Shown here: piece after piece, positions 1 through 53,542 of the stretch | How positions within the stretch are numbered: the stretch's first letter is position 1 | How the letters are laid out: each line of letters starts with the position of its first letter | Origin: a virus | Strand: one strand, 5' to 3' | Virus record (IMG/VR): IMGVR_UViG_3300010354_000121 | Span: 1 to 53,542 of that record | Length of the DNA stretch: 53,542 nucleotides | The notes under the pieces: model-generated | Databases searched by the model: none | What the model saw: the letters and a program-made list of their open reading frames with translations, nothing else | What the model was told of the DNA's origin: nothing | Program-made: the position numbers and the translations under genes

Positions 1-1
1 G

Positions 2-2401
2 ATCCCTATATCATCTAAAATTGGGGCTATACAGAAAGTCAAGAAATTAGATATTGGTTTTGATTATAATATTGATTATACCATAAGACCAAAAATAAAT
101 GCTCTTAAAATTGCAAAAGTGGAAGTATTTTATCAATTAGATTATATTGATGTTATTTCTAGAGGAGTAAATTATACATTTAGTCCAAACATAATATTAA
201 TTGATTCAAACACCAGAGAAAAATATGATGTAGATTTAATTTATCAATCAGAAGAGAATAAAGTTGTTATTTTTAAAAATACTACGAAAATTAAAAATAA
301 TGATTTAGAAGTTATTGCTACAAATAATGATAATGGATTTGAGATTAATACCTTAACATATAATCCAACCACAAGAAGAGTAACAGTTGAGTTAGCAACT
401 CCTTTCAATAATATTTCTGAATATCCTTTTAGTGTTGGAGAATCTGTTTACATTGAAAATACCATAGTTGGGGTTTCTTCAAGGGGATATAATTCTAGTG
501 CATATGGATATAATTCTTTTGAGATACTTGAATCAACTCCAAATATTGGTGGAATTGGGGCAACATTTACCTATAGCCTAGAAGATTATCTCGATGTTGG
601 TGAAGACCCAGGAGCATTAGATAATTTTTATACTTCAGGTTTTGCAATAGCCAAAAAATATTTACCAGAATTTTCTATTAAAATTGAGCCGAATCAATTC
701 TCGGTAGGAGAGGATTTTGAGTCAAATAGCGGAACCTTTGGTAAAATAGTTTCATGGACTCCAGAAAATAATACTGTTAGATTATCGACCACAGGGAAGA
801 TTAACAACAATGATATTATTTTTGGTAAAAATAGTGGAGCCTATTTAAAGGTAATCGATGTTTACTCTACAAATGGTTATATTGATATTTCCTCGAATTC
901 AGTTGTTGAAAGGGGTTGGAGAGATAAAACAGGTTTCTTAAATGATTCACTTCAAAGGATTCATGATAATAATTATTATCAATATTTTTCTTATGATTTA
1001 AAATCTGAAATTGATTATTCTAATTGGTCTGATCTAGTTGATTCTTTGAATCACACTGCCGGATTTAAGAAATTCGGAACTTTATTAGTCAATACAACCA
1101 ATGAAAATGTAGGCATTGGTACCGATCAAAATCTAGGTGATGTTGAAATAATAAATGATTTATATTCAGTCTTAGACGTTAATTGTGTAAGCGATTTTGA
1201 TCTTGTTACTGAAAATTATTTCTCAATTGATAGTGAATTAAGATCTAATGAAATCTATTTTAATTCCAGAAGACTACAGGATTACATTGAATCTATTGGC
1301 AATAAAGTATTGATTATAGATGATATCGCTAATAGATTTACTCCAGTTGCTCCAATAGAAAACTCTATAATTGATAAATTTAAACTTAACGCAATAAGAT
1401 TTAAAAAATATGTTATTCAGGTAACTGATAAGTTAGAACCAGAAAATACTCATTCTCAAATAATTAATTTGCTTCACGATAATAATGAAGTCTCGATTAA
1501 TCAATTTTCAGTGATAGAAACTATTGATGAGTTGGGTTATTTTGATGCGGAAAGGAAAAATTTTGATATAAATTTATTATTTTATCCATTTGAGACATCA
1601 AATAAAATATATTCAGTCAACAGTTTTTCCTTTAATATTAGTGATAGTGATGATAATATTGGAAATACTCAACTTGGTAATACTATAGATATAAACTCTA
1701 GTTTTGTAACTGGAATAGGGACCACAACTATTTGTTCAATTTCAACCGATAAATCGGCCGCAAAAGTAATACTTGTATTTTCCGATAAACAAAATGGTAA
1801 TTTTTATTCAGATGAAATAAATTACATTCATAATGGAAGTTCTATTGTTTATAATTCTTATGGTGAATTGAACATGGGAAATACCGTTGGCATAGGAACA
1901 TATAATTTATATTATTCGGATGGAAACATAAATATTGATTTAACCCCATTTGAACAAAATGACTTTGTAGTAAATTCAATTGCAGTAGAATTTGATAAAA
2001 CTGCAACCACGGTTGATTCCCTATTTTTAAGTGGTAATTTATTGGAATCCTCTTATGTTGGGATAGCAACAACAGGAACCCCCTCAAAATCACTAATTTA
2101 TTCCCATAATATTGACTATACTTCTGGTCTTCATCATTTAGTAATAACTGATACTGATAATAATATAATCAATTCAGTAGAAATTTTAGGTATATTAAAT
2201 ATTACAAACCAGGATGTTTATTCTGTAAAATTTGGTAATTTGAGTACAGGAAGTGAATTAGGTGAAATTGATGTTGAATACTCAAATGTTGACGGTAGTT
2301 TTGAGATTTATTTTACTCCAAATAACGATATTAATTATGAGGTAAAAATTTTTAGTACATTAATTTCAAAATTCAGGAGATCTGAAACAGTAGAGTTATG
2401 A
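2..2401 (+). CDS. Large virion structural protein, upstream half of a split gene; 5' end outside the window
   Basis: The frame is open from base 2, so the true start lies to the left; the GTG at 119 is only an internal codon. The product resembles long baseplate/tail-fibre-like structural proteins of T4-like cyanophages, from memory of that family. The last ~335 codons (from the IRFKKY motif near 1397) are three tandem beta-rich repeats of about 80-110 residues, each with a KKY/AKV start, an LLH or NYI centre and an FxP end. The same block recurs at the end of the gene starting at 15977. The gene ends in ATGA, overlapping the next ORF by 4 nt in the -1 frame. In related phages the two ORFs appear to be one continuous protein, so this is probably one polypeptide chain made in two parts. 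No enzymatic motif is visible. Function as virion component is inferred from position before gp8. Confidence 0.7.
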   Translation: MPISSKIGAIQKVKKLDIGFDYNIDYTIRPKINALKIAKVEVFYQLDYIDVISRGVNYTFSPNIILIDSNTREKYDVDLIYQSEENKVVIFKNTTKIKNNDLEVIATNNDNGFEINTLTYNPTTRRVTVELATPFNNISEYPFSVGESVYIENTIVGVSSRGYNSSAYGYNSFEILESTPNIGGIGATFTYSLEDYLDVGEDPGALDNFYTSGFAIAKKYLPEFSIKIEPNQFSVGEDFESNSGTFGKIVSWTPENNTVRLSTTGKINNNDIIFGKNSGAYLKVIDVYSTNGYIDISSNSVVERGWRDKTGFLNDSLQRIHDNNYYQYFSYDLKSEIDYSNWSDLVDSLNHTAGFKKFGTLLVNTTNENVGIGTDQNLGDVEIINDLYSVLDVNCVSDFDLVTENYFSIDSELRSNEIYFNSRRLQDYIESIGNKVLIIDDIANRFTPVAPIENSIIDKFKLNAIRFKKYVIQVTDKLEPENTHSQIINLLHDNNEVSINQFSVIETIDELGYFDAERKNFDINLLFYPFETSNKIYSVNSFSFNISDSDDNIGNTQLGNTIDINSSFVTGIGTTTICSISTDKSAAKVILVFSDKQNGNFYSDEINYIHNGSSIVYNSYGELNMGNTVGIGTYNLYYSDGNINIDLTPFEQNDFVVNSIAVEFDKTATTVDSLFLSGNLLESSYVGIATTGTPSKSLIYSHNIDYTSGLHHLVITDTDNNIINSVEILGILNITNQDVYSVKFGNLSTGSELGEIDVEYSNVDGSFEIYFTPNNDINYEVKIFSTLISKFRRSETVEL

Positions 2402-2436
2402 GCAATATTTCTTTTTCAAGCGGATACGGAGAATAT
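1397..2436 (+). repeat. Diverged duplicate module, copy 1 (three beta-rich repeats plus ATGA restart)
   Basis: This stretch encodes about 334 codons from IRFKKY to a stop, then the ATGA restart and the peptide MSNISFSSGYGEY. It matches, by eye along its whole length, the segment 16823-17865 (IRFKKY ... stop, then MSNISFSSNYAEY). Shared landmarks in order are IRFKKY, LL.L.H, a Y.SFSF motif, SAAKV, EINYI, GIGTY, ES.YVG, LIYS, SGLH, and FTP near the end. Identity is moderate, so the copying is old and not an assembly artefact. Confidence 0.8.
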
Positions 2437-5400
2437 ACAAGTGGTGAATTTTTTAAATCCGCCGCATTTGAAATAACCTCTAATGGATTTTTTATTTTTT
2501 CTAGGGAATTTCTATCAAATTCACCTAAATTTGTTAATTTAAGTGAAAATTCTTTTGATTTCACTCAACATAGTTTTGTTACTGGTGAGGAATTAGTTTA
2601 TGACTATCCTAAAAATAATATAACAATTCCTATTGGCATTGTAACCACTACAATTTCAGGGGTTTCTACTGATATCCTACCTAAAACTCTTTATGCTGTT
2701 AAACAGGATTTTTCTACACTTAAAGTTGCAGCAACAAAAGCAAATGCTTTATTGCCAGAACCAATAACATTAAATTTAAGGAGTTATGGTAAAGGAACAC
2801 ATAAAATATATTCTAAAAATCCAAATTTAAATTCTTTAATTACAATAAACAATATTATTCAAGAACCAATAGTTTCCACTTCCGTAACTACCTCCACAAC
2901 CCAATCTATTATAACAAGTGATCTTTCTGTTACTGTTGAAAATCCTGATGTATTAACAGGTGGTGATTTTATTCAGGTTAATAATGAGATAATGCGGGTT
3001 TTATCTGTTGGAATTGGGTCTACTAATAATATTTTTATCGAAAGATCCTTGCTTGGAACAGATCCTGGCATCCACGGTCAAAATTCCCTAATCACCAAAG
3101 TTAGAGGAAATTACAATATCATAGAAAATTTTATTCATTTTGTTGTTTCTCCTTATGGTAATAGTTTTGATCCAGAAAGCGGATTGACCAATTCTTCCAC
3201 ATTTAGTGGAAGGGTATTTCTAAGATCCGGAAAAGAAAGTACAACTATTGGCCCCTATGATAATAACTTTATTTTTGATTATATTTCAGAATCTTTTACC
3301 GGCAAAGATTCGACATTCACCTTAAAAAATAAGTCAAATAATGTAGTAGGTATTTCTACTGATAATGCAATTGTAACCATAAATGATGTCTTTCAGCCGC
3401 CATCAAGACTTTCTGGTAATGTTATAAATGGTGCATACACATTATCCGAAAATGTTGGAATTACTTCTATAATTTTTAATGGCAATCCATCTTTTCCTGA
3501 TTATGATGTTAATATTTCAGAATACCCAAGAGGAGGAATTATTCTTTCTGTTGGATCCACCGAAGGTTTTGGTTATCAGCCATTGATTTCTGCCGGCGGA
3601 ACCGCAATTGTATCGACTGCCGGAACTATTCAATCAATATCCATTGGCTATAGTGGATCTGGTTATAGATCAGGAATTCAGACTGTTAATGTTGGTGTCG
3701 GTTATAGCGATGTTGTTGGCTTTGACCTAGAAAAAATTGGTACAGCATCAATATCAAATGGTATTATTGTTGGAGTTAGCATAACAAATCCTGGTTCTGG
3801 ATATACAAATACAAATCCACCAAATGTTTATTTTGATGCACCTCTCTCTTATGACAATCTTCCTCTAATTTATTCTAGTGGTTCGTCTGGATTAGGAACA
3901 GGGGCAAAAATTAGCGTTATCGTGGGGCAAGGTTCTAGTGTAATAAATTTTGAACTTACAAATCTAGGTTTTGGTTATGAAAAAGGAGAAATTTTAACTA
4001 TACCCATTGGAGGGACTACTGGAATCCCCACAACTTCTAATTTTAAACAATTTGAAGTTAAAATAGATTCAATTTTCAACGATGATTCTAGTGTCAGGAC
4101 AATAGGTCAACTTATTATTATAGATCCAATTGATTCATTGTTTGACGGGAAAAGGAAATCGTTTCCACTAAGAATAAATGGAGAACAAACGGCAATTTTA
4201 AGCCGAATTGGCTCTGATCTTAATGTAGAAAATAATCTACTAATTTTTATTGATACGGTTCTCCAAGTTCCAACTGAAGCGTATAGTTTTAGGGGCGGAA
4301 GCATTATAACATTTAAAGAGGCTCCTATTAAAGGATCAAAATCAACTATTTTATTCTATGCTGGGACAGAAGGTGTTGATACGAAATTAGTCAATGTTTT
4401 GAAGACGGTTAAAATCGGGGATTACCTACAAATTTTTGATAATACTGATAGGCAAGATGATCAAAACCCAAGATCAGTATCAGATATTTTATCCGTAGAT
4501 ATTGTTAAAACAAATCTATATGATAAACAAGGTATTTCGGATCAAGATGAAATAAGACCTGTAAAATGGTGTCCTCAAAATGTTGATAGATTTGTTATAG
4601 GTTCTGGGTCAACAATTAGTACAATAGTAACAAAAGATCGTGAAATTTATGAATCATTCATTAGGCCATTCGCTTTTGTTATTTCTGGCATTGGAAGTAC
4701 ATCTAGTGAAATATTTGTAGACAATGTAAAAACATTTTTTGATAATGCAAATGAATCTCTTGTCGTTAATAGTATCAATATAATCTCGCAGATACCTCAA
4801 TCACCGGCAAAATTAACTGCAAATGTATCATTGGCCGGAACAATACAATCCATTCAAATTGAGTCTGTTGGTCAAGGATATTTTGAGCCCCCTAAAATCA
4901 GAGTATCAAATCCGGTTGGTCTAGGAACAACTGCAATATTGACATGTTCACTCAATTCTTCTGGTGGAATTTCAACGGTAAATATTATTAATGCCGGGTC
5001 TGGTTACACTGGACCACAACCTTTGGTGATTGTTGAGGAGCCAACACAAATTATAGAATCTGCTTCTGATGTTTCTTATGAAGGTGATTTTGGAATTATT
5101 GTTGGAGTCGGAACAACAACTGTTGGAGCATATTTTGATCTCTTTATTGAAGAAGATTCTTATCTAAGGGACTCTTCAATTAATTCAGTCGGAGCCGCAA
5201 TAACTGGCCCAAGTGGAATCTCAAATAATTATTATTTTTATGTTTCAAATAGTAACGTTGGAAATGGCCTGACTTCCTTGAATATTTCAGATCAACCTAT
5301 TGGCATTGGCACAACATTTATTGACAATGTTTATCAAGTAAATTCATGGAGTATTGTCCAACGAAATATAGTCGGGGTCGGGACGACTTTTGTGAAGAGA

Positions 5401-5598
5401 GTTAATGTTAAAGTAGGAAATAATTCTTCTCTTGTAGGTATTTCGGCTACTGCATATTATGGGGATTATAGTTGGGGTAGAGTTTATAACGTATCAAAAT
5501 CAGGCATTTCTACATTCCAGGCATATGCACCTGGAATTACCACCTCTACTATAATACAAAGAAGTGTTCCTTTAAAATTTGTAAATTATCTCAACTAA
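2398..5598 (+). CDS. Large virion structural protein, downstream half of the split gene
   Basis: This 1066-residue protein starts on the A of ATGA shared with the upstream stop, so translation is probably by termination-reinitiation; only a weak AGGAG lies 18 nt upstream. It begins MSNISFSSGYGEY and then a stretch with a TGEELVY motif that I associate with long cyanophage tail structural proteins. It carries several copies of a short beta motif of the type GSGYxxPPxV (near residues 418, 465, 828 and 867), shared with gp8, the DUF4815 protein and gp14 in this window. A QVNNE...ERSLLGT segment (near residue 190) resembles parts of gp15 and of the DUF4815 protein. No signal peptide or catalytic motif is seen. 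Likely a baseplate or fibre component; exact T4 counterpart uncertain. Confidence 0.7.
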   Translation: MSNISFSSGYGEYTSGEFFKSAAFEITSNGFFIFSREFLSNSPKFVNLSENSFDFTQHSFVTGEELVYDYPKNNITIPIGIVTTTISGVSTDILPKTLYAVKQDFSTLKVAATKANALLPEPITLNLRSYGKGTHKIYSKNPNLNSLITINNIIQEPIVSTSVTTSTTQSIITSDLSVTVENPDVLTGGDFIQVNNEIMRVLSVGIGSTNNIFIERSLLGTDPGIHGQNSLITKVRGNYNIIENFIHFVVSPYGNSFDPESGLTNSSTFSGRVFLRSGKESTTIGPYDNNFIFDYISESFTGKDSTFTLKNKSNNVVGISTDNAIVTINDVFQPPSRLSGNVINGAYTLSENVGITSIIFNGNPSFPDYDVNISEYPRGGIILSVGSTEGFGYQPLISAGGTAIVSTAGTIQSISIGYSGSGYRSGIQTVNVGVGYSDVVGFDLEKIGTASISNGIIVGVSITNPGSGYTNTNPPNVYFDAPLSYDNLPLIYSSGSSGLGTGAKISVIVGQGSSVINFELTNLGFGYEKGEILTIPIGGTTGIPTTSNFKQFEVKIDSIFNDDSSVRTIGQLIIIDPIDSLFDGKRKSFPLRINGEQTAILSRIGSDLNVENNLLIFIDTVLQVPTEAYSFRGGSIITFKEAPIKGSKSTILFYAGTEGVDTKLVNVLKTVKIGDYLQIFDNTDRQDDQNPRSVSDILSVDIVKTNLYDKQGISDQDEIRPVKWCPQNVDRFVIGSGSTISTIVTKDREIYESFIRPFAFVISGIGSTSSEIFVDNVKTFFDNANESLVVNSINIISQIPQSPAKLTANVSLAGTIQSIQIESVGQGYFEPPKIRVSNPVGLGTTAILTCSLNSSGGISTVNIINAGSGYTGPQPLVIVEEPTQIIESASDVSYEGDFGIIVGVGTTTVGAYFDLFIEEDSYLRDSSINSVGAAITGPSGISNNYYFYVSNSNVGNGLTSLNISDQPIGIGTTFIDNVYQVNSWSIVQRNIVGVGTTFVKRVNVKVGNNSSLVGISATAYYGDYSWGRVYNVSKSGISTFQAYAPGITTSTIIQRSVPLKFVNYLN

Positions 5599-5601
5599 AT
5601 A
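5595..5601 (+). promoter_or_regulatory. Late promoter (CTAAATA) for gp8
   Basis: CTAAATA overlaps the TAA stop of the preceding gene and lies 16 nt before the gp8 start. The motif matches the gp55-dependent late promoter type seen repeatedly in this window. Confidence 0.6.
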
Positions 5602-5617
5602 CTATTAAAAAATACAA

Positions 5618-7198
5618 ATGGCAGCAATCATAACTGATAATTTAAGAATCTCAAGGGCCAAGCAGTTTGTTTCTGCCGCCTCTTCTTCAAATTATTATAG
5701 TTTCATTGGATTACCCAACCCAAATGAGTATTCTTCAAATTGGAATGTTTCTCCAATAGCCCCAAAAGATAGCTTTGAGGAAGAATCGTCTTATTGGGAC
5801 AGTATGATTGCTCTTAAAAAAATTCATACTAGTGATATAAGACAGTCCATAAGAAAAATAAAATGGGAAAGTGGCATAACTTATGATATGTACCGCCATG
5901 ATATTACCCGAGATAATATTTCTAGACCATCAAGAGCAACAAGTTTATATTCATCTAATTATTACGTCGTCAATAGTAATTACCAAGTTTATATTTGTCT
6001 GTATAATGGGGTTTCACCTGAAAATCAAGAGGGAAGACCATCTCAGTTTGAGCCAACTTTTACCGACTTAGAACCAAGAACTGCCGGAAATGGTTCTGAT
6101 GGGTATATTTGGAAGTATCTTTTTACCCTAAATGCTTCTGAAATTATCAAGTTTGACAGTACTAATTTTATTCCGGTTCCACTAAACTGGGGTCAGGATC
6201 AACAAACATCTCTAATAAAAAATAATGCCCAAAACAATGGTCAGATAAAAATTTGTACCATAAAAAACCGAGGAAATTATGAAAATGTTTCTAGTGTAAG
6301 AAACAGAACATTCAGAAATATTCCCATTAAAGGTGATGGAACCGGGGCCACTGTATCGATTTCGTTTAATAGTAACTTTCAAGTAGAGAGTATTTTCGTC
6401 ACTAATGGAGGAAGTGATTATACTTATGGTCGGGTTGATTTGATGGCTGCTGGAATTCCAGCAGCCCAGGTAGAACCCGTATTTGATGTAATTATTCCAC
6501 CTAAAGGGGGCCATGGTTTTGATATTTACAATGAATTAGGTGCATTTTATGTTTCGGCTTATGCTAGAATAGAAAATGATCTAGAAAATCCAGATTTTAT
6601 AACTGGCAATGAAATTGCAAGAATTGGTATTGTTGAAAATCCTGAGAAGTTTAATTCAACAGATCCTTTAACCGTAGACAAGGCAAGTGCCCTTTCTGCC
6701 CTAAAATTAGTCGGGATAACGAATCAAAATGATTACAATTCGGCTACTTTCCAGCCAGATTCCTTTATAACCCAGACAGTAGGTACTGGAGTAACTGCTG
6801 TTGGAAGAGTAATTTCTTATGATAAGAATACTGGAGTATTAAAATATTGGCAAGATAAAACTTTGGTTGGATTTGCCACAACTGGTGGTCAAAACTCTCC
6901 TGCTTATGGGCTCAATCTTGAGAAATTCACCTCATCACCAGAAACAGGTGGAAGTCTTACTATTTCTGGTGGAAGTATTAATTTAAATATTGATGTTTCT
7001 TTTGGTTCTACAGAATCACCCGGTATAACTACAGTAATAAATAATAGGACGTATAAGTTAGGTCAATCTTTTATTAATGGAGTTTCTAATCCGGAAGTAA
7101 AGAAATATTCTGGAAACATCATTTATGTTGATAATAGACCGGCTATTACAAGATCAAAAAATCAAAAAGAAGACATTAAGGTAATTCTACAGTTCTAA
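5618..7198 (+). CDS. 8: Baseplate wedge subunit gp8
   Basis: The 526-residue product matches my knowledge of cyanophage gp8. The N-terminus reads MAAIITDNLRISRAKQFV, followed by YYSFIGLPN, APKDSFEE.SYWD, TYDMYRHDIT, YNGVSPENQEGRPS and the FTDLEPRTAG..GDGYIWKY block near residues 145-170. gp8 is a structural subunit of the six baseplate wedges that join gp7/gp10 and gp6 in T4. A GGSDYT beta motif occurs mid-protein. It follows a late promoter and is followed after 5 nt by the DUF4815 gene, which suggests one late transcript. Confidence 0.9.
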   Translation: MAAIITDNLRISRAKQFVSAASSSNYYSFIGLPNPNEYSSNWNVSPIAPKDSFEEESSYWDSMIALKKIHTSDIRQSIRKIKWESGITYDMYRHDITRDNISRPSRATSLYSSNYYVVNSNYQVYICLYNGVSPENQEGRPSQFEPTFTDLEPRTAGNGSDGYIWKYLFTLNASEIIKFDSTNFIPVPLNWGQDQQTSLIKNNAQNNGQIKICTIKNRGNYENVSSVRNRTFRNIPIKGDGTGATVSISFNSNFQVESIFVTNGGSDYTYGRVDLMAAGIPAAQVEPVFDVIIPPKGGHGFDIYNELGAFYVSAYARIENDLENPDFITGNEIARIGIVENPEKFNSTDPLTVDKASALSALKLVGITNQNDYNSATFQPDSFITQTVGTGVTAVGRVISYDKNTGVLKYWQDKTLVGFATTGGQNSPAYGLNLEKFTSSPETGGSLTISGGSINLNIDVSFGSTESPGITTVINNRTYKLGQSFINGVSNPEVKKYSGNIIYVDNRPAITRSKNQKEDIKVILQF

Positions 7199-7203
7199 TT
7201 ATT

Positions 7204-10200
7204 ATGCCACAAGAAACTAATTTAAATGTATTTCCATATTTTGATGATTTTAATAGTGACAAGAATTACTATAAGGTCTTATTTAAACCAGAATACCCGG
7301 TTCAGGCAAGAGAATTAAATAATCTCCAGTCTATTTTACAAAATCAGGTTGAGCAGTTTGGTAACCATATTTTTAAAGAAGGTTCTGTTGTAATCCCAGG
7401 ACAACTTTCTATTGACAATCCCTTTTATGCTGTAGAGATAGAGCCAGAATTTAATAATATTCCAATCTCAGCATATTTTAATCAAATTTTAGGGAAAACC
7501 ATACGTGGTTTAATTAGTGGAGTCAGTGCTACGGTTGTTTATGTTTTAGATAAACAATTCTCAGAGAGAAATAATTATACTCTATATGTACAATACCTAG
7601 AAAGTGGAGGTCAAGACTTCTCTAATAAAGTATTTTTTGATGGAGAAACAATAATAACAGAATCAGTAATTACATACTCTGGAATTACCATTCAGGCTGG
7701 ACAAAGTATTTGCAATACAATTGCTGAAAATTCAACCTCAAGTGGTTCTTCTGTAAATATTGCTCCGGGAATTTATTTTGTTCGTGGAACATTTGCAAAA
7801 GTAAACCAACAAAGAATTCTTTTAGATCAGTACGGGACCTCACCGAATTATAAGGTAGGTTTTAATGTAATTGAAAGAATTGTCTCATCTGTAGAGGACG
7901 AAACCTTATTTGATAATTCTCAGGGGTTTTCAAATTATGCTGCCCCTGGTGCCGATAGATTTCAAATTGAACTAGAACTAAAAAAATATGGTCTAAACGA
8001 ATCTCCAGATAACTTTATAGAAATATTAAGAATTATTAATGGAACTACACAGTTTCTCCAAAAAGATCCTCAATATAGTCTAATACGTGATGAACTAGCC
8101 CGAAGAACTGCCGAAACAAATGGAGATTATTATGTAAAACCATTTACTCTTTTTGTTCGTGATTGTCTGAATGATAGGGTTTTAAACAATGGTATATATT
8201 TTGAGGACCAAAAAACCGTAAATGGTAATACACCAAATGAAGAGACTATGGTGTATGAAATTGGTCCAGGTAAGGCATATGTTAATGGATATGATGTCGA
8301 AATAATTTCTCCTAAACTACTAGAAGTTCCAAAAACAAGATCTACTAAAACAATAGAAGATCAATTAATTCCATATAATGCTGGTAAACTAATTCAACTT
8401 AATAATGTTACTGGAGTTCCATATATTGGCCTAGGGACTGATGCGACAGTCAGTTTAATGGATTCTAGAATTGGGATCAATTCTACCGTTGCTGCTGGAA
8501 CGACTATTGGTGTTGCTAGAGTTTATGATTATGTTCCAGAATCTGCTTATGTTAATGATACTAGCATCTTAGATTTAAGATTATTTGATATTCAAACTTT
8601 CTCTAAAATAACTCTTACTACTGAAATTACTCAAGCAACCCCAGCCCATATTAAAGGTGAGAGGAGCAATGCTTCTGGCTACTTATACCAATCAGTTTCT
8701 AATAGCAAAGATCTTGTTCTTTATCAAGTATCTGGTGAATTTTCCCAAAATGAACCAATCTCAATCAATGGAATTTCAAATGGTAGGCTTATTTCCAATG
8801 TAACGGATTATTCCGCGTCTGATGTAAAATCAATTTATTCTTCAACATTTAATGCTGACGTAGTTTTAAATAATAAAATTCTAATCGCTCCAGTAGGCAG
8901 CCAATTTAATATTACTAAAGGATCAGGTGGAATCAGCACAGTAACTTCTAATTTAGACAATAATTTTGTAGGGAAAATACAACCAAATGATATTATATCT
9001 TATTCTAATCCAGATGCTCAAAGCATAATTTATAATAAGGTAGGCGCCGTCGCAGCTGATGGCACTAGTTTTACTCTTACTGGAATAACAACCGTAAGCG
9101 GAATTTGCGATGGTAGATTACCTAATTCTAATTTAACTGTAACAAATTTAGTAAAAGTCTCAGGAAATATTTTCTCAAGGGATTCATCATTACTTACTAA
9201 ATTGAATCGATCAAATGTGTCATCTATAAGTTTAGATAACGCTGAAATAAAACAAAGAAGAATTTTTACAAACCAAACAATTACTGCTAGTTCTATTTCA
9301 TTATCTATAACAGATGATGATGTATTTTTTGATACTTTTGATGAAGACAAGTATCTAATTGTTTATTCTAATGGTATTATTGAGCCATTAAGAAGAGATA
9401 AATTTCAATTTGTTGGTAACACTGGTAAACAAATTAAATTTAATGGTCTTTCACAACCAAATGGAATAACCGCGACTGTTATAGCTACTGTAAAAAATGT
9501 CAGGCCAAATTCTAAAACTAAAATTTTAAATAAGACAACCAAACTTACCATTGTAAATTCAAAACTTACTGCATCAGGTGTCGGGACAACCACCTTAAAT
9601 GATGGCCTGACTTTTAGTAATGTTTATGGTACTAGAGTACAAGATGAAGAAATCAGTCTAAATGTTCCAGATGTTTTAAGGGTTATTGCAGTTTATGAAT
9701 CATCATCAACCTCCGATCCAAGTCTTCCTGTAATACAATTCTCTTCTTTCAGTGGCCCGACTAATAGTAATCAGGATTTGTTTGTTGGAGAACAAATTAC
9801 AGGTAAAACTTCTGGTGCAGTTGGCCTAATTGTCAATAGAATTGATTCAGATAAAGTTGAATATGTTTATCTTAATAACTCAACTTTTTCTGAAAATGAA
9901 GTAATTAAATCAAAAGAATCTAACATAGAAGCAAGTATTATTAGTGTATCTTTAGGTGATGCTAATGTTACCCAGAACTTCGTTTTTGATGATGGCCAAA
10001 GAGATTCTATTCTAGATTATTCTAGAATTATCCGGAAGAAGAATGTTTCAGAGCCAACTAGAAAACTAACTGTTGTATTTCAAAATTATGTTATAAATTC
10101 AAATGATGATGGAGAATTTGTATCAGTAAATAGCTATAAATCAGAAGACTATAAACACGACATTCCATATTTTAATAAAGAAAGACTTTCTGATTATATT

Positions 10201-13200
10201 GATTTAAGGCCGAGGGTTGCTCCTTATACATTAACAACTAAATCCCCTTTTGAATTTAATTCAAGGAATTTTTCCGGGGATGGTCAATATTCAAATTATG
10301 TTATTGTCCCTGATGAAACTCTTCTATTGACATATTCTTATTATCTTCCTAGGACTGATGTAGTATTTTTAGACCAAGACGGTAAATTTGAGGTGGTTCA
10401 AGGAACTCCAGATGATATTCCTCAATTACCAGAATTTAAGTCTAATTCATTTGATATTGCTATTGTAAATATTCCACCTTATGTTTATGATGTAAAAAAT
10501 ATTTTAGTGAATATGTCTGAACATAAGAGATATCGAATGGAAGATATCTCTTTATTAGAAGATAGAATCGAAAGAGTTGAAGAATTTACTGTTTTGTCCA
10601 GCCTGGAAAGTAAAACAGAAAACTTTAATATAACAGATGCTGAAACCGGTCTTAATAGATTCAAATCTGGTTTCTTTGTTGATGACTTTAAGAGTCATGC
10701 TTACCATGATCTACAAAATTTTAACTTTAAGGCATCTATTGATAAACAGAAAAAGATTTTAAGACCTCTACATTACACAACTTCAATTGATCTTCAACTT
10801 GGATCCGAGGCTATCGCAAACTTTACTGGCAGTTTTTCACCAAATGTTGATCAAAGTTTTGTAAATGATTTAGGGTCAAATGGAGTCAAAAAAACTGGAG
10901 ATCTAGTAACACTTAATTATAATGAAGTAGTTTACGACCAACAATTATTAGCAACAAAAACAGAAAGTGTTACTGCTTTTCTCGTTAGATATTGGTCTGG
11001 TCTTCTTAATTTAAATCCACCTTTAGATACTTGGGTGGACGAAAAAGCCACAACAACAAATAGCTTTAATGAAATAAGAACAACAGAAGATCCTCTTCCT
11101 GATGTTAATATCTTAATTGAAAATTCTGTAACAGAAAACCAAACTGTATTCAGGGATTCTCCCAATGCCCAAAGTGGTATCCAACCTTTTGATTGGCTAG
11201 AAAATGCGAGGAGAAGAATATCGGCTGGTGGTCAAATAGGTCTTGCTGGACGATCGGCCCAAAGCCGTAGGGCTCTTATTATAGGAAAAAACCGAAAAGG
11301 TGGAATTAGAACTTTAGAAATTGTTAATGGCAATACAATTAGAATTGATGGCATACACTGGACCACTGGAGATCTTTCACTTTTAAGTCAATACGTTCCA
11401 ACTGATGTTGCTCGACAATTTTTAACCAGAATGCGGGCCAATCCCTTAACTGGTTTAGGTGGATTTTTAGAATTTACTCCAAATAATATAAACACTGATA
11501 GTTCTTCCACTACAAGTACTCGAACAACAACAAATACTGTAACGACAATAACACCTGAAGCAATTGTCGAAACTATTGACAATTCTTCATCTTTATCAAA
11601 TTATACTGAACCAGTAAGATATCTAAGAAGTCGAAATATCGAATTTGACGCTATTGGCCTAAAACCAAGAACTAGATTTTATTCATTCTTCCAGGGCGTT
11701 AAAACAGATGATTATGTTATTCCTAAACTACTAGAAGTAGAAATGATATCTGGGTCATTTTCCGCTGGAGAAAGGGTGATCTCTGATCCAAATTTTGTTG
11801 ATAAAAAAATATCATTTAGGCTATGTACCCCAAATCATAAAGTAGGACCGCATAATAATCCAAGTGAGACTTTTGAATTTAATCCTTATACCCAGACTTC
11901 CTTTGAAACAAATTATTCACAAAGCTCTACTGTCTTAAATGTTGACACTAGATCATTAGAACTACAGACCGAAACCGATTTTTATGGTCAGGTTTCTCCT
12001 AATATGCGTCTCATCGGAACCTCATCGGGTGCCGTTGCTAGGGTCACCCGGATTAATTTACTATCAGATAATAGTGGAAGACTAATCGGGTCTCTTTATA
12101 TTCCTGATCCTAATATAATTGGGAACCCTAAATGGATAAATGGGGAAAATACCTTTACCCTAATTGATACAGCTGATCTAGATCAACTTAAATTAGTAGA
12201 ATTTCTACCAGACTCTAGAATTAATGAAAGTAGTGCCGAAACCGAATTTACTTCAAGTGGCATAACAAATATAACTGAGACCAATATTTTGACTACTAGG
12301 AATATCAGAATTATTCCACCTAGAAACATTAATACCACCACTATTAATAATGTAACGACCAATACATCTAGTAGTAGTCAACAAATAAGTCCTGGTGTAG
12401 TCAATATTCAACAACCATATGATCCACTGGCCCAGTCTTTCTATGTCTTTGAAGATACTGGAGTATTCTTGACTTCTGTTGAGGTTTTCTTTGAGACAAA
12501 AGATTCTAATAATATTCCAGTTACTCTTCAAATTAGACCTCTACTTGCTGGGGTTCCAAGTAATGTAGTTGTTCCATTTTCTGAAGTAACTCTTACACCA
12601 GATAAAGTAAATATTTCTGTTGATGGTTCGGTTTCTACTAAATTTACCTTTATTTCTCCTATTTTCCTTCAGGGTCCAAAACAACAAACTGTCAGACAAT
12701 CCCCTATTGCCAGCATCACCCAGGCCGAATATGCAATAGTTCTTCTTTCAAATAGCCCTAATTATAGAGTTTTTATAACTCAGCTGGGTCAAAATGATAT
12801 TGCCACTGGAGTTAAAGTCTCAAGTCAGCCAACTCTAGGAAGCATGTTTAAATCTCAAAATGGTAGTGTTTGGACACCTTCTCAACTAGAGGATCTAAAA
12901 TACAAAATTAACCGTGCCGACTTTGTTAATGAGGGTATCGTTAGATTTTTTAATCCAAAATTAGACATCGGAAACAAAAAAGTTTCTGTTACTGGTCCAA
13001 ATCAATTTGAATTCTTATCAAAGAAAATAATTGTTGGTCTAGGTTCAACTGGCTATTCACCCGATGTTGTTCCTGGCATAACTATTCAACAAGGTTCGGC
13101 AAGTGCAACATTAACCGGAATTGCTGGAAGCATAGCCGGGGCTGGTGTAACAATTAGCAATGTTGGTTTTGGTTATACTGATGGAACATTTACTGGGATT

Positions 13201-14925
13201 AATCTAAAAACTGAAACTGGATTTGGCATAGGTGCTGTTGCTACAGTTGTAGTCTTAAATAATGTAATAGATTCATTAAGTATTACAAATGGTGGTTCTG
13301 GTTATCTAGTAGGTGATTCGTTAACAATTCCACCAATTGGTCAAGGTGTAGGATTTGGTGGTAAATTGACTGTAACCAATATTGGTTCTCTTAATTCATT
13401 TGTTTTAGACGAGGTTCAGGGAACATTCTCAGTTGGAATAACAACAGTAAATTTTGTAAATTCTTCTGGAGTCTCAACTACAATTGGAGCCGGGGTAACA
13501 ATTTCTTCAATAACTGAGGATCAATTTTACGATGGTCTTCATATGAAAATTTACCAGCAAAATCATTGTATGCATTCTTTTGAAAATTATATGACCATTA
13601 GTAAGTTTAGACCGGCTAATAATGATTTAAATACAAGAATATCTTCAACGATTTCTTCTACTCAAACAACTCCAATCTCCGTAGTTTCTACTTCCGGTTT
13701 TGATACTTTTGAAGGGCTTAATGTAAGTGGGTCAAATCCTGGATATTTAATAATTGGGGAGGAAATTATTTCTTATACTGGAATTTCCGGTAATACCTTT
13801 ACTGGAATAACTAGGGGTATTGATGGGACATTACCTATTTCATATCAAAACAATACTAGAGTCTATAAGTATGAATTTAATGGAATTTCCCTAAGAAGAA
13901 TAAATAAAACTCACAATTTTGCAGAAGTTGATTCTGCAAATACTGGTCTATTTCCAATTGATCTTAATAGTTATTTTATAAAAATTGATACATCAGATAC
14001 TGATTTCTTGAATAACACAGTTGGCACTAATCGAGAAAATAATTTATACTTTAGAAAACATTTTCAAGGAGGTACTTCTGGGACAATTATTTCTAATAAT
14101 ATTCAATATGAATCAATTTCTCTTGATGTAGCTAATATTATCCCCGCAAAAACAAATATTTCCACAAAGATTAGGACTTTTACGGGAACAAGTGTTGGTG
14201 GTAATGAAAAATCCTTTGTTGATAGAGGATTTGAAAATATTACATTAGACACTCAAGTTTATTTTAATGAGCCAAAATTAATTTGTTCTAGGGTTAATGA
14301 AGAGAAGTTTATATCATCTTCTCCTGGAAATAAGTCTCTGACATTTGAAATGCTTATGACCACAAGCGACTCAAGGGTATCCCCTGTCATTGATACAGTT
14401 AATGCTGCAGTCACTTTATACTCAAACCTTATTAATAACCCGAATGGAGTTGGAGAAGACTCTAATTATAGTTTAGATACTAGTGTAAGAAGTATTAATA
14501 ATGATAAGCACAATTTTGTTTATTTGTCAAAACCCGTAAGATTAAAAATTCCAGCAAATGCTATTAAGGTTATCCTTAGTGCAAGCCGAAATGACCTAAA
14601 TGATATCAGGGTCCTTTATCAGATCTTTAGAGATGATGAATCCAATACCGAACCATCATTTAATCTGTTCCCCGGTTATTCAAACTATCAAGTAGATGGA
14701 TCGGGAATTAAGAGGGTTATTGATCTCTCCAAAAATGATGGATCTGCTGACTCTTTTGTTAAAGAAACATCTGATAGAGCATTCAAGGATTATGAGTATT
14801 CCATTGATGATCTTCCTGATTTTAGTGCTTTCGCAATAAAAATTGTGGGTGCAAGTAACAATCAGGCAACCCCTCCTTTAATTAAGGAACTAAGAGCCAT
14901 TGCAACAGTCAAACCTAGGATCTAA
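7204..14925 (+). CDS. Giant DUF4815-type virion structural protein (baseplate/tail)
   Basis: This is a 2573-residue protein. Its N-terminus (MPQETNLNVFPYFDDF, then YPVQARELNNLQSILQNQ) is the DUF4815-type start found next to gp8 in T4-like cyanophages. Around residue 1740 it has a YDPLAQSFYVFEDTGVFLTSV segment typical of the family. Later parts contain VGFGYT and GGSGYL beta motifs (near residues 1985-2035) and an IIGEEIISYTG...TRGIDGT segment like those in gp15. No enzymatic motif is seen. It sits directly after gp8 and before a small coiled-coil gene and gp13. It is probably a long baseplate-associated fibre or wedge protein; which T4 gene it replaces is not clear from sequence alone. Confidence 0.8.
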   Translation: MPQETNLNVFPYFDDFNSDKNYYKVLFKPEYPVQARELNNLQSILQNQVEQFGNHIFKEGSVVIPGQLSIDNPFYAVEIEPEFNNIPISAYFNQILGKTIRGLISGVSATVVYVLDKQFSERNNYTLYVQYLESGGQDFSNKVFFDGETIITESVITYSGITIQAGQSICNTIAENSTSSGSSVNIAPGIYFVRGTFAKVNQQRILLDQYGTSPNYKVGFNVIERIVSSVEDETLFDNSQGFSNYAAPGADRFQIELELKKYGLNESPDNFIEILRIINGTTQFLQKDPQYSLIRDELARRTAETNGDYYVKPFTLFVRDCLNDRVLNNGIYFEDQKTVNGNTPNEETMVYEIGPGKAYVNGYDVEIISPKLLEVPKTRSTKTIEDQLIPYNAGKLIQLNNVTGVPYIGLGTDATVSLMDSRIGINSTVAAGTTIGVARVYDYVPESAYVNDTSILDLRLFDIQTFSKITLTTEITQATPAHIKGERSNASGYLYQSVSNSKDLVLYQVSGEFSQNEPISINGISNGRLISNVTDYSASDVKSIYSSTFNADVVLNNKILIAPVGSQFNITKGSGGISTVTSNLDNNFVGKIQPNDIISYSNPDAQSIIYNKVGAVAADGTSFTLTGITTVSGICDGRLPNSNLTVTNLVKVSGNIFSRDSSLLTKLNRSNVSSISLDNAEIKQRRIFTNQTITASSISLSITDDDVFFDTFDEDKYLIVYSNGIIEPLRRDKFQFVGNTGKQIKFNGLSQPNGITATVIATVKNVRPNSKTKILNKTTKLTIVNSKLTASGVGTTTLNDGLTFSNVYGTRVQDEEISLNVPDVLRVIAVYESSSTSDPSLPVIQFSSFSGPTNSNQDLFVGEQITGKTSGAVGLIVNRIDSDKVEYVYLNNSTFSENEVIKSKESNIEASIISVSLGDANVTQNFVFDDGQRDSILDYSRIIRKKNVSEPTRKLTVVFQNYVINSNDDGEFVSVNSYKSEDYKHDIPYFNKERLSDYIDLRPRVAPYTLTTKSPFEFNSRNFSGDGQYSNYVIVPDETLLLTYSYYLPRTDVVFLDQDGKFEVVQGTPDDIPQLPEFKSNSFDIAIVNIPPYVYDVKNILVNMSEHKRYRMEDISLLEDRIERVEEFTVLSSLESKTENFNITDAETGLNRFKSGFFVDDFKSHAYHDLQNFNFKASIDKQKKILRPLHYTTSIDLQLGSEAIANFTGSFSPNVDQSFVNDLGSNGVKKTGDLVTLNYNEVVYDQQLLATKTESVTAFLVRYWSGLLNLNPPLDTWVDEKATTTNSFNEIRTTEDPLPDVNILIENSVTENQTVFRDSPNAQSGIQPFDWLENARRRISAGGQIGLAGRSAQSRRALIIGKNRKGGIRTLEIVNGNTIRIDGIHWTTGDLSLLSQYVPTDVARQFLTRMRANPLTGLGGFLEFTPNNINTDSSSTTSTRTTTNTVTTITPEAIVETIDNSSSLSNYTEPVRYLRSRNIEFDAIGLKPRTRFYSFFQGVKTDDYVIPKLLEVEMISGSFSAGERVISDPNFVDKKISFRLCTPNHKVGPHNNPSETFEFNPYTQTSFETNYSQSSTVLNVDTRSLELQTETDFYGQVSPNMRLIGTSSGAVARVTRINLLSDNSGRLIGSLYIPDPNIIGNPKWINGENTFTLIDTADLDQLKLVEFLPDSRINESSAETEFTSSGITNITETNILTTRNIRIIPPRNINTTTINNVTTNTSSSSQQISPGVVNIQQPYDPLAQSFYVFEDTGVFLTSVEVFFETKDSNNIPVTLQIRPLLAGVPSNVVVPFSEVTLTPDKVNISVDGSVSTKFTFISPIFLQGPKQQTVRQSPIASITQAEYAIVLLSNSPNYRVFITQLGQNDIATGVKVSSQPTLGSMFKSQNGSVWTPSQLEDLKYKINRADFVNEGIVRFFNPKLDIGNKKVSVTGPNQFEFLSKKIIVGLGSTGYSPDVVPGITIQQGSASATLTGIAGSIAGAGVTISNVGFGYTDGTFTGINLKTETGFGIGAVATVVVLNNVIDSLSITNGGSGYLVGDSLTIPPIGQGVGFGGKLTVTNIGSLNSFVLDEVQGTFSVGITTVNFVNSSGVSTTIGAGVTISSITEDQFYDGLHMKIYQQNHCMHSFENYMTISKFRPANNDLNTRISSTISSTQTTPISVVSTSGFDTFEGLNVSGSNPGYLIIGEEIISYTGISGNTFTGITRGIDGTLPISYQNNTRVYKYEFNGISLRRINKTHNFAEVDSANTGLFPIDLNSYFIKIDTSDTDFLNNTVGTNRENNLYFRKHFQGGTSGTIISNNIQYESISLDVANIIPAKTNISTKIRTFTGTSVGGNEKSFVDRGFENITLDTQVYFNEPKLICSRVNEEKFISSSPGNKSLTFEMLMTTSDSRVSPVIDTVNAAVTLYSNLINNPNGVGEDSNYSLDTSVRSINNDKHNFVYLSKPVRLKIPANAIKVILSASRNDLNDIRVLYQIFRDDESNTEPSFNLFPGYSNYQVDGSGIKRVIDLSKNDGSADSFVKETSDRAFKDYEYSIDDLPDFSAFAIKIVGASNNQATPPLIKELRAIATVKPRI

Positions 14926-14927
14926 TC

Positions 14928-15149
14928 ATGTCTTATTTAAAAGTAAAAGATAGTGATCATCTTTTAAGAGATCTCAGTTCAAATGGAATCATCAATACTG
15001 ATGATGTGGAATATAAAAATTATGTAAATAATTACATAAGAAAAATAAATTCAAAAGTAAAAATGGAAGAACTTCAACAAGAAGTTGATGAAATTAAGTC
15101 TAATGTTAAAGAAATAAAGGACCTTATTTTAAAACTATTAAATAGTTAA
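14928..15149 (+). CDS. Small coiled-coil protein upstream of gp13
   Basis: This 73-residue protein starts MSYLKVKDSDHLLRDLSSN and ends in a charged heptad-like region (residues 38-72) with regular L/I/V spacing, so a coiled coil is likely. Similar short ORFs occur between the DUF4815 gene and gp13 in T4-like cyanophages, as far as I recall; no function is assigned. It starts 2 nt after the preceding stop and is probably co-transcribed with it. Confidence 0.75.
   Translation: MSYLKVKDSDHLLRDLSSNGIINTDDVEYKNYVNNYIRKINSKVKMEELQQEVDEIKSNVKEIKDLILKLLNS
15138..15144 (+). promoter_or_regulatory. Possible late promoter variant (TTAAATA) for gp13
   Basis: TTAAATA differs from the CTAAATA consensus at one position, lies at the end of the preceding gene and 10 nt before the gp13 start. 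Position fits the other late promoters, but the mismatch keeps confidence low. Confidence 0.35.
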
Positions 15150-15154
15150 AAACA

Positions 15155-15973
15155 ATGGCAAAACCCTCCTCAAGGCAAGAACTAGTCGATTACTGCAAAA
15201 GAAAACTTGGCGCTCCGGTCTTAGAAATTAATGTGGCCGATGAGCAGATAGATGATTTGGTTGATGATGCTATTCAACTTTTTCAGGAAAGACATTTTGA
15301 TGGTGTGGCCCAGACATTTTTAAAATATGAAATAACCCAAGAAGATATTGACCGGGCCAGAGGTAGAACCGGAGAAGGCATTTCTTCAAAAGTTGGCATT
15401 GCAAAAACATATACTTATCAAGAAAATTCTAATTATATTGAAATTCCGGATCATGTGATCGGAATTAATAAAATTTTTAAATTATTTGGTGGTAATAGTC
15501 TTGGTTATGGTATGTTCAATTTTAAGTATCAACTACTACTAAATGATCTTTATTATTGGGGTTCTACGGACATTCTAACTTATTTTACTGTAAAGCGTTA
15601 TCTTGAGGATCTTGACTGGATTTTAAGTCCGGATATTATGGTGAGGTTTAATAAAAGAGACACTAAACTTTATATTGATATTGATTGGGCAACCGTTTCT
15701 CCTGGTAATATCCTTCTTATTGATTGTTATAGGGCCCTTGATCCAACAGATTCAACAAAAGTCTGGAACGATAGTTTTCTTAAACAATATCTAACGGCAC
15801 TTATTAAACGGCAGTGGGGTCAGAATCTTATTAAGTTTAGGGGAGTAAAACTTCCTGGTGGCGTCGAGTTAAATGGTCGGGAAATGTATGATGATGCCCA
15901 AAAAGAAATTGATATGCTTATGGAGCGTATGAGTTCCACATATGAGATGCCGACCTTCGACCTTATCGGATAA
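15155..15973 (+). CDS. 13: Neck protein gp13
   Basis: The 272-residue product is recognised as cyanophage-type gp13. It has MAKPSSRQELVDYCKRKLG at the start, ERHFDGV, a DHVIGINK region near residue 105, WGSTDILTYF, and KFRGVKLPGGVELNGREMY near residue 225. gp13 is a neck protein that, with gp14, completes the DNA-filled head so that tails can attach. It is followed 3 nt later by gene 14 and preceded by a possible late promoter. Confidence 0.9.
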   Translation: MAKPSSRQELVDYCKRKLGAPVLEINVADEQIDDLVDDAIQLFQERHFDGVAQTFLKYEITQEDIDRARGRTGEGISSKVGIAKTYTYQENSNYIEIPDHVIGINKIFKLFGGNSLGYGMFNFKYQLLLNDLYYWGSTDILTYFTVKRYLEDLDWILSPDIMVRFNKRDTKLYIDIDWATVSPGNILLIDCYRALDPTDSTKVWNDSFLKQYLTALIKRQWGQNLIKFRGVKLPGGVELNGREMYDDAQKEIDMLMERMSSTYEMPTFDLIG

Positions 15974-15976
15974 TTT

Positions 15977-17830
15977 ATGTTAAATCCATTCTTCCTCAAT
16001 GGATCCACCACAGAACAAAATCTTATAAATGACCTAGTAAAAGAGGCCATTCAAATTCATGGTGTAGATGTTTATTATCTTCCTAGAGAATACGTCACAA
16101 AAAGAACAGTAATAAGAGAAGTAATTGAGTCTAAATTTAGTAATGCCTTTCCTTTAGAGGCATATATCGATACTTATGAAGGGTATGAGGGAGCCGGGGT
16201 CCTTTTAAGTAAATTTGGTATTCAACCAAGTACTGATATTACTCTTATTATTTCAAAAGAAAGATATGAAACACATATTACTCCATTAATCAAAAATATC
16301 CCAAACATAAAACTTTCAGATAGACCGAAAGAAGGCGATCTAATTTGGTTTCCTTTAGGTGATCGTTTGTTTGAAATAAAATTTATTGAACATGAAATTC
16401 CTTTTTATCAATTACAAAAAACCTATGTTTATAATCTAAAATGTGAGTTATTTAGATATCAAGATGAGATTATTGCTACTAATATTGACTTTATTGATGA
16501 TAATACTAAGGATCAGGGTTATACCGAATTTTATAATATGCTTGCAAGGGGCGAACAGGCTTCTGCAATTACAAGTCTTGAAGATTGCGGAGTAAGATAT
16601 GTAACAGTAACAAAAAGAGGAGTATATTCATCTACACCAACTGTCAATTTCCCACAATCTCCGGAAGGTATAACTGCAACTGGAGTTGCAAGAATGATCT
16701 CTGGTATTGTTGATTTATGTGAACCAGATGAATCTAAATTAAGGGTTCAAGCAGTTGATATAATTAATCCCGGTTCTGGGTACTGTGGTGCGGTTATTGA
16801 CTCTTTTGATAAATCTTTAATTAGATTTAAAAAATATTTAATCCACGTTAATAATAATTCAGATCCTAATAAAACACAAAACTTACTTTTAAATTTGATA
16901 CACAATAATGGCGATATTATTGTCAATAATCAATATGGATTAGGCTATTCTCAAGTAAATTTGGGTAATTTTAGTGGCAGAATGGTTGATTCAAGAATAA
17001 ATCTTATTTTTTCGCCATTTGATGTTTCGTCTACTTATTCAATTAATAGTTTTTCTTTTGATATTAATGATTCTGATACAACAGTTGGCAATATTTCTTT
17101 AGGGGATGTAGTAAAAATTAATTCTTCTAATGTTTCTGGTGAAGAAAATAAAACTATAATAAAAATTCCTAATACAAAATCCGCAGCAAAAGTTTTAATT
17201 GTTTATTCGGATTTAATTAACAATAAATTTTATTCCGAAGAAATAAATTATATACAAGATGGGGTTGATATATTATATAATACATATGGAAGTTTAGATA
17301 TAAATAAACCATCTGGAATAGGGACTTATGCATTAACATATGATGGTCCTGATATTAATATTGAATTTTATCCAGACGAGAATACTGAATTTAATATAAA
17401 TGTTCTTTCTATTGAAATATCAGATTTATCTGCCACCTCGACAGGCACTTTGATTTTAAGTGGTAGTAGAATAGAATCTACTTATGTTGGAGTTAATTCC
17501 TCTGGCTCACCCCAAAAAACTCTAATTTATTCATATAATAATAATTTTAATTCTGGTTTACATCAAATATTAATTGAAACTGAAAGTAATAATAATATAA
17601 ATTATTCAGAGGTTTTAACCCTATTAAATAGTTCAAATAAATCTGTAAATTCAGTAGAATTTGGCAAGTTAAATCTTCGTGGTGAAATTGGCATAATAGA
17701 AACTGAGTATTTACCTTCAACTAATACATTAGAAATGTATTTTACCCCATATCAAGATATAGATTATCAGGTAAGAATATGTAGTATTTTGACTTCAACC
17801 AATAAAAGGTCAGAAATTTTATCAATATGA
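15977..17830 (+). CDS. 14: Neck protein gp14, N-terminal part fused to a duplicated beta-repeat module
   Basis: Residues 1-~272 are a cyanophage-type gp14: MLNPFFLNGSTTEQNLI, YLPREYVTKRTVIREVIESKF, AYIDTYEGYEGAG, DRPKEGDLIWFPLGDRLFEI, YVYNLKCELFRYQDE and an INPGSGYCGA beta motif. From about residue 275 to 617 the sequence switches to the module also found at 1397-2436, with three ~80-110-residue repeats. It ends in ATGA, where the next ORF restarts. The gp14 homology resumes in that next ORF. Normal gp14 in this phage group is one protein of roughly 300-400 residues, so this gene is interrupted. Whether the two parts reassemble in the neck is unknown. The fusion seems tolerated because both frames are intact and the module is diverged. 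Confidence 0.85.
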   Translation: MLNPFFLNGSTTEQNLINDLVKEAIQIHGVDVYYLPREYVTKRTVIREVIESKFSNAFPLEAYIDTYEGYEGAGVLLSKFGIQPSTDITLIISKERYETHITPLIKNIPNIKLSDRPKEGDLIWFPLGDRLFEIKFIEHEIPFYQLQKTYVYNLKCELFRYQDEIIATNIDFIDDNTKDQGYTEFYNMLARGEQASAITSLEDCGVRYVTVTKRGVYSSTPTVNFPQSPEGITATGVARMISGIVDLCEPDESKLRVQAVDIINPGSGYCGAVIDSFDKSLIRFKKYLIHVNNNSDPNKTQNLLLNLIHNNGDIIVNNQYGLGYSQVNLGNFSGRMVDSRINLIFSPFDVSSTYSINSFSFDINDSDTTVGNISLGDVVKINSSNVSGEENKTIIKIPNTKSAAKVLIVYSDLINNKFYSEEINYIQDGVDILYNTYGSLDINKPSGIGTYALTYDGPDINIEFYPDENTEFNINVLSIEISDLSATSTGTLILSGSRIESTYVGVNSSGSPQKTLIYSYNNNFNSGLHQILIETESNNNINYSEVLTLLNSSNKSVNSVEFGKLNLRGEIGIIETEYLPSTNTLEMYFTPYQDIDYQVRICSILTSTNKRSEILSI

Positions 17831-17865
17831 GTAATATTTCATTTTCATCTAATTATGCGGAATAT
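16823..17865 (+). repeat. Diverged duplicate module, copy 2 (inserted in gene 14)
   Basis: About 335 codons from IRFKKY to the stop, then ATGA and MSNISFSSNYAEY. It is the counterpart of 1397-2436, of nearly equal length and with the same stop/start overlap. The flanks on both sides belong to gp14, so this copy is the insert. Confidence 0.8.
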
Positions 17866-18465
17866 AATGATTATTCTAAGTTCTCTATTTCTTTTACTGG
17901 AGGAGATGGTTCTGGGGCAGAAGCTTTTCCTACAATAGGTGAAGGAATTATTGGAATAATAACAGTAACTAATGGTGGTTCTGGTTATTTATCGCCCCCA
18001 GAAATTTCTTTTGTTGGAGTTGCAGAATCATCAGCAAAAGCAGTATCTGTTATTTCTAATGGTTCGGTTTCTCAAATAAGAATTTTAGATGCTGGTTCTG
18101 GATATACAGAAGTTCCTCAAATAGTTATAGGTGCTCCTTATGTTTCTGGATTTGGTACATATATTTTTAATGAAGAGGTTGTAGGTAGTGCCTCTAGTAT
18201 GACTGCCAGAGTAAAAGACTGGAACACACAGACGCTAATACTACAGCTATCTAATATCTCTGGACCATTTATTCCAGGTGAATTAATTATTGGTCAGCAA
18301 TCTGGGGCTAGTTATCAGATTATTTCTGGAAATCGATTAACAACAATTGACGAGAAAATTGAAGACAGTATTGTTACTAATGGGTTTACTCAAAATGATG
18401 ATATTCAGATAGCTGCCAATGAAATACTTGACTTTAGTGAAAGAAACCCATTTGGAGTACCATAA
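17827..18465 (+). CDS. 14: Neck protein gp14, C-terminal part translated from an ATGA restart
   Basis: This 212-residue ORF begins MSNISFSSNYAEY, which belongs to the inserted module, and from about residue 24 (SISFTGGDGSG) continues gp14. Typical gp14 features follow: TVTNGGSGYLSPPEISF, DAGSGYTEVPQIVIG, GTYIFNEEVVGSASSMTARV, GPFIPGELIIGQQSGA and the C-terminal end DFSERNPFGVP. The start overlaps the stop of the upstream ORF by 4 nt in the -1 frame, so coupled reinitiation is the simplest route. No clear -1 slippery heptamer was found before the overlap. The end overlaps the gp15 start (TAATG). Confidence 0.8.
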   Translation: MSNISFSSNYAEYNDYSKFSISFTGGDGSGAEAFPTIGEGIIGIITVTNGGSGYLSPPEISFVGVAESSAKAVSVISNGSVSQIRILDAGSGYTEVPQIVIGAPYVSGFGTYIFNEEVVGSASSMTARVKDWNTQTLILQLSNISGPFIPGELIIGQQSGASYQIISGNRLTTIDEKIEDSIVTNGFTQNDDIQIAANEILDFSERNPFGVP

Positions 18466-19466
18466 TGTTTGAACATTTTTATTACGAGGCAATTAGAAAA
18501 ACTGTTATTGCCTTTGGAACACTTTTTAACAACATTTATATTAAACATAAAAATGATGAAGGAAACGTTGTATCAACCCAAAAGGTTCCTTTTGCCTATG
18601 GTCCTACTCAAAAATTCTTAGCCAGACTAGAACAATCACCTGATTTGAATAAACCAATTCAAATCACGACTCCTAGAATGTCCATGGAGATTATTGGACT
18701 TTCTTATGACTCTTCAAGAAAAGGCGGGACTATGAGAGCCTTTACTGCCACTGATGACAACAATAAACCAAGGAAGTCATACTTACCTGTTCCGTACAAC
18801 ATTAATTTTGAACTGAGTATTTTTACTAAGTTAGAGGATGATATGTTCCAAATAGTGGAACAAATTCTTCCTTATTTCCAGCCACATTATACAATAACTA
18901 TAACTCTTATTGAAGAAATTAATGAAAAAAGAGACATAAAATTTACTCTGGATAATGTTTCATTAAGCGATAATTATGAAGGAAATTTTGAACAAAGAAG
19001 AGCACTTATTTGGACATTAAAGTTTACGGCAAAAACTTATATGTTCTTACCAATTTCTGGGGCTTCTATTGAAAATAGTATTATCAACAAGGTCACTCTT
19101 GGGTTTGCGGCCGGGGAAAATTCAAATACCATAAACAACGATATTGACATCACTGTTACTCCAAAAGCGGCCAAAAATTATACTGGCACTGTTGTAACAA
19201 CTGTTAAACAAGATGCTAAGGCCGATGAAAAATTAATCTATGTCAATGACGCATCTAGTTTGTCACCTCAAAGCCTAATCCAAATTAATAACGAGACTCT
19301 TTATATTGAAACAGTAAATACTGATTCAATCAAGGTAATTAGAGGGATTTATGAAACTCAGGCCCAGTTACATGTTTCTGGTTCTGATGTATTAAATATA
19401 ACTACAGTGGATAATAATTTAATTCCACCAAATGATTTATTTGGTTTCATAAGTACATTTACATAA
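18465..19466 (+). CDS. 15: Tail completion and sheath stabiliser gp15
   Basis: The 333-residue product has the gp15 signature of cyanophages: MFEHFYYEAIRKTV, FGTLFNNIYIKHKND, PFAYGPTQKFLARLEQ, PRMSMEIIGLSYD, LPVPYNINFELSIFTKLEDD, QIVEQILPYFQP, DNYEGNFEQRRALIWTLKFTAKTY. gp15 caps the tail tube and sheath and joins tail to head. The last ~110 residues form an extra domain with LIQINNETLYIETVN and RGIYETQAQLH, which resembles segments in the large structural ORFs at 2398 and 7204. The start shares one base with the gp14 stop. Confidence 0.9.
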   Translation: MFEHFYYEAIRKTVIAFGTLFNNIYIKHKNDEGNVVSTQKVPFAYGPTQKFLARLEQSPDLNKPIQITTPRMSMEIIGLSYDSSRKGGTMRAFTATDDNNKPRKSYLPVPYNINFELSIFTKLEDDMFQIVEQILPYFQPHYTITITLIEEINEKRDIKFTLDNVSLSDNYEGNFEQRRALIWTLKFTAKTYMFLPISGASIENSIINKVTLGFAAGENSNTINNDIDITVTPKAAKNYTGTVVTTVKQDAKADEKLIYVNDASSLSPQSLIQINNETLYIETVNTDSIKVIRGIYETQAQLHVSGSDVLNITTVDNNLIPPNDLFGFISTFT

Positions 19467-19470
19467 TACC

Positions 19471-19923
19471 ATGACTAAAAAATTTAAAGAATTAAATGAT
19501 GCCTTTGATATTGAGGTTAAAAGTGAGGTCATATCCACGGCAATAGAACCCAAAAAAGAAGAGCAAGCCAAAAAAACTGACATCAAACAAGATTATGAGT
19601 ACTCAAGGGCTACTTTGACATCTTTAGTTGATAAGGGCCAAGAGGCAATTGAGGGTATTTTAGAATTGGCCAGAGAAACAGATTCACCTAGGGCCTATGA
19701 GGTGGTTGGTCAACTTATTAAAACAGTGACTGATTCTGCCGAAAAGTTGATGGATATTCAGAAGAAACTTAAAGACCTAGAACAAGAAAAAACGGCCAAT
19801 ACTGTTACGAATAATGCCTTGTTTGTTGGGACCACTAATGAAGTTTTGACTTTATTAAAAAATGAATTGAAATTAAAACCTAATAAAACTATAAATAATA
19901 AGAATACAGAAGATGAAAAATGA
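19471..19923 (+). CDS. 16: Small terminase subunit gp16
   Basis: This 150-residue protein sits in the usual place between gp15 and gp17. It has YEYSRATLTSLVDKGQEAIE, LARETDSPRAYEVVGQLIK and DSAEKLMDIQKKLKDLEQ (a coiled-coil-like stretch near residues 85-112), then FVGTTNEVLTLLK. This matches cyanophage gp16. It recognises or regulates DNA for packaging by gp17. It ends in ATGA overlapping the next gene. Confidence 0.88.
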   Translation: MTKKFKELNDAFDIEVKSEVISTAIEPKKEEQAKKTDIKQDYEYSRATLTSLVDKGQEAIEGILELARETDSPRAYEVVGQLIKTVTDSAEKLMDIQKKLKDLEQEKTANTVTNNALFVGTTNEVLTLLKNELKLKPNKTINNKNTEDEK

Positions 19924-21515
19924 AGAAACTTTCAGAAGACCATAAAGAAATCGCCTCTGGTCAAAAAATGGACGATGAGGGTTACATGGCGAAAGTAGAG
20001 ATGCAAAAAATTGTTCAGTCTCTCAATACATTGAAAAAAGTTATTAAAACTTCTGATCAGCAAATTCCGGCCTGGGTACAAAGTAAAATTACAAAGGCGA
20101 GTGATTATCTGGATATCGCAGCCGATTATCTTTCTTCTGATGTTGAGATGGATGAAGAGTTGGATATGAAAGCCTTTGAAGCAAATTTAAAAAGAGTCGG
20201 AAAAGAGGTTCGGGATACCCTTAAGAAAAGGGAAGAACGGTTAGAAAAAGAAAAATCTTCAAATAAACCACCTCAAAAACCTAAAAGTCCAGAACTTCCA
20301 AGTTTTGTAAAGAAAGAGGAAGTTTCTTTGGTTGATAAAATCCTGGCCGAAATGATGGATGAAAAGCCAGGATGTGATACAAAAAAGCCAAAAAAGCTAA
20401 GTGCAATTGCAAAAAAACATAAAGTCTCCATTGAATCACTTGAAAAGCAATTGCAAAAAGGCATTAAAATTGAAATGGAACACACCAGCGACAAAGGTGA
20501 GGCTGAAACTATTGCTCTTCATCACCTAGACGAAATTCCCGATTATTATTCTAGGCTTCATAAGATGGAAAAGGGTGCCGAGATAAATGAAGAATCAAAA
20601 TCAGGAGATTCTAATTTAAGAGATTGGTTTAAAAAATCTAGTGGAAAAGACCCTAAAACGGGTAAAGAAGTTCCTGGGTGGGTTCAGATTGGTGGTCCTT
20701 ATGCTGGGGCTCCTTGTGCTAGACAGCCTGGACAAAAATCTACCCCAAAATGTGGTAGTTCTAAGATGGCAGCAAATTTATCAGATAAGGAAGAAGAAAA
20801 AGCATTTAATATAAAAAATAGGAAGGATCCAAATCAACCAGAAAAGACGGGTTCGGCAAAACCAACTTATGTAAAAACTGAACTCGAAGAAAAAGAAGGA
20901 AAAAAAGATGCCTGTTATCATAAAGTAAAATCTAGGTATCGAGTATGGCCAAGTGCCTACGGCTCTGGTGCATTGGTTAAATGCCGTAAAGTTGGTGCTG
21001 ATAATTGGGGTAAAACAGTAGACGAGGCAACAACCCGCCTTCCAATGCAGAATGGCCAGCTTCTTAGGGTTCTTATCAATTGGAGAGGCAAGCATCTTTC
21101 GGTTCAGATGTTCTTCCCTCAATTAGGAACTCCTAAAAGAGACGAAATTACTTATGCAGTGAATAAGGTTTATCCAGAGGCCAGAGTAATTAGTTATGTA
21201 CCTTGTGAAATGGATTCAAGCATTCCTATTGTTCAGATGAGAGAGGAGTCTGAAATTAATGAAGACTGGCAAAAAGTTAATAAAAAGGACAGAACTGATG
21301 GGATGAGTCAAAAGGCGGTAGATGCTTATAGAAGGGAAAATCCAGGTTCAGAATTAAAAACGGCAGTAACAGAAAAAAATCCATCAGGGAAAAGAAAACA
21401 AAGAAGAATTGATTACTGTACAAGATCAAAGGGTCAACAAGATATGCATAATATTGATTGCTCTAAGACCCCAGATAAACCAATTTGTAAAGCAAGGCGT
21501 CGTTGGAAGTGTTGA
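19920..21515 (+). CDS. Multidomain protein with DUF5661- and DUF5872-like segments
   Basis: This 531-residue, very lysine/glutamate-rich ORF lies between the two terminase genes. From memory, residues ~165-220 (EHTSDKGEAETIALHHLDEIPDYY, split over motif) resemble DUF5661, and residues ~235-285 (NLRDWFKKSSGKDPKTGKE, QIGGPYAGAPCARQPGQ) resemble DUF5872. Residues ~345-375 (ACYHKVKSRYRVWPSAYG) and the C-terminus (RRIDYCTRSKGQQDMHNIDC) carry two more cysteine-bearing basic modules seen in phage virion proteins. Several cysteines occur, so metal binding or disulphides are possible. The start overlaps gp16 by ATGA, and a strong terminator follows. A virion-packaged role is plausible but unproven. 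Confidence 0.7.
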   Translation: MKKLSEDHKEIASGQKMDDEGYMAKVEMQKIVQSLNTLKKVIKTSDQQIPAWVQSKITKASDYLDIAADYLSSDVEMDEELDMKAFEANLKRVGKEVRDTLKKREERLEKEKSSNKPPQKPKSPELPSFVKKEEVSLVDKILAEMMDEKPGCDTKKPKKLSAIAKKHKVSIESLEKQLQKGIKIEMEHTSDKGEAETIALHHLDEIPDYYSRLHKMEKGAEINEESKSGDSNLRDWFKKSSGKDPKTGKEVPGWVQIGGPYAGAPCARQPGQKSTPKCGSSKMAANLSDKEEEKAFNIKNRKDPNQPEKTGSAKPTYVKTELEEKEGKKDACYHKVKSRYRVWPSAYGSGALVKCRKVGADNWGKTVDEATTRLPMQNGQLLRVLINWRGKHLSVQMFFPQLGTPKRDEITYAVNKVYPEARVISYVPCEMDSSIPIVQMREESEINEDWQKVNKKDRTDGMSQKAVDAYRRENPGSELKTAVTEKNPSGKRKQRRIDYCTRSKGQQDMHNIDCSKTPDKPICKARRRWKC

Positions 21516-21535
21516 TATTTAAATAGTTATTATGT

Positions 21536-21542
21536 CTAAATA
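21536..21542 (+). promoter_or_regulatory. Late promoter (CTAAATA) for a candidate small RNA
   Basis: CTAAATAATA lies 8 nt before the left arm of a long inverted repeat and ~40 nt before a terminator, with no ORF between them. It is placed the same way as the motif at 51064. Confidence 0.5.
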
Positions 21543-21549
21543 ATAATAA

Positions 21550-21613
21550 GTCTGTTCAGATGGCACTCTCTACAGACAGAAAAGGCGCTTCTTTATGAGG
21601 CGCCTTTTCTTTT
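21550..21613 (+). ncRNA. Candidate small RNA, copy 1 (before gp17)
   Basis: A transcript started from the late promoter at 21536 and ended at the terminator at 21580-21613 would be about 64 nt and holds no ORF. It has the left stem arm TCTGTTCAGATGGCA, the core CTCTACAGACA shared with copy 2 at 51095, and a 12-bp terminator hairpin. GTCTGT near its 5' end can also pair with ACAGAC in the core. The arm is complementary, with one G-U, to TGCCATCTGAATAGA in the leader of gp17. Inference from sequence layout only. Confidence 0.45.
21580..21613 (+). terminator. Rho-independent terminator before gp17
   Basis: Stem AAAAGGCGCTTC (21580-21591) pairs with GAGGCGCCTTTT (21597-21608), 12 bp with one G-U, loop of 5 nt, followed by CTTTT. 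It ends transcription from the gp16 side. Confidence 0.85.
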
Positions 21614-21629
21614 ATGGAGAATTATTAAT

Positions 21630-21636
21630 CTAAATA
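21630..21636 (+). promoter_or_regulatory. Late promoter (CTAAATA) for gp17
   Basis: CTAAATAATAATGCC; nearly the same 15-mer (CTAAATAATATTGCC) precedes the HNH gene at 51157. The start site would fall in or next to the right arm of the inverted repeat, so the gp17 leader carries most of that arm. Confidence 0.6.
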
Positions 21637-21673
21637 ATAATGCCATCTGAATAGAATAGTAAAAGTAATTATT

Positions 21674-23764
21674 ATGTCTGATACAAATCATTACATGGGA
21701 AATCCGTTATTGAAACGGGCAAATATTCCCAGTGAATTTACACAAGAGCAATTAGTAGAATTAGCAAAATGTGCGGCTGATCCCGTGTATTTTGCTAAAA
21801 ATTATATTAAAATTGTTAACATCGATGATGGCCTTGTATCATTTGATATGTGGCCTTTTCAAGAAAAGATGCTTACTACTTTTCATGAAAATAGATTTAG
21901 TATTTGTAAACTTCCCCGTCAGCCGCTAGAAGATAATACCCCAATCCCGACTCCTAGTGGTTATAAAAAAATTAAAGATCTAAAAATAAATGACATTGTT
22001 TATGATTTATATGGAAAGAAAACAAAAGTCATAAACAAAGTAAGTTATAAAAATACCGAAAAATGTTATAAACTTTCTTTTAAAGGAAAAATATTTGAAG
22101 AAAAAATTTTTTGTGATAAGGATCACTTCTGGAGAGTATATTTTGACAATACTTGCCAAGTATTGACTACAGAGCAAATTTATAATTTAAAAAAAGAAAT
22201 TTTCTTAAAAAGACAATCGTTTAATACATTAGTTGATAATTGGGGCGAAGTAATAAAATTAGTATCAATAGAAGAAATTGAGCCCGTAAATGTTTCGTGT
22301 GTTGAAATAGAAAATAAGGACCATTCTTTTTTATGTGGTAAGAATTTTATACCCACGATGAACTGCGGAAAAAGCACCACGGCGGTATCATTCCTTCTAC
22401 ACTACGCAATTTTCAATGATAATGTCTCTATTGCTATTCTTGCAAACAAGGCATCAACAGCAAAAGATCTACTAGGAAGACTACAAGTATCTTTTGAAAA
22501 CCTTCCTAACTGGATGCAACAAGGTATTAAATCATGGAATAAAACGTCATTAGAACTTGAAAATGGATCAAAAATTATAACCGCATCAACTTCAGCATCT
22601 TCTGTTCGGGGGGGTTCTTATAATGTTATCTTCTTGGACGAATTTGCGTTCGTACCAAATAATGTGGCATTGAATTTTATGAATTCGGTTTATCCCACTA
22701 TTTCTTCTGGTAAAGACTCAAAAGTTATAGTTGTATCAACCCCAAATTCGCTTAATCATTTCTATAAAATGTGGGATGATGCTATAAAAAAAGAAAATGA
22801 TTATGTTCCACTAGAAATTAACTGGAATGACGTTCCTGGAAGAGACGAAGAATGGAGAAAGAAAACTATTGCAAACCTAGGCTCTGAGAAAGCCTTCGAC
22901 CAGGAATTCAACTGTTCTTTCCTCGGATCATCAGACACTTTAATTTCTGGAGCAAAACTCCAAACAATGGTACATAATAAACCAATAAAATCTAAAAAAT
23001 TTCTTGATACTTATGAAGAGCCAATAGAAGAACATCAATACATGATAACCGTTGACGTTGCAAGAGGCGTTGATCTTGACTATTCGGCATTTACTGTTAT
23101 TGACATAACCAAAATGCCTTATAAAATGGTAGCAAAATACCGGGACAACACAATCAAACCGATTATGTTCCCCTATATTGTCAAAGATGTTGGGCTCCAT
23201 TATAATAAGGCCTTTGTTTTATGTGAGACAAATGACGTTGGAGATCAGGTTGCCAATGCCCTTCATTATGACCTCCAATACCCCAATCTACTTACCTGTT
23301 TTATTAAAGGAAGACAGGGGCAAGTTTTAGGTCAGGGTTTTGGTGGAAATCGAGTTGAGTATGGCGTTAAGATGTCTAAAAACGTCAAAAAACTAGGCTC
23401 GATCAACCTAAAAATGTTAATCGAAGAAGATAAACTATTAATCAATGATTACGACACGATTAATGAATTATCGACATTTATTCAAAAATCTAATTCTTTT
23501 ATGGCCGAGGAAGGCAAAAATGATGACCTTGTTGCTTGTTTGATCCTATTTGCCTGGGCCTCAACAAACGAGTACTTCAAAGAAATCACCGATGATGATA
23601 TTAGAAAAAGACTATTCCAAGAAAAACAGGCCAATGAAGAGAACGATATGCTCCCAATTGGGTTCTTAGAAAACGGTCTACAAGAAGAAACATTTGTAGA
23701 AGAAGATAAACTTTGGCATGTTGTTTCTAATGAAGAACTAGCCACCCTTTGGAATTTCTATTAA
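21674..23764 (+). CDS. 17: Large terminase subunit gp17 with an in-frame intein
   Basis: The protein is 696 residues; without the intein (residues 84-230) it is 549, the usual size for cyanophage gp17. It is the ATP-driven packaging motor and headful nuclease. The P-loop reads LPRQ (80-83), then intein, then CGKST (231-235). Walker B is VIFLDEF with D322/E323. The nuclease domain begins with TVDVARG (D461) and is followed by a LCETNDVGDQ motif. The intein must be spliced out for ATPase activity because it splits the P-loop. Only a weak ribosome site precedes the ATG. The leader holds one arm of a long inverted repeat. Confidence 0.95.
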   Translation: MSDTNHYMGNPLLKRANIPSEFTQEQLVELAKCAADPVYFAKNYIKIVNIDDGLVSFDMWPFQEKMLTTFHENRFSICKLPRQPLEDNTPIPTPSGYKKIKDLKINDIVYDLYGKKTKVINKVSYKNTEKCYKLSFKGKIFEEKIFCDKDHFWRVYFDNTCQVLTTEQIYNLKKEIFLKRQSFNTLVDNWGEVIKLVSIEEIEPVNVSCVEIENKDHSFLCGKNFIPTMNCGKSTTAVSFLLHYAIFNDNVSIAILANKASTAKDLLGRLQVSFENLPNWMQQGIKSWNKTSLELENGSKIITASTSASSVRGGSYNVIFLDEFAFVPNNVALNFMNSVYPTISSGKDSKVIVVSTPNSLNHFYKMWDDAIKKENDYVPLEINWNDVPGRDEEWRKKTIANLGSEKAFDQEFNCSFLGSSDTLISGAKLQTMVHNKPIKSKKFLDTYEEPIEEHQYMITVDVARGVDLDYSAFTVIDITKMPYKMVAKYRDNTIKPIMFPYIVKDVGLHYNKAFVLCETNDVGDQVANALHYDLQYPNLLTCFIKGRQGQVLGQGFGGNRVEYGVKMSKNVKKLGSINLKMLIEEDKLLINDYDTINELSTFIQKSNSFMAEEGKNDDLVACLILFAWASTNEYFKEITDDDIRKRLFQEKQANEENDMLPIGFLENGLQEETFVEEDKLWHVVSNEELATLWNFY
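21923..22363 (+). mobile_element. Class 3-like mini-intein (147 aa) in the gp17 P-loop
   Basis: The insert runs from P84 (LEDNTPIPTPSGYKKI follows, an intein block A) to N230 before C231. Block B is FCDKDHFW with His68 and Trp70 of the intein. Block F is VSCVEIENKDHSFLCG with Cys126. Block G is NFIPTMN with Thr145 and terminal Asn147. The first residue is Pro, not Cys or Ser, and the Trp/Cys/Thr positions match the WCT triplet that defines class 3 inteins, in which the block F Cys starts splicing. The penultimate residue is Met, not His. The +1 residue is Cys. At 147 residues it has no room for a homing endonuclease. Confidence 0.88.
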
Positions 23765-23777
23765 ACATTATTTTTTT

Positions 23778-23784
23778 CTAAATA
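23778..23784 (+). promoter_or_regulatory. Late promoter (CTAAATA) for gp18
   Basis: TTTTTTTCTAAATAATTAA lies just after the gp17 stop and 31 nt before the gp18 start, which has its own AAAGGGAG ribosome site. Confidence 0.65.
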
Positions 23785-23815
23785 ATTAATAGCAAATATA
23801 TTAAAGGGAGTACAC

Positions 23816-25987
23816 ATGGCTACACCTCAATTATCTCCTGGGGTTCTAATTAGGGAAGTTGATCTTACAGTTGGAAGAGTCGAAAACGTTTTAGATAATA
23901 TTGGCGCAATTGCTGGTCCTTTCCCAATTGGACCTGTCGAAGAAGCAGTAGATATTACAACCGAACAAGATCTAATCAACGTCTTTGGCAAACCCCAGTC
24001 CACTGATTCTCAGTATGAGTACTGGATGAGTGCTTCCTCATTCCTCACTTATGGTGGTGTTCTAAAGGTCGTAAGAACCAGTGGCTCAAATTTATTAAAC
24101 GCAACCGCTGTAAGAAATGCTGCCGGCGTTTCAACTGCTGGTATTGGTGTCACCATCAAAAACTTCGATGATTATGAGCTAAACCACGACGATGATTCTA
24201 AGGACTATGTATTTGCGGCCAAGACTCCTGGTACTTGGGCAAATAATCTAAAAGTTGCCATTATTGATGACAAGGCCGACCAAATCCTAGGTGTAACTAC
24301 TTCTGTTGCGACTGCGGCAGTAGTTGGTCAAGGTGTTACTGCTGCAATTGTAAACCAGACTATTCCTGGTATTGGAATTACTTCTGTTTTTGATGGATAT
24401 ATAAAAGGCATCATCACTGGTGTTGGCACTTCTACTCTTGATGTAAAAATTGTTTCTCTTGTTGCTGCTGGCTCTACCGTAGATATTCCAGTAAATTATC
24501 AGCAACTAAATCAAGGTGGTTCTTTCCTTGTAGGGAACACTGTAACTGTAACTAATTCTACTGGTGTAGCAGTTACTTCTCATACCCTTACTGAAGTAAG
24601 TGATTGGTATGATAATCAGTTTATCGAACTAACTAATTCGAGAATTCTTTGGAGTTCAATTGCTCCTAAACCAGTTTCTACTCAATATGCACTAGATCGC
24701 AATGCAAAAAATGATGCGATCCACGTTGCTATTATTGATGATACTGGCAGTCTAACCGGAATTGCTGGCAATCTTCTTGAAAAACATCTATTCCTTTCAA
24801 AGGCTGAAGATTCTATTTCGGCGGTTAATCCGGCCCAGAGAAACTGGTGGAAAACATATATCGCCCAATTCTCTAATTATGTTTATGTTGGCGATAACCC
24901 CTCAGACAACACTAATCCTAACGAAAATGTCTATCAGACTGGATTCTCTTCTGGATTTGTTACTCTTTCAACTACACAAGGACAATGGAATCTTCCAGTC
25001 CAAGGAAAGACCTTTTCCGCAATTGGTAATGTAACTTATAACCTTTCTGGTGGTAAAAATTATACCCCCACTGATGGCTATACCACGACTCTTGGCGATC
25101 TAGTCAATGCCTACAGACTATTTTCTAACCGCAATGAAATCGATGTTGATTATCTGATTATGGGTCCAAGCCTAGGTGATAAATTTGAATCCCAGGCAAA
25201 AGCCCAGGAACTTATTTCTATTGCAAACCAAAGAAAAGATTGTATTGCTGTTATTTCTCCTCATAGGGGTGACGTAGTAGACATTACTAATTCTGATACT
25301 CAAACCGATAATATCATTCAGTTCTTTGCTCCACTGACTTCTTCTTCTTATACTGTCTTTGATGATAATTATAAGTACACTTATGATCGTTTCAACAACA
25401 AGTTCCGTTACGTTGCTTGTAATGCAGATACTGCCGGTCTAATGGTAAGGACAAATATTGTTTCTTTCCCATGGTTCTCTCCTGCTGGTCAGCAAAGAGG
25501 TGTTCTTAATAATGCTATTAAACTTGCATATAATGCAAGCAAGGCCCAGCGAGATCAACTCTACCCCCAGCGCATTAATTCTTATATAAATCAGCCTGGC
25601 GCTGGCGTTCTTCTCTTCGGAGATAAGACGGCTCTTGGCTATGCTTCTGCCTTTGATAGAATTAACGTTCGTAGACTATTCCTGACTATTGAACAGGCCA
25701 TTGAAAGCAGTGCAACTGCCCAGCTCTTTGAACTCAACGATGATATCACTCGTTCTAACTTTATTAATACTATAGAACCCTATCTCCGTGATGTTCAGGC
25801 CAAGCGAGGTATTATTGACTTCAGGATTATTTGTGATGAAACAAATAACACCCCGGATGTAATTGATAACAATGAGTTCAGGGCCGATATTTTCATCAAA
25901 CCTGCCAAGTCTATTAATTATGTCACTCTCACCTTTGTTGCCACTAGAACTAGTGCAAGTTTTGAAGAAGTAACTGGTAGAGTTTAA
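23816..25987 (+). CDS. 18: Tail sheath protein gp18
   Basis: This 723-residue protein has the sheath start MATPQLSPGVLIREVDLT, then VGPF-like IAGPFPIGPVEE, YGGVLKVVRTS near residue 80, and the C-terminal domain with KFRYVACNADTAGLMVRT, SPAGQQRGVL, VLLFGDKTALGYASAFDRINVRR (split over motif) and FIKPAKSINYVTLTFVATRT at the end. It forms the contractile sheath around the gp19 tube. A clear AAAGGGAG ribosome site precedes the ATG, which fits a high-copy virion protein. The codon use is visibly richer in C-ending codons than in the fibre genes. Confidence 0.95.
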   Translation: MATPQLSPGVLIREVDLTVGRVENVLDNIGAIAGPFPIGPVEEAVDITTEQDLINVFGKPQSTDSQYEYWMSASSFLTYGGVLKVVRTSGSNLLNATAVRNAAGVSTAGIGVTIKNFDDYELNHDDDSKDYVFAAKTPGTWANNLKVAIIDDKADQILGVTTSVATAAVVGQGVTAAIVNQTIPGIGITSVFDGYIKGIITGVGTSTLDVKIVSLVAAGSTVDIPVNYQQLNQGGSFLVGNTVTVTNSTGVAVTSHTLTEVSDWYDNQFIELTNSRILWSSIAPKPVSTQYALDRNAKNDAIHVAIIDDTGSLTGIAGNLLEKHLFLSKAEDSISAVNPAQRNWWKTYIAQFSNYVYVGDNPSDNTNPNENVYQTGFSSGFVTLSTTQGQWNLPVQGKTFSAIGNVTYNLSGGKNYTPTDGYTTTLGDLVNAYRLFSNRNEIDVDYLIMGPSLGDKFESQAKAQELISIANQRKDCIAVISPHRGDVVDITNSDTQTDNIIQFFAPLTSSSYTVFDDNYKYTYDRFNNKFRYVACNADTAGLMVRTNIVSFPWFSPAGQQRGVLNNAIKLAYNASKAQRDQLYPQRINSYINQPGAGVLLFGDKTALGYASAFDRINVRRLFLTIEQAIESSATAQLFELNDDITRSNFINTIEPYLRDVQAKRGIIDFRIICDETNNTPDVIDNNEFRADIFIKPAKSINYVTLTFVATRTSASFEEVTGRV

Positions 25988-26019
25988 TTATTTAAAGCAA
26001 ACTAAGGAGGACTTAAAAA

Positions 26020-26649
26020 ATGACACTTCGCACTATTTCACAATTCAAAAGCAAACTACAAGGTGGTGGAGCACGGCCCAATCTATTTGAGGTTTCTATT
26101 CCATCATTCCCCCCTGCGCTTCAAAGTGCCTGGACCAATTCAGTATCAGAAAAGTTTAATTTTATGTGTGAGGCAACTTCAATGCCTGCCTCAACAGTAA
26201 ACCCTATTGATATTCCTTTTAGAGGAAGAATTCTTAAGGTAGCTGGTGATCGTACTATTGATATTTGGTCTGTTACTGTAATTAATGATGAAGACTTTGA
26301 CATTCGCTCGGCGTTTGAAAAGTGGGCAAACCTCATTAGTAAATTAGATAATGCTTCTGGTGCTACTGATCCAAATGCCTACATGGTAAATGCTTTTGTC
26401 AAGCAATTGGGCAGAGGAGCCCAACAATATGCCACAACAAATAATAGTGGAAATACGTCTGCAGTCTTAAGAACCTATAAATTATATGATATTTGGCCTT
26501 CTTCTGTTGGTGCAATTGATCTTTCTTATGCTGATAACAATACCATTGAAAGATTTACTGTAGACTTTCAGATGCAATGGTTTGAAGTTGGAGATACTTC
26601 TTCTGGTGGGGCCTCTAATGCCAATCTAAGTGGTGACGTGATTCAATAA
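26020..26649 (+). CDS. 19: Tail tube protein gp19
   Basis: The 209-residue product has RTISQFKSKLQGGGARPNLF at the N-terminus, FMCEATSMPASTV, IPFRGRILKVAGDRTI and TVINDEDFDIRSAFEKW, the typical gp19 tube signature. It builds the inner tail tube. A very strong AAGGAGGA ribosome site lies 10 nt before the ATG, in keeping with high expression. It follows the sheath gene by 32 nt. Confidence 0.95.
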   Translation: MTLRTISQFKSKLQGGGARPNLFEVSIPSFPPALQSAWTNSVSEKFNFMCEATSMPASTVNPIDIPFRGRILKVAGDRTIDIWSVTVINDEDFDIRSAFEKWANLISKLDNASGATDPNAYMVNAFVKQLGRGAQQYATTNNSGNTSAVLRTYKLYDIWPSSVGAIDLSYADNNTIERFTVDFQMQWFEVGDTSSGGASNANLSGDVIQ

Positions 26650-26652
26650 ATA
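26645..26652 (+). promoter_or_regulatory. Late promoter variant (AATAAATA) for gp20
   Basis: AATAAATA overlaps the gp19 TAA stop and lies 21 nt before the portal gene. One mismatch to TATAAATA. Confidence 0.45.
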
Positions 26653-26673
26653 GAATATCCCTAACTCTTAATT

Positions 26674-28362
26674 ATGGCAAAACTTTTTGGATTTTCTATT
26701 AATGATACAACAAAACTAAGTCAAACAGCAGTCTCCCCCATTCCTCAAAATGATGAGGATGGGGTTGACTATTATCTGACATCTGGTTTTTTTGGATCTT
26801 ATGTTGATATTGAAGGTGTATATAGAACCGAATATGATCTAATTCGCCGGTATCGTGAAATGTCACTTCATCCAGAAGTAGATTCGGCCATTGAAGATAT
26901 TGTAAATGAGGCAATTGTATCCGACTCTAATGATAGTCCGGTTCAAATAGAACTATCAAACCTAAATGCAAGTGATGGAATAAAGCAAAAAATAAGAGAC
27001 GAGTTTAAATATATTTTACAACTCTTAGATTTTGATAAAAAATGCCACGAAATTTACAGAAATTGGTACGTTGATGGTAGACTTTATTACCATAAAATAA
27101 TTGACTTTAAAAAACCAGAACTCGGAATCCAAGAACTGAGATATATCGATAGCCTCAAAATGAGGTATGTAAGACAGGCAAAGAAACCTGAAAAGGACAT
27201 AAATAGATTAAATCGCATGGGAGAAGAACCCGATCCAATGCGTCAATCTTTCCCTGAGATTGAAGAATATTTTGTATATAATTCAAAACCTAATTATCCA
27301 TTAACAAATACTTCTATTAGTGCAACCTCTTCTGAAAACGCCAAGAATGATGGGGCGATCAAATTTGCAAAAGATAGTATTGTTTATTGTACTTCAGGTC
27401 TAGTTGATAGAAATAAAAACACTACACTTTCTTACCTCAATAAAGCAATCAAATCACTCAACCAATTAAGAATGATTGAGGATAGTATTGTCATTTATAG
27501 GATGGTGAGAGGAACCGAAAGAAGAATTTTCTACATTGACGTGGGTAATATGCCTAAGGTCAAGGCCGAGCAATATCTCAAAGAAACAATGATGAGATAT
27601 AGAAACAAACTAAATTACAATATTGAAACCGGCGAAGTCCAGAATGACCGGAGATTTCAGAGTCTGATGGATGATTATTGGCTTCCTAGGAGAGAAGGTG
27701 GAAGAGGAACCGAAGTAACCACTCTTCCAGGTTCTAATAACCTAGGAGAACTAACCGATCTTAATTACTTCCAAAGGAAACTTTATAAGTCCCTAAATGT
27801 TCCGTCTTCTAGAATTGACGGGGAAAGCGGGTTTAATCTTGGCAGGTCTTCTGAGATCCTAAGGGATGAGGTTAAATTTTCTAAGTTCGTTGGAAGACTA
27901 AGAAAAAGATTTTCTAAACTTTTTGTTGATCTTCTCCGGACTCAGCTGATTCTAAAAAATATCATAACCCCAGAAGACTGGGAAGCAATGTCTGAGCACA
28001 TTCAATTTGATTATCTTTATGACAATCACTTTGCCGAACTTAAAGAATCGGAACTCTTAACGGAAAGACTGAATATGGTCTCAATGGCCGAACCTTATGT
28101 TGGTCGATATTTCTCTCAAGATTACCTAAGACGCAAGGTTCTAAGGCAAACCGACGAAGAAATTGTCGAGCAAGATATTCTTATTAAAAAAGAAATTGAA
28201 GAAGGAATAATTCCTGATCCATCAATTCCAGTAGATCCAGAAACTGGTCAACCACTTGCAGAACCTCCTGGTGATGCTATTGAAGGTGAAATGGGCAAGG
28301 TCCCAACAGAACCTGGAGTTAATACAAAGGCAATGGAGATGCCAAAAGGTGGCGAGATCTAA
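26674..28362 (+). CDS. 20: Portal protein gp20
   Basis: The 562-residue protein has the cyanophage gp20 landmarks: GFFGSYVDIEGVYRTEYDL, YREMSLHPEVDSAIEDIVNE near residue 65, DGRLYYHKIID, LRYIDSLKMRYVR, IYRMVRGTERRIFYIDVGNMP near residue 275, YRNKLNYN and the SRIDGESGFNLGRSSEI block near residue 380. It forms the dodecameric portal vertex where gp16/gp17 dock and the neck attaches. The C-terminus is proline/glutamate rich. Length is as expected for the family. Confidence 0.95.
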   Translation: MAKLFGFSINDTTKLSQTAVSPIPQNDEDGVDYYLTSGFFGSYVDIEGVYRTEYDLIRRYREMSLHPEVDSAIEDIVNEAIVSDSNDSPVQIELSNLNASDGIKQKIRDEFKYILQLLDFDKKCHEIYRNWYVDGRLYYHKIIDFKKPELGIQELRYIDSLKMRYVRQAKKPEKDINRLNRMGEEPDPMRQSFPEIEEYFVYNSKPNYPLTNTSISATSSENAKNDGAIKFAKDSIVYCTSGLVDRNKNTTLSYLNKAIKSLNQLRMIEDSIVIYRMVRGTERRIFYIDVGNMPKVKAEQYLKETMMRYRNKLNYNIETGEVQNDRRFQSLMDDYWLPRREGGRGTEVTTLPGSNNLGELTDLNYFQRKLYKSLNVPSSRIDGESGFNLGRSSEILRDEVKFSKFVGRLRKRFSKLFVDLLRTQLILKNIITPEDWEAMSEHIQFDYLYDNHFAELKESELLTERLNMVSMAEPYVGRYFSQDYLRRKVLRQTDEEIVEQDILIKKEIEEGIIPDPSIPVDPETGQPLAEPPGDAIEGEMGKVPTEPGVNTKAMEMPKGGEI

Positions 28363-28365
28363 ATA
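28359..28365 (+). promoter_or_regulatory. Late promoter (CTAAATA) after gp20
   Basis: ATCTAAATAGTATG overlaps the gp20 TAA stop, 25 nt before the small prohead-core-like gene. Confidence 0.6.
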
Positions 28366-28390
28366 GTATGAGTTTATAATTTTAAACAAC

Positions 28391-28540
28391 ATGGAAGACC
28401 TAATTAATGCTATTATTGCCGATGAATCTCCTTCACAGATCAGTGATGAAATCAAAAATATTCTGTCAATCAAGGCAGTAGAAAAAATTGACAATTATCG
28501 TCCAGAAGTGGCGATGAGTATGTTTAATAGCAATGAGTGA
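28391..28540 (+). CDS. Small prohead core-like protein (gp67 position)
   Basis: ATG at 28391 opens a 49-residue acidic ORF (MEDLINAIIADESPSQISDE ...) with an AVEKIDNYRPEVAMSMF end. Its place directly after gp20 is that of the T4 prohead core gene 67, and short ORFs ending in a similar RPEVAxxxF motif occur there in cyanophages. Assignment rests on synteny and this motif. It overlaps the next gene by 8 nt, which suggests coupled translation. Confidence 0.65.
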   Translation: MEDLINAIIADESPSQISDEIKNILSIKAVEKIDNYRPEVAMSMFNSNE

Positions 28541-29204
28541 TCTTTCTGATTTTTTTAAGTTAGTATCAGAAGAAAAAAAGAAAACCAAAAAAGAGCTGGA
28601 TGATTTAATCTCTGGTTCTTTTGAGGAGTCATTTATTGCACCATTAACCGAAAAAGTAACCCCGAAACCAAAAAAAGTTACGCCTAGACCAAAGAAAAAA
28701 GAATCCTTTGGTGAACCGACTCTTATTCAAAAGTCATTAGGACTATTGGCCGAACCAATAAAAACAAATAATTCGGATCCTTTAACTCCTTTAAACCAAA
28801 ATTTTGCTACTTTAGAGGATCTTCAAAAGCATTATAAGATCTTTATTGATCGGGTTCAACAGCAACTTTCTACTTTAGGAGGAGGTGGTGAAACCAATCT
28901 GACGTTTATGGATGTTCCTATAACATCCGTAACATCGAATTCATATTCAATAAGGCCACAAGATTATTATATTGGCGTCAATTATGCGGGTGCAGTTACA
29001 ATAAATCTTCCACAGGCTGAAAGAGAAGGGAAAATATTTATTGTAAAAGACGAATTAGGTGAGGCCTCAAGAGGATCTAATCGATATATCACAATTTTAC
29101 CATCTGGTTCTGATCTAATTGACGGTAGAGATCGGGCAATTCTTGCATTTGATTATGGTAGTCTAACATTTATTTGGAAAGGTAATTCCTGGAGAGTAGT
29201 CTAA
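28533..29204 (+). CDS. Accessory virion protein with charged N-terminus and fibre-like C-terminal domain
   Basis: This 223-residue protein has a lysine/proline-rich N-terminal third (repeated TPKPKK/TPRPKK near residues 43-56), a coiled-coil-like stretch (LEDLQKHYKIFIDRVQQQL near residue 93) and a C-terminal beta domain (YYIGVNYAGAVTINLPQAE, then GKIFIVKDELGEAS, ITILPSGSDLIDG, GSLTFIWKGNSWRVV). Such C-terminal domains occur in phage decoration and fibre proteins. It is coupled to its neighbours by an 8-nt overlap upstream and TAATG downstream. No T4 counterpart is recognised. Confidence 0.7.
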   Translation: MSDLSDFFKLVSEEKKKTKKELDDLISGSFEESFIAPLTEKVTPKPKKVTPRPKKKESFGEPTLIQKSLGLLAEPIKTNNSDPLTPLNQNFATLEDLQKHYKIFIDRVQQQLSTLGGGGETNLTFMDVPITSVTSNSYSIRPQDYYIGVNYAGAVTINLPQAEREGKIFIVKDELGEASRGSNRYITILPSGSDLIDGRDRAILAFDYGSLTFIWKGNSWRVV

Positions 29205-30454
29205 TGTCACATTTATATGAACCGTTTAAACCACAAGATGATGCATTTGGAAGACTGAGGGTTTCAGAACCTTTTACCCTAGGGGATTATAAGCATTTAT
29301 ACTCAATTGACCCGGATTTTATTGATGTAAAAGTCGGAACTGGAGCAACAGTTACTTTTAATCAAAACCAGGCAGCGGCCATTTTAAACTCTGGTATTAG
29401 TACAAACGGGCTTTGTATTCACCAATCGAAAAGATATCACCATTACATGCCAGGTAAATCACAGTTAATTTTTAGTTCATTTGTCTTTGGTGAGCCACAA
29501 CAAAATGTTATCAAGAGAACTGGTTATTTTGATGACCTAAATGGAATCTTTTTTGAACAAGATCAAAGTGGTGTCCTGAATTTTGTAATCCGATCTTTTA
29601 TATCAGGTATTGCATCAGACAGAAAAGTATCACGATCCGAATGGAATAAAGATAAATTAGACGGAAACGGTCCTTCTGGGTATACATTAGATGTCACTAA
29701 ATCCCAACTATTTTTTACTGATTTTGAATGGCTTGGTGTAGGAAGGGTTCGCTGTGGATTTAGTATTGATGGGAAAAATATAGTTGCCCATGAGTTTTAT
29801 AACTCAAACAATCTCAATACTGTTTATATGTCCAACCCCAACCTCCCTGTTAGATGTGAGGTCAGAAACACCGGTACTCAAGTTGGGGCTGGTGGATCAT
29901 TTTTACAAATTTGCTCATCCGTAATGAGTGAAGGTGGTTATACCGAAGCAGGTAGGGAATTTTCTCATGTGTCACCACTTAGGACTGTAGGAGTTGGTTC
30001 TACTGTACCGGTTATTGCGATCCGTCTTAAAAATTCTTTTAAAGGATACCCAAACAGAGCAACAGTAAAATTAGAAGATATTTCTATTATTAGTGTTGGA
30101 GATAATGTGAAGTATGAGGTTGTAAAAATAAGGGGATTTGCTGGATTTTCTACAATTGGAACCTGGGTCTCTGAAAGCGACGAATCTGTTGTTGAATATA
30201 ACGAGACTGCAACCGGGATAAGTACTGCAATTTTTGAAGATTTTATGGGAGGATTTGCTTCTGGTGATAGTCAGAATATAATCAAGCCATCGTCTGGTGG
30301 CTCACAATCACAGTTTGGTCCTACATCAAAGAAAAACTTTTTATCACAGAATTATGATTCAACTGATTCAGAAATTTTTTCGGTAAGAGTTTCAAATCTT
30401 GGAACCAATTCTACTAATGTCGGGGTTGCCATAAGATGGCGTGAAATCTACTAA
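29204..30454 (+). CDS. Phage structural protein (DAFGRLRVS family)
   Basis: The 416-residue protein starts MSHLYEPFKPQDDAFGRLRV and contains YMPGKSQLIFSSFVFG, KRTGYFDDLNGIFFEQ, DKLDGNGPSGYTLD, FTDFEWLGVGRVRCGF and ICSSVMSEGGYTEAGRE. I know this motif series from large virion proteins of many marine and freshwater phages, including cyanophages, where it is annotated only as structural. It starts one base inside the stop of the previous gene, and is followed by a 59-nt gap with a late promoter. Confidence 0.75.
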   Translation: MSHLYEPFKPQDDAFGRLRVSEPFTLGDYKHLYSIDPDFIDVKVGTGATVTFNQNQAAAILNSGISTNGLCIHQSKRYHHYMPGKSQLIFSSFVFGEPQQNVIKRTGYFDDLNGIFFEQDQSGVLNFVIRSFISGIASDRKVSRSEWNKDKLDGNGPSGYTLDVTKSQLFFTDFEWLGVGRVRCGFSIDGKNIVAHEFYNSNNLNTVYMSNPNLPVRCEVRNTGTQVGAGGSFLQICSSVMSEGGYTEAGREFSHVSPLRTVGVGSTVPVIAIRLKNSFKGYPNRATVKLEDISIISVGDNVKYEVVKIRGFAGFSTIGTWVSESDESVVEYNETATGISTAIFEDFMGGFASGDSQNIIKPSSGGSQSQFGPTSKKNFLSQNYDSTDSEIFSVRVSNLGTNSTNVGVAIRWREIY

Positions 30455-30483
30455 AAATAATAAATATATGATCAAAAATTTTA

Positions 30484-30490
30484 CTAAATA
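30484..30490 (+). promoter_or_regulatory. Late promoter (CTAAATA) for the fibre cassette
   Basis: TTACTAAATACATAATATAAAG lies 24 nt before the gene at 30514, in a 59-nt gap after the preceding structural gene. Confidence 0.55.
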
Positions 30491-30513
30491 CATAATATAA
30501 AGCTGTTAGTCAA

Positions 30514-31218
30514 ATGCTTCTTGATAAAAAATCATCTGTTAAATTAACAACTAATCAACTTGTTCCGGCTGTCGCCATCGTAAATAGTGATGGAGAACAA
30601 GTATCTAGTTTTAGTGGAAGTGGGGGTGGTATCGGAACTAGTATTGTTACAGTTTCAAATACTAACTCAAATCCTGTCCCCATTAATGACGCAGCAAGTT
30701 CACTTACAGTTGACGGTAAGGCGTATAGAGTTGCCGTTGCCATTACTCGACCTTCAAATACAACTCAATACACTGCTGGCGATGTAATTGGAGTAGCAGA
30801 TAGTGGTACTCCGGCTAATGCTGGTAGTGCGATTATTAATTTGTCTGGGATTGGTCCAAGTGGTGGTTATGTTTTAATTCAAAGTGTCAGAATGTTGATT
30901 GGTATCACAAGTGTAACAAGTGGGATATCTGGATTTAGATTGCATTTATACACTTCTTCGCCTGCAGCGGCTCTTGATAATGCTGCCTTTGATCTAACAA
31001 GTGTAGATGTCGATAAATATGCGGGATATATTGATCTACCAACCCCTCAGGATTTAGGTTCAATTATATATACTCAAACAGACTATCCAGGAACATTGAT
31101 TAAGTTGGGAACTGGTAGCACTAGTTTATTTGCTGAATTAGAAACTAGAGGAACATTTATTCCTGCTAGCGGGACCGTATTTAATTTGCGAGTAATGACG
31201 CTGGAGGCGGGTCTCTGA
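30514..31218 (+). CDS. Phage structural protein, first gene of the foreign-looking fibre cassette
   Basis: The 234-residue product contains VDGKAYRVAVAITRPSNTTQ, GDVIGVADSGTP, IQSVRMLIG and a C-terminal ASGTVFNLRVMTLEAGL, a beta-rich series that I associate with virion proteins of unrelated tailed phages rather than with T4 core genes. Its 3' end shows the start of a GC rise. It is coupled to the next gene by TGATG. Probably a fibre or decoration component delivered together with the next ORFs. Confidence 0.65.
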   Translation: MLLDKKSSVKLTTNQLVPAVAIVNSDGEQVSSFSGSGGGIGTSIVTVSNTNSNPVPINDAASSLTVDGKAYRVAVAITRPSNTTQYTAGDVIGVADSGTPANAGSAIINLSGIGPSGGYVLIQSVRMLIGITSVTSGISGFRLHLYTSSPAAALDNAAFDLTSVDVDKYAGYIDLPTPQDLGSIIYTQTDYPGTLIKLGTGSTSLFAELETRGTFIPASGTVFNLRVMTLEAGL

Positions 31219-32564
31219 TGAGGGGATCTGCGGCACTGCGAGCTTCTGTAGCGCCTGGTGGTCTACTGGCTGGCCCGTGGGTGCGCAATGAGCTTTGGCG
31301 TCGTGCCCTTGCAGTGCCGAGTTTAGACCTTCGGTTTGCCGAGAGCCGGAGCCTGATCGATGCGGTAAGCGGCCAGCAGCTAATCACTTTTACCCGGGCC
31401 AGTGACGGGACGTTTATAGGTAGCAACGGGTTAATACAGACGGCGGGCACCAACGTGCCGAGGTTTGACCATAACCCGCTGACGGGCGAGAGCCTGGGGC
31501 TGCTGGTGGAGGAGCAAAGGACAAACAGCATCCGCAACAACACGATGGCGGGTGCGGTAGCCGGGACGCCGGGGACGCTGCCGACTAACTGGACTGATGT
31601 AGGACTTTTATCTGGATTATCGAGACAGGTTGTAGAAATTGGAACGCTTAACGGCGTAAGCTATATTGACCTTCGCTTTTATGGTACAACTAATTCAACT
31701 TTTTTCGCAATTGCGCTTGAGGGTAACTCCAATATCAGTGCTGCAACTGGACAGCAGTGGTCAGAGTCAGCTTGGATTTCTATTGTTAATGGTACTACTA
31801 ATAACATTTCAAGTTTCGCATTTAATATTGTTGAGAGAACTTCTGGAGGGGGACTCGTTTTCCAGCAAACCGGAGGAAACTTACTAGGACTCGTTAATAA
31901 CTCATTGCTTAGATACTCTTCCACATTTACCTTGAGTGGTGGTGCAACAACTGCATTCGTAGTTCCACGTATAATTTTTGGATGCTCAACTGGCTCCGTC
32001 ATCGACATAACCCTCCGCATTGGTCTGCCCCAGCTAGAGCTGGGCGCGTTTGCCACCAGCGTGATCCCGACATCTGGTACATCCGTCACCCGCAGTGCTG
32101 ACGTGGCGAGTATCACGGGGAGTGCGTTTAGCTCGTGGTATCGGCAGGATGAGGGGACGATCTTTATAGAAGGAATTATGGCGCCAGTTGTTTCTAGATT
32201 TCCTACAGAATGGGCGCTACATGATGGCACCGCATTAAATTCAATACAAGCTTACAATTTTACAAATGCATACGCAGCAACAGTCCGTAAAACTGGTGAA
32301 GCCAACACTGACCCAACACTAAGTGCAACGGTTGCCAGTGGAATTCTATACAGAAAAGCTGTTGCAATAATAGCAGCCAATTATCGTATTGCGGCAAACG
32401 GAACTGAAGGTGCGTCTGTTAATCCTGCATTCATCCCGTCTGTAGACAGGATCACTCTTGGCAGCAATCCAACGGGTGGCGGGAATTTGAACGCACCAAT
32501 CCGCCGCCTGTCGTACTGGCCCCGCAGGCTCGACAACACCACGCTTCAGGCCCTGACCCAGTAG
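31218..32564 (+). CDS. Tail-fibre/adhesin-like protein with lectin-type domain and mosaic GC
   Basis: This 448-residue protein has a conserved head (SLDLRFAESRSLIDAVSGQQ, FTRASDGTFIGSNG, VPRFDHNPLTGESLGLLVEEQRTN split over motif), a variable middle, a PQLELGAFATSVIPTSGTSV linker, SADVASITGSAFSSWYRQDEG, and a lectin-like end (PIRRLSYWPRRLDNTTLQALT). This layout is that of concanavalin-like phage adhesins. GC changes in steps inside the gene: high at 31220-31600, low to ~31980, high to ~32150, low to ~32440, high again to the end. This suggests repeated exchange of the binding parts. Probably a host-recognition protein. It does not look like a native T4 gene. Confidence 0.75.
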   Translation: MRGSAALRASVAPGGLLAGPWVRNELWRRALAVPSLDLRFAESRSLIDAVSGQQLITFTRASDGTFIGSNGLIQTAGTNVPRFDHNPLTGESLGLLVEEQRTNSIRNNTMAGAVAGTPGTLPTNWTDVGLLSGLSRQVVEIGTLNGVSYIDLRFYGTTNSTFFAIALEGNSNISAATGQQWSESAWISIVNGTTNNISSFAFNIVERTSGGGLVFQQTGGNLLGLVNNSLLRYSSTFTLSGGATTAFVVPRIIFGCSTGSVIDITLRIGLPQLELGAFATSVIPTSGTSVTRSADVASITGSAFSSWYRQDEGTIFIEGIMAPVVSRFPTEWALHDGTALNSIQAYNFTNAYAATVRKTGEANTDPTLSATVASGILYRKAVAIIAANYRIAANGTEGASVNPAFIPSVDRITLGSNPTGGGNLNAPIRRLSYWPRRLDNTTLQALTQ

Positions 32565-32566
32565 CC

Positions 32567-32899
32567 ATGTTTTGTTTTCGCTTTCCCGACCGCGAGACCT
32601 TCCGCAGCCTGGCTGAGGCTGAAGGGCTGATTACGTTGACCGGCGAGCTGATCACCGCCAGCCACACGCACGCCATCGATGAGGTGGGCACGATCTACGA
32701 AGACGGCAGCTACGACCCAGAAACCGGCGAAGTCCTAACACCTCCTGTCGCGCTCGACGGTTGGCACGTAAACGCCATGGGCATTGCCCCTGAGGCGTGG
32801 GATCCCTATCTCTGCATCGTGAATCATCCGGCGCGGGTATTCGCTGGTGGTTCCACCCAGGCACCCGCCACTGATGTTCTGGAGGAGATCGTAAAATGA
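32567..32899 (+). CDS. Small GC-rich hypothetical protein following the adhesin
   Basis: The 110-residue product (MFCFRFPDRETFRSLAEAEG start; TGELITASHTHAIDEVG; LDGWHVNAMGIAPEAWDPYL; ARVFAGGSTQAP) is encoded in strongly GC-rich DNA, unlike the AT-rich phage backbone. I recall similar ORFs directly after adhesins of this type in other phages, where function is unknown; a fibre chaperone is possible. It starts 2 nt after the adhesin stop and ends in ATGA, overlapping the next small ORF. Confidence 0.65.
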   Translation: MFCFRFPDRETFRSLAEAEGLITLTGELITASHTHAIDEVGTIYEDGSYDPETGEVLTPPVALDGWHVNAMGIAPEAWDPYLCIVNHPARVFAGGSTQAPATDVLEEIVK

Positions 32900-33006
32900 A
32901 CCCCTATCTCCGCGCTGCTCAAAAATCCCCCGAATTCCGTAAGCGAGCCCAAGAAGTTCTAGACAAACGCCTAGAACATAATGAAAACCAAAGCCCCTTT
33001 GGATGA
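32896..33006 (+). CDS. 36-aa basic ORF ending the GC-rich cassette
   Basis: MNPYLRAAQKSPEFRKRAQE and on to NENQSPFG. The ATG overlaps the previous stop as ATGA, so translation is probably coupled. The GC content falls back to the phage level within this ORF, marking the right edge of the cassette. A 28-codon ORF in another frame (32981-33067) overlaps its end; I cannot tell whether that one is used. Confidence 0.5.
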   Translation: MNPYLRAAQKSPEFRKRAQEVLDKRLEHNENQSPFG

Positions 33007-33126
33007 AGTTTCCTCCCTGGTCCCAGATAATTTGGTTTTAAAAGACCCTGGACTAACACAAAATTAAAAATTTTCGGTAGTTTATTACTTAATCTAAAAA
33101 GTTTTTAATGCTGGCTTTTCCTGAAA

Positions 33127-33134
33127 CATAAATA
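33127..33134 (+). promoter_or_regulatory. Late promoter variant (CATAAATA) in the 150-nt gap before 33157
   Basis: CATAAATAAATATAT has one mismatch to TATAAATA and lies 22 nt before the next gene. The rest of the gap (33007-33126) shows no ORF with support beyond a 28-codon overlap and only a weak ATTAAAAA/TTTTTAAT inverted repeat. Confidence 0.45.
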
Positions 33135-33156
33135 AATATATCACTTAGTTATTATT

Positions 33157-33723
33157 ATGGCCGCATTTAAAATAGTACAAAATATCGATTCACTTGTTCT
33201 TCCATTAAGTGGGGTGAGTACAAGTCAACCTATTGCCCTAAAAAGCGGTTATTTGAGGATTAGATCAGAATCTGATTGTTATCTTGAAATAGGATATAAT
33301 CCAGTCGGGGTTAATACTAATTCTAGTTTATGGATTGATCGATCTGAAACTTTAGTAATAAAGGAACCTATTGCCTCGCAAAGAGTAGTAGGAGTATTAA
33401 CAGGAACAACAACCTTAATTGATTTTCCACAAGGAACCGGATCTCCAGTTGAGGTTAATGATTATGTAAATCTTTCTGGTATTCAACCAACCGGAATAAA
33501 CACTAGTTTTGCAAGAGTTTCTCAGATTTATACGTCTTCTAATGTTGGTGGATATTATTCTACTCGTATAGCATTAGACTGGAATACATCAAATATAAGT
33601 GGAATTGTCACTGTAACCAATAGTGCTGAAATACGAAAAGCAATTAAAGTTTCGGCTCTTGATGGCGGTTTTGGTCCAAATAAAGTTCACATCACAGAAA
33701 TTCAAATAACATCAGAGGCATAA
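33157..33723 (+). CDS. Small virion structural protein upstream of gp21
   Basis: The 188-residue product reads MAAFKIVQNIDSLVLPLSGV, then GYLRIRSESDCYLEIGYNPV, VNDYVNLSGI and VHITEIQITSEA. Beta-rich, no catalytic motif. Similar short proteins (MAAFKIV start, S-D-C-Y motif) sit next to the head genes in T4-like cyanophages as far as I recall. The gene has a late promoter variant upstream and is followed by gp21 after 2 nt. Confidence 0.7.
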   Translation: MAAFKIVQNIDSLVLPLSGVSTSQPIALKSGYLRIRSESDCYLEIGYNPVGVNTNSSLWIDRSETLVIKEPIASQRVVGVLTGTTTLIDFPQGTGSPVEVNDYVNLSGIQPTGINTSFARVSQIYTSSNVGGYYSTRIALDWNTSNISGIVTVTNSAEIRKAIKVSALDGGFGPNKVHITEIQITSEA

Positions 33724-33725
33724 AA

Positions 33726-34376
33726 ATGAAACTAATCATCGAAGAAGCCGAATCAGTAAAATATATTACTGAAGAAGTCAATGGTAAAAAGGCCCTTTTT
33801 ATTGAGGGTAATTTTCTCATGGGCAATAACCCCAATAGAAACAACAGGGTTTATCCAATGGAAATCCTAAGAGAAGCCGTAAAAACTTATACAAACAATT
33901 TTATTGATTCTAAAAGATCTCTTGGTGAACTGAATCACAATTCAGTTCCAGGTGTTGATCTAACAAAAGTATCTCATATGATTACTTCTCTTAAAGAGAA
34001 TGGTAATTATTTTTATGGTAAGGCCAGAATTCTTAATACCCCAATGGGTAAAATTGCCCAGGGTCTTATTGATGAAGGTGTTGTTCTTGGCGTTAGTTCA
34101 CGGGCTCTTGGTAGTGTAAAACCAACTAATGAAGGATATTCCGTGGTCGGTCCTGATCTTGTTATTAATTGTGTTGATATTGTTCACGATCCTTCTGTTG
34201 GTGCTGCTGCTTTTGTTAATGGCATTTATGAAGGTAAAGAGTGGATTTATGATTCTGCCAAGCAAGAATACGTTGCAATGAATATTAAAAACAAGATTGA
34301 ACGTGACGTAGTGAGTAGAAAATTATCCGAAGAGCGGATGATTATGCATTTTGAGAATTACTTAAACATGCTCTGA
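33726..34376 (+). CDS. 21: Prohead core protease gp21
   Basis: This 216-residue protein is a U35/gp21-type serine protease. It has FIEGNFLMGNNPNRNNRVYP at the N-terminus, the catalytic His in GELNH (H71), the Ser in GVSSRALGS (S124/S125) and VDIVHDPSVGAAAFV. It degrades the gp22 scaffold and trims gp23 during head maturation. It lies directly before gp22 and gp23, as in T4. Confidence 0.93.
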   Translation: MKLIIEEAESVKYITEEVNGKKALFIEGNFLMGNNPNRNNRVYPMEILREAVKTYTNNFIDSKRSLGELNHNSVPGVDLTKVSHMITSLKENGNYFYGKARILNTPMGKIAQGLIDEGVVLGVSSRALGSVKPTNEGYSVVGPDLVINCVDIVHDPSVGAAAFVNGIYEGKEWIYDSAKQEYVAMNIKNKIERDVVSRKLSEERMIMHFENYLNML

Positions 34377-34378
34377 TA

Positions 34379-34385
34379 CTAAATA
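34379..34385 (+). promoter_or_regulatory. Late promoter (CTAAATA) after gp21
   Basis: CTAAATAAATG immediately follows the gp21 stop, 67 nt before gp22. It forms a pair with TATAAATA at 34407. Confidence 0.5.
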
Positions 34386-34406
34386 AATGTATAAAGTATC
34401 TACTTT

Positions 34407-34414
34407 TATAAATA
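34407..34414 (+). promoter_or_regulatory. Late promoter (exact T4-type TATAAATA) for gp22-gp23
   Basis: TTTTATAAATAACAAT, 38 nt before the gp22 ATG, which has a strong AAGGAGA ribosome site. Two late promoters in tandem fit the high need for scaffold and capsid protein. Confidence 0.65.
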
Positions 34415-34452
34415 ACAATAGAGTAATAACAACTGTTAAGGAGACTTTTTAA

Positions 34453-35634
34453 ATGGCTCGCAAGCAACAACTAGATGAAATGGAAGCAAAGAACTCTCAG
34501 TCAAAGACTAAGGTTAATGCAAGTGCCAAACCTGGCGATCCAATGCCAAAGCTAACCACTGGTATTCCTGATGGTCAGACTGGTGGTTGGGAAGATCTTG
34601 GAGGACCTACCCCAGAAAATGCCAAGCCCGATGATGATAGCGCAAAGCTAAAAGATCCGGCCGCCAATATCCAACGGGTCGCCAATATCATCCGTGGCCG
34701 TAAAGGTTCACAAGAAGGCGATCAGACCATGTCTAAAATGCATCTTCCCGAAGAGGATGAGCAAGACGAAGACGATCTAGTAGTCGAAGAATCTTCTTGC
34801 GAAGACGAAGAAGATGATGAAGACGAGGATGACGAAAAGGAAGAAAAGGGCCACAAAAAACAAAAGAAAATGGATGAAGAAATCGACCTAGAAGACGAAG
34901 AAGATTTCGACATCCAAGAAGATGTTGAGGCTCTTGTCGGTGGCGAAGATCTTTCTGAAGAGTTCAAAGAAAAGGCCAAGACCATCTTTGAGGCCGCTCT
35001 TCGATCTAAAGTCTCCGAAATTAAAGAATCTCTTGAAGAGCAGTATAACGCGGCTCTCCAAGAAGAAGTTCAGGCCATTGCCGAAGAACTTCAAGAACGT
35101 GCTGATTCCTACCTTGAATATGTTGCAGAAGAGTGGATGCATGAGAATCAGCTCGCTATCACTCGCGGTATTAAGGAAGAACTCACTGAGAGCTTCCTTG
35201 TAAATCTCAAGGGACTTTTTGAACAACATTATGTATCCATGCCAGATGAAAAATACGATGTCCTTGAGAATATGGTGAAAAAACTAGATGAAATGGAAAA
35301 TAAACTCAACGAGCAAATTGACAAAAATATCCAACTAAACAAGCGTCTCTGTGAGGCGGTTGCCGAAGGTATTTTTGACGATGTAGCTGATGGCCTAGCC
35401 GCCACTCAGAAAGAAAAGCTCGCCTCACTTGCCGAAAGTGTTGAGTTTGAAAGTGAAAATTCATATCGTGAAAAACTAGAGACCCTACGGGAATCATATT
35501 TCCCGGTAACTTATGTCTCTTCAATTGCACAGCCTGAAGTGCTCACTGAAGACACTGAATACGTTGCGAATGAGTCCTACTCAAACTCAATGAATCAGTA
35601 TCTCAAGGCAGCTTCACTGCTTGCTAATAATTGA
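34453..35634 (+). CDS. 22: Prohead scaffold core protein gp22
   Basis: The 393-residue product is highly acidic in the middle (long Glu/Asp runs at residues ~98-155) and helical after that (SEEFKEKAKTIFEAALRSKV, then IKEELTESFLVNLKGLFEQHY), with VTYVSSIAQPEVL near the end, as in cyanophage gp22. It fills the prohead and is cut up by gp21. It lies between the protease and gp23 with a strong ribosome site. A TTGATTT/AAATCAA hairpin (35632-35652) spans its stop. Confidence 0.92.
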   Translation: MARKQQLDEMEAKNSQSKTKVNASAKPGDPMPKLTTGIPDGQTGGWEDLGGPTPENAKPDDDSAKLKDPAANIQRVANIIRGRKGSQEGDQTMSKMHLPEEDEQDEDDLVVEESSCEDEEDDEDEDDEKEEKGHKKQKKMDEEIDLEDEEDFDIQEDVEALVGGEDLSEEFKEKAKTIFEAALRSKVSEIKESLEEQYNAALQEEVQAIAEELQERADSYLEYVAEEWMHENQLAITRGIKEELTESFLVNLKGLFEQHYVSMPDEKYDVLENMVKKLDEMENKLNEQIDKNIQLNKRLCEAVAEGIFDDVADGLAATQKEKLASLAESVEFESENSYREKLETLRESYFPVTYVSSIAQPEVLTEDTEYVANESYSNSMNQYLKAASLLANN

Positions 35635-35683
35635 TTTCAATATTAAATCAAACCCAAACTTTAAACTCTAAAAGGTAACGCAA

Positions 35684-37090
35684 ATGTCCGAACTAAACGA
35701 ACAACATCTGCTAGAAAAGTGGGCGCCTCTTCTGAACTTTGATGGCCTTGAGCCCATCAAGGATTCTCATCGTCGGAAGGTAACCGCTATTCTACTAGAG
35801 AACCAAGAAAAAGAACTCCGTGAGACCAATGCTTTTAATAATGGTCTCCTTATGGAAACTACCCTAGGTAACGCCCCTGGCGCTTCTGGTGGTTTCAGTG
35901 GTTCAGCCGCTGCTGGTGGTCCAGTAGCCGGTTTTGACCCAATCCTAATCAGCCTGATTCGTCGGGCCATGCCTAATCTGGTCGCTTATGATCTTGCTGG
36001 CGTACAGCCTATGACCGGTCCTACTGGTCTTATCTTCGCCATGCGCTCTCGTTATAACAGCCAGACTGGTGATGAGACCTTCTACAATGAAGTCGATACT
36101 TCATTCTCTGGTCAAAACAGTGGTCGTAGCCTAACCGCCGGTATTAGCTCTGCTATTTCTGGTATGGGTACCACTGCTGGTCAGCAAGGCACCAACCCTG
36201 GTCTACTCAACCCAACCGGTTCCGCTAACCAGGCTGCTTATAACCTTGGTCAAGGTATGGTAACTGGTGATGCCGAAAACCTAGGTAACGGCGATAACAA
36301 CCAGTTCAATGAAATGAGCTTCTCTATTGAGAAAGTTCTTGTTGAAGCAAAGAGCCGTGCTCTGCGTGCCGAGTACACCATTGAGCTTGCCCAGGACCTC
36401 AAGGCCATTCATGGTCTTTCTGCCGAGGCCGAGCTGGCTAACATTCTGTCTACCGAAATTCTGGCCGAAATGAACCGCGAGGTTATTCGTACCATTTATA
36501 AGGTAGCCGAACAGGGTGCAGCCGTAAATACCGCAACTCCTGGTGTATTTGACCTTGATATCGACAGCAACGGTCGTTGGTCCGTTGAGAAGTTTAAGGG
36601 TCTTCTTTTCCAAATCGAGCGCGATGCAAACGCTATCGCCCAGCGTACTCGTCGCGGGAAGGGTAACGTAATCATGTGCTCCGCCGATGTAGCCTCTGCG
36701 CTAACCATGGCCGGTGTACTCGATTATACTCCTGCTCTTAATGCTAACCTGAACGTAGACGATACTGGCAATACTTTTGCTGGTGTTCTTATGGGTAAGT
36801 ATCGTGTTTATATCGATCCTTATTCTGCCAACGTTAATGCTACTCAGTATTATGTTGTTGGTTATAAAGGTTCTAATCCATTCGACTTCGGGCTCGCATA
36901 TTGTCCATATATTCCGCTCCAAATGGTTCGTGCTGTAGATCCTAAGACCTATCAGCCTTCCATCGGATTTAAGACTCGTTATGGCATGGTGGCAAACCCC
37001 TTTGCTGAGGGTCCTGATAAGGGTCTAGGTGCTCTTAAGATTAATAGCAACAGATATTATCGTCGTGTAGCGATAAAAAATATTTCTTGA
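35684..37090 (+). CDS. 23: Major capsid protein gp23
   Basis: The 468-residue protein is a clear T4-type gp23: LLEKWAPLLNFDGLEPIKD, RRKVTAILLENQEKEL, LGNAPGASGGF (maturation cleavage region near residue 65), PNLVAYDLAGVQPMTGPTGL, FAMRSRY, AEYTIELAQDLKAIHGLSAE, NREVIRTIY, PFDFGLAYCPYIPLQM and GFKTRYGMVANPF. It forms the capsid hexamers. Codon use is GC-richer than in neighbours, which fits strong expression. A strong terminator follows at 37122. Confidence 0.97.
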   Translation: MSELNEQHLLEKWAPLLNFDGLEPIKDSHRRKVTAILLENQEKELRETNAFNNGLLMETTLGNAPGASGGFSGSAAAGGPVAGFDPILISLIRRAMPNLVAYDLAGVQPMTGPTGLIFAMRSRYNSQTGDETFYNEVDTSFSGQNSGRSLTAGISSAISGMGTTAGQQGTNPGLLNPTGSANQAAYNLGQGMVTGDAENLGNGDNNQFNEMSFSIEKVLVEAKSRALRAEYTIELAQDLKAIHGLSAEAELANILSTEILAEMNREVIRTIYKVAEQGAAVNTATPGVFDLDIDSNGRWSVEKFKGLLFQIERDANAIAQRTRRGKGNVIMCSADVASALTMAGVLDYTPALNANLNVDDTGNTFAGVLMGKYRVYIDPYSANVNATQYYVVGYKGSNPFDFGLAYCPYIPLQMVRAVDPKTYQPSIGFKTRYGMVANPFAEGPDKGLGALKINSNRYYRRVAIKNIS

Positions 37091-37121
37091 GGTCTAAAAT
37101 TTGTCTTGAATTTAATATATA

Positions 37122-37147
37122 AAGAGGTGGGAAACCACCTCTTTTTT
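37122..37147 (+). terminator. Rho-independent terminator of the gp23 transcript
   Basis: AAGAGGTGG (37122-37130) pairs with CCACCTCTT (37135-37143), 9 bp around a GAAA tetraloop, followed by TTTT. It ends the capsid transcript and, read from the other strand, may also end the endonuclease gene that stops at 37152. Confidence 0.9.
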
Positions 37148-37151
37148 ATTG

Positions 37152-37940
37152 TTAATTATCAGGATACTTCTTCCTACATTTATACTTTCTATGATGACTC
37201 CTTTCACCAGCGGCCACCAAATACATTTTAGAGCGGTCTAAACCACGCTCTTTACAAAAATCGGAAAGATTGACCACTTCTAACTCTTCACCTTCAGGTG
37301 TTATAACAATCCATTCTTTTTGTTTGGCCTCAATGTTTTTCTTAAGAGCATCTTCTTGTAAGGCGGCAGCACGAAGTTTTGCTTTAGATTCTTCAGTGTG
37401 CTGACGACCTCTTGATTTGTCACCAATCTTCTTTCTATGTTCTTCTCTCTTGGGAACCCCTTTATGTGTTTTACTTATTTTTTCTCTGGCCTCTTTGGTG
37501 TGCGTTTTCCCTTTATGTTTTTCTGACATAAGTTTCTTTGACTCTTCACTATGAGTCCTACCATAAAAAGGATTCATTTCACCGTACTTTGGAGCGGGTT
37601 TATTTGCAAGATAAAAATTAAATAAAATACCACTCTCCTCATAACCAATTCTACCGTATTTTCTAATTTCTAGCTCCTCCAAATCGTAAGCATATTTTTC
37701 TGTCATATTTTCTTGAATTTTAAAAATCACAGGCTCAATGCCTTTGACCCTAAGTTTTAAAATATGACCGGTTAATCTTTTATTTCTAGTAGTCTTCATA
37801 GTATCAGACAAATGCTGATAGCATCTACGGTTTTTACCTTTGCCAACATAAAAAGGGATCCCAGTCATGGGGTTGATCAAGTGATAGACATAATAGACAG
37901 GATCAAGAGAGTAATCGGAATCAGAAACCAGCTCAAACAT
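37152..37940 (-). CDS. GIY-YIG homing endonuclease with NUMOD3 repeats
   Basis: The 262-residue protein has an N-terminal GIY-YIG nuclease domain (YYVYHLINPMTGIPFYVGKG, then RRCYQHL and EELEIRKYG), three NUMOD3-type DNA-binding repeats (GRTHSEESKKLMSE, GKTHTKEAREKISK, GRQHTEESKAKLR, residues ~130-190) and a C-terminal NUMOD1-like part (EVVNLSDFCKERGLDRSKMY). It resembles the Seg-type free-standing endonucleases of T4-like phages and would drive its own spread into gp23-gp3 junctions lacking it. It has a perfect-consensus early promoter of its own at 37964-37992. Orientation is opposite to the flanking virion genes. Confidence 0.9.
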   Translation of the reverse strand: MFELVSDSDYSLDPVYYVYHLINPMTGIPFYVGKGKNRRCYQHLSDTMKTTRNKRLTGHILKLRVKGIEPVIFKIQENMTEKYAYDLEELEIRKYGRIGYEESGILFNFYLANKPAPKYGEMNPFYGRTHSEESKKLMSEKHKGKTHTKEAREKISKTHKGVPKREEHRKKIGDKSRGRQHTEESKAKLRAAALQEDALKKNIEAKQKEWIVITPEGEELEVVNLSDFCKERGLDRSKMYLVAAGERSHHRKYKCRKKYPDN

Positions 37941-37963
37941 TTTTTATCGACTCAATTTCGGAA

Positions 37964-37992
37964 ATTATACTATATATCCCCGAATTTGTCAA
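37964..37992 (-). promoter_or_regulatory. Consensus early promoter for the GIY-YIG gene
   Basis: On the minus strand TTGACA (37992-37987), 17-nt spacer, TATAAT (37969-37964): a perfect sigma-70 promoter. The -35 box lies in the last codons of the upstream endonuclease gene; the start site falls ~17 nt before the ATG at 37940. Confidence 0.85.
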
Positions 37993-39472
37993 CCCCAAAC
38001 CCATAAGTAAGACTTCCACAATCCCATATTTTCTCATAACCCATCTCACGCGCCTTCTCATACTCGGTGCAATCATAAGCCCCAATAAACTTCTTCTGAA
38101 ACCTCATGCGGTTATAACGCCTTAAACAACTACTGTCCACATAAAAATAAGAAGGCCCATTAAACCTGATTAATTCAAACCCATTTTTTTCATAAACACC
38201 ACCGCACGATATGCGTCTATCCGCATAACTAACAATAGAACCACCATAAAAACCAATAAAATACTTTAACAACTTACTAAAGCCACCAACAACAGTATAA
38301 CCACCCAGACATGAAAACCTGGATAATTCCCAATCAAAATTCTTATTAAACCTAGAGCCACTAAAGGTCATAACCGCAACCAAAGTATCCTCATAAAAAA
38401 GACCTAGTTTTACCTTACTTTTGTCTTCTCCTTGAATATGATTTTGATTTAAAAAAGAATTCTTCTCAGAAACCCCAATCTCTTTAATTAAACATTTTCT
38501 TCCATAAATCCTCTCATTTAGACCTAATTTACTCTTTATGATGTTCTTAACAATATCTTCTTTAAACTTCCACTCATCACTAAAAAATTGAAGTAATTGA
38601 ATACCTTGCTTTTCACATTCAATAGTTTTTTGTAAGTGATAATTTCTTCCTTTAATAAGTCCCTCTTTTTCTTCCCATGGTCTATAAAGATGTGAATAGA
38701 GCCCATTATACTCAATGGCAATCTTTTTATCAGGTATAAAAATATCCAATTCCTTACCATTAAGAATAAACCTATTTGACTGCTGGATCTCGCCTTTATA
38801 AACCTCACTCAACCAATTGTAGAGGTTGTTTTCCTCTTTAGAGATCTTTTTGATTTTTCTCTCATAAAAATTACTAGGTCTCGCCTGGATCTTATGGACA
38901 ACCATCCACCTAGATACAGTTCCTTTTGTTGTATTAAGATTTTCGGCTATTTGTTCGGTGGTTAGTCCCGATTCATAAAGACCTGATAATTCTTCTCTCG
39001 ATTGAAGGATTTTATTTGCATTGACGTTTCTTTGCCGTGCATCAAACAGATCAATAAGACCGAATTCTTTTAATTTGTTTCTGATTGAAACCTCTCCAAT
39101 TTTTAGGTCTTTTGCAATCTGTTCTACTGATTTTTGAAGAACAATTCTCTGGTGGTATAAGTCTTCTTTGGTGATACTAGGAGTTTTGTTTTTTAAGGAA
39201 TGATTGTTATTATAAAATTTCCTAAATCCTTGTTCTGGATTCGTTTGGTTAAGAGCGGCTGGTAAACCGCAACCGCACTTGCAAAGAGGTGGAGCGTTTA
39301 TATCATTTAAGAGAACGTAGACTCTGTGCTTGTTTCTTACTTTAGTATAGTGTTCGTCTAAAAAGGAAGTTTGATCTTCTAAGGTACTAATAAAATCCTG
39401 ATTTCTACAAAGCCGTATAAATAGATTAGAATCACTCCAGGAATCTTTTAGGAGTTGTTTAAATTTATTCAT
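37970..39472 (-). CDS. Large homing endonuclease with Vsr/EDxHD-like nuclease domain
   Basis: The 500-residue protein has a basic N-terminal part with a CKCGCGLP cysteine cluster (residues ~84-91), two helix-turn-helix-like stretches (SVEQIAKDLKIGEVSIRNKL and TTEQIAENLNTTKGTVSRWM, residues ~115-195) and a Vsr-like nuclease core (LDIFIPDKKIAIEYNGLYSH, then YHLQKTIECEKQGIQLLQFF, ~240-300), which fits the EDxHD homing endonuclease type. The rest (residues ~330-490) is a domain with GLFYEDTLVAVMTFSGSRF often found with this nuclease. The start has a TATAAT box 4 nt upstream on the minus strand and no ribosome site, so the message may be leaderless. It starts 10 nt from gp3 on the other strand. 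Confidence 0.85.
   Translation of the reverse strand: MNKFKQLLKDSWSDSNLFIRLCRNQDFISTLEDQTSFLDEHYTKVRNKHRVYVLLNDINAPPLCKCGCGLPAALNQTNPEQGFRKFYNNNHSLKNKTPSITKEDLYHQRIVLQKSVEQIAKDLKIGEVSIRNKLKEFGLIDLFDARQRNVNANKILQSREELSGLYESGLTTEQIAENLNTTKGTVSRWMVVHKIQARPSNFYERKIKKISKEENNLYNWLSEVYKGEIQQSNRFILNGKELDIFIPDKKIAIEYNGLYSHLYRPWEEKEGLIKGRNYHLQKTIECEKQGIQLLQFFSDEWKFKEDIVKNIIKSKLGLNERIYGRKCLIKEIGVSEKNSFLNQNHIQGEDKSKVKLGLFYEDTLVAVMTFSGSRFNKNFDWELSRFSCLGGYTVVGGFSKLLKYFIGFYGGSIVSYADRRISCGGVYEKNGFELIRFNGPSYFYVDSSCLRRYNRMRFQKKFIGAYDCTEYEKAREMGYEKIWDCGSLTYGFGVDKFGDI
39416..39423 (+). promoter_or_regulatory. Late promoter (TATAAATA) for gp3, inside the endonuclease gene
   Basis: CCGTATAAATAGATTAG on the plus strand lies within the first codons of the minus-strand endonuclease gene, 59 nt before the gp3 ATG. 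It is the only late promoter candidate between gp23 and gp3, since the two divergent genes are 10 nt apart. Confidence 0.6.
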
Positions 39473-39482
39473 GTGAATTATA

Positions 39483-40025
39483 ATGGTAAATCTTCCTTAT
39501 GCTCAACCTGGACGGAACCAGGTAGAAAACAGAAACTTCCTCCAACCAACCCAGTTTTTGTTTACCCTGAATAAGGCACCCAAGGTCTCGTTTTATTCTA
39601 ACACATCAAACATCCCATCGATGACCTTGGGTCTGGCCGATTATCCGACTCCTTATAAAGACCTTTATGAACCAGGAGACAAAATAACATTTGAGGATTT
39701 TAACCTTAAGTTTTTGGTTGACGAGAATCTTGAGAACTATTTAGAGATCTATAAATGGATCAAGGGTCTTGGCTACCCAGAAAGTCTAGACCAAATTTAT
39801 GATTTAAGAAGAAGCGAAGGAGGTCTTTATTCTGACGGAACCCTTCAGGTCCTAAACAGTAATCAACGTCCAAACTTTATGGTTAAATACTACGATCTGT
39901 TTCCTTATGGTCTGACAACCTTATTGTTTGACTCGACTCTTACGGATTCAGATCCATTTACTGCAGAAGTAAAATTTAAATACACTTATTTTGAAATTGT
40001 AGATCCGACAGGAAACCCTTTATGA
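39483..40025 (+). CDS. 3: Tail completion protein gp3
   Basis: The 180-residue product (MVNLPYAQPGRNQVENRNFL; KVSFYSNTSNIPSMTLGLADYP; FNLKFLVDENLENYLEIYKWI; SDGTLQVLNSN; FTAEVKFKYTYFEIVDPTGNPL) matches the cyanophage protein placed between gp23 and uvsY and annotated gp3. T4 gp3 terminates the tail tube and stabilises the sheath. The fold looks tube-like, related to gp19. It overlaps uvsY by ATGA. Confidence 0.82.
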   Translation: MVNLPYAQPGRNQVENRNFLQPTQFLFTLNKAPKVSFYSNTSNIPSMTLGLADYPTPYKDLYEPGDKITFEDFNLKFLVDENLENYLEIYKWIKGLGYPESLDQIYDLRRSEGGLYSDGTLQVLNSNQRPNFMVKYYDLFPYGLTTLLFDSTLTDSDPFTAEVKFKYTYFEIVDPTGNPL

Positions 40026-40447
40026 AACTAAACGAAATTGAGGCCATGTGGAAAGAGGATTCAGAAATGGATCCAGATAATCTACATGAAGAGGCCCTTA
40101 GAATTCCTATGCTTCACAGCAAATACCATGAAATCCAAAATAGATTTTATGAGCTAAAAAAGGAATTTGAGACCAAGTATAATAATCTATATACCGAGAA
40201 GACTCTTTATTATTTGGGGAAGGCCGATCCGGCAGTATATGATGAAAAACCATTTCCTCATAAAGTACTAAAAAACGACATTCCACTTTACCTAAATTCA
40301 GACGAAGAACTAGTAAAACTAAAAACTAGGGTTGATTATTGTTCTCATGTTATGGGGTATCTCACTGATATCCTGAAGATGATTCACAATCGATCATTCC
40401 AAATCCGAGATAGCATCGAATGGAGTAAATTTATCGCAGGTCAGTAA
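40022..40447 (+). CDS. uvsY: Recombination mediator UvsY
   Basis: The 141-residue protein (MKLNEIEAMWKEDSEMDPDN; IPMLHSKYHEIQNRFYELKK; LYTEKTLYYLGKADP; HVMGYLTDILKMIHNRSFQI; SIEWSKFIAGQ) is a clear UvsY. It loads the UvsX recombinase onto gp32-coated single-stranded DNA. It overlaps gp3 (ATGA) and uvsW (TAATG), so the three are translated as one unit. Confidence 0.93.
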   Translation: MKLNEIEAMWKEDSEMDPDNLHEEALRIPMLHSKYHEIQNRFYELKKEFETKYNNLYTEKTLYYLGKADPAVYDEKPFPHKVLKNDIPLYLNSDEELVKLKTRVDYCSHVMGYLTDILKMIHNRSFQIRDSIEWSKFIAGQ

Positions 40448-41913
40448 TGTCTGATGTAATCATTGAAAAAAAGAACGAAGTATTTGTTAAACTAGTTTGT
40501 GAGCCACATGTTCTTTATGAGCTGGCTCCTCACTTTACCTTTGAGGTTCCAGGGGCCAAATTTTCACCGGCCTATAAAAGAGGTGGCTGGAATGGACAAA
40601 TATGCTTACTATCAAAAACAACCGGAGAAATTTATGCAGGATTGCTTGATAAGGTAATCGCCAAAATAAAGGCCTACGGGTATTCTTACGAGTTCAGAAA
40701 TAGCAAGTATTACGGGTGTCCTTTTGAGATTAATGAAGAAATAACCAAAGAAGGTGTTTCTGGTTTTGTCAAGGCCATTGGTAAAAAAAGTGGTCTTGAT
40801 CCTTATGACTACCAGATTGATACTGTTTATGAATGCCTAAGATACAATAGAAAAACTGTATTATCGGCTACTTCCTCTGGTAAGTCTTTTATGATTTACT
40901 GTATCTCAAAATATTACCTGATGAAGGGGTTAAGGATCCTTTGCGTTTTTCCGACTACTGGTCTGATTCATCAAATGTACAAGGACTGGGCGGATTATGG
41001 ATACGACTCAGAAGAGAATATTCATATGATTTATTCTGGTCAAAATCATAAAACCGACATGCCGGTTACTTTTTCAACCTGGCAAAGTATAAGCGATAAC
41101 CCAAAGTCTTTTTATGATAATTATGACGTTATTATGGTTGATGAATGCCATGGAGTAAAATCCAAGAGTCTGATCAACATTATGAAAAATGCCCATAATG
41201 TAAAATATCGTTTTGGCTTTACTGGAACCCTGACAAATAATGACGACGGAAAGGCCGTTAACGAGCTTACGATTACAGGGCTTTTTGGTCAATCATATAA
41301 GGCAATTAATACCAAAGAACTTATCGAAAAAGGAAGAGCCGCAAAACTTGATATTAAATGTTTGGTGTTAAAACATAAAGAACAAAGATTTGAAACTTAT
41401 GAAGACGAAGTTCAGTACTTAATTTCTAATGAGAATAGAAATAATTACTTACGAAATCTTGCATTAAGTCTAAAAGGAAATACTCTCTTGATTTTTTCAA
41501 GAGTAGAAACTCACGGACAAGTTCTTTACGATTTGATTAATGAAAAATCGGCTGGTGGTAGAAAAGTCTTCTTTGTTCATGGTGGTGTTGTTGCCAAAGA
41601 AAGAGAGGAAGTCCGTGGAATTGTTGAAAGAGAAAACAATGCAATTATATGCGCTTCTTATGGAGTTTTTAGTACGGGAATTTCGATTAAAAACCTGAAT
41701 AACATTATCTTCGGTTTTCCAAGTAAAGGAAAAATCAGGGTTCTTCAAACAATTGGTCGAGGACTCAGAAAATCCAAAACAAAGGATAAGTGTGTTTTAT
41801 ATGATATTGCTGATGATTGTGGAAAGAATTATACCTTAAACCACTTTATAGAAAGAGTTAAACTTTATAATGAAGAAGAGTTTGAGTACGATATTTATAA
41901 AATAGATTTATAG
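40447..41913 (+). CDS. uvsW: UvsW helicase
   Basis: This 488-residue superfamily 2 helicase has an N-terminal substrate-binding domain, Walker A ATSSGKS (141-147), DECH box (VDECHG), FGFTGTL motif III and motif VI LQTIGRGLRKS near residue 440. UvsW unwinds branched recombination intermediates and R-loops and shifts the phage from origin- to recombination-dependent replication. The stop lies 2 nt past the stop of a convergent small gene. Confidence 0.95.
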   Translation: MSDVIIEKKNEVFVKLVCEPHVLYELAPHFTFEVPGAKFSPAYKRGGWNGQICLLSKTTGEIYAGLLDKVIAKIKAYGYSYEFRNSKYYGCPFEINEEITKEGVSGFVKAIGKKSGLDPYDYQIDTVYECLRYNRKTVLSATSSGKSFMIYCISKYYLMKGLRILCVFPTTGLIHQMYKDWADYGYDSEENIHMIYSGQNHKTDMPVTFSTWQSISDNPKSFYDNYDVIMVDECHGVKSKSLINIMKNAHNVKYRFGFTGTLTNNDDGKAVNELTITGLFGQSYKAINTKELIEKGRAAKLDIKCLVLKHKEQRFETYEDEVQYLISNENRNNYLRNLALSLKGNTLLIFSRVETHGQVLYDLINEKSAGGRKVFFVHGGVVAKEREEVRGIVERENNAIICASYGVFSTGISIKNLNNIIFGFPSKGKIRVLQTIGRGLRKSKTKDKCVLYDIADDCGKNYTLNHFIERVKLYNEEEFEYDIYKIDL

Positions 41914-42060
41914 TCTTTGAGATTCTAACCCGGTTACTTGAACTCCTCTATCAATCATATTTTTCATTGCGGCCTGGGCCGTTCCTAGGGTGAAATAAAC
42001 AGCGAACATTTGTTTGTCCATGTATTTGTACCCAACCTTATAAAATTCAAAGTGGTCCAT
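41908..42060 (-). CDS. 50-aa hypothetical protein, last gene of the minus-strand cluster
   Basis: The ORF reads MDHFEFYKVGYKYMDKQMFA ... IDRGVQVTGLESQRL. Its ATG lies 14 nt inside the preceding gene, behind an AGGGA ribosome site, and its stop converges with that of uvsW (6-nt overlap of the two ORFs). No family is recognised; the sequence looks like a small alpha/beta fold. Confidence 0.6.
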   Translation of the reverse strand: MDHFEFYKVGYKYMDKQMFAVYFTLGTAQAAMKNMIDRGVQVTGLESQRL

Positions 42061-42331
42061 TCCCTGTCTTTTTGAGAATGTAAATTAAACTGTCCAATGC
42101 TTGAATTGTATCATAAATTGAATGTCCGGTAAAATTTGTATCCCCAGGGAACAATTTAGCCTCTTCTAAAAGACCGGCCTTTACAGCCTCATATTTTTGT
42201 ATTAAGGAGTCAATAAAGGCCTCTGGGTCTTCACATTCTAAGGAAACCTCTTGATAGGGCTCTTTATGGAACTCAGGGATTTTTATGTTGTAGGTCGATC
42301 CATCTGCTCTATGGACTGTTATGTTCGTCAT
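42047..42331 (-). CDS. 94-aa hypothetical acidic protein
   Basis: MTNITVHRADGSTYNIKIPE start, then ECEDPEAFIDSLIQKYEAVK and a helical C-terminus (YDTIQALDSLIYILKKTG). Acidic, no membrane segment, no family recognised. Its ATG shares one base with the stop of the 33-aa gene upstream (TAATG), and its end overlaps the next gene by 14 nt, so it is embedded in a tightly coupled cluster. Confidence 0.65.
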   Translation of the reverse strand: MTNITVHRADGSTYNIKIPEFHKEPYQEVSLECEDPEAFIDSLIQKYEAVKAGLLEEAKLFPGDTNFTGHSIYDTIQALDSLIYILKKTGNGPL

Positions 42332-42432
42332 TAGAGTGGAGGGATATTAAGAACTAGAACTACTTGCCAACAGAAAATAAGTGTGTTAAAAGAATTTAAA
42401 ATATTAATGGTAGAAAGAGAAATATTTTTCAT
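42331..42432 (-). CDS. 33-aa hydrophobic peptide gene
   Basis: The ORF reads MKNISLSTINILNSFNTLIF then CWQVVLVLNIPPL. It starts at an ATGA overlap with the gene before it and ends at a TAATG overlap with the gene after it, filling the gap exactly. The hydrophobic run (residues ~17-31) could span a membrane. The double overlap supports it as a real gene; no function is known. Confidence 0.55.
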   Translation of the reverse strand: MKNISLSTINILNSFNTLIFCWQVVLVLNIPPL

Positions 42433-42719
42433 GGTGTTTTTGGTGGTGGTTCAGGATTTCCTTGTTGTTTTATAGGTTGATAGCCGCCATTAAAATACTG
42501 GCCTTTAGGGATAATTTCTGGTTTAGGGGTTAATGGCCCATCTCTATTATGATTTCTTTGTACGGGGCTTTCATCGAGCCTTAACAATTTCTTAAGTTTT
42601 AGTGGAGGTGGACCTTTTGGCCGATTATAGTTTCCATAAGACCTTCTCTTTGGCGAAGAATTTTGACCTATTATGATTCCTATACCAATAAAAACGGCGC
42701 AGATAAAAATTAATTCCAT
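42429..42719 (-). CDS. 96-aa membrane-anchored proline-rich protein
   Basis: Residues 3-19 (LIFICAVFIGIGIIIGQ) are an N-terminal membrane anchor with a short outside end; the remainder is basic and proline-rich (RPKGPPPLKLKKLL, then PEPPPKTP at the end). No family recognised. It begins at the base next to the upstream stop and overlaps the next ORF by ATGA. Confidence 0.65.
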   Translation of the reverse strand: MELIFICAVFIGIGIIIGQNSSPKRRSYGNYNRPKGPPPLKLKKLLRLDESPVQRNHNRDGPLTPKPEIIPKGQYFNGGYQPIKQQGNPEPPPKTP

Positions 42720-43022
42720 TTACACTTCAGAGTCTTCCAGATCCTCAGATTCTTCTACCTCATCTGGTTCTTCCACTTCTTCAGGATCCTCAGAACCAAC
42801 ACTCATTACGGAGGTATCAGGGGCATTATTGTAGAAATTACAATTAGAAACATTGGCCACTGGACCAGAGACACTGGCCAAATCACAAATGGCCGAAATA
42901 GCCCTGGCGTTTTCTACTACTGCATTGGCTAGTGCAACTATGGCCTGGGATTCCTCATAAGAAATCCGAGTGGACTTATCGACATGGTTGCTTACATGAA
43001 AAAGGCTTTTAAGATTAGACAT
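42720..43022 (-). CDS. 100-aa hypothetical protein with acidic tail, first gene of the minus-strand cluster
   Basis: The N-terminal 60 residues are helical (YEESQAIVALANAVVENARA) and the last 30 are almost all Glu/Asp/Val/Pro. No family recognised. It has a good early promoter (43047-43075) and heads five coupled genes running toward uvsW. No clear ribosome site precedes the ATG. Confidence 0.65.
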   Translation of the reverse strand: MSNLKSLFHVSNHVDKSTRISYEESQAIVALANAVVENARAISAICDLASVSGPVANVSNCNFYNNAPDTSVMSVGSEDPEEVEEPDEVEESEDLEDSEV

Positions 43023-43046
43023 TATAAAAATTTATTGGACTTGCGT

Positions 43047-43075
43047 ATAATACACTTTTTATTTGAATTTGTCAA
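43047..43075 (-). promoter_or_regulatory. Early promoter for the minus-strand small-gene cluster
   Basis: Minus strand TTGACA (43075-43070), 17-nt spacer, TATTAT (43052-43047). The start site would be ~20 nt before the ATG at 43022. Confidence 0.75.
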
Positions 43076-43169
43076 CTACCCTTGTGCCAATTTCTTGATT
43101 GTCATATACCCACTTGACTTTTTCAGGAATGGGTCTAGGATCGGTTTGTCGGTTTGATGGATATGTTCT

Positions 43170-43288
43170 AGTATTAATTAATACTTAATAATTATCAGAT
43201 AATTCTAGTGTCTGCTTCGCAGATGTTTCCTTCAGAAACATAAAACTAAAACTTGTTTAATCCGAAGGATTGTTCTCCGAAGGAGAAC
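43170..43288. repeat. Cluster of six short palindromes
   Basis: In order: AGTATTAATTAATACT (43170-43185), AATTATC-A-GATAATT (43190-43204), TCTGC-TTC-GCAGA (43211-43223), ATGTTTC-CTTCA-GAAACAT (43223-43241), AATCC-GAA-GGATT (43259-43271) and GTTCTCC-GAA-GGAGAAC (43272-43288). The last two lie within the final codons of the minus-strand gene; the rest follow its stop. Three share a GAA/TTC triloop. Confidence 0.8.
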
Positions 43289-43661
43289 TATTCAATAACT
43301 GTTCTAGTTTATTTCTCATAATATTCACATTAGAAACATATCCTTGTTTTTTACTTAATTTTTCTTCATAAGGATCTACATAACCAATCATATTCTTTTT
43401 AGCTATAAACTTTAGATGGTAATTAATAATATCTTTGTCCTTACATTCACTTAAGGTGATAATATTATTTCGATTAACAATAAACATGTCATCATCAGCT
43501 GTCTTTAACCAAGGTTCGATTTTATAACCATAATCACCATTCATTGTCTTAATATCGGTAATAATAACCGGTTCATAAAGCATCAAGAAATCTTTTTCTG
43601 GTAGGACAATAGCGAAAATCTCCTCTCCAGTCGTTAGCTTGATTGTAGCAGGAAAATCCAT
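43257..43661 (-). CDS. Small beta-rich protein, possibly Sm-like
   Basis: I chose the ATG at 43661 (MDFPATIKLTTGEEIFAIVL) rather than the upstream TTG at 43703, because homologues I recall start near this motif; the 134-residue product then contains LMLYEPVIITDIKT, YGYKIEPWLKTADDDMFIV and NIITLSE. The GEE...I.P..I..I pattern resembles Sm/LSm-like small beta barrels found in T4-like cyanophages, but this is an inference. The protein at 52794 has a comparable PWL...T...F...ILTI.EP pattern. Its 3' end is built from two palindromes. Confidence 0.65.
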   Translation of the reverse strand: MDFPATIKLTTGEEIFAIVLPEKDFLMLYEPVIITDIKTMNGDYGYKIEPWLKTADDDMFIVNRNNIITLSECKDKDIINYHLKFIAKKNMIGYVDPYEEKLSKKQGYVSNVNIMRNKLEQLLNSSPSENNPSD

Positions 43662-43696
43662 TGGTGTCAAGTCTTCGTTACCCTTATTTAGGGGGC

Positions 43697-43725
43697 TTGA
43701 CAAAATCTGGTTTTGGCGCTACAAT
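43697..43725 (+). promoter_or_regulatory. Early promoter of gp55
   Basis: TTGACA (43697-43702), 17-nt spacer, TACAAT (43720-43725). A CTAAATA late motif follows at once (43730). Thus the late sigma gene can be read by host and by phage-modified polymerase. Confidence 0.75.
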
Positions 43726-43729
43726 TTCA

Positions 43730-43736
43730 CTAAATA
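43730..43736 (+). promoter_or_regulatory. Late promoter (CTAAATA) of gp55
   Basis: CACTAAATACC lies 16 nt before the gp55 ATG and 5 nt after the early -10 box, which would let gp55 feed its own late synthesis. Confidence 0.5.
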
Positions 43737-43751
43737 CCAATTAAAGGAAAA

Positions 43752-44249
43752 ATGATTACAACAGCAGTAATGTCAAAGAAAAGACGCCCATCGCATTACG
43801 TCAACAATAAAGAGTTCTTAGATGCGCTAGTTCAGTATAAATTAGACTGTAAAAAGGCAGCCGAGAATAATGAAAAGAGACCACAAATTCCAAGGTACAT
43901 AGGAGAATGTTTTCTTGATATTGCAACAAGATTTGGTTATCAGGGAAATTATGCAAATTATTCCTTTAAAGAAGACCTGATTTCTGATGCAGTCGAAAAT
44001 ATGTCTAGGTACATCCTAAACTTTGATCCAGAAAAATCAACCAATCCTTTTGCCTACTTCACACAGATCACTTATTATGCTTACTTGAGGCGGATTAAAA
44101 TCGAGAAGAAAGAATCCGAAAAGAAATCAATGATTATTGAGAGACTGAATTTTAGTGAAGTCATGTTTGATGATGGGGAATGCACTGATAATTATTCTGA
44201 TTATTCTTCTATTCGTGATAATGTTTACTTAAGGAATCGAATTCAATGA
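43752..44249 (+). CDS. 55: Late transcription sigma factor gp55
   Basis: The 165-residue protein (KKRRPSHYVNNKEFLDALVQ; IPRYIGECFLDIATRFGY; DLISDAVENMSRYILNFDPE; NPFAYFTQITYYAYLRRIK) is a clear gp55. It is a small sigma-70 family relative that recognises the late -10 element, here CTAAATA/TATAAATA. AAAGGA precedes the ATG at 43752; a second in-frame ATG at 43770 is less well placed. The end overlaps a 50-aa ORF by ATGA. Confidence 0.95.
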   Translation: MITTAVMSKKRRPSHYVNNKEFLDALVQYKLDCKKAAENNEKRPQIPRYIGECFLDIATRFGYQGNYANYSFKEDLISDAVENMSRYILNFDPEKSTNPFAYFTQITYYAYLRRIKIEKKESEKKSMIIERLNFSEVMFDDGECTDNYSDYSSIRDNVYLRNRIQ

Positions 44250-44398
44250 ACTTACAAAGTGAAAAAAGACAAATTAAGATAAGAGAAGACAAAAGGAAAG
44301 TGATGATCGAAAAGCTGTTTACAAAATTAGAATCTTCTGAGGACAGGGCGCTTTTATTGCTCTTGGTTCAGTCTTATAAGGACGAGATCGATGGCTAA
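44246..44398 (+). CDS. 50-aa basic helical protein between gp55 and gp47
   Basis: The ORF reads MNLQSEKRQIKIREDKRKVM ... SSEDRALLLLLVQSYKDEIDG. It overlaps gp55 by ATGA and gp47 by 8 nt, so it is fully coupled on both sides, which supports it as a real gene. It looks like one long amphipathic helix. No family recognised. Confidence 0.65.
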   Translation: MNLQSEKRQIKIREDKRKVMIEKLFTKLESSEDRALLLLLVQSYKDEIDG

Positions 44399-45422
44399 AA
44401 TATGTTGTATAACGGACACCCATTACTGCGCGAGGAAGTCTTCCAAACTCTTTCAGGATTATTTTGAACTGTTTTATAAAAACATCTTCTTTCCTACATT
44501 AGAAAAAGAAGGAATCAAAACAGTTCTTCATTTGGGTGATGCTTTTGATAATAGAAGATCCATTGATTTTGAAGGTCTGGAATGGACCCAGAGAGTTGTC
44601 TTTGAACCTCTTAGGAATTATGAGGTTCATATGATTACAGGTAACCACGATGTTACCATGAAGAATTCTAATAAACTAAATTCCCCTTCACTCCTTCTTC
44701 ATCAATATAAAAACATCCACGTTTATTCAGACCCAACAGAAGTCAATGTAGAAGGACTGGATATTCTCTTTATTCCCTGGATAAACACTGAGAACGAGGA
44801 ATCTGTCTATAAGGCCGTTAAAGGCTCTTCTGCGCGGCTTGCAGTGGCCCATCTGGAGCTAAATGGATTCGTTGCCCATAGAGGGCATGTTATGGAAGAT
44901 TCAAGAGATCCTCAACCGTTTTTAAAATTTGAAAAAGTCTTTTCTGGTCATTATCACACTCGATCTGATAATGGAAAAATCTTTTATCTAGGTAATCCTT
45001 ATGAGATCTACTTCAATGATGTTGACGACGTAAGGGGATTTACTATTTTTGATACGGAAACCCTAGAGCACGAACATGTAAATAATCCTTACAAGTTGCA
45101 TTATCAAATTGTCTATGACGAGGACAAGATTTTCATCCCAAAAGACCTAGAAGGAAAACTTGTAAGAGTAATTGTAAGAAACAAAAAAGATGTAAGGAAG
45201 TTTGAGAAGTTTATTGAAAAAATAAATGATCAGGGTCCTTATGAAATGAAGGTAGTTGAAAATCTTGAATTTTCTACTATTGGTTCTTTAGAAAATATTG
45301 AAAGTGAAGATACCATGAGCATTTTACATTCCTACATTGATGAGACAGACGTTACTTTAGATAAGACAAAAGTTAAAAATATTATCAACGACATTTATAA
45401 GTCCGCACTGGATATGGTATGA
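44391..45422 (+). CDS. 47: Recombination endonuclease subunit gp47
   Basis: This 343-residue protein is an Mre11/SbcD-type phosphoesterase with CITDTHY, LHLGDAFDNR, MITGNHD, AHLELNG and SGHYHTRS metal-binding motifs in order. With gp46 it resects DNA ends for recombination-dependent replication and host DNA breakdown. It overlaps the next gene (ATGATG). Confidence 0.96.
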   Translation: MAKICCITDTHYCARKSSKLFQDYFELFYKNIFFPTLEKEGIKTVLHLGDAFDNRRSIDFEGLEWTQRVVFEPLRNYEVHMITGNHDVTMKNSNKLNSPSLLLHQYKNIHVYSDPTEVNVEGLDILFIPWINTENEESVYKAVKGSSARLAVAHLELNGFVAHRGHVMEDSRDPQPFLKFEKVFSGHYHTRSDNGKIFYLGNPYEIYFNDVDDVRGFTIFDTETLEHEHVNNPYKLHYQIVYDEDKIFIPKDLEGKLVRVIVRNKKDVRKFEKFIEKINDQGPYEMKVVENLEFSTIGSLENIESEDTMSILHSYIDETDVTLDKTKVKNIINDIYKSALDMV

Positions 45423-45694
45423 TGTTTGTTATTACATTAGCAAGTGGTAATGAAAAAGGAGCCTTTTCGGTTATTAATGAAATGGGTGAAAAGGTTATTT
45501 TGTTTTTTGAGGACAAAGATGATGCAGAGCGATATGTTTTAATGCTTAACGAAATGGGTATTAATGATTTGAACGTTATTGAGCACGATGAAGAGATGTT
45601 AATAAAAACCTGTAAATTAATCGGGTTTAAGTATTCTAAAATTAGTAGTCATGATTTTGTAATTCCACCAGGTTATCCAGATGATAGTTTTTAA
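45419..45694 (+). CDS. DUF3110-like small protein
   Basis: The 91-residue protein has VILFFEDKDDAERYVLMLNE (residues ~26-45) and a VIEHDEEMLIKTC stretch, the pattern of the DUF3110 family, which is mostly cyanobacterial. This supports a cyanobacterial host. It overlaps gp47 by 4 nt and gp46 by 14 nt, so it is made together with the nuclease complex. Function unknown. Confidence 0.75.
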   Translation: MMFVITLASGNEKGAFSVINEMGEKVILFFEDKDDAERYVLMLNEMGINDLNVIEHDEEMLIKTCKLIGFKYSKISSHDFVIPPGYPDDSF

Positions 45695-47396
45695 AAAAGC
45701 CAGGGCCAAGAATTTTCTTTCGATTGGCAATAATTTTCTTGAGTATGATTTAAACGTTGATAACATGACCCTTTATAAGGGCAAAAATTCTATGGGTAAA
45801 TCTATTTTATCCAGCATTTTGGCCTTTGCTCTTTTTAAAAAGCCTTACAGACAGGTCAACATCCCTCAACTGGTCAATAACATCAACAAAAAGGACTGTA
45901 TTGTTGAACTAGAATTTCAGATCAATAAGACCGAATGGAAAGTCGTAAGGGGTCTGGCCCCTGCAGTGTTTGAGATTTATAAAAACGGTGAATTGCTCGA
46001 TCAACATTCTTCCGTAATTGAGCAGCAAAAATGGTTTGAGCAAAATGTCCTAAGGATGAACTTTAAGACGTTTACCCAGATCATTGTTCTTGGCACCGCA
46101 AACTTTATTCCTTTCATGCAATTAAGCCCTTCTGACAGAAGAGAAGTGATAGAAGAACTTCTTGATATTAAAGTCTTTTCTTCAATGAACGTGTTGGTTA
46201 AAGACAACATAAAGAGCCTTAAGGATAACATTAAATTACTTCGGGTCAAAGAAGTTGGCCTTGAAGAAAAGATCGAACTCCAGCAAGAATTCATCGAGCA
46301 GATCAAACAAAAAGACTCTGCAAACCTTCAGGATAAAAAAGACAAGATCAAGAAGTATCAAGAGTTTATTACGGAACTTTATAATGAAAACAAGGCCCAT
46401 ACAGACGAGTTGAATTCTATTAACGAGGAATTGAAACAATACCTAAAGGCCTCGTCCCAATTGAAGAAGATGGGTTCTATAAAAGGAAAACTGACCCAGA
46501 AGTTAGAATCTCTAAAAGAGAACCATGCATTTTTTGAGCACAATGACGTTTGCCCTACTTGTTCCCAGGATATTTCTCCTGAGGTCAAAGAACAAAAGTT
46601 AAAGGAATCTGAAGAAAAGATTGAAGAAGTATCTAAGGGTTATTCAGATCTTATTCAGACCATAAAGGCCGAACAAAAGAAAGAAAAGAAGTTTTTGGAA
46701 TTATCCAATCAGATTTCTGTATTAAATCAGAAGATTTCTGAAAACCAGGCGACCATGAATCAATACACTAAAATAATTGTTGAGATCCAGGGTGAAATTA
46801 AGTCCATGAGTAAGGTTGATGATCTTCAAGAAGAAAATGCAAAGTTAGAATATTTTTATGAAGAACTCCATAAGATAAAGAATGAAATTATTAGTAATAT
46901 AGACCAGTCTCAGTATTATGATTTTGTTGGTAATCTGTTAAAAGATGGTGGGGTCAAGACAGTTATTATTAATAAATATCTTCCTTTAATTAACCAGAAG
47001 GTTAATGAATACCTGAGGATGATGGACCTTTACATTAATTTTACCTTGGATGGTGAGTTTAATGAAACGATCCTGACAAATACTTTTGAAAACTTTACTT
47101 ATGGTAACTTTTCAGAAGGTCAAAAACAACGGATCAATCTGGCCCTGACTTTTGCATTGATGTCGGTTGCCGCAATGAAGAATTCGGTTAATACGAATTT
47201 GCTGATTCTTGATGAGATTCTTGATGGTTCGATGGATGCCGAAGGGATTTCTATGTTTTTGGGTATTATCAGGAAAGAGATGAAGGACAAGAATATCTTT
47301 ATGATATCGCATCGTGACAATTTGGACAGTAAGTTCGATAAAATTATTCTTTTTGCGAAAAAGGGACACTTTACGTTTAAAGAACAGATTTGCTAA
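45681..47396 (+). CDS. 46: Recombination endonuclease subunit gp46
   Basis: This 571-residue Rad50/SbcC-type ATPase has Walker A GKNSMGKS (34-41), a long coiled coil (residues ~170-400) broken by a zinc hook CPTC (C291, C294), a signature region (FSEGQKQRINLALTFAL) and Walker B LLILDEILDGSMD. It partners gp47. The Walker A is slightly unusual with SM where the family mostly has G and another small residue. A late promoter overlaps its stop. Confidence 0.96.
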   Translation: MIVFKKARAKNFLSIGNNFLEYDLNVDNMTLYKGKNSMGKSILSSILAFALFKKPYRQVNIPQLVNNINKKDCIVELEFQINKTEWKVVRGLAPAVFEIYKNGELLDQHSSVIEQQKWFEQNVLRMNFKTFTQIIVLGTANFIPFMQLSPSDRREVIEELLDIKVFSSMNVLVKDNIKSLKDNIKLLRVKEVGLEEKIELQQEFIEQIKQKDSANLQDKKDKIKKYQEFITELYNENKAHTDELNSINEELKQYLKASSQLKKMGSIKGKLTQKLESLKENHAFFEHNDVCPTCSQDISPEVKEQKLKESEEKIEEVSKGYSDLIQTIKAEQKKEKKFLELSNQISVLNQKISENQATMNQYTKIIVEIQGEIKSMSKVDDLQEENAKLEYFYEELHKIKNEIISNIDQSQYYDFVGNLLKDGGVKTVIINKYLPLINQKVNEYLRMMDLYINFTLDGEFNETILTNTFENFTYGNFSEGQKQRINLALTFALMSVAAMKNSVNTNLLILDEILDGSMDAEGISMFLGIIRKEMKDKNIFMISHRDNLDSKFDKIILFAKKGHFTFKEQIC

Positions 47397-47399
47397 ATA
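47393..47399 (+). promoter_or_regulatory. Late promoter (CTAAATA) after gp46
   Basis: TGCTAAATACTTAATAG contains the gp46 TAA stop; the next start is 25 nt further on. Confidence 0.6.
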
Positions 47400-47423
47400 C
47401 TTAATAGTTTTAGTAATTTAAAA

Positions 47424-48116
47424 ATGAATTCACAAATTCTTTCCCAATTAAACGAGGCCTATCGCCACGGTGTTTATGCCGAAGAAACCCTTTCTGAGGC
47501 GGAACTAGCAGGCATCAATCAGTGGGTAAGTCAATTGATCTCCGAGGGTTACGATCTTGATCAATATTCAGACGAAGAACTTTATGAGGCTTATCTAGAA
47601 TATCTTGACGAGGCACTAACTGGCCCAAGGAAAGAATATGCTCTTAAAAGAGCTGAAGAATTAAGGGACAGATCGCGTCAGGTAGGAGACATAGCCAAAC
47701 GTCGTCGTGGTGGTAGACACGCTATTAGTGATAAAATGGATAAAAGGGCTGCTGCTCTAGTAAGACTGGCTACTAGAGAAGTCGATGGAGGAACGAAAGA
47801 AAAAGGATCATGGGAAACTCTTCCTAGAAAAAGGGGTGGATCTGGAATCAAAGGTGACCCAAAAGATATGGATTTTGGTGTGGATCATTCTCGTTCACAA
47901 AAATCAGATAAAGATCTAATTAAATCTAAGCTCCGTAAGCGGGCATTAAGAAAAATCAATAGAGGGATGACTGAAGAATTAGACCTTTACGATATTATTT
48001 CTGAATACCTAGTAACAGAAAGTTTCTGTGATTCTTATGAAGACGCTGATGTGATTATGGCCAACATGTCAGAAGAGTGGCGCGAAAGCATTTTAGAGGA
48101 GACTAAAAAAAAGTAA
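47424..48116 (+). CDS. Hypothetical phage protein with NMSEEW C-terminal motif
   Basis: The 230-residue protein is acidic at the N-terminus (VYAEETLSEAELAGINQWVS; YSDEELYEAYLEYLDEAL), basic in the middle (RSRQVGDIAKRRRGGRHAIS) and ends with LYDIISEYLVTESFCDSYED then VIMANMSEEWRESIL. This C-terminal motif recurs in many cyanophage proteins of unknown function, possibly packaged in the head. A late promoter precedes it, so it is probably made late. Confidence 0.7.
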   Translation: MNSQILSQLNEAYRHGVYAEETLSEAELAGINQWVSQLISEGYDLDQYSDEELYEAYLEYLDEALTGPRKEYALKRAEELRDRSRQVGDIAKRRRGGRHAISDKMDKRAAALVRLATREVDGGTKEKGSWETLPRKRGGSGIKGDPKDMDFGVDHSRSQKSDKDLIKSKLRKRALRKINRGMTEELDLYDIISEYLVTESFCDSYEDADVIMANMSEEWRESILEETKKK

Positions 48117-48117
48117 T

Positions 48118-48202
48118 AAGGGCCGTAGTCAAAATTTTAAAAAAGAGTACAAAAACAAAACCAGCAAAAGCAATAACAACTTTTGTGAAAAACACGGCCC
48201 TT
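48118..48202. repeat. Inverted repeat around an A-rich loop
   Basis: AAGGGCCGT (48118-48126) and ACGGCCCTT (48194-48202), 9 bp perfect, enclose a 67-nt A-rich loop directly after the gene ending at 48116 and before an early promoter. Confidence 0.65.
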
Positions 48203-48224
48203 GGTGCCCTAATCCCCTGACCCC

Positions 48225-48253
48225 TTGACAAAAACCCAAAAACGTGTTAGAAT
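48225..48253 (+). promoter_or_regulatory. Early promoter for the DUF3310-gp45-gp44-gp62 unit
   Basis: CCCCTTGACA, 17-nt spacer containing CCCAA and ending ACGTGT, then TAGAAT (48248-48253). It shares CCCCTTGACAAA, CCCAA and ACGTG with the promoter at 52735. The start site lies in the stem of the terminator at 48255. Confidence 0.85.
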
Positions 48254-48254
48254 T

Positions 48255-48291
48255 CCGGTCTCTCCCCAATAGGAGAACCGGTTTTCTTTTT
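48255..48291 (+). terminator. Terminator overlapping the early start site
   Basis: CCGGT-C-TCTCC (48255-48265) pairs with GGAGAACCGG (48272-48281), 10 bp with one bulged C, followed by TTTTCTTTTT. The early RNA starts inside the left arm and so cannot form the full hairpin, whereas transcripts from upstream can. Confidence 0.8.
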
Positions 48292-48304
48292 AACAAACAA
48301 TATT

Positions 48305-48607
48305 ATGGAATCAAATCATTTTTGGAAATTTAATGAGGGGGAAATCCTTAAAGAAGTAGAGAGTTATCTTATTTCTACCTATAAGGGCCATTACACATCA
48401 GACGAAAGTAAGGTCCAGACAATTGATCTTATCGAATCAATTGGCGATGCCGAACCTTTTTGTAGGAGCAATGCAATTAAATATCTCTCTCGCTTCCGTA
48501 AAAAGGAGCAATCAACCCCAAAGGCAGATCTACTGAAAGCAATTCATTATTGTATTCTTCTTTATCATTTTTCTGGCTCTGATGCCAAGAACAATTACAC
48601 TCTTTGA
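48305..48607 (+). CDS. DUF3310-like protein
   Basis: The 100-residue protein ends in RSNAIKYLSRFRKKEQSTPK then ADLLKAIHYCILLYHFSG, the core of DUF3310, a common phage family sometimes annotated as nucleotide kinase-like without proof. It is the first gene of the clamp/clamp-loader unit, right behind an early promoter. No ribosome site is seen in the U-rich leader. Confidence 0.8.
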   Translation: MESNHFWKFNEGEILKEVESYLISTYKGHYTSDESKVQTIDLIESIGDAEPFCRSNAIKYLSRFRKKEQSTPKADLLKAIHYCILLYHFSGSDAKNNYTL

Positions 48608-48612
48608 ACATT

Positions 48613-49287
48613 ATGGAACTATCTGCCGAAACACTCGCAATCCTAAAAAACTTTTCTAACATCAACCAATCAATCCTGGTTAGTCCTGGAAATTCTCTCA
48701 GGACCATAAAGGTATCCAGGAACGTCCTGGCCGAGGCTACTATTTCAGAAAAGTTTGAGTCTGGATTTGCCATTTATAATCTCAATCAATTCCTTAACAG
48801 CATCAATCTTTTAGGAAATCCTGATCTTGATTTCTCTAACGAAAAGTACATGGTCCTAAAAGAAGGCAAGCGTAAGATCAAGTATTTTTACGCTGATGCC
48901 TCGGTTATTGTGTCGCCCCCTGATAAAAAGATGAGTCTTCCATCTCAGGACGTTTGTTTTGTATTGGACCAGACTTCTCTTGATAAAATTATCAAGGCCA
49001 AACAAATCTTTTGTCTGGACGATCTTTCTGTTGTTGGTGATGGTGAAAAAATTGAGCTAATTGTTCAGGACAAAAAGAACGATACCTCAAACGAGTATTC
49101 AATTGAAGTTGGAACCACAACCGAAAAGTTCTGCATGAACTTTAAGATTGAAAATCTCCAGTTCTTCCCTGGCAGTTATGAGGTTGTTCTGTCTAAAAAG
49201 AACATTGCCAAATTTTCCCATCAAAAAATGTCCCTGGTTTATTGGGTCGCAATGGAACCTGATTCAAAATTTGAAAACAATGAATGA
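48613..49287 (+). CDS. 45: Sliding clamp gp45
   Basis: The start is the ATG at 48613 (MELSAETLAILKNFSNINQS), giving 224 residues, the usual gp45 length; a TTG 9 nt earlier is less likely. KERKIKYFYAD-like and FCMNFKIENLQFFPGSYEV segments and the C-terminal LVYWVAMEPDSKF are typical. The trimeric clamp tethers gp43 to DNA and activates late transcription with gp33/gp55. No good ribosome site is seen; the preceding stop is 5 nt away. The end overlaps gp44 by 8 nt. Confidence 0.93.
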   Translation: MELSAETLAILKNFSNINQSILVSPGNSLRTIKVSRNVLAEATISEKFESGFAIYNLNQFLNSINLLGNPDLDFSNEKYMVLKEGKRKIKYFYADASVIVSPPDKKMSLPSQDVCFVLDQTSLDKIIKAKQIFCLDDLSVVGDGEKIELIVQDKKNDTSNEYSIEVGTTTEKFCMNFKIENLQFFPGSYEVVLSKKNIAKFSHQKMSLVYWVAMEPDSKFENNE

Positions 49288-50212
49288 TTTTCTTTTTGTA
49301 GAAAAATACGCATCTAAAAATGTATCTGAATGTATCCTCCCAAAGGACATAAAAAAGGTCTTCCTTGAAATTGAAGAATCAGGAAATGTCCCGAACATGA
49401 TTCTCTCTGGCCCTCCTGGGGTTGGGAAAACAAATCTGGTCAAGGCCCTGGCCAAGAGTCTGGATCGGGACTTTATGAAAATAAATGGATCTGATGAGAG
49501 GTCCATTGATGTTATTCGCAATAAGGTGAAGGAATATGCCTCGACAGTATCTCTTTCTTCTACCGGAAAGAAAATCCTTCTTATTGACGAGGGAGATAAT
49601 TTAACAAACGATGCCCAACTGGCCCTAAGAGCGGCCATTGAGGAATTACAACATAACTGTTCTTTTATCTTTACTTGTAATTATAAAAACCGAATTGACC
49701 CGGCCCTTCATTCAAGATGTCCGGTGATTGATTTTACAATTCCTTCTAAGGAAAGGCCCTTACTTGCAAAGCAGTTTAACGATCGAATCATTTACATCCT
49801 AGAACAAGAAAGAATTCAATGTGAAGACGATAAGATCATTACTAAACTCTTGATCAAGTACTTCCCTGATTTCAGGAGAATTTTAAACGTCCTGCAAAAG
49901 TATTCTAATTCGGGAGTAATTGATTCTTCTATCCTGGCCCAGGCTGCCGACATAAAAATTTCGGCCCTTTATGATCATTTAAAGCAAAAGAACTTTACAG
50001 AGGTCAGAAAGTGGGTTATTAATAATCTGGACAACGACCCGAATGTAATCCTAAGAAAGTTTTATGATGGCCTAGAACAGGTCATGGTAAAGCATTCTAT
50101 TCCTCAGGCCATTTTGATTATTCATGATCACATGAGCAAGAACGTTGTCGATAATGAGGTTAATTTAATTGCATGTTTTATTAAAATTATGGTTGAATGT
50201 GAATGGAATTAA
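49280..50212 (+). CDS. 44: Clamp loader large subunit gp44
   Basis: The start is the ATG at 49280 (MNDFLFVEKYASKNVSECIL), which gives 310 residues; the reading frame is open further upstream inside gp45 but that part does not resemble gp44. It is an AAA+ ATPase with Walker A GPPGVGKT near residue 46, Walker B LLIDEGD, and sensor/SRC motif LHSRCPVIDF. Four gp44 and one gp62 load gp45 onto primer junctions. It overlaps gp45 by 8 nt and gp62 by 10 nt. Confidence 0.96.
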   Translation: MNDFLFVEKYASKNVSECILPKDIKKVFLEIEESGNVPNMILSGPPGVGKTNLVKALAKSLDRDFMKINGSDERSIDVIRNKVKEYASTVSLSSTGKKILLIDEGDNLTNDAQLALRAAIEELQHNCSFIFTCNYKNRIDPALHSRCPVIDFTIPSKERPLLAKQFNDRIIYILEQERIQCEDDKIITKLLIKYFPDFRRILNVLQKYSNSGVIDSSILAQAADIKISALYDHLKQKNFTEVRKWVINNLDNDPNVILRKFYDGLEQVMVKHSIPQAILIIHDHMSKNVVDNEVNLIACFIKIMVECEWN

Positions 50213-50577
50213 AGGACTGGCTGGATTCAATTTATTTTTCTAAGAAAGACGTTTTGAAGGATATTGATAATCCAAATCAATATCCTGCTTTTGTTATTAA
50301 TAGAATTCTTTCTGGTAATATTGATACTGTTCTTTTTGCAAGTGAACTGAATGAAAGATTCACCATGGACAAAGACATGCAGTACAAGTTTCTTCTTTAT
50401 GGGGTTCCAAAGAGAAAAAGATTTTCTAATTATTTAAAGAAGAACACCTTAGATAATCTTGATATTGTTAAGCGGTATTATGGGTATAATAATGAAAAGG
50501 CAATTGAGGTATTGAAATTATTATCTAAAGAACAGATTGATTACATTAAAGAAAAGTTGAACTTTGGTGGAGTATAA
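50203..50577 (+). CDS. 62: Clamp loader small subunit gp62
   Basis: This 124-residue protein (MELKDWLDSIYFSKKDVLKD; YPAFVINRILSGNIDTVLFA; MQYKFLLYGVPKRKRFSNYL; VKRYYGYNNEKAIEVLKLLS) is the short cyanophage form of gp62 that completes the gp44/62 loader. The start lies inside the end of gp44. Its stop is embedded in a TATAAATA late promoter. Confidence 0.92.
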   Translation: MELKDWLDSIYFSKKDVLKDIDNPNQYPAFVINRILSGNIDTVLFASELNERFTMDKDMQYKFLLYGVPKRKRFSNYLKKNTLDNLDIVKRYYGYNNEKAIEVLKLLSKEQIDYIKEKLNFGGV

Positions 50578-50580
50578 ATA
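50573..50580 (+). promoter_or_regulatory. Late promoter (exact TATAAATA) for regA
   Basis: AGTATAAATAATAC includes the gp62 TAA stop; regA starts 29 nt later with a GAGGAA ribosome site. Confidence 0.65.
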
Positions 50581-50609
50581 ATACATAATTCATTATCTTT
50601 GAGGAATTT

Positions 50610-51071
50610 ATGGCTAATTATGAATTGAATGGCCAATACATTAAATGGTCCCCGGATCTTATGGTAGAAGTAGAGCTGGAAACCCCAGACTCTTTTCTTC
50701 TTGCAAAAGAGACATTAACCCGCATGGGTGTTGCATCCAAATATAAAAAGGAATTATACCAAACTGCCCACGTACTTTATCGCGGAAATAAATACTATTT
50801 GGTGCATTTTAAATTTATGTTTGTTCTTGATAATCGTAGTGCAACAATTACGGTTAATGATCTAGAGAGGCTTCATGCTATTGCTCACTTACTCGATCAG
50901 TGGGGAATTGTAAAAGTCAAAAATCCGGCCCAAATAGAGGATCGGGCTCCACTAAACCAAATCAAGATTCTTCCGTTCAAAGAGAAACAATCTTGGAATC
51001 TTGTAGAAAAATATAGTATAGGGAATACAAAGAAAAAGAACGACACTACTGATTCTTTGATAACTAAATAA
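50610..51071 (+). CDS. regA: Translational repressor RegA
   Basis: The 153-residue product (YIKWSPDLMVEVELETPDSF; LTRMGVASKYKKELYQTAHV; YLVHFKFMFVLDNRSATITV; LERLHAIAHLLDQWGIV) is RegA, which binds start regions of early phage messages and blocks ribosomes. Ends in a Lys/Thr-rich tail. It lies after the clamp-loader genes, as in T4. A candidate small RNA and a terminator follow directly. Confidence 0.93.
   Translation: MANYELNGQYIKWSPDLMVEVELETPDSFLLAKETLTRMGVASKYKKELYQTAHVLYRGNKYYLVHFKFMFVLDNRSATITVNDLERLHAIAHLLDQWGIVKVKNPAQIEDRAPLNQIKILPFKEKQSWNLVEKYSIGNTKKKNDTTDSLITK
51064..51070 (+). promoter_or_regulatory. Late promoter (CTAAATA) for candidate small RNA copy 2
   Basis: TAACTAAATAACTACG overlaps the regA stop (51069-51071) and precedes the left stem arm at 51077, as the motif at 21536 does in copy 1. 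Confidence 0.5.
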
Positions 51072-51075
51072 CTAC

Positions 51076-51139
51076 GTCTTTAGGTACGGCAATACTCTAC
51101 AGACAAAGATTAGGTGGCCTTTGGGTCACCTTTTCTTTT
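51076..51139 (+). ncRNA. Candidate small RNA, copy 2 (before the HNH gene)
   Basis: A transcript from the late promoter at 51064 to the terminator would be about 64 nt, the same as copy 1, and has no ORF. It contains the left arm TCTTTAGGTACGGCAATA, the shared core CTCTACAGACA (51095-51105) and a terminator. The arm is complementary (18 bp, one G-U) to the leader of the HNH gene up to 6 nt before its ATG, so pairing would cover the ribosome site. Inference from layout. Confidence 0.45.
51112..51139 (+). terminator. Rho-independent terminator after regA
   Basis: AGGTGGCC (51112-51119) pairs with GGTCACCT (51124-51131), 8 bp with one G-U, loop TTTG, followed by TTTCTTTT. The sequence after the stem (CCTTTTCTTTTAT) equals that of copy 1. 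Confidence 0.85.
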
Positions 51140-51156
51140 ATAAAATATTATTTTAA

Positions 51157-51163
51157 CTAAATA
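51157..51163 (+). promoter_or_regulatory. Late promoter (CTAAATA) for the HNH endonuclease gene
   Basis: CTAAATAATATTGCC, almost identical to the 15-mer in front of gp17 at 21630. The right stem arm follows directly, so the message leader starts with it. Confidence 0.55.
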
Positions 51164-51188
51164 ATATTGCCGTACTTAAAGAATAAAG

Positions 51189-52115
51189 ATGTGTAGACTA
51201 AACGAACGCACCCATAAGCATCATATCATTCCAAGATACATGGGTGGAAGCAATGAGCCAAAAAATCTTGTTAAAGTAACAGTAACTCAACATGCCATGT
51301 TCCACTTCTGTAATTACCAATTATGGGGTAATGAAGAAGATAGAATAGCATGGAGAGCTTTATCTGGTCAGATAACCATGGATGAGATCAAATTAGAAGC
51401 CCAGTCTTTAAATGGCAAAAGAAATAGCCAAAAACAGAAAGAGAATGGAACTGGAATTTTTGGACTAACATTAGAGCAAAGAATTGAAGCTGGCAAAAAA
51501 GGAGGACAAATACATAAAGAAAATGGAACTGGAATTTGTGGACTAACTTATGAACAGAGAAGGGAAATAGGTAAAAGAACAAACCAAAAATGTAAAAAAA
51601 ATGGTACCGCATTTTATGGTATGAGTCCAGAAAAAAGATCGGAAAATGGTAAAAAGGGGGCCGAAGTAAATAGACAAAATGGAACTGGGATTTTCGGACT
51701 GACGCCAGAACAAAAAATAGAACGTAGTAGAAAGTCGGGTCAAAAAACATATGAAGACGGTATTGGAATTCACGGAATGGATCTAGAAGAAAGAGTTGAA
51801 GTCTGCAAAAAAGGAGGAAAAAAAGGCGGAAAAATAGTCTCTTCCCAAAAATGGCAATGCACAGTAACTGGACATGTTTCTAATGCAGGAGGACTTTCTA
51901 GATTTCAAAAAGCTAAGGGGATCGACACATCGAATAGAATAAAAATAGATGGACCTAGAAGTTGGGAAATTACTTTTGAAGATGGTAGAGTTGTTGTTAC
52001 TAATTGTTTATCTACTTGGGCCAAAGAAAACGGCTATAAGTATGTTAATATCCATAGTGTACGGATAGGAAACTCTTCAAATTACCAGGGAATCGTAAAA
52101 GTAGTTCCATTCTAA
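51189..52115 (+). CDS. HNH homing endonuclease with repeated DNA-binding motifs
   Basis: The 308-residue protein has an N-terminal HNH core (HKHHIIPRYMGGSNEPKNLV, then VTVTQHAMFHFCNYQLWG). From residue ~82 to ~205 a unit of about 29-31 residues is repeated about five times (NGTGIFGLTLEQRIEAGKKG type). A KWQCTVTGHVSNAGGLSRFQ segment and a C-terminal part (FEDGRVVVTNCLSTWAKENG) follow, the latter like the end of the GIY-YIG protein. A free-standing homing endonuclease is the best guess. It separates regA from hsp20, which are usually near neighbours in cyanophages, so it is probably an insertion. Confidence 0.85.
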   Translation: MCRLNERTHKHHIIPRYMGGSNEPKNLVKVTVTQHAMFHFCNYQLWGNEEDRIAWRALSGQITMDEIKLEAQSLNGKRNSQKQKENGTGIFGLTLEQRIEAGKKGGQIHKENGTGICGLTYEQRREIGKRTNQKCKKNGTAFYGMSPEKRSENGKKGAEVNRQNGTGIFGLTPEQKIERSRKSGQKTYEDGIGIHGMDLEERVEVCKKGGKKGGKIVSSQKWQCTVTGHVSNAGGLSRFQKAKGIDTSNRIKIDGPRSWEITFEDGRVVVTNCLSTWAKENGYKYVNIHSVRIGNSSNYQGIVKVVPF

Positions 52116-52166
52116 TTATCGAATAAATAGCCACCGAGGAAGTTCGGTCATCCACACCATAATCAC

Positions 52167-52196
52167 TTGACTTTTCAGGGAATCCATGATTAAATA
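52167..52196 (+). promoter_or_regulatory. Probable early promoter for hsp20
   Basis: TTGACT (52167-52172) with TTAAAT at 17 nt or TAAATA at 18 nt spacing; the box also resembles a late motif (TTAAATA). CACTTGACTTTTCAGGGAAT around the -35 is nearly repeated at 43111. Confidence 0.4.
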
Positions 52197-52198
52197 AT

Positions 52199-52254
52199 AC
52201 TGAGGAAATTGCCTAAGGGGATTTCTTCAGTAAACCTCTCGCTTTTAAAGGAGA
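52199..52254 (+). promoter_or_regulatory. ROSE-like RNA thermometer candidate in the hsp20 leader
   Basis: Two hairpins: an 11-bp stem (52199-52209 with 52221-52231) and, next to the gene, TCTC-G-CTT (52237-52244) pairing with AAGGAGA (52248-52254) over 7 bp with a bulged G and loop TTA. The second hairpin hides the whole ribosome site. It contains TCGCT, which fits the UYGCU motif of ROSE thermometers of small heat-shock genes. Confidence 0.55.
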
Positions 52255-52261
52255 CATTAAA

Positions 52262-52687
52262 ATGACACTAGCAAAATACAACTCAACTTCACTGTCTAAA
52301 TTTCTTGATGACTTAGACAGGTCTAGCATCGGGCTTTATGACTGGCTCGATAGGGTAACATATCTGGACACCCAGTCCAATTACCCCCCATATAATCTAA
52401 TAAAAGAAAGTGACACAAGATTTAAACTAGAACTGGCGGTTGCTGGTTTTAAACGTTCGGAACTTTCTGTGTACACTGAGAATAATCAACTCATTATCCA
52501 ATCAAATCGGGCCGATAAAGAGGAATATAAATACGTTCATCGCTTTCTTTCCCAGAGAAACTTTAAGAGAGTTTGGCCCATTTCTGATGACATTAGAGTT
52601 GATAATGTAGATCTTGTTGATGGTATTTTAACCGTTCATCTTGATCGGATTGTTCCAGATCATCAGAAGAAGAAAGTTTATTTCTAA
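52262..52687 (+). CDS. hsp20: Small heat-shock protein Hsp20
   Basis: The 141-residue protein has an alpha-crystallin domain: YNLIKESDTRFKLELAVAGF (residues ~43-62), ELSVYTENNQLIIQSNR, YVHRFLSQRNFKRVWPI and VDLVDGILTVHLDRIVPDHQ. Hsp20 is a usual cyanophage gene next to gp43 and probably protects phage proteins during infection. The ribosome site AAAGGAG is 8 nt before the ATG and is sequestered in a hairpin. A nested promoter/terminator follows. Confidence 0.93.
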   Translation: MTLAKYNSTSLSKFLDDLDRSSIGLYDWLDRVTYLDTQSNYPPYNLIKESDTRFKLELAVAGFKRSELSVYTENNQLIIQSNRADKEEYKYVHRFLSQRNFKRVWPISDDIRVDNVDLVDGILTVHLDRIVPDHQKKKVYF

Positions 52688-52734
52688 TAAATACTTCTGG
52701 CTACCACCCAAGTAAAGTTGGCGCAACCACCCCC

Positions 52735-52764
52735 TTGACAAATCCCAAGGGGACGTGCTAAAAT
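52735..52764 (+). promoter_or_regulatory. Early promoter for the 83-aa gene and gp43
   Basis: CCCCTTGACA, 18-nt spacer with CCCAA and ACGTGC, TAAAAT (52759-52764). CCCCTTG/CAAGGGG (52732-52752) forms an inverted repeat over the -35 box. Sister of the promoter at 48225. Confidence 0.85.
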
Positions 52765-52765
52765 A

Positions 52766-52792
52766 AGAGGGTCGTTCAAAGACCCTCTTTTT
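52766..52792 (+). terminator. Terminator overlapping the gp43 early start site
   Basis: AGAGGGTC (52766-52773) pairs with GACCCTCT (52781-52788), 8 bp, loop of 7, then TTTT. It begins 2 nt after the -10 box, so the start site lies in the left arm, as at 48255. The next ATG is 2 nt after the U-tract. Confidence 0.8.
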
Positions 52793-52793
52793 C

Positions 52794-53045
52794 ATGGAAA
52801 TTAAAATTATACTGTTCCCAAATAATCTCATTCTTATCGCCCAGATCGAAGAAGTCGTTCCTGAAGAGATTGGAGATCCCACATGTAAGATTATAGAACC
52901 TTTTGTAATAGACAAAGACTTTTTAACTCCTTGGCTACTCGATATAACGACCCAAAATTCGTTTATGATGCACCCGGATAAATTCCTAACCATTGCCGAA
53001 CCAAATGTTAATCTGCTTGCAAAATATAAAGAGCTAATTAAGTAG
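52794..53045 (+). CDS. 83-aa hypothetical protein upstream of DNA polymerase
   Basis: The product (MEIKIILFPNNLILIAQIEE; TCKIIEPFVIDKDFLTPWLL; NSFMMHPDKFLTIAEPNVNL) matches a short conserved ORF before gp43 in cyanophages, function unknown. A small beta-barrel, perhaps Sm-like, is suggested by its pattern, shared loosely with the protein at 43257. No ribosome site lies between the terminator U-tract and the ATG. It abuts gp43 without a gap. Confidence 0.75.
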   Translation: MEIKIILFPNNLILIAQIEEVVPEEIGDPTCKIIEPFVIDKDFLTPWLLDITTQNSFMMHPDKFLTIAEPNVNLLAKYKELIK

Positions 53046-53542
53046 ATGTTTTATACCTCTGTCAAACAAATCGGAAATAGTGTTTATGAAAGGGGTTATG
53101 ACGACTCGGGTGTTCCTTTTCATAGAAAATTAGACTACAGACCCACTTTCTACATTACATCAAATAAACCCTCAGAATGGAAAACCCTAGACAATAAAAA
53201 CGTTTCCCCAATAAATCCAGGATCTATTAAAGAATGCAGGGAATGGCTGACCCAATACAAGGATGTTGATAACATCTCGATTTATGGACATGAGACGGCC
53301 ATTTATCAGTATCTGGCAGAATATTATCCAGACGAGATTGAAGATTTTAATATCAATAAAATCAGGCTTTATACACTTGATATTGAAACCGCCGCCGAAC
53401 TTGGAGGATTCCCTGAACCAGATATTGCCCAAGAAGAAATTCTTCTGATTACTATTCAAGATTATTCTACCAAAAAAATCTATACCTGGGGAAGTCGGCC
53501 TTTTTCTGAGGTAATGGATAATTATGTTTATCAAGAATGTGC
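53046..53542 (+). CDS. 43: DNA polymerase gp43, N-terminal part (3' end outside the window)
   Basis: ATG at 53046 directly follows the TAG of the previous gene; the frame stays open to the window edge (165 codons). MFYTSVKQIGNSVYERGYDD, YRPTFYITSNKP, NISIYGHETAIYQYLAEYYP (split over motif) and the Exo I motif LYTLDIETAAE (near residue 115) identify a family B phage polymerase. Replicates the phage genome with gp45/44/62. Confidence 0.93.
   Translation, partial: MFYTSVKQIGNSVYERGYDDSGVPFHRKLDYRPTFYITSNKPSEWKTLDNKNVSPINPGSIKECREWLTQYKDVDNISIYGHETAIYQYLAEYYPDEIEDFNINKIRLYTLDIETAAELGGFPEPDIAQEEILLITIQDYSTKKIYTWGSRPFSEVMDNYVYQEC

Follow-up and report, generated by a model that had tools for sequence, protein, structure and literature searches.

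The gp14 neck gene of a T4-like cyanophage is interrupted by ~1.1 kb of gp7, the gene of the baseplate wedge initiator, derived from another virus lineage, and the inserted piece carries the stop and restart at which gp7 is itself divided in two. We consider it quite probable that gp7 was split long ago, that a piece of split gp7 was later transferred into a gp14 and reached this phage within an imported gp14 tract, and that the second half of each gene is made by translational reinitiation. The window, i.e., the whole stretch of DNA analysed here, spans 53.5 kb of an IMG/VR record, and its genes are arranged as in T4-like cyanophages. Among named phages it is closest to Synechococcus phage B23 (Kyanoviridae; MN695335), and the host is, judging from relatives, probably a cyanobacterium. 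The baseplate genes are ordered as in B23 and S-SM2, with gp7 directly upstream of gp8. The closest contig, G013, agrees in gene order apart from the gp14 insert, and its proteins are 97% (gp13), 93% (gp15), and 82% and 78% (the two gp14 halves) identical to those of the window; the proteins of the gp17 region and gp19 likewise share 80-84%, low identity thus not being unique to gp14. This contig (82%) came from a later search, the initial gp14 search having returned at least 80 loci, with a best identity of 68% among those listed.

Two observations concern other parts of the window. The terminase large subunit gene (21674-23764) displays an intein-like stretch (LEDNTPIPTPSGYKKIKDL ... FIPTMN, then CGKS) at the Walker A motif, which we read from the letters as a putative intein; Pfam returned terminase domains only for this protein. 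At the terminase position of G013 lies an ORF of 1473 codons, i.e., a larger insert. In addition, a direct repeat of ~71 bases, with copies 82% identical and 7 bases apart, is located at 51413-51561.

The split genes and their shared module

The left end of the window holds gp7 in two pieces, both on the plus strand. Of the first half, gp7a, the C-terminal 799 codons lie at 2-2401, the 5' end being outside the window, and the second half, gp7b (1066 amino acids (aa)), lies at 2398-5598; the two meet in an ATGA overlap at 2398-2401. Both match the baseplate wedge subunit family phrog_2885 (E 5e-124 over gp7a residues 4-782; E 4e-219 for gp7b, with residues 448-1061 as the best stretch), tblastn likewise links the gene to annotated gp7, and the halves are 53.5% and 57.7% identical to gp7a and gp7b of B23, which is annotated with two overlapping gp7 coding sequences (CDS; 134445/134442). 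In S-SM2, gp7 is one CDS running from 63546 to 76016. A preliminary description of this DNA had held that the family is otherwise one chain with the module inside, and this is borne out by 14 loci with a recognisable module (S-SM2 and 13 others) in which module and gp7b lie in a single ORF. Whether the module always ends in ATGA and MSNISFSS, a question put up for testing in that description, is answered in the negative by the same 14 continuous gp7s, where the module occurs without a split.

A split gp7 with ATGA was found in all 16 members of the B23 clade seen (the window, B23, and 14 contigs including L108 and L183), several of the 14 contigs being near-identical and representing about seven lineages. 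The split or continuous state was judged for loci with a recognisable module and for four named ones. Of the 14 loci that a module search of viral_contigs gave, 12 are split gp7s, and the other two match weakly within a different protein. The module tree and the tree of the preceding region each divide split from continuous gp7s with 100/100 support, as expected for one fission, and we read the split as old and ancestral to the B23-like clade, which forms part of our best explanation. By our reading of the alignment, the residues at the cut correspond to LDFTN in the continuous proteins (L146, 352-356), and these fall within 344-386 of the L146 model, a region of low confidence that follows immediately on the third beta-sandwich. 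This hints at a linker at the cut site, the mean pLDDT of the whole L146 model being 71. In the ancestor of the B23 clade, a frame-changing indel in this linker may have split gp7 with no visible loss of residues, giving gp7a and gp7b with their ATGA overlap.

The second split gene, also on the plus strand, is gp14 (head closure Hc2, neck). Its first half, gp14a (15977-17830, 617 aa), consists of the neck core, GSGY-type repeats, and the module, and matches PF11649 (T4_neck-protein, E 6e-33) over residues 1-177. The conserved core (codons 1-168, 15977-16480) is 97% identical to that of G013, and T4 gp14 (PDB 9mkb) matches at residues 2-166 only (E 7e-27); as this match ends upstream of the insert, the neck core is untouched. 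The second half, gp14b (17827-18465, 212 aa), comprises a restart peptide, GSGY-type repeats, and the C-terminal part of gp14, matches phrog_460 (head closure Hc2, E 4e-31), and is 58% identical to residues 278-468 of B23 gp14. The halves meet in ATGA at 17827-17830 and lie in different frames, whereas gp14 of the relatives is a single chain; for example, B23 gp14, of 468 aa, aligns to gp14a (residues 1-277) and gp14b (20-212) without module or restart. The insert itself (~1.1 kb, 16784-17892) spans the gp7-type module, the stop/restart, and the first ~13-17 gp7b-type codons, and has no counterpart in the gp14s of B23, S-SM2, and relatives.

Among 106 gp14 rows, in which some contigs are counted twice (e.g., L101 and L013 are the same contig, as are L102 and L011), 99 are one ORF, five are ended by contig ends, and two, the window and L202, are in two ORFs; the module occurs in no row other than that of the window. 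The earlier claim that a block with its own stop and restart sits inside gp14 is thus supported, the gp14s of relatives being largely uninterrupted. Of 13 split-gp7 records, eight hold gp14, which is complete and uninterrupted in six and ended by the contig end in two. The gp14 of L196 is intact as well, a shared sample number being the only tie of this contig to the phage of L012. The insertion is known from a single metagenomic contig, and the collections may omit records very near the window. In L202 (reverse strand, ~1426-2801), gp14 changes frame near residue 160 with no module, which may be a sequencing error. Finally, single-ORF gp14s of 842-855 aa in L019 (125-2689), L073 (from 1476), and L093 (from 1330) are enlarged by many extra GSGY-type repeats between the neck core and the C-terminal part, the same region that received the insert in the window.

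The gp7 copy of the module (1364-2398) and the gp14 copy (16790-17827), both on the plus strand, are homologous. BLASTP of the two ORFs aligns 155/348 identical residues (45%, E 4e-95), far from chance similarity, in agreement with the initial matching of 1397-2436 to 16823-17865. The homology begins ~11 codons upstream of those starts, at 1364 and 16790, and a recount from 1397 and 16823 to the respective stop confirms the 334 and 335 codons given earlier. Nucleotide identity between the copies is 59.9%, and blastn finds one patch of 86 bases only. As described before, both copies end alike, in a TGA/ATG overlap followed by MSNISFSS-x-Y-x-EY. The motif ATGAG-AAY-RTH-Ser-Phe-Ser is found at exactly two sites in the window, 2398 and 17827, and twice in none of 100 shuffled windows (mean 0.00).

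Origin of the gp14 insert

Sequence comparison places the source of the gp14 module in another virus lineage like that of L010 and L012, and not in the phage's own gp7. The module is 61.9% identical to that of L012 gp7 and 60.6% to that of L010 gp7, compared with 45-50% for other gp7s of the clade, and of 99 bases around the junction, 81 are the same in L012 and 64 in the window's own gp7. In the trees, which leave out L007, L015, L108 (partial), L112, and L113, the gp14 module groups beside L010 and L012 with support of 99/98, and the approximately unbiased (AU) test rejects a position outside all clade gp7s (p-AU 0.0026). Owing to its long end branch (0.51), the exact position beside L010 and L012 carries less certainty than the rejection of the phage's own copy. 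The transfer would have brought ~1.1 kb of an L010/L012-like split gp7, i.e., three beta-sandwich domains, the stop/restart, and the first ~13-17 gp7b codons, into the GSGY-repeat part of a gp14 by non-homologous recombination. One gp14 would have become gp14a, with neck core and module, and gp14b, with the C-terminal part, gp14a retaining the part equivalent to T4 gp14. The place of this first insertion is a guess, a gp14 of the L010/L012 lineage not being among the sequences seen.

Divergence is unusually high in the regions flanking the insert. The left flank, consisting of GSGY-type repeats (16481-16783), shares 59% of aa and 40% of 4-fold sites with G013, and the right flank (17893-18150) shares 64% and 35%. 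While 256 of 272 residues in the ends of gp14 are identical to G013, the middle retains 115 of 187, and the loss does not extend beyond the repeats that surround the insert; G013 and G009 are mutually 90-100% identical in this middle. With tract borders set after viewing the alignment, 25 of 67 4-fold sites are identical in the middle versus 50 of 85 in the ends (Fisher p 0.009), and the middle is also more diverged at these sites than the large neighbour gene of 2573 codons (p 8e-5). Among the compared gp14s, its best match reaches 62-66%. These comparisons suggest that the whole gp14 middle, module included, was probably imported via recombination in the conserved ends, and the window phage most likely received the insert within such a longer tract.

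Divergence peaking right beside the insert would also fit a direct entry of the other phage's gp7 piece into this very gp14, with the neighbouring repeats then diverging fast as the split relaxed them and no longer tract involved. Likewise, no module-bearing gp14 is known elsewhere, and the dN between the gp14 module and L012 is about twice that between L010 and L012 with no larger dS. We regard direct entry as possible rather than likely, as the 4-fold sites of the flanks have diverged too, both against the gp14 ends and against the neighbour gene. Faster evolution after insertion could still be the source of part of the flank signal.

A bolder proposal, which we consider improbable, is that the gp7 linker and ATGA form a portable fission unit with its own coupled stop/start. 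If true, recombination that keeps the frame at the left border and enters the new one at the right would divide a virion gene into two subunits translated together, the first with a fibre-type domain attached, and structural genes would be split by transplanted boundaries, beyond point mutations. One junction pattern gave 19 loci in viral_contigs (10 gp7 and nine chance sites) and a second pattern gave 15 (14 gp7 and one chance site); neither scan revealed another gene with module and restart, the one known insertion being that in gp14. The earlier idea of a block that interrupts genes in general therefore gained no second example in these scans. In addition, viral_contigs searched with the gp14 module alone (six candidate stretches) and genome_contigs searched with the module alignment (47 candidates) yielded no relative.

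An assembly chimera, in which gp7 reads of a co-occurring phage were joined into gp14, comes to mind since the source is a metagenomic virus contig known as assembled sequence, and near records may be missing from the collections. It would require two false joins, both preserving reading frames; moreover, no known gp7 exceeds 62% identity to the insert, the flanks of the insert are altered too, and the remaining gene order is as in G013, making such an artefact very unlikely. An equally slim chance is given to the block being a mobile element whose spread divides genes. Its entry into a second gene, together with an intact-looking gene boundary, would fit, but neither gp14a nor gp14b matches an endonuclease or intein family in Pfam or PHROG, and the junction patterns never occur in another gene of viral_contigs. 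An intein, intron, or homing-endonuclease insert was rejected as no such Pfam or PHROG family was found and the full length of the insert aligns to gp7.

That the gp14 copy arose by duplicating the phage's own gp7, as first proposed, would fit two copies that share module and junction on one contig, but has next to no probability left. The own gp7 is 44.5% identical to the gp14 module, below all 11 other split-clade gp7 modules compared, and AU tests reject placing the gp14 module beside the window gp7 and L006 (p-AU 2.7e-15) or with the window gp7, L006, L008, and L009 (p-AU 0.0028). Identity ranking, tree, and AU tests thus agree that the source was not the left copy. A later replacement of the own gp7 left no sign either, no break being found in gp7 against L006 and G013 (86-89% in the compared parts).

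Translation and the module protein

Overlapping genes are common in the window: in a hand-picked list of close same-strand gene pairs, 6 of 19 have a 4-base overlap of the ATGA type, the commonest close junction, and gp16 and the next gene are one such pair. Both split genes display the 4-nt stop/start overlap of termination-reinitiation pairs. As ATGA junctions are ordinary here and no slippery heptamer (X XXY YYZ) was found in the possible -1 stretch of any of 16 junctions, gp7b and gp14b are most likely translated by ordinary termination-reinitiation. The ribosome would end gp14a at TGA and the same ribosome would restart at the overlapping ATG, the halves being made together. Neither ATG is preceded by a close Shine-Dalgarno motif, which counts against this explanation; AGGAG-like letters are seen ~22 bases upstream at some junctions. 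According to the available text of PMC10666635, the last 15 nt of the upstream gene are enough for termination-reinitiation in E. coli, and the junction signal is thus portable in principle. A programmed -1 frameshift that bypasses the stop and gives full-length gp7 and gp14 would suit the downstream frame, which is -1 and open for 12-27 bases before the ATG, but the missing heptamer and the conserved ATG and MSN start leave it hardly credible.

The model of the gp14 module has a mean pLDDT of 89.8 and consists of strands throughout, which we read as three tandem beta-sandwiches, predicted for the gp7 copy as well. The third domain (residues 223-341) resembles the C-terminal domain of T4 gp9 (1qex) with Z 13.2 and rmsd 2.4 over 113 residues, at a Foldseek E of only 1.6e-3; Foldseek in PDB gave no match at E <= 0.001, and PDB searched by sequence with the module profile gave none. 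The resemblance is one of common fold, not common function. T4 gp9 is the long-tail-fibre connector, and single module domains match predicted tail-fibre-like proteins of cyanophages; our guess from the models is that the module may give the neck a domain for surface binding or fibre docking. By Nei-Gojobori or YN00 (Biopython), estimates that are only approximate once dS approaches or exceeds 1, the gp14 module has a dN of 0.26 and a dS of 0.79 against L012 gp7 (ratio ~0.33), compared with 0.12 and 1.10 between the L010 and L012 gp7 modules. The gp14 module looks to be under constraint, looser than in gp7, and owing to this constraint its protein is probably made and used.

Comparison with known systems

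A literature search, thin on subscription papers, returned nothing on a split gp7 or on a gp7 module in gp14. The closest known parallel is the split gp7 of B23 (b23_0257/b23_0258, both annotated as "baseplate wedge initiator"), which resembles that of the window in split point, ATGA overlap, and MSNVSFS restart, whereas the B23 gp14 is intact at 468 aa and free of the module.

Split phage genes have been tied to homing endonuclease insertions, e.g., nrdA of Aeh1, the T4 topoisomerase, and gene 43, in the available text of PMC2988022. As in those cases, one coding region has become two polypeptides that need to work together, but the insert in the window is coding sequence of a virion protein without an endonuclease. 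The junction shares its 4-nt overlap with the pairs for which termination-reinitiation at ATGA is described in the accessible parts of PMC6728339 and PMC10666635. Those are natural gene pairs, whereas in the window the boundary was copied into another gene.

Finally, domain shuffling is described for structural proteins of phages, neck proteins being named among the recent cases in the available text of PMC10684548. Here, too, a block is common to proteins of different function and recent enough to be traced; the block in the window, in addition, brought a gene boundary with it and thereby turned a single gene into two, a feature unmentioned in the text available. The window case is one of domain shuffling in which a gene boundary travelled with the domains. 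Here, a single traceable step gave the recipient gene a module and cut it in two; the case offers a concrete test of the portability of a termination-reinitiation junction, and a test of how a neck protein copes with manufacture in two pieces. With the source corrected, the boundary and its domains moved between phage lineages, not inside one genome.

Follow-up and report, generated by a model that had tools for sequence, protein, structure and literature searches.

Neck gene 14 of a T4-like cyanophage divided by what appears to be a gp7a/gp7b gene boundary

The window, the whole stretch of DNA analysed here, is a 53.5 kb IMG/VR record from a T4-like cyanophage. Between the genes for gp13 and gp15 it carries gene 14 as two open reading frames, gp14a and gp14b (Table 1). 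Residues 2-280 of gp14a match the head closure family Hc2 (phrog_460, E 6e-81) and the Pfam family T4_neck-protein (PF11649, 6e-33), and residues 33-211 of gp14b match positions 222-376 of the phrog_460 profile, so that the two frames are collinear parts of one gene. Relatives make gp14 as a single polypeptide, whereas here the gp14a stop codon at 17828-17830 is overlapped by the gp14b start at 17827 in an ATGA tetranucleotide. The first 269 residues of gp14a comprise the head-closure core (approximately 1-177) and the first half of the accessory beta domain of cyanophages (178-269); residues 20-212 of gp14b supply the second half of this domain and the conserved C-terminal tail, ILDFSERNPFGVP. 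An initial annotation had described a gp14 gene interrupted by an inserted module and resumed through an ATGA restart, and the coordinates, the overlap and the resumed homology are all as it claimed.

Table 1. Features of the gene 14 locus and of the gp7 genes in the window
Feature	Position	Strand	Basis
gp13 neck protein, upstream flank	15155..15973	+	phrog_211 head-tail adaptor Ad2; ~97% amino acid identity to L006
gp14a ORF, 617 aa	15977-17830	+	ORF list
gp14b ORF, 212 aa	17827-18465	+	ORF list
gp14a residues 1-269	15977..16783	+	phrog_460, Pfam, T4 gp14 structures 9mkb/9lu4
Inserted module, gp14a 270-617	16784..17827	+	homology to gp7 C-terminus; AF2; BFVD
ATGA, gp14a stop over gp14b start	17827..17830	+	as at the gp7a/gp7b boundary in the window, in B23 and in IMG/VR contigs
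gp14b residues 1-19	17827..17883	+	junction listing against gp7b N-terminus
gp14b residues 20-212	17884..18465	+	phrog_460 profile 222-376; 78% to L006 gp14 276-468
gp15 tail sheath stabiliser, downstream flank	18465..19466	+	Pfam T4-gp15_tss, 4e-82
orfA, gp7a C-terminal part, 5' truncated by contig start	119..2401	+	matches B23 gp257 'baseplate wedge initiator'
orfB, gp7b	2398..5598	+	fused to gp7a in S-SM2, Bellamy, S-B05 and S-SCSM1

The borders of the interruption could be sharpened. Homology to gp14, originally placed as ending near residue 272 and resuming near residue 24, is last seen at Tyr269 of gp14a (INPGSGY) and returns at Ser20 of gp14b (SISFTGGDGSG). Relatives read through this position as GYTVAPSVSF, and the window gp14 is short of only about four residues (TVAP). 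The intervening stretch, first put at about 335 foreign codons, consists of 348 non-gp14 codons (gp14a 270-617), the stop and ATG, and 19 codons of gp14b. In a predicted model of the intact gp14 from a close relative, L006, the insertion point is a coil at residues 270-275 between two strands, in a confident part of the model, and the insertion is predicted to sit in a turn of the accessory domain. This domain (183-423) is built of beta repeats modelled with high confidence; the gp14 core was modelled with low confidence from a shallow alignment, and only the accessory domain was used. Searching the PDB for folds like this model was uninformative. The split falls in the variable cyanophage accessory domain, outside the conserved gp14 core. 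In T4 gp14, residues 55-177 form the barrel and gate, 89-112 being the stopper loop, and residues 178-256 touch gp15 once the tail has joined (PMC12270204). By alignment, the split parts the gate core from the tail-contacting end.

Related gp14 genes were gathered by tblastn over phage isolates and a scan of IMG/VR. At least 20 of them, including that of phage B23, encode a single insert-free chain (approximately 457-475 aa in the close relatives), and none holds the domain inside a one-chain gp14, the arrangement that the initial annotation had named as evidence against a split. The gp14 insertion is known from one metagenomic contig. L028, at first sight a recombinant gp14, was set aside because it is 99% identical to L015 and its reading frame is disrupted. 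In S-CAM9 (L109 2992-4965) and S-PRM1 (L111 298-2268) gp14 reaches approximately 657 aa through extra internal beta repeats of the GSGY type. In S-SRM01 an HNH-domain gene lies directly between gp14 and gp15 (L112 3512-4039), showing that endonuclease genes reach the gp14/gp15 spot in a relative.

The origin of the inserted sequence became apparent from the gp7 genes at the start of the window. Residues 272-617 of gp14a are 44% identical over 347 aa (E 9e-86) to residues 416-760 of orfA, the C-terminus of gp7, where the homologous module occupies nucleotides 1364-2398 of the window. Both modules are followed by the same ATGA and by a second chain with the same MSNISFSSxYxEY start, and together these correspondences argue that the match is not due to chance. 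The first 13 or so residues of gp14b (MSNISFSSNYAEY) resemble the gp7b N-terminus (MSNISFSSNYGEY in the IMG/VR contig L041), and the same 4-nt overlap with an MSN[IV]SFS start marks the gp14 junction as well as those within gp7 in the window, in B23 and in IMG/VR contigs. Judged by sequence, the insert is the C-terminal array of gp7, the baseplate wedge initiator, together with the gp7 stop, the overlapping start within ATGA and some 13 codons from the frame that follows; the stop and restart dividing gp14a from gp14b thus appear to have come ready-made with the module. The G+C content of the insert (25.6%) is close to that of the gp7 module (27.1%), with 38.6 and 36% in the flanking accessory sequence. 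What were first described as foreign codons can be assigned to the boundary between gp7a and gp7b in a related phage.

When gp14a was aligned jointly with the gp7 modules, the modules appeared to be superimposed on the gp14 core, and for this reason the module and an intact gp14 were folded separately. The AlphaFold (AF2) model of the module is all-beta (pLDDT 90.9, pTM 0.91), and its strand pattern can be read as three similar tandem beta units. A BFVD search matched it to Bellamy's predicted baseplate wedge initiator, and single units to tail-fibre-like proteins. In sequence and fold the module is a gp7 C-terminal module; in location it is not, as this copy lies in gp14 and not between the conserved gp7 pre-module region and gp7b. 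The best PDB match, T4 gp9 (E 1e-3), gave a TM score of 0.23-0.27, a weak match that we did not take as an identification. An Rfam search of the junction region returned no match. Fission by a homing endonuclease was rejected, since the insert holds no endonuclease gene and gp7 sequence accounts for it, and an intein was rejected since the insert consists of gp7 domains with a stop and start and matched no intein family.

Elsewhere in the window, the terminase large subunit (21674-23764) does contain an intein-like insert, within its Walker A motif (KLPRQ/PLEDNTPIPTPSGYKKI...FIPTMN/CGKST). It apparently begins with proline and has a cysteine in a block F-like region, features that we take to resemble class 3 inteins. 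The same insert begins in L006, L009, L015 and L018, and B23 has a larger, different one nearby.

The split of gp7 itself is shared by a clade that includes this phage. The B23 annotation lists the corresponding pair as separate gp7 (baseplate wedge initiator) genes with a 4-nt overlap, whereas in S-SM2, Bellamy, S-B05 and S-SCSM1 the gp7a and gp7b regions form one gene of approximately 12 kb encoding a chain of about 4000 aa. A module-profile scan of IMG/VR, in which records very near the window may be absent, yielded 57 contigs: gp7 is split at this position in 12, forms one chain in 44 and is truncated in one. The module lay within gp7 in all 56 contigs with a readable gp7b context, and within gp14 in none of the 57. 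Scanning viral contigs with the insert sequence alone gave no confirmed match; an alignment profile was needed. A search for the restart DNA pattern recovered 14 contigs, all of which had also been found as split gp7 junction contigs in earlier scans. The split arrangement (as at 119-5598 in the window, with ATGA) is thus found in the window, B23 and 14 IMG/VR contigs, and the 44 unbroken contigs are more distant. B23, L006/L040 and L010/L046 combine a split gp7 with an intact gp14. Taken most simply, the contig counts and the restart-pattern result suggest that the gp7 split is a derived feature of one clade and that the insert in gp14 is an ectopic copy of the gp7 split boundary. We found no papers on split gp7 in cyanophages.

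Which phage supplied the segment can be approached from the module tree. The gp14 copy groups with the gp7 modules of L041 and L044 (62 and 60% amino acid identity, support 99/98); its identity to the module in the window's gp7 is 45%, and that module falls with L037, placements that point to acquisition from a related phage and not to a fresh internal duplication. The surrounding sequence carries a second signal. The gp13, gp14 core and gp15 proteins of the window are approximately 97% identical to those of L006, and the gp14 core tree pairs the two with support of 99/97. In the accessory domain, to the left and right of the insert, identity to L006 falls to 50-67%, with synonymous change raised too, and the pairing with L006 is rejected by the accessory DNA (p-AU 0.001) and protein (0.024). 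The accessory domain, with the module inside it, probably arrived by recombination; fast evolution after the insertion is a possible alternative source of the divergence. The marked contrast between this domain (16508-16783 and 17884-18138) and its flanks also points to cassette-like replacement.

We propose that gene 14 underwent fission by acquiring a segment of approximately 1.1 kb from a related phage, in which it straddled the gp7a/gp7b boundary, and we give the complete reading, with two coupled chains, associating halves and a free array, a probability of about 0.68. The segment would have carried the three-domain C-terminal array of gp7a, the stop with its overlapping ATG and some 13 codons from the start of gp7b, and would have entered a turn of the accessory beta-repeat domain with the reading frame preserved on either side. 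The resulting gp14a would consist of the core gate and half the accessory domain, ending in the array, and gp14b, started by termination-reinitiation at the ATGA, would provide the other accessory half and the C-terminal tail that in T4 contacts gp15. ATGA overlaps are the commonest layout for coupled termination-reinitiation and are enriched in pairs encoding subunits of a complex (PMC10666635). Such overlaps occur in six ORF pairs of the window; inspection of the sequence before the gp14 ATGA found no Shine-Dalgarno motif at optimal distance. The neck protein is probably made as two chains, the first with a three-domain tail. Contact between the chains would most likely be made by the accessory beta domain, reassembling gp14 and leaving the array as a free C-terminal tail hanging on, and displayed by, the neck. 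We infer that a split of this kind is tolerated more easily than a continuous insertion, because the ends of the array need not be brought together. Any function of the array on the neck can only be guessed at from its baseplate origin.

Estimates of selection bear unevenly on this proposal. On the module branch dN/dS is 0.60 in gp14 (bootstrap 95% 0.35-1.31) versus 0.13 and 0.10 in the gp7 sisters, so constraint on the array in gp14 is unproven. The core, 96.6% identical to L006 (dN/dS 0.034), and residues 37-212 of gp14b (approximately 0.13) look constrained, both values including time before the split. The higher ratio in the module, the divergent accessory domain and the fact that the contig is part of a genome only are what would be expected if the insertion had destroyed gp14, leaving a decaying gene in a defective genome whose function comes from another copy or a helper. 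Against this, the core and gp14b values are low, every frame is open and no second gp14 was found in the contig; we consider such loss unlikely, and rank it as the second threat to the proposed fission.

The main threat is that an assembler joined gp7-junction sequence from another phage into gp14, which we judge about as improbable as loss of function. The insertion is in a single contig and the donor-like gp7 contigs are metagenomic, as an artefact would predict. Two independent false joins would be required, however, leaving and re-entering gp14 within four codons and both in frame, and the 346-codon insert has no stop. No exact word of 16 nt or more spans the left junction in any fetched locus, the longest spanning the right junction is 19 nt (L026), and neither the insert scan nor the module-profile scan found a contig with the required donor sequence. 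Explanations that restore a single chain fare worse. A -1 frameshift at the ATGA would yield one long gp14 with the array, and the gp14b frame is indeed -1 relative to gp14a and open for seven codons upstream, with gp7 fused in some relatives. We regard this as very improbable, given that inspecting the junction sequences of gp14 and gp7 revealed no slippery heptamer, that fused gp7 is a continuous frame in a different clade, and that ATGA restarts are common in the window. Least probable of all is the missing base that the initial annotation had raised, whereby a sequencing error split a naturally fused gp14 and array. Overlapping frames would result from such a loss, but upstream the gp14b frame stays open for just 21 nt, confining the error to that interval, and the same ATGA layout is seen again where gp7a meets gp7b in the window, in B23 and in the split contigs.

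If fission by the gp7a/gp7b segment is correct, a structural gene has been divided without an intron, intein or endonuclease gene, a whole cistron boundary being imported along with a domain. Tracing the insert also revealed that gp7, a baseplate protein of very large size, is split across a whole clade. Should both chains assemble, the break would fall between what in T4 are the gp13-binding genome gate and the gp15-contacting part of gp14, and would offer a natural test of how loose the link between these two functions can be. More tentatively, and with the balance against it, the gp7 array and its coupled stop and restart may constitute a portable 'split-and-append' cassette for structural proteins, acting here on the neck protein. 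Landing in frame, it would append the array to the upstream half and restart the downstream half, adding an array with far-apart ends without closing it into a host loop, and would turn the neck protein into a two-chain protein bearing baseplate-type domains.

Compared with known systems, the window gp14 shares its N-terminal core and conserved C-terminal tail with T4-type gp14 (Hc2; PDB 9mkb, 9lu4). Cyanophage gp14 differs in its additional beta-repeat accessory domain, which in the window is interrupted and the gene split. S-CAM9 and S-PRM1 also have added sequence in this region, but as extra copies of gp14's own repeats within one chain. The closest likeness is to the gp7a/gp7b split of the B23 type, which has the same three-domain module, 4-nt ATGA overlap and MSNISFSS-type start of the second chain; there the junction is native to gp7, whereas the window has it ectopically in gp14 too. 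Among T4-like phages, insertions cut other essential genes into two coding regions, as in nrdA of Aeh1 and gene 43 of phages 25 and 44RR, and the halves of split NrdA (Aeh1) and gp43 (phage 25) can reassemble or work together (PMC2988022). Those cases concern enzymes, mostly split by homing endonuclease genes. In the window, by contrast, the gene is structural, no endonuclease is present and the splitting element is a domain array with its own stop and start; what is new relative to this precedent is that the divided gene is structural, that a domain array divides it and that the stop and restart were imported.

Follow-up and report, generated by a model that had tools for sequence, protein, structure and literature searches.

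T4-type late promoters carry an 8-bp box at -13 to -6, about one turn before the start (PMC2988020), and NATAAATA is the reported late motif of the cyanophage S-PM2 (PMC2984593). In T4 I-TevI and its relatives, a late promoter lies within a hairpin that hides the ribosome-binding site (RBS), an arrangement that frees only late messages (PMC2988022). The leader family described here, which we recognised in a window of 53,542 nucleotides comprising the whole viral record IMGVR_UViG_3300010354_000121, resembles the hairpins of I-TevI, I-TevII, I-TevIII, segB and Aeh1 mobE in that a GIY-YIG or HNH endonuclease gene is immediately preceded by two complementary arms that flank a late promoter and, judged from the predicted start, the late message bears the 3' arm only (PMC2988022). 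It differs from them in that another late promoter (P1) precedes the 5' arm and the loop contains a terminator, so that a separate small RNA with its own hairpin (hairpin 1) is predicted, and in its ~20-nt leader, near-fixed spacing and highly diverse arms. S-PM2 provides another cyanophage example of a regulatory RNA linked to a homing-endonuclease gene, in that CfrI (Millard et al, 2010), as summarised in PMC2984593, is a ~225-nt opposite-strand antisense RNA spanning psbA and the endonuclease gene; compared with that summary, the RNA predicted here is ~60 nt long, lies upstream on the same strand and would act via a short arm.

The T4-type definition of a single-promoter, terminator-free hairpin does not describe the new family, in which P1 is extra in 155 of 160 loci and hairpin 1 and the terminator covary, nor, on inspection by eye, do the arms pair directly with a recognisable Shine-Dalgarno sequence. 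A late promoter between complementary arms before a homing-endonuclease ORF is present, the downstream ORFs matching homing-endonuclease PHROGs. Type I toxin-antitoxin systems use a small untranslated RNA whose loop base-pairs near the 5' end of the mRNA from a gene that may be harmful. The predicted RNA would likewise set a small RNA loop against a message 5' region, whereas its partners are nucleases, RNA and message lie in tandem on the same strand, and a short separate repeat takes the place of an overlapping antisense gene. The PeSLs of RB49 and phi1 (from the work of Arbiol et al. 2010) are reportedly mobile units of an early promoter and a stem-loop for module shuffling; our leaders are similarly promoter and stem-loop units repeated between genes of T4-type phages but, unlike PeSLs, have late promoters, are tied to nuclease genes and carry covarying arms. 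The leader would work as a combination of the T4 hairpin device with an antisense-type control such as is used on mobile elements. Rfam yielded no family above the gathering threshold in the window or in four family loci, the best sub-threshold matches to the gp17 copy being unrelated. In the open full-text literature, judged mostly by title and abstract, the T4 hairpins and CfrI were found and no account of the present leader.

The original prediction had placed a composite of late box, arm, core, terminator, second late box and complementary arm at 21536-21655, before gp17. Every one of these parts was found at its place (Table 1) and no ORF spans them, as had been stated; a second copy in the window, hairpin 1 and the link to homing endonucleases had been overlooked. 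With transcription starts predicted at the sixth base after each box, the first message base at gp17 is G21642. The small RNA has a predicted fold of -33.6 kcal/mol, in which the core pairs with the 5' end to form hairpin 1 (GTCTGT/ACAGAC) and the hairpin loop exposes the antisense arm. A lone 15-nt inverted repeat proves little by itself, and CTAAATA is not enriched in the window (14 observed versus 17.7 expected). Chance is ruled out by recurrence, namely by the second copy, the two covariance-model matches in the window and the family-wide covariation.

The second copy, located at 51064-51188 by a core search and a whole-window comparison, has the same part order and the same core, and its arms (CTTTAGGTACGGCAAT and ATTGCCGTACTTAAAG) are unlike those of the gp17 copy, yet still complementary. 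A covariance model run on the window returned exactly two matches, of 77 and 74 bits, corresponding to the gp17 copy and the second copy. The ORF behind the second copy has its best family match in phrog_655 (homing endonuclease, E 7.6e-12) and a weak match to PF01844. This cassette lies between the gene of a RegA-like translation repressor and the Hsp20 and DNA polymerase genes (48604-53540), downstream of the sliding clamp and clamp-loader genes, and its P1 box overlaps the regA stop codon.

Table 1. Positions in the window of the predicted parts of both leader copies and of the adjoining genes.
Feature	Position	Strand	Basis or remark
gp17 copy: left copy of imperfect 17-nt direct repeat (AAATAGTTATTATGTCT), ancestral gp17 start ATGTCT inside; insertion point	21521..21537	+	
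gp17 copy: P1, T4-type late promoter box CTAAATA	21536..21542	+	predicted; box in 155/160 homologous leaders, NATAAATA or CTAAATA
gp17 copy: predicted small RNA, ~64 nt	21548..21614 (5' end 21548-21550)	+	late-box spacing, intrinsic terminator end
gp17 copy: hairpin 1 of predicted small RNA, GTCTGT ... ACAGAC	21550..21577	+	covariation, fold
gp17 copy: left (antisense) arm TCTGTTCAGATGGCA	21551..21565	+	inverted repeat, covariation
gp17 copy: core CTCTACAGACA	21568-21578	+	seen in sequence
gp17 copy: intrinsic terminator, 14-nt stems 21578-21591 / 21597-21610, then T-rich run	21578..21614	+	
gp17 copy: P2, late promoter box CTAAATA for downstream message	21630..21636	+	predicted; TATAAATA in 147/155 family leaders
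gp17 copy: right (target) arm	21641..21655	+	complementary to left arm, 14/15
Scar of lost endonuclease gene and regenerated gp17 start (right repeat copy 21663-21679)	21656..21679	+	alignment with L083/L084, L092
gp17, terminase large subunit, intein-like insert	21674..23764	+	PF03237, PF17289; insert by comparison with L093 gp17
Second copy: P1	51064..51070	+	overlaps end of regA-like ORF
Second copy: predicted small RNA (hairpin 1 GTCT...AGAC, terminator)	51076..51142	+	
Second copy: P2	51157..51163	+	
Second copy: right arm, pairs with GTCTTTAGGTACGGCAAT (51076-51093)	51166..51182	+	duplex -26.8 kcal/mol
Free-standing HNH homing-endonuclease gene	51189..52115	+	20 nt past predicted message start

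To keep the leader itself from steering the selection, endonuclease genes were gathered by protein alone and their upstream regions were then inspected. Two TAAATA boxes at the expected spacing precede 155 of the 160 loci, a number that contains duplicates (145 distinct leaders in the full set). Of these 155 leaders, 147 have TATAAATA as the second box; the distance from P2 to the ORF start is 25 nt in 106 and 23-30 nt in all of them, and the predicted NATAAATA and TATAAATA promoter boxes keep a fixed spacing to the arm start. The leader is seen at the sequence level to combine two late boxes with a terminator between them, a 5' hairpin, ~14 nt of complementarity, a near-fixed distance to the ORF and a link to mobile nucleases. 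Searching with a covariance model (R1), as the original prediction had suggested, gave 57 matches in 15 records (13 contigs and two cultured cyanophages), with up to nine per contig; S-SRM01 holds six of them and B23 three. All 56 fetched matches sit 22-30 nt before an ORF, nearly all of which are nucleases: GIY-YIG and NUMOD3 proteins, HNH, NUMOD4-HNH, endonuclease VII-like HNH and, once, TnpB, while the ORF at one locus (L407) had no family match. Endonuclease activity of these ORFs is assumed from family matches, several of them weak. Pattern scans of IMG/VR gave about 30 copies besides the two in the window, nearly all preceding endonuclease-like ORFs, and the cultured coastal phage MA01 carries one more (74098-74210). 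About a third of the first viral pattern matches were real, the remainder being chance matches that share only the pattern; a scan with a stricter family pattern gave no matches, one pattern scan of bacterial genomes found nothing, and four additional matches of the gp17 right arm were rejected as chance. The model search showed no credible copy in S-PM2, S-RSM4, P-SSM2, S-CRM01, Syn9 or T4. Weak model matches in T4, Syn9, S-PM2, S-RSM4, S-CRM01 and an Acinetobacter phage were discarded; those inspected proved to be terminators, either simple ones or ones close to a late-promoter box in front of an ordinary gene.

Nucleases of at least three types share one 14-nt arm, GCCGTCCAAATAGA, in their leaders, and many different arms are found with each of the common types, indicating that leader and ORF have recombined. 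Diversification of the arms to avoid cross-pairing within a genome was tested and found no support (strong cross-pairs, 3.7% within versus 2.2% between genomes; not significant by permutation). In contig G010 a leader (L404, 34455-34568) stands 25 nt before a TnpB gene (PF01385, PF07282), a member of an RNA-guided nuclease family, which suggests that TnpB in cyanophages can borrow a homing-endonuclease leader.

Simpler arrangements occur as well. Long simple hairpins with a TAAATA box in the loop follow the homologue of the gp17-preceding gene in S-SRM01 (at 126.12 kb; L002, 4084-4140), where the hairpin stands before an endonuclease VII-like gene, and in MA01 (at 48.45 kb; L003, 4084-4150), where it stands before a tail-fibre gene; this phage group thus also has the classic form with a single promoter. 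An HNH endonuclease locus (L295) lacks P1 and any evident terminator, has the P2 box only, enclosed in a short GC-rich hairpin, and is possibly a transitional form. A terminator with a TATAAATA late box immediately behind it, but no long covarying arms, is found between ordinary genes in the Acinetobacter phage Henu6 (L062, 1508-1577), T4 (87132-87207) and S-PM2 (108031-108110), and such pairs are possibly the ancestral half of the leader.

Covariation was analysed in an alignment of one leader per arm type (75 arm types). In the arm helix 90.6% of the cells are paired, both sides have changed in 14 of 15 pairs, and 247 cells are double-changed as against 77 +/- 8 after shuffling; sliding the arm partner as a control lowers pairing to 32-42%. 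Hairpin 1 is paired in 85.5% of the cells with changes on both sides in 6/6 pairs (75 sequences) and the terminator helix in 96% across the family, and the two together are 91% paired with 90 double-changed cells (30 +/- 4 when shuffled). No shuffle reached the covariation score of the arm helix or of hairpin 1. Shuffling does not take out relatedness, but the slid controls retain it, and with so many arm types shared descent is an improbable cause of the covariation. Columns 16-20 are used by both hairpin 1 and the arm helix, which are therefore mutually exclusive. Only 7 and 6 leaders are unpaired within hairpin 1 at columns 15 and 16, whereas 35 of 75 have column 16 unpaired with the arm, which argues that hairpin 1 is selected separately. 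The proposed layout of two RNAs, with a ~64-nt product of P1 and the terminator, a P2 message bearing the complementary arm and a read-through transcript folding in cis, recurs family-wide with compensatory changes in both helices. The pairing of the arms, whose loss in related phages had been named beforehand as speaking against the proposal, is retained there, again with compensatory changes.

Frequent G-U pairs point to a pairing read as RNA rather than DNA, and predicted duplex energies are narrowly distributed at -23.9 +/- 2.2 kcal/mol for cognate arms, as against -11.3 +/- 4.2 kcal/mol for non-cognate ones (75 arm types). Along the message, complementarity is 0.91-1.00 at +1 to +10, 0.67 at +14 and 0.08 at +15, and 0.17 at -2 (75 leaders), so that its two limits lie close to the predicted 5' ends of the two RNAs; positions -1 (0.89) and -3 (0.73) also pair, and the boundary at +1 is not perfectly sharp. 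In the usual leader (G..AATAGAATAGAA-ATG) the arm helix stops 6 nt before the AUG, and no AGGAGG-like Shine-Dalgarno sequence was seen by eye between the two.

In our reading, T4-like cyanophages carry mobile homing-endonuclease cassettes, and the element before gp17 is the stranded leader of one of them. We consider it probable, if by no means settled, that the P1 small RNA of such leaders silences in trans. Late in infection, P1 would yield an RNA of ~60 nt ended by the terminator, whose 5' hairpin would offer the antisense arm in its loop; this arm would pair with the P2 message over nucleotides +1 to +14 of its 20-nt leader, and the duplex would keep ribosomes off the endonuclease start. 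Upstream transcripts that pass the terminator would fold both arms in cis. With the P2 message in a trans duplex and read-through folded in cis, there would be no freely translated source, and endonuclease synthesis would be restricted to late times and kept low. A point against this reading is that P1 and P2 belong to one and the same late class, so that the antisense and its target would be produced together. We infer transcription from P1 and P2, accumulation of the small RNA, pairing in trans and the translation block from the arrangement of these parts. Attenuation was rejected on geometric grounds: transcription passes the terminator first and reaches the right arm only afterwards, and arm pairing therefore cannot decide termination of its own transcript.

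Nearly identical covariation is expected from pairing in trans and in cis. The predicted folds agree with silencing in trans: the small RNA forms hairpin 1 and the terminator, pairing of the two RNAs gains -12.7 and -15.4 kcal/mol, and read-through transcripts fold in cis. These cis folds are strong (-56.6 and -46.7 kcal/mol), which is a point for control in cis only. As in T4 I-TevI, segB and Aeh1 mobE, the arms would then act only in read-through RNA by hiding the ribosome-binding region, P2 in the loop would give a free late message, and the P1 RNA would be a by-product. The conserved and covarying P1, P1 spacing, terminator and hairpin 1 are left unexplained by this account, and a terminator in the loop would itself cut the read-through that the hairpin should silence, although the mechanism as such is known (late promoter within an RBS-hiding hairpin; PMC2988022), the cis device is contained in the composite leader, and the one-promoter hairpins of S-SRM01, MA01 and L295 are of this kind. 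In L167, a single case, P1 has been lost and the arms match poorly. We regard control in cis only, the main rival, as a possible but rather unlikely explanation.

A transcription insulator, with P1, terminator and P2 halting upstream transcription and restarting it for the inserted gene while the arms and hairpin 1 merely affect the form of transcripts or the stability of the message, would not require a promoter ahead of the terminator, or 75 arm types that covary and pair with almost constant strength; this is very improbable, even if a terminator followed by a late promoter box without long arms is found in the T4-like phages T4, S-PM2 and Henu6. Very improbable, too, is a small RNA that pairs with the message yet stabilises it, for example by protecting its 5' end: the pairing data would be identical and the duplex spans the extreme 5' end, but it mostly ends about 6 nt before the AUG in a 20-nt leader, where it is expected to hinder 30S binding, and T4 endonucleases are usually held down (PMC2988022). 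A function at the DNA level, the arms being a palindrome, a cruciform or an endonuclease-bound operator, has a precedent in I-TevI, which represses its own late promoter (PMC2988022), but deserves hardly any credence given arms that vary in at least 75 ways yet stay complementary, one arm sequence before different nuclease families, and frequent G-U pairs.

Silencing in trans by the P1 RNA is part of a wider proposal to which we give an even chance: that these leaders form a large, unlisted dual-late-promoter family in which a same-strand small RNA with fast-diversifying recognition loops silences the adjacent mobile nuclease in trans, the module moving among unrelated nuclease types (GIY-YIG, HNH, endonuclease VII-like and TnpB) and, in one lineage, having been left behind as an antisense-controlled promoter of the essential packaging-motor gene gp17. 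If true, free-standing cyanophage homing endonucleases travel with a dedicated antisense-RNA brake, and it becomes possible to test in cultured phages how viruses put up with the selfish nucleases they carry, a long-standing question (six copies in S-SRM01, three in B23, one in MA01). The paired loops, at least 75 of them, would be a natural set for RNA-RNA recognition, and the covariance model flags nuclease cassettes.

The history of the gp17 site can be read from three states in related phages. L092 represents the empty site, reading ...AAATAGTTATTATGTCTGAAAATC, with the preceding gene followed by TTTAAATAGTTATTATGTCT straight into gp17. In L093 the same point is filled by the complete cassette, in which a leader with its own arms and a GIY-YIG-like ORF (281 residues, matching PHROG 314, homing endonuclease) are followed by a regenerated gp17 start. 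The leader is present but the endonuclease missing in the window, in L083 and in L084/L085, and in the window the imperfect 17-nt repeat flanks the leader (copies at 21521-21537 and 21663-21679, 15/17 identical). Together the empty, full and leader-only states identify the gp17 element as a cassette remnant, and we are highly confident of its anatomy, its leader family and this origin. An origin as a dedicated gp17 regulator was rejected because the family stands before endonucleases. The suggestion that the element couples packaging-motor synthesis to a small RNA thus needs to be revised: it was not made for the motor, its normal partner being a homing-endonuclease gene, while control of gp17 is possible, if unproven.

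In comparisons of the window with L083 or L084, 0/30 arm positions and 0/7 P2 positions have changed, as against 8-9/95 in the rest of the element, and 15-17 of 80 third positions differ in the first 80 gp17 codons. P1 remains CTAAATA despite a 3-nt length change after it, and the core changes leave G-U pairs in hairpin 1. The unchanged arms in three phages provide modest evidence that arm pairing may still be selected at gp17, and antisense control of gp17 by the retained leader is plausible; the leftover parts would give a promoter and may dampen gp17. Any such effect is probably weaker than in usual copies: the gp17 AUG lies 32 nt past the predicted message start, compared with the usual 20, this shift by the scar meaning that the duplex would end about 18 nt, not about 6, before the AUG. 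The gp17 copy suggests that a selfish leader can persist before an essential phage gene.

In gp17 itself the ATPase motif is interrupted between PRQ and CGKST by an intein-like insert, whose first residue is a proline (PLEDNTP) and not cysteine or serine. The insert is common to L083-L086, whereas B23 has a different, larger one just after CGK.
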